The notes below the pieces were generated by a model that did not search any database, was not told the DNA's origin, and saw only the letters and a list, made by a program, of their open reading frames with translations. A program made the translations under genes and the position numbers. DNA of 25,458 nucleotides from a virus: the IMG/VR virus record IMGVR_UViG_3300037245_000418, positions 1-25,458 of that record. One strand, given 5' to 3'. How positions within the stretch are numbered: the first letter of the stretch is position 1; every line of letters starts with the position of its first letter. Shown here piece by piece: positions 1 through 25,458 of the stretch.

Positions 1-101
1 AAATGGAAATGGCAACCTTAGCGGCGCAGAACTACAGCGGTGGCACTAAAGCTCCCGAAAAAGGAAGTGCGTCAGAAAAGTTAATGGAGCAAATAGCATA
101 A
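1..101 (+). CDS. C-terminal end of upstream gene, probably portal protein (partial)
   Basis: The frame with complete codons from position 3 is open from the window edge to TAA at 99-101 and gives a 32-residue hydrophilic tail ending in SEKLMEQIA. The stop overlaps the next start (TAATG). No domain can be read from so short a piece. Portal is inferred only from order: in BPP-1-like and T7-like podoviruses the portal gene precedes the Bbp19-like, scaffold and capsid genes, all of which follow here. Confidence 0.55.
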   Translation, partial: MEMATLAAQNYSGGTKAPEKGSASEKLMEQIA

Positions 102-265
102 TGGAATTAACAGAAGATGAAAAATTTATGATATGCAAACTTGCTGGAGTTAGAACTGTGATACATCAGAGAGCGGATTTCTCATTACATGAAAGAACTG
201 CGTCGCCATGTGCCGTTATATGGAACGGTTCTAGCTGGACAGTTTATGTCGGGAGGGAAGAGTAA
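101..265 (+). CDS. Small hypothetical phage protein, 54 aa
   Basis: This ORF starts with MELTEDEKFM and ends in YVGREE. Its start overlaps the stop of the upstream gene and its own stop overlaps the next start, so it fits a translationally coupled chain. A GGAG at 84-87 is the only ribosome-binding candidate and is rather distant. No signal peptide, membrane segment or known domain is visible. The C-terminal part (AVIWNGSSWTVYVG) looks like a short beta hairpin. It is called a gene mainly because the space is otherwise empty and the overlaps match the operon style. Confidence 0.55.
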   Translation: MELTEDEKFMICKLAGVRTVIHQRADFSLHERTASPCAVIWNGSSWTVYVGREE

Positions 266-372
266 TGGCTTATAGTAAAGAAACCATGCGAGAATGGCGA
301 GAGTCGGTAGACTTTTTCTGGAAATATATATACAACTTGGTTGCTGAAAAACTAAAAGAAAAGGACAAATAA
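265..372 (+). CDS. Very small hypothetical protein, 35 aa
   Basis: This is a 35-codon ORF preceded by a good Shine-Dalgarno (GGGAGGG, about 8 bases before the ATG). It has TAATG overlaps at both ends. The product (MAYSKETMREWR through EKLKEKDK) is helical and charged, with an aromatic centre (FFWKYIY). It is too short for a membrane span with flanking charges to be certain. The function is unknown. The strong ribosome site and tight packing support expression. Confidence 0.55.
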   Translation: MAYSKETMREWRESVDFFWKYIYNLVAEKLKEKDK

Positions 373-860
373 TGACGTGGAGAGAAGAAGCAAAGCAGTT
401 AGGTATATCCTTATACGATAAGGAGCTAAAGAGGCCGAGATTGAAAGCTAACGTTGAAGTTGATATAGCATCTGCTAGCGTTCCAAAGTTGACAGTCGAT
501 GAACCTGAAAGTGTAGTCATTGAAGTCAGGGAAGCGAATGCAATATGCAGACAGGCTTTACTTGACCATGTTACCGAGATGGGATTCAGTGATGTTTCCA
601 TTGAGCGGTGTATAGAATCGCTTATTAGAAAGTTTAAGTTTTTAAATTGCAAACGCAGAGGCATTGCATTTAAGGGGACGAAGAATGACATTACAGCAAG
701 AGAAGAAGGAACTGGAAAAGAAAGAAGCGAAGGAACGGAAAGCGAAAGCGAAGGAACTGGCTCAGACGTATCAGGCGGTATTCGAGAGCCCGAACGGAAA
801 GATAGTCCTGAACGACCTAAAGAAACTGTCGATGATGAACAGCAGTGTTGTACCGCTTGA
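372..860 (+). CDS. Hypothetical protein, 162 aa, with out-of-phase overlap of its 3' end
   Basis: The ORF starts at a TAATG overlap behind AAAGGA. Residues 1 to about 103 look like a folded protein, with an extended start, then a helical part (CRQALLDHVTEMGF and IERCIESLIRKFKFL). From about residue 105 the sequence turns into Glu/Gly/Ser/Lys low-complexity residues. That tail is read in a different phase from the Bbp19-like gene starting at 685, so 176 bases (59 codons) are shared. Either the tail is a genuine dual-coding extension, or the natural stop lay earlier and was lost by mutation or an assembly error. No family was recognised. Confidence 0.65.
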   Translation: MTWREEAKQLGISLYDKELKRPRLKANVEVDIASASVPKLTVDEPESVVIEVREANAICRQALLDHVTEMGFSDVSIERCIESLIRKFKFLNCKRRGIAFKGTKNDITAREEGTGKERSEGTESESEGTGSDVSGGIREPERKDSPERPKETVDDEQQCCTA

Positions 861-981
861 CCATCAAGGCAGAATAGACCCGTATGCGGTTATGCGTAAC
901 GAAGGAAAAAAAGTAGTGATAATACATATTGAAAACCAAATAAATAAGACATTTGAAGAGAGACAGGAAAGGGCAGTATAA
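685..981 (+). CDS. Bbp19-like phage structural protein, 98 aa
   Basis: The product begins with a Lys/Glu-rich coiled coil (MTLQQEKKELEKKEAKER). It then has the conserved core AVFESPNGKIVLNDLKK and a C-terminal stretch with DPYAVMRNEGKKVVIIHIE. Both match what I recall of the Bbp19 family of podoviruses, whose gene lies just before the scaffold gene, as here. A TTG at 664 in the same frame could also start it, but ATG 685 is preferred because AAGGGG lies 7 bases upstream. The stop overlaps the scaffold start. The precise role is unknown; a head or connector function is inferred from position. Confidence 0.8.
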   Translation: MTLQQEKKELEKKEAKERKAKAKELAQTYQAVFESPNGKIVLNDLKKLSMMNSSVVPLDHQGRIDPYAVMRNEGKKVVIIHIENQINKTFEERQERAV

Positions 982-1841
982 TGGAAGAAGCAACAACAAC
1001 TGAAACAGCCGCACCGGAGACGGCAGTTACCGAGACAGCAGCACCGCCTCAGAGTTTCATAGAGACGGACGGTACTTTTAAAGAGGGATGGCAAGATGTC
1101 TACCTCACAGAAGACCAGCGGGCTAATGCTAGAGTAGCAGGTGGCAGAGTAACAAGCGTACAGAATCTGCTTGATACCGTGATAAACTCAGATAAGATGA
1201 TTAGCGGTGACAAGATCCTCAAACCGTCTGACAGCTTCGGCGACGAAGACTGGGACGCCTACCACAGAGCAGGCGGATTCACTGGCGAAGTAATACCGAT
1301 GGTTGCCCCAGAAGGCTTACCGGACGGCGTGTGGAGCGACGACAGAGCGACTGCGTTCTCAACATTGTTCAATGAATTGAAGTTGAGTCCAAAGCAGCAG
1401 GCGGGCATAGCAGAGGCATACAACGCTGATCTTGCCCAACAAGTGACTGACATGGGCAATGATAATGAAACTAACAGTGCAGCAGTCAAAGCAGAGTTGT
1501 TAGCAGAAAAAGGAAATGCTTATACTCAGTTCATGCACAACGGAAACTTCGCAGTTGAAAAGGGCATGGACGATGCTGACCACAAGCAAAGAGTAATAGA
1601 TAAGTTTGGCAGTGATGTTGACTTTATCCGCATGATGGGTAATCTCGGCAGTCAGTTCAATGAGTCTGGTTCAGTACCGACGGCGGCAATGGCTGATACG
1701 CCAGCAGATAAAATGACACAGATAAACGCAATACATGCTTCTGAAGCGTTCTTAAAACCATTACATCCAGATCATAAAAGCACTATGGCGACATTAACAA
1801 GATTATACGCAGAAAATGCAAATATTAAACAACCTGCATAA
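981..1841 (+). CDS. Capsid scaffolding protein, 286 aa
   Basis: The protein organises coat subunits during procapsid assembly and would be lost from the mature head. Evidence: a Thr/Ala/Glu/Pro-rich disordered N-terminus (1-35), then SFIETDGTFKEGW and, after a helical stretch, KMISGDKILKPS followed by EDWDAYHRAGG. This order is typical of podovirus scaffolds of the 'phage capsid assembly' type. A helical, Gln/Ala-rich middle and a C-terminal helix follow. It sits directly before the major capsid gene. The start overlaps the upstream stop and has AAAGGG about 8 bases before it. The stop codon lies in the loop of a 6-bp hairpin (1832-1847). Confidence 0.88.
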   Translation: MEEATTTETAAPETAVTETAAPPQSFIETDGTFKEGWQDVYLTEDQRANARVAGGRVTSVQNLLDTVINSDKMISGDKILKPSDSFGDEDWDAYHRAGGFTGEVIPMVAPEGLPDGVWSDDRATAFSTLFNELKLSPKQQAGIAEAYNADLAQQVTDMGNDNETNSAAVKAELLAEKGNAYTQFMHNGNFAVEKGMDDADHKQRVIDKFGSDVDFIRMMGNLGSQFNESGSVPTAAMADTPADKMTQINAIHASEAFLKPLHPDHKSTMATLTRLYAENANIKQPA

Positions 1842-1847
1842 GCAGGT
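1832..1847 (+). promoter_or_regulatory. Hairpin with the scaffold stop codon in its loop
   Basis: ACCTGC (1832-1837) pairs perfectly with GCAGGT (1842-1847) around the tetraloop ATAA, which contains the TAA stop of the scaffold gene (1839-1841). It is the first of a series of hairpins leading to the capsid gene. It may influence ribosome release or readthrough, or mark the 5' edge of a structured leader; this role is inferred. Confidence 0.5.
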
Positions 1848-1984
1848 CGTGTTTGTGGGATACCCTTCTTCGGAAGACCCCAAGCATGGTAGTGTTCTAC
1901 CCGCTTAACGGCGTAAGTAGAGAAGACCCAATAGGATACCCTTCTCGATTAAACGTAAACGATTTTAATTAGAAGGTAACTATT
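1842..1984 (+). ncRNA. Structured 5' leader of the major capsid gene (candidate RNA element)
   Basis: This 143-base gap has no ORF and carries several hairpins in a row: CTTC-TTCG-GAAG (1865-1876, a UUCG tetraloop closed by C-G); GGTAG-TGTT-CTACC (1888-1901); CTTA/TAAG (1904-1917); and GAGAAG/CTTCTC (1920-1925 with 1941-1946). The segment GGATACCCTTCT occurs twice (1858-1869 and 1934-1945), and AAGACCC also occurs twice. CTTCT 1941-1945 can alternatively pair with AGAAG 1971-1975, which is part of the capsid Shine-Dalgarno. A translational switch or an RNase-processed leader is plausible but inferred. Confidence 0.5.
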
Positions 1985-2956
1985 ATGGGTAGAATTATAA
2001 CAGGCGGGATTCCGCAGGGCTTCGTCGACCAGTTCGACAACACTCTGTATCACCTGCTTCAACAGAAAGATTCAAAGTTTCAACAGGCGGTTGACATCAA
2101 GCCACTTATGAACGCAGAGGACAAAGCGTTCGATGCGATAGGCAGACTTGCATTAACCGAGAAAACAGAACGCAATCCTCAGACTCCGCACGAAGAGATC
2201 ACAACTGAAAGGCGTTGGGTAAACACCACTCCATTCCATCAGGCCGTACTTATTGACAAAGACGACGACATTAACCGTGTTGTTGAACCTACGTCAGACA
2301 TCATGCAGGAGTTTGTCAATGCAGTGAACCGTAAAAAGGATGAAATTATCCTTGAAGCTATTGACGCTGCTGTTGTTTCTGGTAGAACATCTAAGGGTGG
2401 CACTACTATTACATGGGCGTCTCAGGACGGTAATGTGGAATACACTGGCAAGAATACGGGTCGCACTATCATTTACAATAGTGCCGTAGGTAATTGCAAT
2501 GCCGCAGACACTGGCATGACAATCGAAAAAGCCGAACTGGTCAGAGAGTATTTTGCAAACAACAACGCAGACGAAGGTACACCTATCTGGGGTGCTATCA
2601 GTCCACGTCAAGCTACCAACTTCTTCGGGCAGAACGAATACGTCAACAATGATTTCAGTAACGGCAAGCCGCTTACAACTGGTCGTATCATTCCTAAATG
2701 GCATGGTATCAACTGGATTGTATCGACTATGATCGAACCTGGAACTAACAATGACACTGCTTCTGGCTCAGTCGATGTTGTTCGTTGTCCGTTCTGGTTG
2801 CAGAGTGGCTTGATTCTTGGCGTTCAGGATATGATCTCTACGGAGATTAGTATCGAAAGTACACTGTCATACTCTAAGCAGATTTATGTTCACATGAACA
2901 TGGGCGCTATGAGACGTGACGAAGACCGAATTGTTTATGTAGAAACAATCGCGTAA
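1985..2956 (+). CDS. Major capsid protein, 323 aa
   Basis: This protein forms the icosahedral head shell. The N-terminal part (FVDQFDNTLYHLLQQKDS), the segment RRWVNTTPFHQAVLIDKDD, and the following helix (DIMQEFVNAVNRKKDEIILEA) match the HK97-fold capsid family found in BPP-1-like podoviruses. There the coat protein is of nearly the same length (about 327 aa). The end (YVHMNMGAMRRDEDRIVYVE) also fits coat proteins, where an Arg/Asp-rich strand closes the P domain. It follows the scaffold gene and a structured leader. AGAAGG lies 8 bases before the ATG, a strong site as expected for the most abundant virion protein. Confidence 0.92.
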   Translation: MGRIITGGIPQGFVDQFDNTLYHLLQQKDSKFQQAVDIKPLMNAEDKAFDAIGRLALTEKTERNPQTPHEEITTERRWVNTTPFHQAVLIDKDDDINRVVEPTSDIMQEFVNAVNRKKDEIILEAIDAAVVSGRTSKGGTTITWASQDGNVEYTGKNTGRTIIYNSAVGNCNAADTGMTIEKAELVREYFANNNADEGTPIWGAISPRQATNFFGQNEYVNNDFSNGKPLTTGRIIPKWHGINWIVSTMIEPGTNNDTASGSVDVVRCPFWLQSGLILGVQDMISTEISIESTLSYSKQIYVHMNMGAMRRDEDRIVYVETIA

Positions 2957-2964
2957 ATATTAAC

Positions 2965-2999
2965 AGGGCGGCGGTTAATTAGTATGCCGGTTAAGCCCT
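2965..2999 (+). terminator. GC-rich hairpin after the capsid gene
   Basis: AGGGC (2965-2969) pairs with GCCCT (2995-2999), with a possible inner GGC/GCC pair. A short AT-rich stretch (AAATTTTAA) follows and then the ribosome site of the next gene. It could be a weak or partial terminator, or an mRNA processing or stability hairpin. No proper U-tract is present, so termination is uncertain. Confidence 0.45.
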
Positions 3000-3017
3000 A
3001 AATTTTAAGGAACTATT

Positions 3018-3809
3018 ATGAGTTATTCAAATTACAATCACAGTTTCCGCAGAAGCAAACTGGCGGAACCAGCACAGATTACAGCAGCCTCAAATCTCTG
3101 GACTCCAACGGCTGACCAGAAGAACATGCTTGGCATGATCTTTGAAACAGACCAAGGCGAAGAGTACAGGTACTGTAAGAACAATACTACCCAGCTTGCG
3201 AAAGCACTCTTGGTTGCCGCAGAAGCACTTGACGCACAGCAGTTGGCTAAGATTCAGACTAATGCCGGTGCAATCGCTGGTTCTGAAACACTGACGGTCG
3301 AAGTAGCGACCGGAAGTGGCATTGCTGATGGCGAACTTATTGACGGGTATTTGCTCGTTAATGATGGCGGCGATGCAATGGGCGATCTATATACCATCAA
3401 AGATCACCAGTGGACAACTACTGACACGTTTATGCGCGTTACGATTGCCGACGCAGGTGGACTACGTAATGCTGTTTTGGTTACAGACGACCTCACTATC
3501 ATTAAGAATCAGTGCAATGGCGTCATTGTTAAGCCACAGGCTTTGACTTCGCCGGTAGTTGGTGTAACAACCACGATTATACCTGCGAGTTATTACTTCT
3601 GGGCAAAGACAAAAGGTGTTACGGCAGTTCTTGTTGATAATGGCGACACTCTTGTAGTTGGTGAGCCTGCCGGTCAGCCTGGAACGTCCGGCGTTGACGG
3701 TGCTATTGGCATTGTAGCTAATGACGGAACCGACCCGGTGTATGGTACAACTATCTACATCTCAACTGGTGACGAAGCCGCTCTTATTAACCTCAATATA
3801 GGTATCTAA
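3018..3809 (+). CDS. Probable head-associated structural protein, 263 aa
   Basis: The gene directly follows the capsid gene and has TAAGGA 7 bases before the ATG. The N-terminal third contains LGMIFETDQGEEYRYCKN and a helical segment (AKALLVAAEALDAQQLAKI). The remainder is beta-rich with many Gly, Val, Thr and Asp, and ends in TTIYISTGDEAALINLNIGI. No signal peptide or membrane segment is present. Its place between coat and tail-tube genes suggests a capsid decoration or cement protein, or a head fibre. I do not recognise a named family, so the role is inferred from context and composition. Confidence 0.7.
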   Translation: MSYSNYNHSFRRSKLAEPAQITAASNLWTPTADQKNMLGMIFETDQGEEYRYCKNNTTQLAKALLVAAEALDAQQLAKIQTNAGAIAGSETLTVEVATGSGIADGELIDGYLLVNDGGDAMGDLYTIKDHQWTTTDTFMRVTIADAGGLRNAVLVTDDLTIIKNQCNGVIVKPQALTSPVVGVTTTIIPASYYFWAKTKGVTAVLVDNGDTLVVGEPAGQPGTSGVDGAIGIVANDGTDPVYGTTIYISTGDEAALINLNIGI

Positions 3810-3824
3810 GAAAGGAGTATTATT

Positions 3825-4394
3825 ATGACTACATTACAAAGTGTAGACTCTGCTTCTAAGATTGGTGCTTATACTGGGCCAGAAGCAGGCGCAGCACAAG
3901 ACGATAATATCAAGGCTGCTAATGATCTGATAAAGACAGACACCGAAGCCATCATTGTTGATGCGACTAATTCCGGTACGCAACTTCTTGTAACGTCGAC
4001 TGTTGTGAGTTCTTCTATACCAAATAACACGCAAACGGCTGGTGCTATAACTGGCGCTGCTAGTGGAACTTTGTTATTGAAGGAAATATGTATCAATACA
4101 AATGCTACTGGTATCGTGAACCCAACCAACCTTGAGTTCTCAGTAGACAATGTTAATGGTAAAACTGGTGCTGGCTCTCCTATTTACCTAGAGGCTGTAG
4201 CGGCACTTGGTGCTAATGCTACAAACTCTAGCAAGGATGCCACAAGCACTACCCTTCCCATGCAAATAGAATCTGGAAAAAAGATTTATATTCATGGTGA
4301 CGATGGTGCTGGCACTGGTGCTGGAACTGCTAATATTACGTTTGTGTTTGAGCGTATTTCTGACGCAGCCACAATCGCAGGCGTAGCACTTTAA
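3825..4394 (+). CDS. Probable beta-rich virion protein, 189 aa
   Basis: It starts behind a strong AAAGGAG with 7-base spacing. After a helical N-terminal 45 residues the protein is a Thr/Ala/Gly/Asn-rich beta sandwich-like chain (LLLKEICINTNATGI, PMQIESGKKIYIHGDDGAGTG, ANITFVFERIS). Composition resembles secreted or surface virion proteins. The gene is flanked by other small beta-rich genes, so a head-surface or neck role is likely. It ends just before a strong GC-rich hairpin. No family was recognised. Confidence 0.65.
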   Translation: MTTLQSVDSASKIGAYTGPEAGAAQDDNIKAANDLIKTDTEAIIVDATNSGTQLLVTSTVVSSSIPNNTQTAGAITGAASGTLLLKEICINTNATGIVNPTNLEFSVDNVNGKTGAGSPIYLEAVAALGANATNSSKDATSTTLPMQIESGKKIYIHGDDGAGTGAGTANITFVFERISDAATIAGVAL

Positions 4395-4401
4395 CTTTAA
4401 C

Positions 4402-4425
4402 GGGAGCGGGTTTCGGCTCGCTCCC
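4402..4425 (+). terminator. Strong GC-rich hairpin between head genes
   Basis: GGGAGCG (4402-4408) pairs perfectly with CGCTCCC (4419-4425), and the stem can be extended inward by G-T and G-C pairs around TTTCGG. No U-tract follows; ATATCTTAAGG, carrying the next ribosome site, comes directly after. It is therefore either a partial terminator or a processing or insulating hairpin rather than a classic rho-independent terminator. Confidence 0.6.
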
Positions 4426-4445
4426 ATATCTTAAGGAATAATATC

Positions 4446-4838
4446 ATGGCTGATGGCGACCAAACAATCGTCCTTACCAGTGACAATAGGGCAAAAGTAA
4501 ATAATACCCCGAATGCAGAAGTGTGGGAATTAGTTGTAACGACTACATTCGATGCAGATGATACAACTATTGTGACATTGCCGATTCCGCTGAATGGGAT
4601 ACTGCGCCATGTTACAGTGACGCTGCCGCTCACAACTACAACCGGAACGACTTCACAGATACTAGTAAAAGATAATGGTGACAATACGGTATTCGACACA
4701 GGCGAGATAGCAGAAAACGCTACGCATAACTTCGCAACCGATATACCGTTGTCTGGGACAGTAGACGTTAGTCTAGAACCTTCCGCCGCATCCGGCGATG
4801 CAGTGACAACAAGTACGATTACCTTACGAGGCATCTAA
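4446..4838 (+). CDS. Small beta-rich virion protein, 130 aa
   Basis: TAAGGA lies upstream of the ATG. The chain is nearly all predicted beta strand, rich in Thr, Val, Asp and Ile (WELVVTTTFDADDTTIVTLPIPL, TGTTSQILVKDNGDNTVFDTGEI). Length and composition recall the small jelly-roll cement proteins of podoviruses such as BPP-1 (about 140 aa), but no sequence signature proves this. The stop overlaps the start of the LamG-like gene (TAATG), so the two are coupled and may act on the same virion surface. Confidence 0.62.
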   Translation: MADGDQTIVLTSDNRAKVNNTPNAEVWELVVTTTFDADDTTIVTLPIPLNGILRHVTVTLPLTTTTGTTSQILVKDNGDNTVFDTGEIAENATHNFATDIPLSGTVDVSLEPSAASGDAVTTSTITLRGI

Positions 4839-5428
4839 TGAAAGAGAGACACAGACATCCTCAATTCAGTACTAAGGGTCTAGTGGCCTATTATAAGTTA
4901 TGGGCAGGGCTAACATCCACAGGCAGTGTATTCGATTACTCACAGAGTGGGTTTACCGGAGCAACAGCAGGGACAGATATAGCACCTGCATACCCTGGTT
5001 TCGTATTCAACGGAACCGATGATGAGATATTTATGACACAGGGACCTGGAAGTGTTTTAACCATTGTGATGTGGATTAAGGTTGACGACGCCACTGCCGA
5101 GGATCTTATCGGCATTAACCTGATTACCTATATAGAAATTGACACTGGCGATGTAGGATCGACTGGATTTGGAGGTGGAAGCACAGTTATTTATGTAGAT
5201 GCAGTTGAGGCGACCGCAATAAGTGAAGCCGATTGGCATATGATTACGCTTACTAATACTGTAGGTGTTAACGCTGATTTAGGCGAGTTGAGAATAGGTG
5301 CTACGGATTCAGAGATAAACTTCTTGAATGGCAAGATGGGCGAGGTCATGCTATACGACAGAGCCCTAACCCCTGCTGAAATAAAAAGTGTTTACGAACT
5401 AACAAAGTGGAGGTATCCAAACAACTAA
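4838..5428 (+). CDS. LamG / concanavalin A-like lectin domain virion protein, 196 aa
   Basis: The protein looks like one LamG-type (laminin G-like jelly-roll) domain: GLVAYYKLWAG near the start, FNGTDDEIFM, the central strand TIVMWIKVDD, a WHMITLTN strand, and the diagnostic ending GKMGEVMLYDRALTPAEIKSVYE. Such domains bind sugars or other surface ligands. There is no signal peptide, as expected for a protein assembled into virions. It is coupled to the preceding beta-rich gene. An adhesin displayed on the head or neck is plausible; the ligand cannot be told from sequence. Confidence 0.82.
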   Translation: MKERHRHPQFSTKGLVAYYKLWAGLTSTGSVFDYSQSGFTGATAGTDIAPAYPGFVFNGTDDEIFMTQGPGSVLTIVMWIKVDDATAEDLIGINLITYIEIDTGDVGSTGFGGGSTVIYVDAVEATAISEADWHMITLTNTVGVNADLGELRIGATDSEINFLNGKMGEVMLYDRALTPAEIKSVYELTKWRYPNN

Positions 5429-5429
5429 C

Positions 5430-6053
5430 ATGGCTATCAATAACACATCAATCTGCAATATGGCACTAGATAAACTCGGTGCTGCAACTATCGTAGACCT
5501 TGATACTGACGAATCCCCACAGGCTCAAAAGTGCAGGACTCACTTTGAACAGACAAGGGACGCTCTTGTACGCTCTCATTACTGGCGGTTCGCATCGGCA
5601 AGGGCTAAGTTATCTAAAGATACGGTTGACCCTGACTTTGAATACGACAGTCAGTTCATTCTGCCAACTGACTTCATGCGTTTCAAAACGCTATACGTTG
5701 ACAATAGAAGTCCAAGCCTGACTACGAAAATTACAATCGCTATCGAAGGTGACAGGCTACTCACTAACGAAACAGCGATAAACATGAGATACATCAAGAG
5801 GGTTACTGACCCGACGAAGTTCGACGAACTATTCACAGAAGTCCTTATCTTAAAACTCGCTCTTAAACTTGTAGCCTTAGCCGGTGCAAACCCGAAGATG
5901 ACCCAGACTCTTGCTGGAGAACTCGCTAGGGTTATGCCAAGCGTAAGAGCGGTAGACAGGCAAGAGACAAATAATGTAGGTAGAGACGTTCATGTGCCGT
6001 GGGTTGAAGTAAGAGTAAGCGGCGGAGCTTCATGGAGGCAATCGCGTGCCTAA
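5430..6053 (+). CDS. Tail tubular protein A (adaptor, T7 gp11-like), 207 aa
   Basis: The protein forms the ring joining the portal to the tail nozzle. The opening SICNMALDKLGAATIVDLDTDE is the hallmark of T7 gp11-type adaptors. It is followed by QKCRTHFEQTRDALVRSHYWRFA, then ILPTDFMRFKTLYV and a helical end (VLILKLALKLVALAG). Its 207 residues compare with 196 in T7 gp11. It lies before the nozzle gene, with one small gene between. GGAGG sits about 16 bases before the ATG, which is far, so coupling to the upstream gene may matter. Confidence 0.92.
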   Translation: MAINNTSICNMALDKLGAATIVDLDTDESPQAQKCRTHFEQTRDALVRSHYWRFASARAKLSKDTVDPDFEYDSQFILPTDFMRFKTLYVDNRSPSLTTKITIAIEGDRLLTNETAINMRYIKRVTDPTKFDELFTEVLILKLALKLVALAGANPKMTQTLAGELARVMPSVRAVDRQETNNVGRDVHVPWVEVRVSGGASWRQSRA

Positions 6054-6438
6054 CGAGATACATGCAGACTATACAACAGGCGCAACGTTATACGCCACAA
6101 GATTCCAGCCGGACGGTAATGTGTTCGTTACCAGCGGCTCATCCGATCAGGTATGGTCTGACCCTACGCTGTATAACGTAACGATGACAGAGAACGGTGA
6201 TGGTGGTCACTACGAAGGTGACTTTGACGCCTCTGGAAATATAGTGGCTGGTGTATATCAAATTACAATATTCTTACAGACAGGCGCAACTCCGGCCAAC
6301 GGAGACCCTCAGCTATACAAAGGTGAGATATACTGGGACGGGACAGAAGAGATAAACCTATTCACTTTAGACGAAAAAATAGTAGAAGTATTTGATTCTC
6401 AGGCTAAGCAGTTGAATGTATATGAGGTGGGTGAATAG
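6046..6438 (+). CDS. Small tail-region protein, 130 aa (GTG start)
   Basis: This gene starts at GTG inside the last codons of the adaptor gene (8-base overlap) behind a good GGAGG with 7-base spacing. The product is a small beta-rich domain (ATLYATRFQPDGNVFV, YNVTMTENGDGGHYEGDF, GVYQITIFLQTG, ending in a short helix). It resembles a fibronectin-like or fibre-attachment domain. It lies between tail tubular A and B, so it is probably a tail or neck accessory. The family was not recognised. Confidence 0.68.
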   Translation: MPNEIHADYTTGATLYATRFQPDGNVFVTSGSSDQVWSDPTLYNVTMTENGDGGHYEGDFDASGNIVAGVYQITIFLQTGATPANGDPQLYKGEIYWDGTEEINLFTLDEKIVEVFDSQAKQLNVYEVGE

Positions 6439-8940
6439 ATGGCAAATTATCCGGTAATATCTCTTAATGCAGGAATAGGAACGCCACTTGTAGACACACG
6501 TTCTGATACGCAGAAGTATATCGCATTATGCAGGCAACTCCAGAACATGATACCTCGTATATATGGCCCAGTAGAACGAAGACCTGGATTCAGGTATGTT
6601 GCAAATTGCCAATACGATGACGTTAAGTCTCGGATTGTCCCGTTCATATTCTCGGCTACCATAGCGTATGACATTGAATTCTCAGACCAAATAATAAATA
6701 TATACTTTCAGGGGACTTTAATAGAGTCTGATATTCCATCTCCATACCTTGATGCAGACCTATTCCAGTTACAGTTCGGTCAGTCGGCAGACGTGATGTG
6801 GATAACGCATCAGGATTATGCACCGCGCAAACTCTCAAGGGTGTCAGTTGATGACTTCTCGCTGGATACAATACTGTTTGAAAACGGACCGTTCATAAAA
6901 AGAAACGATCTTGCCAAGAACGATGATGTTACGATTAAGGCTACTGGGTATACAATAGCAACTGTTACAAATGGCACTAAGGATACGGCTAGCGTAACAA
7001 TAGAAAGCACAACGGACATATCGGGTGAATTCACAGCGAATAAAAGGATATATATAACTGGCGCAACGGCAGACACAATAGACGATGCGTACACAGTGCA
7101 TGACACAATAGCGACCACATACGTTGGGACAACCGTAACTGTATATACAAATGAGACTATAACAAGCGATCCAGCAGTAAACGGCGAGATGATGGTTAGC
7201 GACGCAACGGTAACTCTCACAGCGTCCTCTGACACGTTCCAGGCTGGCCATGTGGGCTCTTTGTTCAAGTTAACCCATAAACGGGCACAGGCCGTCACTA
7301 AGGGCTCTGCTACAGGCACAGGGATCATAGGTGAGCCGATAGACATTAAGGGTTCATTCACGGTCACATCAACAGGTAATTGGGGTGGCACATTCGAGGT
7401 GCAGAGGTTAGCAGATAAGACTAACTGGGAAACATACAGGTCTTATACATCTGTTATAACCGGCGGTCAGGGTTCGGCAAATGCACAAAAGACCGATATT
7501 GAGGAATCATTAGGTGTTCAGTACCGAATAAATGTAACAGAATTCGACTCAGGCATTCTCACTGTTACATTGTCGGCCAACTCTAGCACACAAGATAGTA
7601 TATTTAAGATAACAAATTACGTATCAGCAACAGAGGTAGAGGCTACAGCAATAGTAGCTGCTCCCGAAAACACAACTACTATCAGATGGTATGAAGGGTC
7701 ATGGTCTGATGTCAGGGGTTATCCTACTACTATTGTGTTCTTTGAGGAACGATGTATTTACGGATTCTCAACTCTTGACGCGCAGACTATATGGCTTAGT
7801 GGTACTGATGACTTTGAAGACTTTGAAAAAGGAACTAATGACGGAGATTCATTCGCATTAAAGATAGGCACTGGCAACCGTGGAAGATGGATAGGCTCTC
7901 TTGATTCGCTTGCTATTGGGACTTCTGGTTCTGAGTGGAGAATAAGATCCTCTGAGCTTGACCAGCCCTTAACCCCAACAGATTTCAGTATTAAAGAGCA
8001 AACAATACACGGTAGTAAAGATATACAGGCTTTAGCGGTCAACGAGGCTATAATCTTTGTAGATTCGGTAGCGAGAAAAATACGTGAGTTCACATTCAGC
8101 GAACCGAAGCAAAAGTTTGTATCACCCGACTTGACTGCTTTAGCCGAAAACGTAACGTCTGGCGGGATAACCAGTATGTCAGTACAGAATAACCCAGACA
8201 GTATCGTTTGGTTTACCATTGCCAATAGCCCTTACCTCATCTCTATGACTTACGAAAGAGATCAGAACGTAGTGGCTTTTGCGGAACATCCTGTGGCTGG
8301 CAATGGCATAGTAGAGTCTGTCTCTGTTGCTCCGAGCGAGGCCGAGGACATTATAACGGTCACTGTAAAGATAGCTATAAGCGGTTCCGTTGAGCGACAG
8401 ATATGGCAGATGCAACCAAGAGACTACGGTGCAGATACCGATATATTCTTTGTCGATGGTGGGATAATAGACACATCAGGGTCTACCGCCATAACCGGCC
8501 TAGATCATCTTGAAGGCGAGACGGTACAGGTCATGGTCGATGGGGCACATCAAGCAGGTAAGACAGTGGTAAATGGCCAGATAACTATAGACAAGGCAGG
8601 GACAAGAGTTGTCGTTGGCTTGCCATACGAATATAAAGCAGAGCCGATGAGATTAGATAATAATGGTACATCTTATGGGTCTGTAAAGAAAATATCGGAG
8701 ATTGTGCTTAGTTTCTATAAGACACTCAATGCTGAATTTGGCGATGGTACGAGACAATTCCCTATTCCTTGGCGCACTACAGAGAATTACGATAATCCAC
8801 CAGAGTTATTTACAGGAGACAAGACATTGACATTCCTTGGCGGATTCACAACTGACACTCCGGTAGTAATATCAGGGACAGACCCTTTTCCTTGTATTTT
8901 ACGAGCAATAATACCTAAAATAGACCAGACAGGAAGATAA
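6439..8940 (+). CDS. Tail tubular protein B (nozzle, T7 gp12-like), 833 aa
   Basis: The protein forms the hexameric tail nozzle through which DNA leaves. The N-terminus fits the family: PLVDTRSDTQKYIALCRQLQNM, then GPVERRPGFRYVA, a strand IVPFIFSATIAYDIEFSD, and INIYFQG. Later blocks also match, such as FFEERCIYGFSTLDAQTIWLS, the segment around GSEWRI, and a C-terminal beta region with KISEIVLSFYKT. Its 833 residues compare with about 794 in T7 gp12. The middle (residues about 170-420) is Thr-rich beta sequence and may be an inserted domain. It starts directly after the upstream stop. Confidence 0.92.
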   Translation: MANYPVISLNAGIGTPLVDTRSDTQKYIALCRQLQNMIPRIYGPVERRPGFRYVANCQYDDVKSRIVPFIFSATIAYDIEFSDQIINIYFQGTLIESDIPSPYLDADLFQLQFGQSADVMWITHQDYAPRKLSRVSVDDFSLDTILFENGPFIKRNDLAKNDDVTIKATGYTIATVTNGTKDTASVTIESTTDISGEFTANKRIYITGATADTIDDAYTVHDTIATTYVGTTVTVYTNETITSDPAVNGEMMVSDATVTLTASSDTFQAGHVGSLFKLTHKRAQAVTKGSATGTGIIGEPIDIKGSFTVTSTGNWGGTFEVQRLADKTNWETYRSYTSVITGGQGSANAQKTDIEESLGVQYRINVTEFDSGILTVTLSANSSTQDSIFKITNYVSATEVEATAIVAAPENTTTIRWYEGSWSDVRGYPTTIVFFEERCIYGFSTLDAQTIWLSGTDDFEDFEKGTNDGDSFALKIGTGNRGRWIGSLDSLAIGTSGSEWRIRSSELDQPLTPTDFSIKEQTIHGSKDIQALAVNEAIIFVDSVARKIREFTFSEPKQKFVSPDLTALAENVTSGGITSMSVQNNPDSIVWFTIANSPYLISMTYERDQNVVAFAEHPVAGNGIVESVSVAPSEAEDIITVTVKIAISGSVERQIWQMQPRDYGADTDIFFVDGGIIDTSGSTAITGLDHLEGETVQVMVDGAHQAGKTVVNGQITIDKAGTRVVVGLPYEYKAEPMRLDNNGTSYGSVKKISEIVLSFYKTLNAEFGDGTRQFPIPWRTTENYDNPPELFTGDKTLTFLGGFTTDTPVVISGTDPFPCILRAIIPKIDQTGR

Positions 8941-8941
8941 C

Positions 8942-11449
8942 ATGACAGTATCGAATGACGAAGTAAGAACAAGTGTGGTCGGTGACGGAACAGCACAGGT
9001 TATTCCGTTCACTTTTCCAGTAACATTAACTAGCGATATTGATGTATTCTCTAGGCTTGTATCAGACGGAACTCAAGTTGAACTTACAGAGACATCTGAT
9101 TACACTGTCTCTATACTTGGCGACACCGGAGGGAATGTAACTATGGTTACTACCTTCTCCAGTGATTACCAGATACACGTTGTCAGGGATACGCCAAATA
9201 CTCAACTAATGAACCTTGAGTCTGGAGGGGACTTTGATGCTGAAAACATCGAAGATGCTATCGACAAGAATACAAAACTGACGGCAGAGAGCGCAGATAG
9301 CCTTAACCGTACTCTTATATTTCCTGCGACAGACCCTGCCTCATCATTTGCTGATATGCCAAACTCTGTTGATAGAGCAAGCAAGAACCTTACTTTCGAT
9401 TCAGATGGTAAGCCGACTGCCTCTGTCGCTGTAGCAGAAGGCTCTGTCAGCTTTAGTGTCATAGGCACACAGATTGTAGAGGCCGCTAACGCACTGACCG
9501 AGAGAGGGATACTCGAACTTGATACAGGCGACGATGTTGAGTTCGCAGAGATAACCGGGACAGACATTATCGGTACAGGCGATATAACAGGAAGTGATAT
9601 AATCGGAACAGGCCCGTGGATAAATGTTACACACCCAGATTTCGGGGCATCCCCTTCTGCTAGTGATGTAGAAAACTTCGCAGCTATAACAGCAGCCATA
9701 GCCGCCGCAGTAGCAGGGCAAACTATCTATTTCCCAGTTGGTCTTTACAGTATTAGCGAAACGCTTGTGATAACTAAAAAGATTACATTAAAGGGAGATG
9801 TATTCAGGAAGGGTTCGGGGACAGAGACGCAGTTAATATGGACACAAACAAACGGTACAAATGGAATAGAGCCAACAGTCGCTATAGCTATTGAAGGCAT
9901 ACAATTAACAGGTAATGCTCTTGCGGGTAACGGGCTACATATAGATGTAGGTGCTCCTATAGGTAACTTTATATGTAGAGACATGCGTTCTGTTTCATGG
10001 GGAGGTCATGGATTATACGGCAGTGAACTTTTCCTAAGCGAATTTTATAACTGCGGCATTCTTGCAAACGAAGGAGACGGGGTTCACTTAGTAGAATCTG
10101 CTTTAAATAATTTTGAGGGTTGCCAGATAGAACAAAATGAGGACACGGCTGATATATACCTTGACCAATGCAGTACAAACTCTTTTGTTGCACAGGTAGG
10201 TAATGGTACGGCTACATGGGGTATCTACATAGAAGATACGAACTTCTCTAACGGCAATAAGTTTGTCATATTCCACGACGGAACCACAGACAGAGGCATT
10301 TATTTCGGCGATAACTCACGGAACAATGAGATTTCTTATTCCGGTGGAACGTCCCACGATGTCAGAGATAGAGGAATAAACAACCACATGATGAATACTC
10401 GTATGCCGCAGATACCAACATATCAGTACGCGAGCAATTCATTGCCGAAGGTTCAAAATATCGTTAACAATCCATCAGGTGTAGTTGATGCTGATTCTGG
10501 GTGGAACACAAACGATATTGGAGTGACTCTTGCAAGGACTACAACGGACGGCGTAACAACTGGAACAGCTCACGAGATTGACTGGACGGTTGCTGCTACT
10601 GGAAAGTTAGCAATAACAAACGGGAGTGGTGCTATATCCACGGATGATATTATTGTTTTCCAATTCTGGGCGAAGCTAAGTCGTGACCTATTAACAACAG
10701 AAGATGCACAAATTCACTTGCAGGGTGCGTCTAACTCTACTGTTTCCCCACAAGAGGGGCAATGGTACGATGCAACGACCGATTGGAGATTCTTCTCCTT
10801 CTCATTTGTGGCTACGGATAGCATACCAGCGGGTGTTAAGATTTCATGGGAGATGGACATAGCTAATGATATTACCTTATTCGTTACTGATGTAACTATG
10901 TGCATAAACCCTGATGGTATGCCTAGCCATGTGCCGTTTATTTTCGCAGGTGGCGTAACAGAACATGTAAACTACCCACTATCTCACACTGGCGGGCTTG
11001 ACCAGACAATGAGATTGCCGAATCTTGATACCGCTCCAACCGATCCAGAGCCGGGTGCGATAGCAATGGCAGATGGAATGAATTGGGACCCACTCGCTAC
11101 AGGTACTTCTTGCAGTGAGTTAATATTTTATGGCCAAGCCATTCTTGTTGGTGACGATTACGAATGGGCCAAGATTGGCGCAACCGACGAGTATTCTGTT
11201 GGCCTTACTGGTGGTGGTGCAGACCCTAGTTTTACAGAACCAGACGAAGTTAGGATAAATGGCGTTAAGGTAGATAAAGGAGCTAGGGGTTCCTTAATAG
11301 CTAATACATGGGCTTGGGGCCAAGACGCAGGTACATCTTATGATACAGTAATTGTGTATCTAACTGGCGAAGCCGACCCTGACACTGGCGACGATGGCTC
11401 TGTAACTGCTATGAAGTGGACAGCTTTTGGTAACGAGGCACTTAAGTAA
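8942..11449 (+). CDS. Tail fibre / tailspike with T7-type N-terminus and beta-helix domain, 835 aa
   Basis: This is the host-recognition protein. Residues 1-150 match the T7 gp17 N-terminal domain that docks on the tail (RTSVVGDGTAQVIPFTFP, DYTVS, QIHVVRDTP, LESGGDFDAENIEDAIDK). After a short repeated linker, residues about 226-480 form a pectate-lyase-like right-handed beta helix (HPDFGASPSASDVENFAAI, TIYFPVGLYSIS, GNGLHIDVG). Residues about 495-660 look like a carbohydrate-binding jelly roll, and the rest is a Gly-rich tip. A depolymerase activity is possible, but catalytic residues cannot be assigned by eye. AGGAAG lies just before the ATG. Confidence 0.88.
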   Translation: MTVSNDEVRTSVVGDGTAQVIPFTFPVTLTSDIDVFSRLVSDGTQVELTETSDYTVSILGDTGGNVTMVTTFSSDYQIHVVRDTPNTQLMNLESGGDFDAENIEDAIDKNTKLTAESADSLNRTLIFPATDPASSFADMPNSVDRASKNLTFDSDGKPTASVAVAEGSVSFSVIGTQIVEAANALTERGILELDTGDDVEFAEITGTDIIGTGDITGSDIIGTGPWINVTHPDFGASPSASDVENFAAITAAIAAAVAGQTIYFPVGLYSISETLVITKKITLKGDVFRKGSGTETQLIWTQTNGTNGIEPTVAIAIEGIQLTGNALAGNGLHIDVGAPIGNFICRDMRSVSWGGHGLYGSELFLSEFYNCGILANEGDGVHLVESALNNFEGCQIEQNEDTADIYLDQCSTNSFVAQVGNGTATWGIYIEDTNFSNGNKFVIFHDGTTDRGIYFGDNSRNNEISYSGGTSHDVRDRGINNHMMNTRMPQIPTYQYASNSLPKVQNIVNNPSGVVDADSGWNTNDIGVTLARTTTDGVTTGTAHEIDWTVAATGKLAITNGSGAISTDDIIVFQFWAKLSRDLLTTEDAQIHLQGASNSTVSPQEGQWYDATTDWRFFSFSFVATDSIPAGVKISWEMDIANDITLFVTDVTMCINPDGMPSHVPFIFAGGVTEHVNYPLSHTGGLDQTMRLPNLDTAPTDPEPGAIAMADGMNWDPLATGTSCSELIFYGQAILVGDDYEWAKIGATDEYSVGLTGGGADPSFTEPDEVRINGVKVDKGARGSLIANTWAWGQDAGTSYDTVIVYLTGEADPDTGDDGSVTAMKWTAFGNEALK
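9551..9613 (+). repeat. Direct repeat coding the fibre hinge
   Basis: Two near-identical 10-residue units, ITGTDIIGTG (9551-9580) and ITGSDIIGTG (9584-9613), are separated by one Asp. They lie between the T7-type docking domain and the beta helix. Such alternating Ile/Gly/Asp repeats are typical of flexible or triple-beta-spiral linkers in fibres. The DNA copies differ at several third positions. Confidence 0.7.
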
Positions 11450-11868
11450 TGGAATTTAGAGAAGCGACAACAGAAGACTTCGCCAACATAGCCGATAAGA
11501 GCATAACGAAAGGCGATAAAGAGTTTAGCGACAGAGAGAAATACTCTTATGTGTTAGAAGACGATGGGAAACTGATATGTATTGGTGGGTTCATAATCAT
11601 CAACGCTGCTACGGCATGGTGCTGGATTGATCTTTCTGTTGACGCCTTAGATCATAAGGCCGTAATGTTAAGAACCACGAAAGACTGGATAGCTTCTTTT
11701 GCTAAAGAGCATAAACTAAGACGGCTTCAAGCATATGTGGATGTAAGCTTTGAAGAAGGAATAAATTTCATAGAACATCTTGGATTTGAAAGAGAGTCAA
11801 TAATGAAAAACGCAATGCCTGACGGCGACGCAGCAATGTATAGGAAACTTTACAATGGGAAACTTTAG
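11449..11868 (+). CDS. GNAT-like acetyltransferase-fold phage protein, 139 aa
   Basis: The N-terminus MEFREATTEDFANIA, the strand YVLEDDGKLICIGGF, a second strand with TAWCWIDLSV, and the C-terminal pattern LRRLQAYVDVSFEEGINFIEHLGFERE follow the GNAT fold. Podoviruses often have such a gene next to the internal virion protein genes, in the position of T7 gene 13. The usual acetyl-CoA loop (Q/R-x-x-G-x-G/A) is not seen; LDHKAVMLRTTKDW stands at its place, so activity is doubtful. The start overlaps the fibre stop (TAATG). Confidence 0.8.
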   Translation: MEFREATTEDFANIADKSITKGDKEFSDREKYSYVLEDDGKLICIGGFIIINAATAWCWIDLSVDALDHKAVMLRTTKDWIASFAKEHKLRRLQAYVDVSFEEGINFIEHLGFERESIMKNAMPDGDAAMYRKLYNGKL

Positions 11869-12145
11869 AGGCGTAACAGCGGCAGAAGGACTGCCTGGTA
11901 GCAGAAAAGACAAACAAAGGATTATGAATCGCAATGTCTTTAAGATTTCAGAGAAGGCCGATAAGGATGTTTTTGGTGAAGCTCCTGAGGACATTCCGCC
12001 ACCAGAACCGATAGCACCCGCTCCAGAAGTTGACGATGACCAAGCTAGAGTAAGCAGGTCAAGGCAGCGAAAGAGAGGGAGGCAATCAACCGTGCTAACA
12101 GGCGATCTTGCTCCAGAACAGAAGAAGAAAACAACTTTAGGATAA
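11855..12145 (+). CDS. Small basic/proline-rich protein of the internal-virion cluster, 96 aa
   Basis: It starts inside the last codons of the GNAT-like gene (14-base overlap) with AGGA upstream. The middle is Pro/Glu-rich and disordered (PEDIPPPEPIAPAPE). The C-terminus is basic with GRQSTVLTGDLAPEQKKKTTLG. This 'GR-S-T-(I/V)-L-T-G ... KT-LG' ending recurs in small proteins beside the gp14-type gene of many podoviruses. A virion-internal or assembly role is inferred from location; its function is not established. Confidence 0.72.
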   Translation: MGNFRGVTAAEGLPGSRKDKQRIMNRNVFKISEKADKDVFGEAPEDIPPPEPIAPAPEVDDDQARVSRSRQRKRGRQSTVLTGDLAPEQKKKTTLG

Positions 12146-12155
12146 TGGTGACACT

Positions 12156-12671
12156 ATGGTAGCATTTGCAGGTCTAGCATTATCAGTAGCCGCAGCCGCA
12201 CAACAGCGACAGGCTGCTAAAGATGACGCAACAAGGCGAAAGAACCTTGCGACGTTCAATGCGCAAGTCCAAGAGAACGAAGCTAAGGCGAAGAAACAGG
12301 CTGCCGAGTTTGCATCTAAGCGACTGGCCAAGAAAAGTGCAAGAGACAGTAGTAGGCTAAAGACACAGTTAGCTAAGGCTGGTGGACTAGGCTCTCCTGT
12401 AGCAGAGGACTTGGCTGTAGAACTTGAAACAGAGCAAGACCTCCTTGACCTCTTGATAGGGTTTGAGGGAGAGACGGCGGCTAAACAGGCAAGGGCTCAG
12501 GGAGCTATTGATACGGCAGCAGGCAGGCGGGCGATAGCAAGAGGGCAGGCTCAGGCGACGGCAGCTACAATCGGCGGTGGCAGTTCAGTACTTAGTGGGT
12601 TCAATACTGGCGGAAGAAGAGATACAACTCCTAAGAAAACAACATTTAGAAAGTCTGGCGGCGCCAGTTAA
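12156..12671 (+). CDS. Internal virion protein (T7 gp14-like), 171 aa
   Basis: A hydrophobic Ala-rich N-terminus (VAFAGLALSVAAAA) is followed by a long helix rich in Ala, Lys, Gln and Glu (NAQVQENEAKAKKQAAEFA), then LAKAGGLGSPVAEDL and a Gly/Ser-rich end. T7 gp14 has the same plan and a similar length (196 aa). It is ejected first to form a pore in the outer membrane. ATG 12156 is used because the ATG at 12145 runs into a stop after five codons. It heads the ejection gene set gp14-gp15-gp16. Confidence 0.82.
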   Translation: MVAFAGLALSVAAAAQQRQAAKDDATRRKNLATFNAQVQENEAKAKKQAAEFASKRLAKKSARDSSRLKTQLAKAGGLGSPVAEDLAVELETEQDLLDLLIGFEGETAAKQARAQGAIDTAAGRRAIARGQAQATAATIGGGSSVLSGFNTGGRRDTTPKKTTFRKSGGAS

Positions 12672-12682
12672 AGGTTTATATT

Positions 12683-14281
12683 ATGGGCAGATTTGAAGCA
12701 CCTCTAACACAAAAAGGCTTACCCGGCACGTCCGGTTCGGTGCGTGACACCACTGATCCTACTATTGGTGCTGGCGTTATAGGGCAGGCTGCGGCTAGGC
12801 TTGGCACGGAGGTTAAGAATCTTGGTATAAGATTTGATCTCATACAGGCCAAGTCTCAGTTAAGCGACAGTATGGTTCACGCCTCTAATTTGACTAATAG
12901 TTTCTTTGATACTCTCGGCAGTAATGAAGACCCTGAAACTTACGGAGAAGAACTAAGGAAACTTAATAAACAGATAGAAGGTGTTACGCCAGAGAATTCA
13001 AGGGCTGCCGGTGTATTCAGGCAGAACATGGCAACAAGGTCACTCCAAACTGCTAAGCTAGTGAGGACAGCGGCTGAGAAAAAAGTAGAACAGAAATCTC
13101 AGACCTCAGACTTTTTATTGCTTCAAACGGCAAAGACATCTGGACTGGAAGCGGACTTCGATGTATACGAAAAAGCTGTAATCAATGGCGTTAAGCTCGG
13201 CGTGTACGATGCTAAAGAAGGTGAGTTGCTTTTAGATAACGCCGACAAGGACAGGGATATAGCAGAGAAGAATGAGGTCTTTACTAGGGCGTCTAGCCAA
13301 AGAGACGAAGAAGGAATCATGGACGTAGACCGCGCTCTTGCTCATGTAGACGCTTGGGACGGGCCTGAGAATGATAAGGCTGACATTAGGAATCAAATAC
13401 AGAATAAAGCAGCCCAAGAACAAAAGAGAAGCGATGAAGCACTTGCTAATAGGACAGGCGAGGAAGATGAAAGACTCAATCAATTACTGATTGATAATCA
13501 ATTAAGCGACCAAGAGATTGAATTAGTAGACCTTGGAGCTAGAGGAAAACAAAAGACATTTGAAGATGGTTGGAAGGATGGATGGAAAAAGAGATTGCGT
13601 GACGACTTGAAGCTGGGGACGCAGAAACCGTGGCCTTTAGTAGATAACGATACAGCCGTACAAGACCTTGAGACAAAACTTACAGAACAATCCAGTGGCT
13701 CGACTGATATAAATGAGACATACAAGTTTATCAACGATGCCGCCGCTAAGGGATTGCTTACGAAGGGTACAAGAGACAAGATGAGGTCTGACGCTAAGAA
13801 GGGCGGGCTCGACGCCATCGACGAGCAGGTTAATGCGTCTACGCTAAGAGTGAAGAACGCCCTTATCGGCAGGCTTACGGCTCGCGAGGCGAGGTTTAGA
13901 GTTATTGAAGCATCAAGAGCATTCTCAAGAGAAGAACAGCAACAGGCAAGGGCTACGGGATTCTTGCTTCAGGTAGGCTTTGAACAGTTAAATAGATTCA
14001 GTGCAGAACTTAATAAGAGAATGAGGGAAACCGGAAAGCAAACCTTAAGCTCAGTAGAGGTAGAATCGCTGGCGGCTCAGGTATGGACTAAATACAAAGC
14101 AAAAGACGACGCTACAAAGATAAGAGAGTTTATGGAGTTTACCGGACAGAGATCGCCAAGACCAGACGCTTTCCCAGAGAGTAAGTGGAATTCAGTTAGT
14201 GACGTTACAAGGGCTAGTATCATTGCTGGTATGGCGGATGGAATGACAGTTGAACAAGTTGAGGCTATGATAGCTAAATGA
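12683..14281 (+). CDS. Internal virion protein (T7 gp15 position), 532 aa
   Basis: This protein is almost all helix and rich in Lys, Glu, Gln and Asp. Its start, MGRFEAPLTQKGLPGTSG, is a short disordered peptide like those of internal core proteins. It lies between the gp14-like and the large gp16-like genes, so it is likely the periplasmic tube component of the ejection apparatus. Its length (532) is shorter than T7 gp15 (747). AAAGG precedes the ATG. The stop overlaps the next start (ATGA). The identification is mainly by context and composition. Confidence 0.75.
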   Translation: MGRFEAPLTQKGLPGTSGSVRDTTDPTIGAGVIGQAAARLGTEVKNLGIRFDLIQAKSQLSDSMVHASNLTNSFFDTLGSNEDPETYGEELRKLNKQIEGVTPENSRAAGVFRQNMATRSLQTAKLVRTAAEKKVEQKSQTSDFLLLQTAKTSGLEADFDVYEKAVINGVKLGVYDAKEGELLLDNADKDRDIAEKNEVFTRASSQRDEEGIMDVDRALAHVDAWDGPENDKADIRNQIQNKAAQEQKRSDEALANRTGEEDERLNQLLIDNQLSDQEIELVDLGARGKQKTFEDGWKDGWKKRLRDDLKLGTQKPWPLVDNDTAVQDLETKLTEQSSGSTDINETYKFINDAAAKGLLTKGTRDKMRSDAKKGGLDAIDEQVNASTLRVKNALIGRLTAREARFRVIEASRAFSREEQQQARATGFLLQVGFEQLNRFSAELNKRMRETGKQTLSSVEVESLAAQVWTKYKAKDDATKIREFMEFTGQRSPRPDAFPESKWNSVSDVTRASIIAGMADGMTVEQVEAMIAK

Positions 14282-17200
14282 GCGAACAAGACTTAATAGA
14301 TTTTGTTAATAAATTACACAAGGAACCACAAGACCCTATCGAGCCATCGTCATTCGATAAGCTTGCAGCAGAGGGTAGAGATATGGACTCTATCGTATCT
14401 CAACGTGACATTGAGCTGGACTACGATAGCACTGTTCAAGACAACTTCTTAATAGGCGGTGTGCTTCCTACTGACCCTAGCGACGTGTCACAGCCTGACG
14501 TAGAAGTAGTTAAGCCTACGCCCGATCTGGACATGTTCTTATTGACAAGAGACACTAGCGAGCCTATCAGCACTGAACAGTTTGCTCAATTAGCAAGAAG
14601 GGCCGAAGGGGAAATTGCTCAGGAAAAAGGAAAGGTTGCCGTAGAGAAGGCTGCGTTTGCCGCTGACTATATAAGCAGGCTTATACGTTCAGCTATGGCA
14701 GTTACTGGAATTTCAGCCACCACCGAAAGGTTTGGGGACATAAGAAAGTCTCATAACTTCTGGATTGCAATGATGGACTTAATGCACACGGTAGATCCGA
14801 CTTCTCCGAATATCCCAGCTATTGCAGATATATCAGAAAAGCAGGCTAAGCAAGTTAAGGAAATACCGGGGATATTAACCGACCCAAAGATACCAACAGA
14901 GACATTGCCCGGCATCGGCAAGGGACTCACTCAATTAGGCACGCCAGAGGAACTTGAATGGGTGTATGACGTTGCTGGTGAAATCGTGATAGAGGCTAGG
15001 ATTACTGGTGCTGTTAAGAAGGCAGCGAAGTTTGGCATGTCTAAGTTTACCAAGAAAGTATACGAATCAGGCGAAGAAGCAGCTAAGAAGGGAGGAGTTA
15101 AAAGACTTCTCGGCAGTTTCACTAACGAAGAAATAAGCGCGTTGGCTCAAGCGAGGAAAGCTAAGAAGGTTGGATTGCTTGGTACACGGCCTATCCAAGA
15201 AAAGATAGATGACGCAATCTCTCGCACTTTTGATTATATTACAGAAACCGCAGACGCAAGACTCACAAAGAAGAAGGCTATTTCTATTAAGAGGAAGGCC
15301 GGTGCGGCTAGACTCTATGATGTTCAAGGTGAAGGGTATGGAGTTGGGTATTCCAAGAGGCTCAGGAAAGCAGGCACGATAAGCAAGACCGAGTCTTCGT
15401 TCGTGCCATTCCTTGATGCAGCCCCAGCAGCAGCAGACGATTACGTGACACTACAGAAGACCGTAGACAACTTCGACTTCGGTGGCAGCAAGATATACAC
15501 CACAACTAACGCACAAGAAGCTTTAGAAAAACTGTACGAGACAGGAGAGCTACTGACCGCAGGTGATGTGGAACATCTAAGAGATATATTCGGACAGGAC
15601 TTTGCCAACGCCCTGAACAAGTTTATCGACAAACCAACCGGCGTAGCGGGCATGATGCTTGAAGCTGGCAGTGAGATGTTGCGTGGATTAAGTGCGACAT
15701 CACGTACATTGATGACTACTGGTGAGCTATCGTTCCTCATAAGGCAGGGTAACTTTAGGGCATGGATTCGACCAGCAGACGCAATACGATCTTACGCAGT
15801 AGCGTCAAGGGCTTTGGCGTCTCCGAAATACGCAAGGTACTGGGACGAAGCAATGAGAGGTTCAGCTAAAGGTAAAGATGCTATTGAAAAGGGATTGTTC
15901 TTAGGCAGGTTTGGTGACGATGTTAAATTGACCGCCAGAGAGGAATTCTTTAACGCTGAATGGCTAAAAGGTGTTCCAGTTCTAGGGAAAACTGTCAAGC
16001 GATTTGAGGCTGCTTACGTAGTGGGCCTAAACCAGCTTAGGATGGACTGGTTCGACGAGGGTATGCAGCTCATCCGGCAGTCCGGTAAGGCCGGTGACGA
16101 CAAGCTAACGGCGTCGTGGGCGGCTTACGTGAACAACATGACAGGCAGGGCAGACCTCGACGCTCTTATCAATCAGGGATTAGGCCCAAAAGCTGACAAG
16201 ATCATGGAGAATATGGTAGGAACTGCTAAGAATGTCTTGTTCGCTCCAAGGTTTGCCGCTTCAAAATGGAACAAGCATAGGACGGCTGCCGTATTGATAT
16301 TCGGAGACGAAGCACCTGCTGCACTGAGAAGTATGATCGTAACTGATACAATGCTGAAATGGAGAAGGTACGAAAGGCTTGCTCATTACGCAAAGCAGGG
16401 AGGGTACGAAGTAGAAGAAGACCCGAGATCCAGTGACTACTTGAAATTCAAGAGAGGTAACACAAGGTTCGACGTACTTGGTGGTGATGCACAGTTGATG
16501 GTTTTAATAGCACGTCTTGCAACTGGAGAAACAAAGGATACAACCACTGGAGAAGTCAAGGAAAACATTGCCTCTAAGTTAATTCAAGACCATGCAGCAG
16601 GCAAGTTAAACCCTGCCGTGTCACTGATGTATGATAAATTTATCGCTAAGGAAACATTCAGGGGTGAGGATATAAACGACCCAGAGGTTTTGGCGAGAAC
16701 GATAAGAGAAAAATTCATACCTCTCTTCATACAGGATGTTGGCGATAAAATAAGGAACGGTTACGAAGAGGAAGGATTAACGGTTGCGGAATCAATCGAA
16801 CAGTCAACGAGTACTATGATGATGGGCTGGGTTGGTGCTGGAATACAGACGTATCCACCGTCCGCAAGAAAGAAAATAGAATTACTATACAACGAATCTG
16901 CTAATAAGTTATACGTAAAAGACTTTCCAGACCTTACTGTTTCGCAAAAACAAGAGGCCATGTTTGAAGCCGAGATAGACCACGGCGAGGAGATAGCTGA
17001 GTTAAAGGCAGAAGCTGGTATGAATACTCTGTCTCCGGGCGGAGCGTCAAGGATTCAGGAGTTTAGAAATAAGTCAACTAGAATAATAAGGAAGGGTCTT
17101 GGCGACGACTTCAAGCTCTTTAGTTCAAGCATGGTTAGTGTTGGTTCGATGGGCATAGATATAGAAGATGTCAGGCTAAACACGAAACAGCATAAGAGGC

Positions 17201-17376
17201 TTAATGATCTTTATGTAGATTTCATGAAGAAGGAATTAAAGATGTATCCCGACATAGAGCTAATAGCTCCAAGGGACCCGACCCGGATACAATGGTTAGA
17301 AGACATAAGGGATCAAGCTAAGGAAATGGCCGTAGATGAATTATTCTTTGAACAACCAAAGAGGCAATCTAAATGA
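14278..17376 (+). CDS. Large internal virion / DNA-ejection protein (T7 gp16 position), 1032 aa
   Basis: This is the largest ORF and the third ejection protein. The central part carries signatures of the large polyvalent-protein-associated domain type common in podovirus ejection proteins: TGELSFLIRQGNFRAW (about 481), NVLFAPRFAASKWNKHR (about 654) and FDVLGGDAQLMVLIARLATGE (about 733), followed by LNPAVSLMYDKFIAKETF. The N-terminus is acidic and disordered. Unlike T7 gp16 (1318 aa), no lytic transglycosylase signature was seen at the N-terminus, so peptidoglycan cutting must be done by another protein or is not needed. Confidence 0.83.
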   Translation: MSEQDLIDFVNKLHKEPQDPIEPSSFDKLAAEGRDMDSIVSQRDIELDYDSTVQDNFLIGGVLPTDPSDVSQPDVEVVKPTPDLDMFLLTRDTSEPISTEQFAQLARRAEGEIAQEKGKVAVEKAAFAADYISRLIRSAMAVTGISATTERFGDIRKSHNFWIAMMDLMHTVDPTSPNIPAIADISEKQAKQVKEIPGILTDPKIPTETLPGIGKGLTQLGTPEELEWVYDVAGEIVIEARITGAVKKAAKFGMSKFTKKVYESGEEAAKKGGVKRLLGSFTNEEISALAQARKAKKVGLLGTRPIQEKIDDAISRTFDYITETADARLTKKKAISIKRKAGAARLYDVQGEGYGVGYSKRLRKAGTISKTESSFVPFLDAAPAAADDYVTLQKTVDNFDFGGSKIYTTTNAQEALEKLYETGELLTAGDVEHLRDIFGQDFANALNKFIDKPTGVAGMMLEAGSEMLRGLSATSRTLMTTGELSFLIRQGNFRAWIRPADAIRSYAVASRALASPKYARYWDEAMRGSAKGKDAIEKGLFLGRFGDDVKLTAREEFFNAEWLKGVPVLGKTVKRFEAAYVVGLNQLRMDWFDEGMQLIRQSGKAGDDKLTASWAAYVNNMTGRADLDALINQGLGPKADKIMENMVGTAKNVLFAPRFAASKWNKHRTAAVLIFGDEAPAALRSMIVTDTMLKWRRYERLAHYAKQGGYEVEEDPRSSDYLKFKRGNTRFDVLGGDAQLMVLIARLATGETKDTTTGEVKENIASKLIQDHAAGKLNPAVSLMYDKFIAKETFRGEDINDPEVLARTIREKFIPLFIQDVGDKIRNGYEEEGLTVAESIEQSTSTMMMGWVGAGIQTYPPSARKKIELLYNESANKLYVKDFPDLTVSQKQEAMFEAEIDHGEEIAELKAEAGMNTLSPGGASRIQEFRNKSTRIIRKGLGDDFKLFSSSMVSVGSMGIDIEDVRLNTKQHKRLNDLYVDFMKKELKMYPDIELIAPRDPTRIQWLEDIRDQAKEMAVDELFFEQPKRQSK

Positions 17377-17621
17377 ATCTCCAAGCCATAGTAGACATGC
17401 AAATAGACCGTGGCGATGCAACGCTCCAGATGTTACAGTGGAACGAAACCGCGAAGAGATGGGAGACAACCCTTAACCCTGTCGCTCCCGCTGATGGGCA
17501 GTTTGGGTTCTGGACAAGAGACTCGGTAACTGGTATAGTAACCTTGGCTACAGCCACGGATGATTTAAATATAGAAGAAACAATAACAACTAAGCGGCTT
17601 CTGGCCGGAGGTGTAAAATGA
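17373..17621 (+). CDS. Small hypothetical virion-region protein, 82 aa
   Basis: The start overlaps the stop of the ejection protein (ATGA), and GAGG lies 8 bases before it. The stop in turn overlaps the next start. The product begins with a helix (MNLQAIVDMQIDRGDATLQML) followed by beta strands with WNETAKRWETTL and FGFWTRDSVTGIVTLAT, and ends GGVK. The mixture suggests a small tail or decoration subunit coupled to the following repeat protein. The family is unknown. Confidence 0.65.
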   Translation: MNLQAIVDMQIDRGDATLQMLQWNETAKRWETTLNPVAPADGQFGFWTRDSVTGIVTLATATDDLNIEETITTKRLLAGGVK

Positions 17622-18901
17622 GTGAACAATTTGGTAACATAACAGTAGATGACTCAGTAGAGCTTGATCTGAATACATTTCAAGCCGACGGGGCAAGCGT
17701 TACAGCCACCATCGTGCTTAGTGATGTCAAGGTGTATAAAGATGGAGGAACTACAGAGAGAACGTCTACGTCTGGTATATTATTATTCAAAGACCATGAC
17801 GGAGCCGCCGGAACCCATGTTGTCACAATAGATACATCAGACAATACCGATGCAGGCTTTTATGCCGCAGGGTCAAATTACAAAGTAAAAGCCCTAGGTA
17901 TTACAGTAGACTCTCAGACTATCAACGCTTTCTTTGGCTCGTTCTCTATCCAGAACAGGTTCATGCGAGGCACGGAATCTGCTGCTACGTCCGCAAAGCA
18001 AGATACTATGGAGACAACCCTTAATGACGTTCCGACTACTGCTGAGTTCAATGACAGAACGCTCCTCGCTGCCGCTTACACTATAGTAGCAGACCTTGGC
18101 GTTGTTCAGTCTGCCGATAACGACACTAAGCTATCTACGATTATATCCACAGGCTCGACTGGCCCGTGGACTACAGGCGGTGGTGGGTCTGCACCGACTG
18201 CGGAAGAGAACAGGATAGAGATGGATTCTAACAGTACGCAGCTTGCCGCCATCGTAGAAGATACAGGAACAACACTCGAAAACAGGCAGGTCGAAATACT
18301 TGCAGACGTAACAGGTCTTAATGGCGATGTGATGAGAGGGACTGACGGCGCGAATACTACCGTACCCGACGCTGCTGGAGTTGCTCCAACTGCCGTAGAG
18401 AATAGGCAGGAGATGGACAGCAACAGCACGCAGTTGGCGGCGATTGTGTTAGACACCGGCACTACGCTAGAAAATAGGCAAGTTGCCATTCTCGCTGACG
18501 TGACAGGGCTTAACGGGGACGTTATGGTAGGGACAGACAATGCGGCGTTAGCCACAGCCCTAGCCACGGCCCAGACTGACCTCGATACAATAACAGGTGC
18601 AGACGGAACAACCCTTGCTACAGCACAAGGCAACTATGCTCCGAACGTAGTAGTCCCTGACGCAGCAGGTACAGCTCCGACAGTTGACGAGATTCTTGAC
18701 GATGAAGTAGACAATGACGGAACGGCAATATCTCTAAGGGAGGCACAGAAGTTAATACTCTCAATCCTCACAGCAAAGAGTTCTGGTGGCGGGACAGCCA
18801 CCCTTGTATTCAGAGATATAAACGACAGTAAGAATAGGCTATCTGTGACTGTAGACGCTAACGGTAATAGAACCGCAGTTGGCACGAGGGACGCAACCTA
18901 A
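17618..18901 (+). CDS. Fibre-like repeat protein, 427 aa
   Basis: The N-terminal 110 residues form a beta-sandwich-like domain (VELDLNTFQADGASVTATIVL, HVVTIDTSDNTDAGFYAAG) of a kind found in phage tail and baseplate proteins. After a linker come two 64-residue units beginning APTA-ENR and containing EMDSNSTQLAAIV and ILADVTGLNGDVM. A partial third start (VPDAAGTAPTVDE) follows. The C-terminus (ATLVFRDINDSKNRLSVTVD) is a strand pair common at the ends of phage fibre proteins. A tail fibre or side-fibre function is inferred. It starts on an ATGA overlap. Confidence 0.72.
   Translation: MSEQFGNITVDDSVELDLNTFQADGASVTATIVLSDVKVYKDGGTTERTSTSGILLFKDHDGAAGTHVVTIDTSDNTDAGFYAAGSNYKVKALGITVDSQTINAFFGSFSIQNRFMRGTESAATSAKQDTMETTLNDVPTTAEFNDRTLLAAAYTIVADLGVVQSADNDTKLSTIISTGSTGPWTTGGGGSAPTAEENRIEMDSNSTQLAAIVEDTGTTLENRQVEILADVTGLNGDVMRGTDGANTTVPDAAGVAPTAVENRQEMDSNSTQLAAIVLDTGTTLENRQVAILADVTGLNGDVMVGTDNAALATALATAQTDLDTITGADGTTLATAQGNYAPNVVVPDAAGTAPTVDEILDDEVDNDGTAISLREAQKLILSILTAKSSGGGTATLVFRDINDSKNRLSVTVDANGNRTAVGTRDAT
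18191..18547 (+). repeat. 192-base (64-aa) tandem duplication
   Basis: Unit 1 runs 18191-18382 and unit 2 begins at 18383. Over the 54 comparable residues 48 are identical. Only 17 of the 54 codons are identical, so 31 conserved residues use different codons. The duplication is therefore old, or has been held at protein level while DNA identity was lost. Confidence 0.85.
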
Positions 18902-19515
18902 TGAACCCCGGCTTCTGGCATTCTAATTTCTATCCAACGGACTTCTGGCATGAGAACTTCTGGCAGGACTTTGGTGGGCTTTCTACAGCCGCTGTCCATA
19001 TATTCAGCACTGCCGCTATAGAACCTGCCCACGTCTCCGATTCCGGCAACAACGTCCTCATAGCAGGTGACTTGGAGTTGCAGAATATATACGTCGAAGA
19101 TACTGCCATCTTCACTAATGGCGGGATCAGCTATAACACCATACAGGACGAGTTGCAGATAAGCTGTTCTACGGCTATTGACATATCCTGTAATGAAGAG
19201 ATAACTTTAGACGCCGCAGGGGTTATAGTAGAGACAGGCTACTTCCAGACAGACCAAGGCAGGATAAAGAACACCTCCAGATATACCTCGACTCAAGCCA
19301 TTCCGGTAACAGACGACCAGGTGTTCTGTAATGGCACATTCACTGTAACCCTGCCTGTAGGGGTTGATGGGCAGGCGTTCAGAATAATAAACGCAGGTAC
19401 GGGCACGATAACGATAACCTCAGCAGAGAATATCGTAGGCTCAACCCAAGATGTAATACTTAATGCTGGTGATATAATAATACTAACTTTTGAAACGACG
19501 GATAAATGGTGGTAA
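18901..19515 (+). CDS. Beta-rich tail/fibre protein with aromatic N-terminal motif, 204 aa
   Basis: It starts on a TAATG overlap. The N-terminus has repeated Phe-Trp pairs (GFWHSNFYPTDFWHENFW). Similar short aromatic peptides head small tail proteins of some environmental phages and may serve as docking tags. The middle is repetitive beta (DLELQNIYVEDTAIF, DELQISCSTAIDISCNEEITLD). The C-terminus (DDQVFCNGTFTVTLPVGVDG, FRIINAGTGTITIT, ILTFETTDKWW) matches a domain seen at the ends of phage structural proteins. It is a probable virion component; the exact position is unknown. Confidence 0.72.
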   Translation: MNPGFWHSNFYPTDFWHENFWQDFGGLSTAAVHIFSTAAIEPAHVSDSGNNVLIAGDLELQNIYVEDTAIFTNGGISYNTIQDELQISCSTAIDISCNEEITLDAAGVIVETGYFQTDQGRIKNTSRYTSTQAIPVTDDQVFCNGTFTVTLPVGVDGQAFRIINAGTGTITITSAENIVGSTQDVILNAGDIIILTFETTDKWW

Positions 19516-19516
19516 C

Positions 19517-20293
19517 ATGAGTAGAATAGGAACAACAGACTTCATGTTGGAGGTAGCGAAAGGCACTGTCGAAGGCCACTCCCACATAAATAAATTTGGG
19601 CATAACTCAGCCACTACTGAAGGCGATGACGTATGGGGCGGAGGCGGCGTATATCCTTTCTATCCTACCGCCGCTGTAGATGTTGATATAGTTAGCACAA
19701 GTACTGACGATGATACAGGTGGTATAGGGGCTATTCAAGTAATAGTACAGGGCCTTGATTCTAATTGGGATGACCAACAGGAAACAGTAACCCTTAACGG
19801 CACTGGCATTATTCAACTTAGTAATACTTATGTCAGGCTCTTTAGGGCATGGGTGCATGAGGCTGGCTCTTCAAATAGCAATATCGGTGACATCACTGCT
19901 TATGCAAGGTCTACTGGAAGTGGTGTCACGATTGGTGACGTTGGAATATTCATAGGGGCTGATGACGGTCAAACACTACACACGCTTTACACTATACCAA
20001 ACGGCAAGACAGGCTATTTTATAAAGGGATATGTCGCGTTAGCAACAGACGCTAAGACAGCAGAGAACGGCACTTTTCGTTGGCTGATGCGTCTAAATAA
20101 TGGCTTTAACGGCGCATGGCTTGTGCAAGGCGAGGTTGGCTGTGTCAATCTGGGGTCAAGTCATTGGCAGTATGAGTACGGTGTACCGGCTGGCCCGCTA
20201 CCAGAAAGGACAGACATAAGGATTGCACTAACAACGGCGTCATCCACATTTGACACAGTTGGCGGATTTGATATAGTATTAGTTGATAATTAA
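19517..20293 (+). CDS. Conserved beta-sandwich virion protein, 258 aa
   Basis: The start chosen is ATG 19517, right after the upstream stop, rather than the in-frame TTG at 19490. The opening FMLEVAKGTVEGHSHINKFGHN, then DVWGGGGVYPF, VIVQGLDSNWDDQQETVTLNG and LSNTYVRLFRAWV, followed by GQTLHTLYTIPNGKTGYF, fit a family I recall as frequent in aquatic phages and metagenomic viral contigs. It is annotated there as a structural or hypothetical protein. The chain is mostly beta. Its role in the virion is not established. Confidence 0.78.
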   Translation: MSRIGTTDFMLEVAKGTVEGHSHINKFGHNSATTEGDDVWGGGGVYPFYPTAAVDVDIVSTSTDDDTGGIGAIQVIVQGLDSNWDDQQETVTLNGTGIIQLSNTYVRLFRAWVHEAGSSNSNIGDITAYARSTGSGVTIGDVGIFIGADDGQTLHTLYTIPNGKTGYFIKGYVALATDAKTAENGTFRWLMRLNNGFNGAWLVQGEVGCVNLGSSHWQYEYGVPAGPLPERTDIRIALTTASSTFDTVGGFDIVLVDN

Positions 20294-20303
20294 GGAGAAC
20301 AGC

Positions 20304-20624
20304 ATGGCAAAAGAACAATGGCATAGATGGGGACAGACAGTGGTTACTATAATCACGTTGGCGTTTGTATGTGGGATAACGTACAGCCGTATCGAGATTA
20401 ACACCAATGACATATCTGAAGTAGAGACTGACATTAAGAATATCGGAGAAGAAGTACATGAGCTAGAGGTAAACCAGCAACGTGATATTGCGCTCAGGGA
20501 GGCTCTATTACAGGCCGCCGTTAGGATGGAAGCTAAGATGGACAGGATGAGCGTGGAACAAAACATAATAAAGGCAGACGTAATTGCCACCAAAGTTAAA
20601 GTAGACACCCTAATTAAGGATTAA
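20304..20624 (+). CDS. Small membrane-anchored coiled-coil protein, 106 aa
   Basis: Start ATG 20304 has AAGGAG 6 bases upstream. Residues about 10-27 (GQTVVTIITLAFVCGITYS) form one membrane span. Residues 30-106 are a charged coiled coil (EVETDIKNIGEEVHELEV). Phage proteins of this plan occur near lysis genes or as membrane-bound virion accessory proteins. A holin, spanin-like or anchor role is possible, but no specific family signature is visible and no endolysin gene was recognised nearby. Confidence 0.7.
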   Translation: MAKEQWHRWGQTVVTIITLAFVCGITYSRIEINTNDISEVETDIKNIGEEVHELEVNQQRDIALREALLQAAVRMEAKMDRMSVEQNIIKADVIATKVKVDTLIKD

Positions 20625-20626
20625 CT

Positions 20627-20722
20627 ATGCCAACCCACACAGCATCGGAACGTAAGAAACGTAAGGTTAAGCAGAAAAAAACCAAGGTGAAGCAAAAGAA
20701 GAATAAGGTAAAAAAGAAATAG
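20627..20722 (+). CDS. Lysine-rich 31-aa peptide with 7-residue repeats
   Basis: This small ORF starts two bases after the upstream stop and encodes MPTHTASERKKR followed by repeats of KVKQKKT, KVKQKKN and KVKKK. Sixteen of 31 residues are Lys or Arg. Repeat units use different Lys, Val and Gln codons, which suggests selection on the peptide. Nucleic-acid binding or DNA condensation is the natural guess. The ribosome site is weak (AAGGA inside the upstream gene). Confidence 0.55.
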   Translation: MPTHTASERKKRKVKQKKTKVKQKKNKVKKK

Positions 20723-20727
20723 TCCTC

Positions 20728-20841
20728 ATGGACGACAAGGAGACAATCAAGCGTAAAGATGAGCGGATCAGATTCTTAGAGAAACTAATAGCCGAATTAC
20801 GTGACTATCTAAGAGAGATGCTTGTCGACATTAAGAAATAG
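20728..20841 (+). CDS. Small coiled-coil protein, 37 aa
   Basis: ATG 20728 follows the lysine-rich peptide by five bases. The product, starting MDDKETIKRKDERIRFLEKL, is one amphipathic helix with heptad-like leucines (LEKLIAELRDYLREML). No good Shine-Dalgarno is seen, so translation would depend on coupling. It is the last plus-strand ORF before the convergent hairpin. The function is unknown; a partner of the upstream coiled-coil membrane protein is a guess. Confidence 0.45.
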   Translation: MDDKETIKRKDERIRFLEKLIAELRDYLREMLVDIKK

Positions 20842-20861
20842 ACTTTTCATCCCTCTCCTCC

Positions 20862-20894
20862 TAGGCCCTGCCGTGACTCCATCGGTGGGGCCTA
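20862..20894. terminator. Hairpin between the convergent transcription units
   Basis: TAGGCCC (20862-20868) pairs perfectly with GGGCCTA (20888-20894), and an inner CCG/CGG pair (20871-20873 with 20883-20885) extends the stem. It lies in the 55-base gap between the last plus-strand and the last minus-strand gene, where a bidirectional terminator is expected. Neither side has a clear run of T, so efficiency is uncertain. Confidence 0.62.
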
Positions 20895-20896
20895 AA

Positions 20897-21235
20897 TCAA
20901 CTCAGCCCATGCAGGGCTAGAGCCCTGTCGATGCTTTCAGTGTCACGCTCCTTGCCCACGTCCAGCTTGTATTGGTCGATGATCTTAAACCTATCCTCCC
21001 AGACAGGCATCTCTAAATCCATGATAGCCTTTCTTACTTCTGGAGCTACGCCCGTAGCGTACATGTTGTCGGGGTTATCCCTGACTACCTTACGCATATA
21101 AGCCCTGCACCTCCTTCTATGACATGGCTTGCATATCTTCTGGTAGCCCTGCTTTCTGGAACGATCCTTTACTAGCTCAGAGATGGGGTGGACGTTATTG
21201 TCCATAGGGCATTTTAGGCATAGGTCTGTCTTCAT
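20897..21235 (-). CDS. Zinc-ribbon protein, possible endonuclease VII/HNH-like, 112 aa
   Basis: Cys6/Cys9 and Cys35/Cys38 form a likely zinc site (LCLKC and ICKPCHRRRC). The basic stretch after the second pair (HRRRCRAYMRKVVRD) suits nucleic-acid contact. The arrangement recalls the zinc-binding N-terminus of recombination endonuclease VII and HNH-type phage nucleases, but a catalytic His-Asn pair is not clear. AGGAG lies 5 bases before the ATG. It is the last gene of the minus-strand unit. Confidence 0.65.
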   Translation of the reverse strand: MKTDLCLKCPMDNNVHPISELVKDRSRKQGYQKICKPCHRRRCRAYMRKVVRDNPDNMYATGVAPEVRKAIMDLEMPVWEDRFKIIDQYKLDVGKERDTESIDRALALHGLS

Positions 21236-21250
21236 ATCATCTCCTGTCTA

Positions 21251-21274
21251 GCCCTGTTCGCGTAGGGGCAGGGC
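21251..21274 (-). promoter_or_regulatory. Intergenic GC hairpin upstream of the zinc-ribbon gene
   Basis: GCCCTG (21251-21256) and CAGGGC (21269-21274) are perfect inverted repeats with a 12-base loop. In the minus-strand transcript the hairpin lies between the stop of the 118-aa gene and the Shine-Dalgarno AGGAG of the next gene. It may be a partial terminator or a processing or insulating element. Confidence 0.5.
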
Positions 21275-21294
21275 GGTGCATGAACTTAACTGCT

Positions 21295-21651
21295 TTAAAA
21301 TTCCTTGTTCATATAAGAAGTGTTGCTCAGTAGCCAATTCTGACTCCATGACCAATCGTCAAAGATGTACTGCCTAAATTCCTGCTGAGTCAATTCTACT
21401 TCGTTGCCTACTGCCCAATTGAGCATTTCAATAGCTGTGTCGTAATCCTCTGTCTGATCTTTCGGAGCAGGCAAACGGAATGAGGTGTTAATATTCCTGC
21501 CAAGCCTTGCATCTTGCAGAGCCTTATCTAATTGCTCTATAACCTCTTGGCGAAACCCCTTTTGCGCCTTGATAAAGTTGGCTTTATGAGATTCACGGTT
21601 CACTGTTAATTTTTCCAATAACTGCTCTTTCTTCACTTTTACTTTGTTCAT
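21295..21651 (-). CDS. Conserved phage protein of unknown function, 118 aa
   Basis: A basic helical N-terminus (MNKVKVKKEQLLEKLTVNRE) leads to a conserved-looking block: DYDTAIEMLNWAVGNEVELTQQEFRQYIFDDWSW, ending LLSNTSYMN. I recognise the 'DYD-A-ML ... EL---EF--Y--DDW-W' pattern from small proteins of many phages whose function is unknown. AAGGA lies 7 bases before the ATG. It is soluble, with no membrane or metal site. Confidence 0.72.
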   Translation of the reverse strand: MNKVKVKKEQLLEKLTVNRESHKANFIKAQKGFRQEVIEQLDKALQDARLGRNINTSFRLPAPKDQTEDYDTAIEMLNWAVGNEVELTQQEFRQYIFDDWSWSQNWLLSNTSYMNKEF

Positions 21652-21680
21652 CTTTCATTCCTTTCTAAATTAGTTACTTG

Positions 21681-21956
21681 TTAAATTGGTTTCATCCATG
21701 CCCCAACAGCCTCAACCACAGCCGAAGCAGTGTTCGGGTCAGGCTCAGTCGCCCCTATAGCGACGCTGGAGAAGTCTGTGATGTGTTCAATGTCTTTAGT
21801 CTTGTACCACAGGAACAGGTTCTGCTTTACCTCTGAGCGGTATTCTACGCCGTCTACAGTGACTGTCTCGATGGAGATATGTTGCGCACACCCTGCCAGC
21901 AAAAAGGCGAAGGCGAATATAAGGATGGCGAGGGTTAGGGTTATTAGGTTTTTCAT
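21681..21956 (-). CDS. Small phage lipoprotein, 91 aa
   Basis: The N-terminus is a lipoprotein signal: Lys3 charge, a hydrophobic run of about 15, and the lipobox L20-A21-G22-C23. After Cys23 the residue is Ala, which favours outer-membrane sorting in Gram-negative hosts. The mature 69 residues (ISIETVTVDGVEYRSEV, KQNLFLWYKTKDIEHI) look beta-like. Possible roles are an outer-membrane spanin partner, superinfection exclusion or receptor blocking; the sequence does not decide. The start overlaps the stop of the preceding gene (ATGA). Confidence 0.75.
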   Translation of the reverse strand: MKNLITLTLAILIFAFAFLLAGCAQHISIETVTVDGVEYRSEVKQNLFLWYKTKDIEHITDFSSVAIGATEPDPNTASAVVEAVGAWMKPI

Positions 21957-22204
21957 GGTTTGGTTTCCTTCACGAGTCGAGTTACGTACTGGTATTCAAG
22001 TGATCTTGATGACTCTGGGTACAGTTCCCGGAGCATTCTCCATGCTTTTCTATAAGCAGTTTGACTGGCGATTGCACACTTTCTTGCCTTCTTAAACCCA
22101 AAGTGGCGTTTAATGTAACCATCTCGTAAGTCTGCCATCGCTTCCGCCTCGGTAAACAGGCAGGCTATTTCGTCCGGTACTTCATATTCTTTTGGTTCTA
22201 TCAT
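21953..22204 (-). CDS. Hypothetical protein, 83 aa
   Basis: This is a small helical protein with an acidic start (MIEPKEYEVPDEIACLFTEAE) and a basic, aromatic middle (GYIKRHFGFKKARKCAIAS). It then has TAYRKAWRMLRELYP. It has ATGA overlaps with both neighbours (Lar-like upstream, lipoprotein downstream), so the three are co-translated. No motif is recognised; the basic helix could bind nucleic acid. Confidence 0.65.
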   Translation of the reverse strand: MIEPKEYEVPDEIACLFTEAEAMADLRDGYIKRHFGFKKARKCAIASQTAYRKAWRMLRELYPESSRSLEYQYVTRLVKETKP

Positions 22205-22563
22205 TCTTCTATCTCCTTATCTTTAGCTTGGGCGGGGGTTATTGCGGCGAGGGCTTTGTTGATGTCGCCCATAACATCGCATACGTCCTTGTACATATCC
22301 CACGCACCAGAGTCGTCAAGGTCTTTATATGCTTTCTCTAACGCCTTCTCTGCCTTATCCAGCCTCTGTTGGAGGTCGGAGGCGGGGCGGGAGTTAAGAG
22401 CGATGATGACTTCTGCTCTCGTTGAGTACTCGCCAGTAACGACCCTTGACATGGGGCAGTCTTCGTTATTGCAGCCACCATAATACATACCACGATGAAA
22501 AGTGGTAAACGGAATTGCTCCACAAAACGGACAGGGAGCAAGATTTATTTTCTCGTTACTCAT
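22201..22563 (-). CDS. Lar-like restriction alleviation zinc-ribbon protein, 120 aa
   Basis: The start, INLAPCPFCGAIPF, followed by C31 and C36 (GGCNNEDC), and then GEYSTRAEVIIALNSR, fits the Lar family. Its classic pattern is 'L-PCPFCG ... C--C ... A---WN-R'. Lar of Rac prophage modulates EcoKI restriction; other members are only assumed to do so. Cys11, Cys14, Cys31 and Cys36 would hold zinc. The second half is a charged helix not typical of the shortest Lar proteins. AAAGGA precedes the ATG, and the gene overlaps its upstream neighbour by 8 bases. Confidence 0.75.
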   Translation of the reverse strand: MSNEKINLAPCPFCGAIPFTTFHRGMYYGGCNNEDCPMSRVVTGEYSTRAEVIIALNSRPASDLQQRLDKAEKALEKAYKDLDDSGAWDMYKDVCDVMGDINKALAAITPAQAKDKEIEE

Positions 22564-23236
22564 TGCTATTTCCTTTCACGTCTTCGATTATACTGTCTAT
22601 GTAATTTGCTATCATGTAATGCGTCTGGTCTGGGAGGAGGTCGTGGGGTTCAAGGAGCTTTTGTTTTTTATCGCTTATGTCCCAGTCGGCGGTAGGTGAT
22701 GCCAAAAGCAAATCAGCCCACACCTCCATCAGCAACAGGGCTACGCTCTCGTTACACCAGTTCTTCTTGTTACTAGGCTTCCACAGCCTCCATCCGGTTA
22801 TAAAGCTATACATGACGCCTCTACGGTCGTACTTGATGTGGTAGTTACCGTAGTAGCAACCGTTTTGGTAAAAATTTTCCGATATGTTTTGGTTAGTCTC
22901 GGTTTTCAAGTGTGTATTAAAGTACAGATAGGGAACATCTGCCATTTCGCAAGCCTTGATGAATATTTGCTTCTCCTGCTCGGCAGTAACAGGAATACGG
23001 ATCTTGTCCCACCTATACCCGTGAGAGTAGCCGATCATCTTGAAGCGGAAGCCGTTGACGCCGTCTTGTAGGGTGGAGGAGGCGCTTATCCCGCCGTACC
23101 TGTCGGAGAAACGCAGTTCCATGTGAAGCCCGTTAGACCGGACATTGATAAACTTCTCTACCCAGGTGAGCTTGTCGCCGTACAGCTTCATGCGTTTGGC
23201 GTTGCGGGTGTAGATTGTAATGTATTTTTGTTCCAT
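22556..23236 (-). CDS. Putative permuted papain-like (NlpC/P60-related) hydrolase, 226 aa
   Basis: The order of motifs fits the permuted papain-like fold. A His-bearing strand comes first (GLHMELRFSDRYGGISASS, His38), then DGVNGFRFKMI, RWDKIRIPVTAEQEKQIF and a helix with ADVPY. The nucleophile region is last (NWCNESVALLLMEVW, Cys161; the usual motif is C-S-E). It ends in a helix LEPHDLLPDQTHYMI. Possible roles are an amidase or endopeptidase on cell wall or on a protein substrate. Asn replaces the Ser next to the Cys. No signal peptide is present. The start overlaps the HNH stop (TAATG) with AAGGAG 8 bases upstream. Confidence 0.68.
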   Translation of the reverse strand: MEQKYITIYTRNAKRMKLYGDKLTWVEKFINVRSNGLHMELRFSDRYGGISASSTLQDGVNGFRFKMIGYSHGYRWDKIRIPVTAEQEKQIFIKACEMADVPYLYFNTHLKTETNQNISENFYQNGCYYGNYHIKYDRRGVMYSFITGWRLWKPSNKKNWCNESVALLLMEVWADLLLASPTADWDISDKKQKLLEPHDLLPDQTHYMIANYIDSIIEDVKGNSNE

Positions 23237-23487
23237 TATTCTATCTCCTTAAAACTTATCGTTTCGTATAATTCATCTTCTGTTATTTCGCCAGCGTGAG
23301 CCTTGTCATGGCAAGCCCTGCACAGCCCTATAAGGTTCTCAATACAGTCTGCTTCTGGGTTGCCACCCATGCCTTTAGCTGTTATATGGTGGATGTCAAT
23401 AGCAGGCTGGCTACATATCTCACACACGACATCCTCTTGGACTTGGTAGCCGTGGAATTCAAGATATATCTTTGTGTGCTTTTGCAT
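23236..23487 (-). CDS. HNH endonuclease, 83 aa
   Basis: This is a compact HNH protein: Cys22-x2-Cys25, DIHHI (His33, His34), Asn51 in ENLIGLC, and Cys56-x2-Cys59-His60-x3-His64. Cys pairs hold structural zinc; His and Asn would form the beta-beta-alpha-metal active site. ATG 23487 is chosen because AAGGA lies 5 bases before it and because family members start near KH-KIYLEFHGY. ATG 23520 would add 11 residues without a good ribosome site. The N-terminus overlaps the second HNH gene by 29 bases. Confidence 0.85.
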   Translation of the reverse strand: MQKHTKIYLEFHGYQVQEDVVCEICSQPAIDIHHITAKGMGGNPEADCIENLIGLCRACHDKAHAGEITEDELYETISFKEIE

Positions 23488-23752
23488 GGCAATCCTTGCA
23501 TAAGGGTTTTTGTGGGACATTCAACAGGCGTTCTCTTATTAAATCAAAGATGCCATCCCAATCTATGCCGTCCGTATGGTGGACTTCCAGTTTAACTTCC
23601 CTGCCTTTAGCCACACTCTGCTTTACGCCACACTCTGCACAACAGTAGCTAGTGGACTTAAGAGCCTTAGCCCGTTCCCTTGACCTCATCCATAACAGGC
23701 GTAGGGCGGCGCGTATCTTACTGTTAGGTGTGTATGGTAGCTTCTTACCCAT
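23459..23752 (-). CDS. HNH endonuclease, podophage type, 97 aa
   Basis: The opening YTPNSKIRAALRLLWMRSRERAKAL, then C38-x2-C41, VKLEVHHTDGIDWDGI (His58, His59), and LCKDCHAKAH (Cys85, Cys88, His89, His93), is typical of small phage HNH proteins. The Asn of HNH is not obvious; Asp70 or Asn78 may stand in. It is a different subfamily from the HNH gene directly downstream. The start overlaps the preceding stop (TAATG) with AAGGA 7 bases upstream. Confidence 0.83.
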   Translation of the reverse strand: MGKKLPYTPNSKIRAALRLLWMRSRERAKALKSTSYCCAECGVKQSVAKGREVKLEVHHTDGIDWDGIFDLIRERLLNVPQKPLCKDCHAKAHKDIS

Positions 23753-24039
23753 TACTCTGTCCTTTCCTTAAGCCATTCACCATAAGTCTCACACCCCAAG
23801 CAAGGCTCTTTCAGAGAGCAGTTACAGGCCGGGTCGCAGGGGCAGGGGTGGAGGTTGTGCGGACTGACCGTTATGCAACGCTTAGAGCAAGGCTGATTAA
23901 CATGTACCGATGATACGTTGTGGCACATGGTTACATTTCGTTCCTGCCTCTGGAACTGACACTCTGGCAGGAAACTTACTTTCTTCGCTGTTTCTATCGC
24001 TTCTTCAAAGCTTATTATCTTGCCTGGTTTCTTTGCCAT
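23752..24039 (-). CDS. Cysteine-rich protein, 95 aa
   Basis: ATG 24039 is preferred over upstream ATGs (24066, 24111) because AAGGA lies 8 bases before it and this avoids overlapping the neighbour. After a basic helical start (MAKKPGKIISFEEAIETAKK) the protein has ten Cys in residues 27-83, including CPC, CNC and CLGC groups, plus several His. It could bind two or three zinc ions or an Fe-S cluster. No named family was recognised. Its stop overlaps the HNH start, so it may be made together with the nuclease. Confidence 0.68.
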   Translation of the reverse strand: MAKKPGKIISFEEAIETAKKVSFLPECQFQRQERNVTMCHNVSSVHVNQPCSKRCITVSPHNLHPCPCDPACNCSLKEPCLGCETYGEWLKERTE

Positions 24040-24043
24040 CTTC

Positions 24044-24427
24044 TTATTCCTTAATACTCGGTACATTGATTGGTTTCCAGTGAGTGACTCGCGTATCTTT
24101 AAATTTTCCAACAGAAATCATAAATATTGCGCTATCGCCAAACCTGAACATTCCATTACACTTGACTACATGGAAACGCCCATTTTCTTCCGGCAACCTA
24201 TCCGCCACACTCACCCACTCATGCTCTTTAACCTGGTCTTCCAGCTCCGCCACCCTACACTTAAGACAAACCTTGTCCCGTGTCAGCCTGTAGTTCTTCC
24301 CGCACTTGCACAGGGTCATGGTGTGGAGCGTGGCGGACTTGAGGCAGGCGAGTTCTTTCTCCAACTCCACAACCTGGTCACATTTAAGTGCGTAGCCTTT
24401 TACTAAGTCATCATAATTATTTTCCAT
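24044..24427 (-). CDS. DUF551-domain protein with zinc-ribbon/coiled-coil N-terminus, 127 aa
   Basis: Residues about 70-124 carry DUF551 signatures: EWVSVADRLPEENGRF, then GDSAIFM, GKFKDTRVTHWKP. DUF551 is common in phages and has no known function. The first half is a coiled coil (VVELEKELACL) broken by a four-Cys site (C40, C42, C54, C57). The start chosen is ATG 24427, not 24433, because GAAAGG is 8 bases before the former and only 2 before the latter. It follows a strong hairpin in the minus-strand transcript. Confidence 0.8.
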   Translation of the reverse strand: MENNYDDLVKGYALKCDQVVELEKELACLKSATLHTMTLCKCGKNYRLTRDKVCLKCRVAELEDQVKEHEWVSVADRLPEENGRFHVVKCNGMFRFGDSAIFMISVGKFKDTRVTHWKPINVPSIKE

Positions 24428-24444
24428 CTTCATTACCTTTCAAT

Positions 24445-24468
24445 GGGGCAGGACTGATTGCCTGCCCC
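24445..24468 (-). promoter_or_regulatory. Strong intergenic hairpin upstream of the DUF551 gene
   Basis: GGGGCAGG (24445-24452) and CCTGCCCC (24461-24468) are perfect inverted repeats with an 8-base loop. An outer T-G and A-T pair makes ten. In the minus-strand transcript it follows the stop of the SH3-like gene and is immediately followed by ATTGAAAGG, the next ribosome site. No U-tract is present. Confidence 0.6.
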
Positions 24469-24481
24469 GTGCTATGGGGTT

Positions 24482-25066
24482 CTACCAATCTAAATCGTCA
24501 TCGTCATCTTCGGTTAGGGCGGGGGCTGGGGCGGGTTCGAGGGAGTCGGTATTAAGCCAATAAGAGCCATGCTTATCAGTGTCTACTTGAACAGTGCTGT
24601 CTCCGGTTGATATTAGAAGAACCTTACCAGATAAGCCCATGTCCTCTGCATTCCACGATATTGTGCCGGAAACCTTCTTAACCACCTTCACCTCATCGCC
24701 TACCTTGAACTGGGGGCGGGCGAAGTAGGCTTTAAGGGCGTCGAAACCTTCTTGATACGTTGTCGGGTGATACTCTGTTTTATCGACCAATGTAGCAGAG
24801 CTTATTGAATCGCTGAGCCACTTCATATTGACAGGTTTGTTGTAGTAATCAATGCCACAAGCCTTACTAATAGCAATCCACCTTAAATCGCCATCTCTGC
24901 TAAGTATCATCCCAATGTCTTCGTCGTCTTCAACCACATCCCCCACAGCAGGGGAGTAGGGCTTAGGCTCTGGAGCAACAGGAGCATCCTGTAAGGGGGT
25001 AAGGACACGGGGCGTCACCGCACTTTGATCGGTCAGGTTCTCGCTCTGACCTGCTTTGGGTAGCAT
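24482..25066 (-). CDS. SH3-like domain protein with acidic C-terminal tip, 194 aa
   Basis: The start is ATG 25066, overlapping the upstream TGA (TGATG). The N-terminal 40 residues are Pro/Gln-rich and disordered. The middle contains DIGMILSRDGDLRWIAIS and is unassigned. Residues near 120-180 form an SH3-like barrel (FKVGDEVKVVKKVSG, DMGLSGKVLLIS, YWLNTDSLEP). The protein ends in EDDDDDLDW, an acidic run closed by an aromatic residue, as in single-stranded DNA binding proteins, where this tip recruits partners. There is no recognisable OB fold, so an SSB function is only a suggestion. Confidence 0.7.
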   Translation of the reverse strand: MLPKAGQSENLTDQSAVTPRVLTPLQDAPVAPEPKPYSPAVGDVVEDDEDIGMILSRDGDLRWIAISKACGIDYYNKPVNMKWLSDSISSATLVDKTEYHPTTYQEGFDALKAYFARPQFKVGDEVKVVKKVSGTISWNAEDMGLSGKVLLISTGDSTVQVDTDKHGSYWLNTDSLEPAPAPALTEDDDDDLDW

Positions 25067-25335
25067 CAAAAAGGGCGGGCGGCTACCTCAATATCTTCCA
25101 TCTTCACTTTCAGGCCACCTTTAATCAGCTTCTCGATGTCTTTACGAGCCTGATAGATAGCCAAGTCTTCGCTGTAGAAGCCCTTGTAAAGCACGTCGTC
25201 CAGAACGGGGACTTCTTCCGTCTCGATAAGCATGTTAGTGCCCTTGTGGGTTGTGAGGACTATCGCTTTGGCGTTAATCTTGTAACTGCTTTTGGTTCTC
25301 GTTGATACATATACTGGTGTTGATGTTGTACTCAT
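25066..25335 (-). CDS. Hypothetical protein, 89 aa
   Basis: AAGGAG lies 8 bases before ATG 25335. The protein begins with a Ser/Thr-rich, beta-like segment (TSTPVYVSTRTKSSY) and INAKAIVLTTHKG, followed by an acidic loop and a helix (SEDLAIYQARKDIEKLIKGG). It ends AARPF. It is translationally coupled to the SH3-like gene. No metal site or membrane segment is visible and no family was recognised. Confidence 0.65.
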   Translation of the reverse strand: MSTTSTPVYVSTRTKSSYKINAKAIVLTTHKGTNMLIETEEVPVLDDVLYKGFYSEDLAIYQARKDIEKLIKGGLKVKMEDIEVAARPF

Positions 25336-25458
25336 TGTAATACTCCTTCATTAAAGTTATGCCCGTATGGGCGTTAGTTGATATGCCCCAGACAAACCCA
25401 CGCTGGCTAGAGCGGGAGATGGTGCTATGGACACCTTGGATTTGCTGGGGTTTAATTG
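25336..25458 (-). promoter_or_regulatory. Leader region at the right edge with GCCC-GTAT-GGGC hairpin
   Basis: This stretch precedes the 89-aa gene. It holds a short hairpin GCCC-GTAT-GGGC (25361-25372), extendable by T-G and A-T pairs. CCCCAG near 25386 and CTGGGG near 25446 are a more distant inverted repeat. A minus-strand frame is open from the edge to TAA at 25357 (33 codons); it could be the end of another gene, but its last codons lie inside the hairpin, so it is not called. No clear promoter was found. Confidence 0.4.

Follow-up and report, generated by a model that had tools for sequence, protein, structure and literature searches.

The window analysed in this computational study is a stretch of 25,458 nucleotides from an IMG/VR virus record (IMGVR_UViG_3300037245_000418, positions 1 to 25,458), and the capsid gene and the parts of its leader described below lie on the + strand. 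The gene at 1985-2956 is firmly assigned as the major capsid protein gene by its matches to PF19821 (E 1.8e-42) and PHROG 3437, major head protein (E 7.5e-51). The capsid Shine-Dalgarno (SD) sequence AGAAGGU (1971-1977) lies 8 nt before the ATG, and an SD-like sequence was found ahead of the capsid start in all relatives analysed. Between the end of the upstream ORF at 1841 and the start of the capsid ORF at 1985 there is a gap of 143 nt (1842-1984), analysed here as the capsid leader; its length agrees with a first-pass annotation of this DNA. That annotation had placed the feature at 1832-1984, of which 1842-1984 is the gap and 1832-1841 belongs to the upstream gene. Its description of the operon as otherwise gapless was overstated, since further gaps of 61 nt (2957-3017, 3' of the capsid gene) and 51 nt (4395-4445) are present. 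Right after the capsid gene, at 2968-3002, a second conserved small structure, AGGGC-GG-CGGUUAAUUAGUAUGCCG-GUUAA-GCCCU, was observed; it is present in ten near relatives, where for example GGGC/GCCC is replaced by GGUC/GACC and CGGU-GCCG by CGAC-GUCG.

Analysis of the leader confirmed the features listed in the first-pass annotation, with a series of hairpins at 1832-1847, 1865-1876, 1888-1901, 1902-1913 and 1920-1946. The first of these (ACCTGC/GCAGGT, 1832-1847) spans the stop codon of the upstream gene; it occurs in some near relatives only and lies outside the conserved domain described below. The second is CTTC-TTCG-GAAG with a C(UUCG)G loop. Two direct repeats were found: GGATACCCTTCT lies at 1858-1869 and again at 1934-1945, and GAAGACCC lies at 1873-1880 and again at 1922-1929. 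CTTCTC at 1941-1946 can pair with GAGAAG at 1920-1925; alternatively, CCTTCT at 1940-1945 can pair with AGAAGG at 1971-1976, and this second pairing is lengthened by GATTAAA/TTTAATT to about 13-15 bp. The predicted fold of 1832-1995 was better than that of all 200 dinucleotide shuffles (z -4.47), mostly due to the hairpin that includes the SD. The folding energy of the 97-nt multi-hairpin part alone was unremarkable compared with shuffles (z -0.17); energy alone is therefore insufficient as proof of the fold, and the proof is supplied by covariation.

Relatives were collected by capsid searches that gave 11, then 28 and then 79 loci from the window's clade and its outskirts, and by a separate search that gave 80 loci of the HTVC010P type; cultured Pelagiphages and others were taken in from annotated phages. 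The window's clade (clade A) is represented by 51 distinct leaders after removal of one duplicate, with capsid identity down to about 53%. No capsid relative was found in the bacterial genomes searched. In two loci (L027 and L028) the capsid gene is preceded by a different leader, in which a promoter-like site (TTGACA...TATATT) comes before other hairpins. Tiny hypothetical proteins annotated in the capsid leaders of L032 (1395-1484) and L035 (324-416) are probably miscalled structured RNA.

Comparison of the leaders revealed one fold, consisting of the hairpins P1, P2, P2b and P3, that is common to clade A and to the HTVC010P-type Pelagiphages, although the capsids of the latter are about 27-31% identical. 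P1 (1848-1888) has an outer stem UGGG/CCCA (1856-1859 with 1879-1882), a 5x2 internal loop and the apical hairpin CUUC-UUCG-GAAG (1865-1876). The apical loop is UUCG in the window and often GNRA-like elsewhere, and a flanking extension (CGUGUUU/AAGCAUG) was found in the window's near relatives. P2 (GGUAG-UGUU-CUACC, 1888-1901) and P2b (CGC-UUAACG-GCG, 1902-1913) are followed by an A-rich linker (1914-1919). The last residue of the linker, A1919, lies opposite G1947 at the base of P3, and both residues are near-invariant in both clades (A and G, respectively, in 45/46 and 35/35 leaders). P3 (1920-1946) is formed by GAGAAG (1920-1925) and CUUCUC (1941-1946), an internal loop of A1926-C1927 against AUACC (1936-1940), and an inner CC/GG.

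The 5x2 internal loop of P1 recurs in P3 in a circularly permuted arrangement. In P1 the 5-nt strand AUACC (1860-1864) is opposite A1877-C1878, with GG on its 5' side and C on its 3' side; in P3 the module returns as part of a direct repeat, with its 5-nt strand at 1936-1940. Across the relatives the 5-nt strand follows the pattern A/G-N-N-A-C, so that the pattern is kept and not each letter. An exact search for GGATACCCTTCTTCGGAAGACC in viral contigs gave no match, this loop being a peculiarity of the window.

The covariance model R1 was built from 17 leaders, none of them from the window's subclade, and it matched the window at 1855-1947 with 37.4 bits (E 3e-6). R1 matched 48/51 clade-A leaders, the other three being matched by model R2, and it also matched leaders from the HTVC010P search, with E down to 6e-7, directly before the capsid start. 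Conservation and covariation of the stems in relatives had been set beforehand as the check on the first-pass annotation, and the outcome was strongly positive: two-sided compensatory changes were found at 23/25 pairs (289 cells) in 48 leaders and covariation at 20/25 pairs in 41 mostly distant sequences, in alignments that were fitted to the model and hence favour the structure. In the 48 leaders 97.4% of cells are paired; none of 500 shuffles came close to this value, and slid registers of the same alignment gave 36-49%. An independent MAFFT alignment (A5) analysed with RNAalifold recovered P2, P2b and P3 with compensatory changes. Tree-based nulls were generated by redistributing substitutions over the branches of a capsid-protein tree, and P1, P2, P2b and P3 each lie beyond nearly all of them. 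Compensatory changes occur at every outer and inner pair of P1 (0/400 nulls), all five pairs of P2 covary (0/400 nulls), and all four pairs of P2b covary, with 97.9% paired and 99.4% in the mostly distant set.

A pairing of CUAC (1897-1900) with GUAG (1917-1920) is preferred over P2 when the single sequence is folded; it was rejected as a consensus as P2 covaries across relatives and this pairing breaks, as observed in L019, L024 and L025. GUAG or GCAG comes after P2 in the window's near relatives, and the CUAC/GUAG pairing is lost in distant relatives.

The domain was found at most once per phage genome searched, with one match each in 10/13 records. When 2.9 million viral contigs were scanned with the P3 pattern in a capsid-blind manner, 23 contigs were obtained, all of which contain the domain; the capsid gene follows directly in 22/23 and the last contig is truncated. 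None of the eight bacterial matches to the P3 pattern had a significant model match to the domain. Extension of the family to the phiVC8, K300, ZP6 and Manatee Spring phages is not claimed, as R2 gave no match to them; by eye, their leaders (L047, L048, L042, L043, L032 and L033) have hairpin pairs with GUAGC- or AYAAY-type loops that resemble the twin loops.

This distribution bears on the possibility that the leader is a metabolite riboswitch, in which the P1-P3 domain would be an aptamer for a small molecule reporting on the infected cell. The element was found solely ahead of a structural gene and not with metabolic genes, which makes this reading rather improbable, even though the conserved junction (the A-rich linker and the A.G at the base of P3) is aptamer-like and coupled to a translational platform, and marine phages do have riboswitches, as in the case of the glutamine riboswitch (PMC9004378). 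The loops vary in sequence, and twin loops would suit a protein at least equally well.

A further hairpin, P4 (1940-1976), is defined by the complementarity between the 3' strand of P3, which reads CCUUCUC in the window and commonly CCUUUCC, and the strand of the SD, AGAAGG or GGAAAGG. P4 pairs CCUUCU (1940-1945) with AGAAGG (1971-1976) together with GAUUAAA/UUUAAUU, and in the relatives the helix is likewise lengthened by GAUUAA.. with ..UUAAU upstream of the SD. P4 covers the SD. Since P3 and P4 have strand 1940-1946 in common, only one of them can exist at a time. P4 was predicted in 50/50 analysed clade-A leaders (mean z -3.5; window z -3.2), with a median energy of -12.6 kcal/mol against -5.6 kcal/mol for P3, and cognate strands pair better than swapped strands. 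For the covariation test the SD was placed by sequence alone, as placement by best pairing introduces a bias. P4 was 79.9% paired against 65.6 ± 3.1 in tree-based nulls (0/1000); its covariation was reached by 8/1000 nulls, and slid registers fail on covariation. Constraint on the SD itself leaves much of the SD core of P4 with hardly any variation. Enforcing P3 was predicted to open the SD in 48/50 leaders, with a median penalty of about 10 kcal/mol. Both competing pairings proposed in the first-pass annotation (1941-1946 with 1920-1925, and 1941-1945 with 1971-1975) are kept across relatives. Of the functions it suggested, which also included capsid autoregulation and RNase cleavage, a translational switch is well supported by the covariation of the stems and by the conservation of both exclusive pairings.

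The strength of P4 differs between subgroups. From the listed values, P4 is weaker in HTVC010P-type leaders (n=25, mean z -1.7) and weak or missing in a distant subgroup with GUAGC loops (n=12, mean z +0.75). A riboswitch-type expression platform exclusive with the domain was accordingly found in clade A and not in the GUAGC subgroup, and the SD platform is not universal. These differences suggest either a domain of greater age or generality than the SD platform, or a platform that differs in these leaders. With regard to an RNA thermometer, the SD does lie inside P4, and a complex upstream domain is conserved as well.

Two readings that do not involve translational switching were weighed against the P3 and P4 pairings. 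Stabilising or processed leaders occur on capsid mRNAs of other phages, and the hairpins could likewise protect the capsid mRNA or be cut by a host RNase. Such a role in stability would call for hairpins but not for a mutually exclusive pair, one member of which is locked to the SD, and P4 is only about 13-15 bp long, which leaves an mRNA processing or stability element as a quite improbable explanation. Still less credence is given to a put-like RNA, in which tandem hairpins would act on the elongating RNA polymerase against pausing or termination in the structural operon. The put RNAs are about 70 nt long, consist of two stem-loops and act in cis just downstream of early promoters (PMC9378689). 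The leader lies inside a structural operon, no promoter-like site above chance was found upstream of it in the window, R2 gave no match to HK022, and the conserved pairing between P3 and the SD would be left unexplained.

Taken as a whole, the leader is probably a cis-acting RNA switch controlling capsid translation, with the P1-P2-P2b-P3 domain as its sensing or binding part. Comparison of sequences establishes the conserved fold, the exclusive pairings, the site before the capsid gene and the single copy per genome searched. In the proposed mechanism P4 would be the OFF conformer and the default, with the SD buried, and P3 the ON conformer, with the SD free. For the bare RNA, P4 is predicted to be the more stable state. 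P3 is completed about 30 nt ahead of the point at which P4 can close and would form first during transcription; something must then stabilise the P1-P3 domain for capsid translation to be on. We infer this direction, ON when P3 is held, and likewise the existence and nature of an input, which would most likely be a phage-encoded or host protein recognising the twin 5x2 loops of P1 and P3. As a counterpoint, the predicted gap of about 10 kcal/mol is wide for the two states of a switch, unless folding is under kinetic control or the twin loops contribute considerable stability. In addition, conservation of the 5-nt loops lies in their pattern and not in each letter, which falls short of what many metabolite aptamers show.

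The position of the upstream stop codon is relevant to a purely kinetic or ribosome-coupled form of the switch, in which upstream translation or transcription speed alone would set P3 against P4 without a ligand. The stop codon lies inside the domain in 37/76 scorable leaders and may couple the fold to upstream translation; its typical place is the P2 loop for HTVC010P-type leaders, and eight clade-A leaders have it in the 5-nt loop of P1. In these eight leaders (L106, L052, L061, L071, L069, L080, L053 and L063) the TAA stop itself contributes to that 5-nt internal loop. The stop codon of the window and of 38 further leaders, however, lies upstream of the domain, and the conserved twin loops and P2/P2b would be needless for pure kinetics. 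Despite the head start of about 30 nt that P3 has over P4, this kinetic or ribosome-coupled form of the switch appears unlikely.

Within the preferred reading of the leader as a switch, autogenous control is a special case in which the input is named: the capsid protein or a neighbouring assembly protein would bind the twin loops and tune capsid translation to assembly demand. The strict tie of the element to one gene, its single copy per genome searched and the two copies of one loop module, which would suit a dimeric or multimeric binder, speak for such control. It is nonetheless somewhat doubtful, as binding to P1 and P3 would favour an open SD and hence activation, whereas classical autoregulation is repression, and the more distant PF19821 phages have no model-detectable copy. 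An equally tentative proposal is that the leader represents a new class of sensing RNA, in which two circularly permuted 5x2 modules would read a phage or capsid-assembly signal and turn on capsid translation in a large group of aquatic podoviruses, HTVC010P among them.

A phage has to produce capsid proteins by the hundred and with correct timing; for tailed phages, to our knowledge, little is known about control of the major capsid gene at the RNA level. A search of Rfam 15 with the window and 12 related loci gave no match at gathering score, with weak chance matches only at permissive thresholds, and no description of this leader RNA was found in the open-access papers searched. An uncatalogued conserved RNA domain with an anti-SD platform offers a directly testable model for the timing or dosing of capsid synthesis, and the 81-sequence family model is suitable for deposition and for the annotation of many metagenomic phages.

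Among known systems, the leader resembles translational riboswitches with an anti-SD platform in that the last strand of a folded upstream domain is also part of an SD-burying hairpin, giving two exclusive conformers; it differs from them in having no Rfam match, in occurring only before the capsid gene and once per genome searched, and in its permuted twin loops. Like operators of the ribosomal-protein type, it is a structured leader that a protein probably reads, and it precedes a single gene, that of an abundant assembled protein. As expected of an autogenous operator, the element was found only before the gene concerned (22/23 capsid-blind contigs); unlike the ribosomal-protein-type operators, its domain appears to open and not to close the SD. 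The HK022 put RNA is likewise a short cis-acting element of tandem hairpins in a phage transcript, but it is an early element close to its promoter and acts on RNA polymerase (PMC9378689), and the leader model has no match to HK022. The glutamine riboswitch likewise exemplifies cis-regulation by RNA in phages that infect aquatic bacteria; it belongs to a known family, is located before a tmRNA gene in marine phages (PMC9004378) and has no sequence or structure match to the leader. Translational switching is a known way of working, whereas the RNA family, its location before the capsid gene of tailed phages and the twin permuted loops appear to be new.
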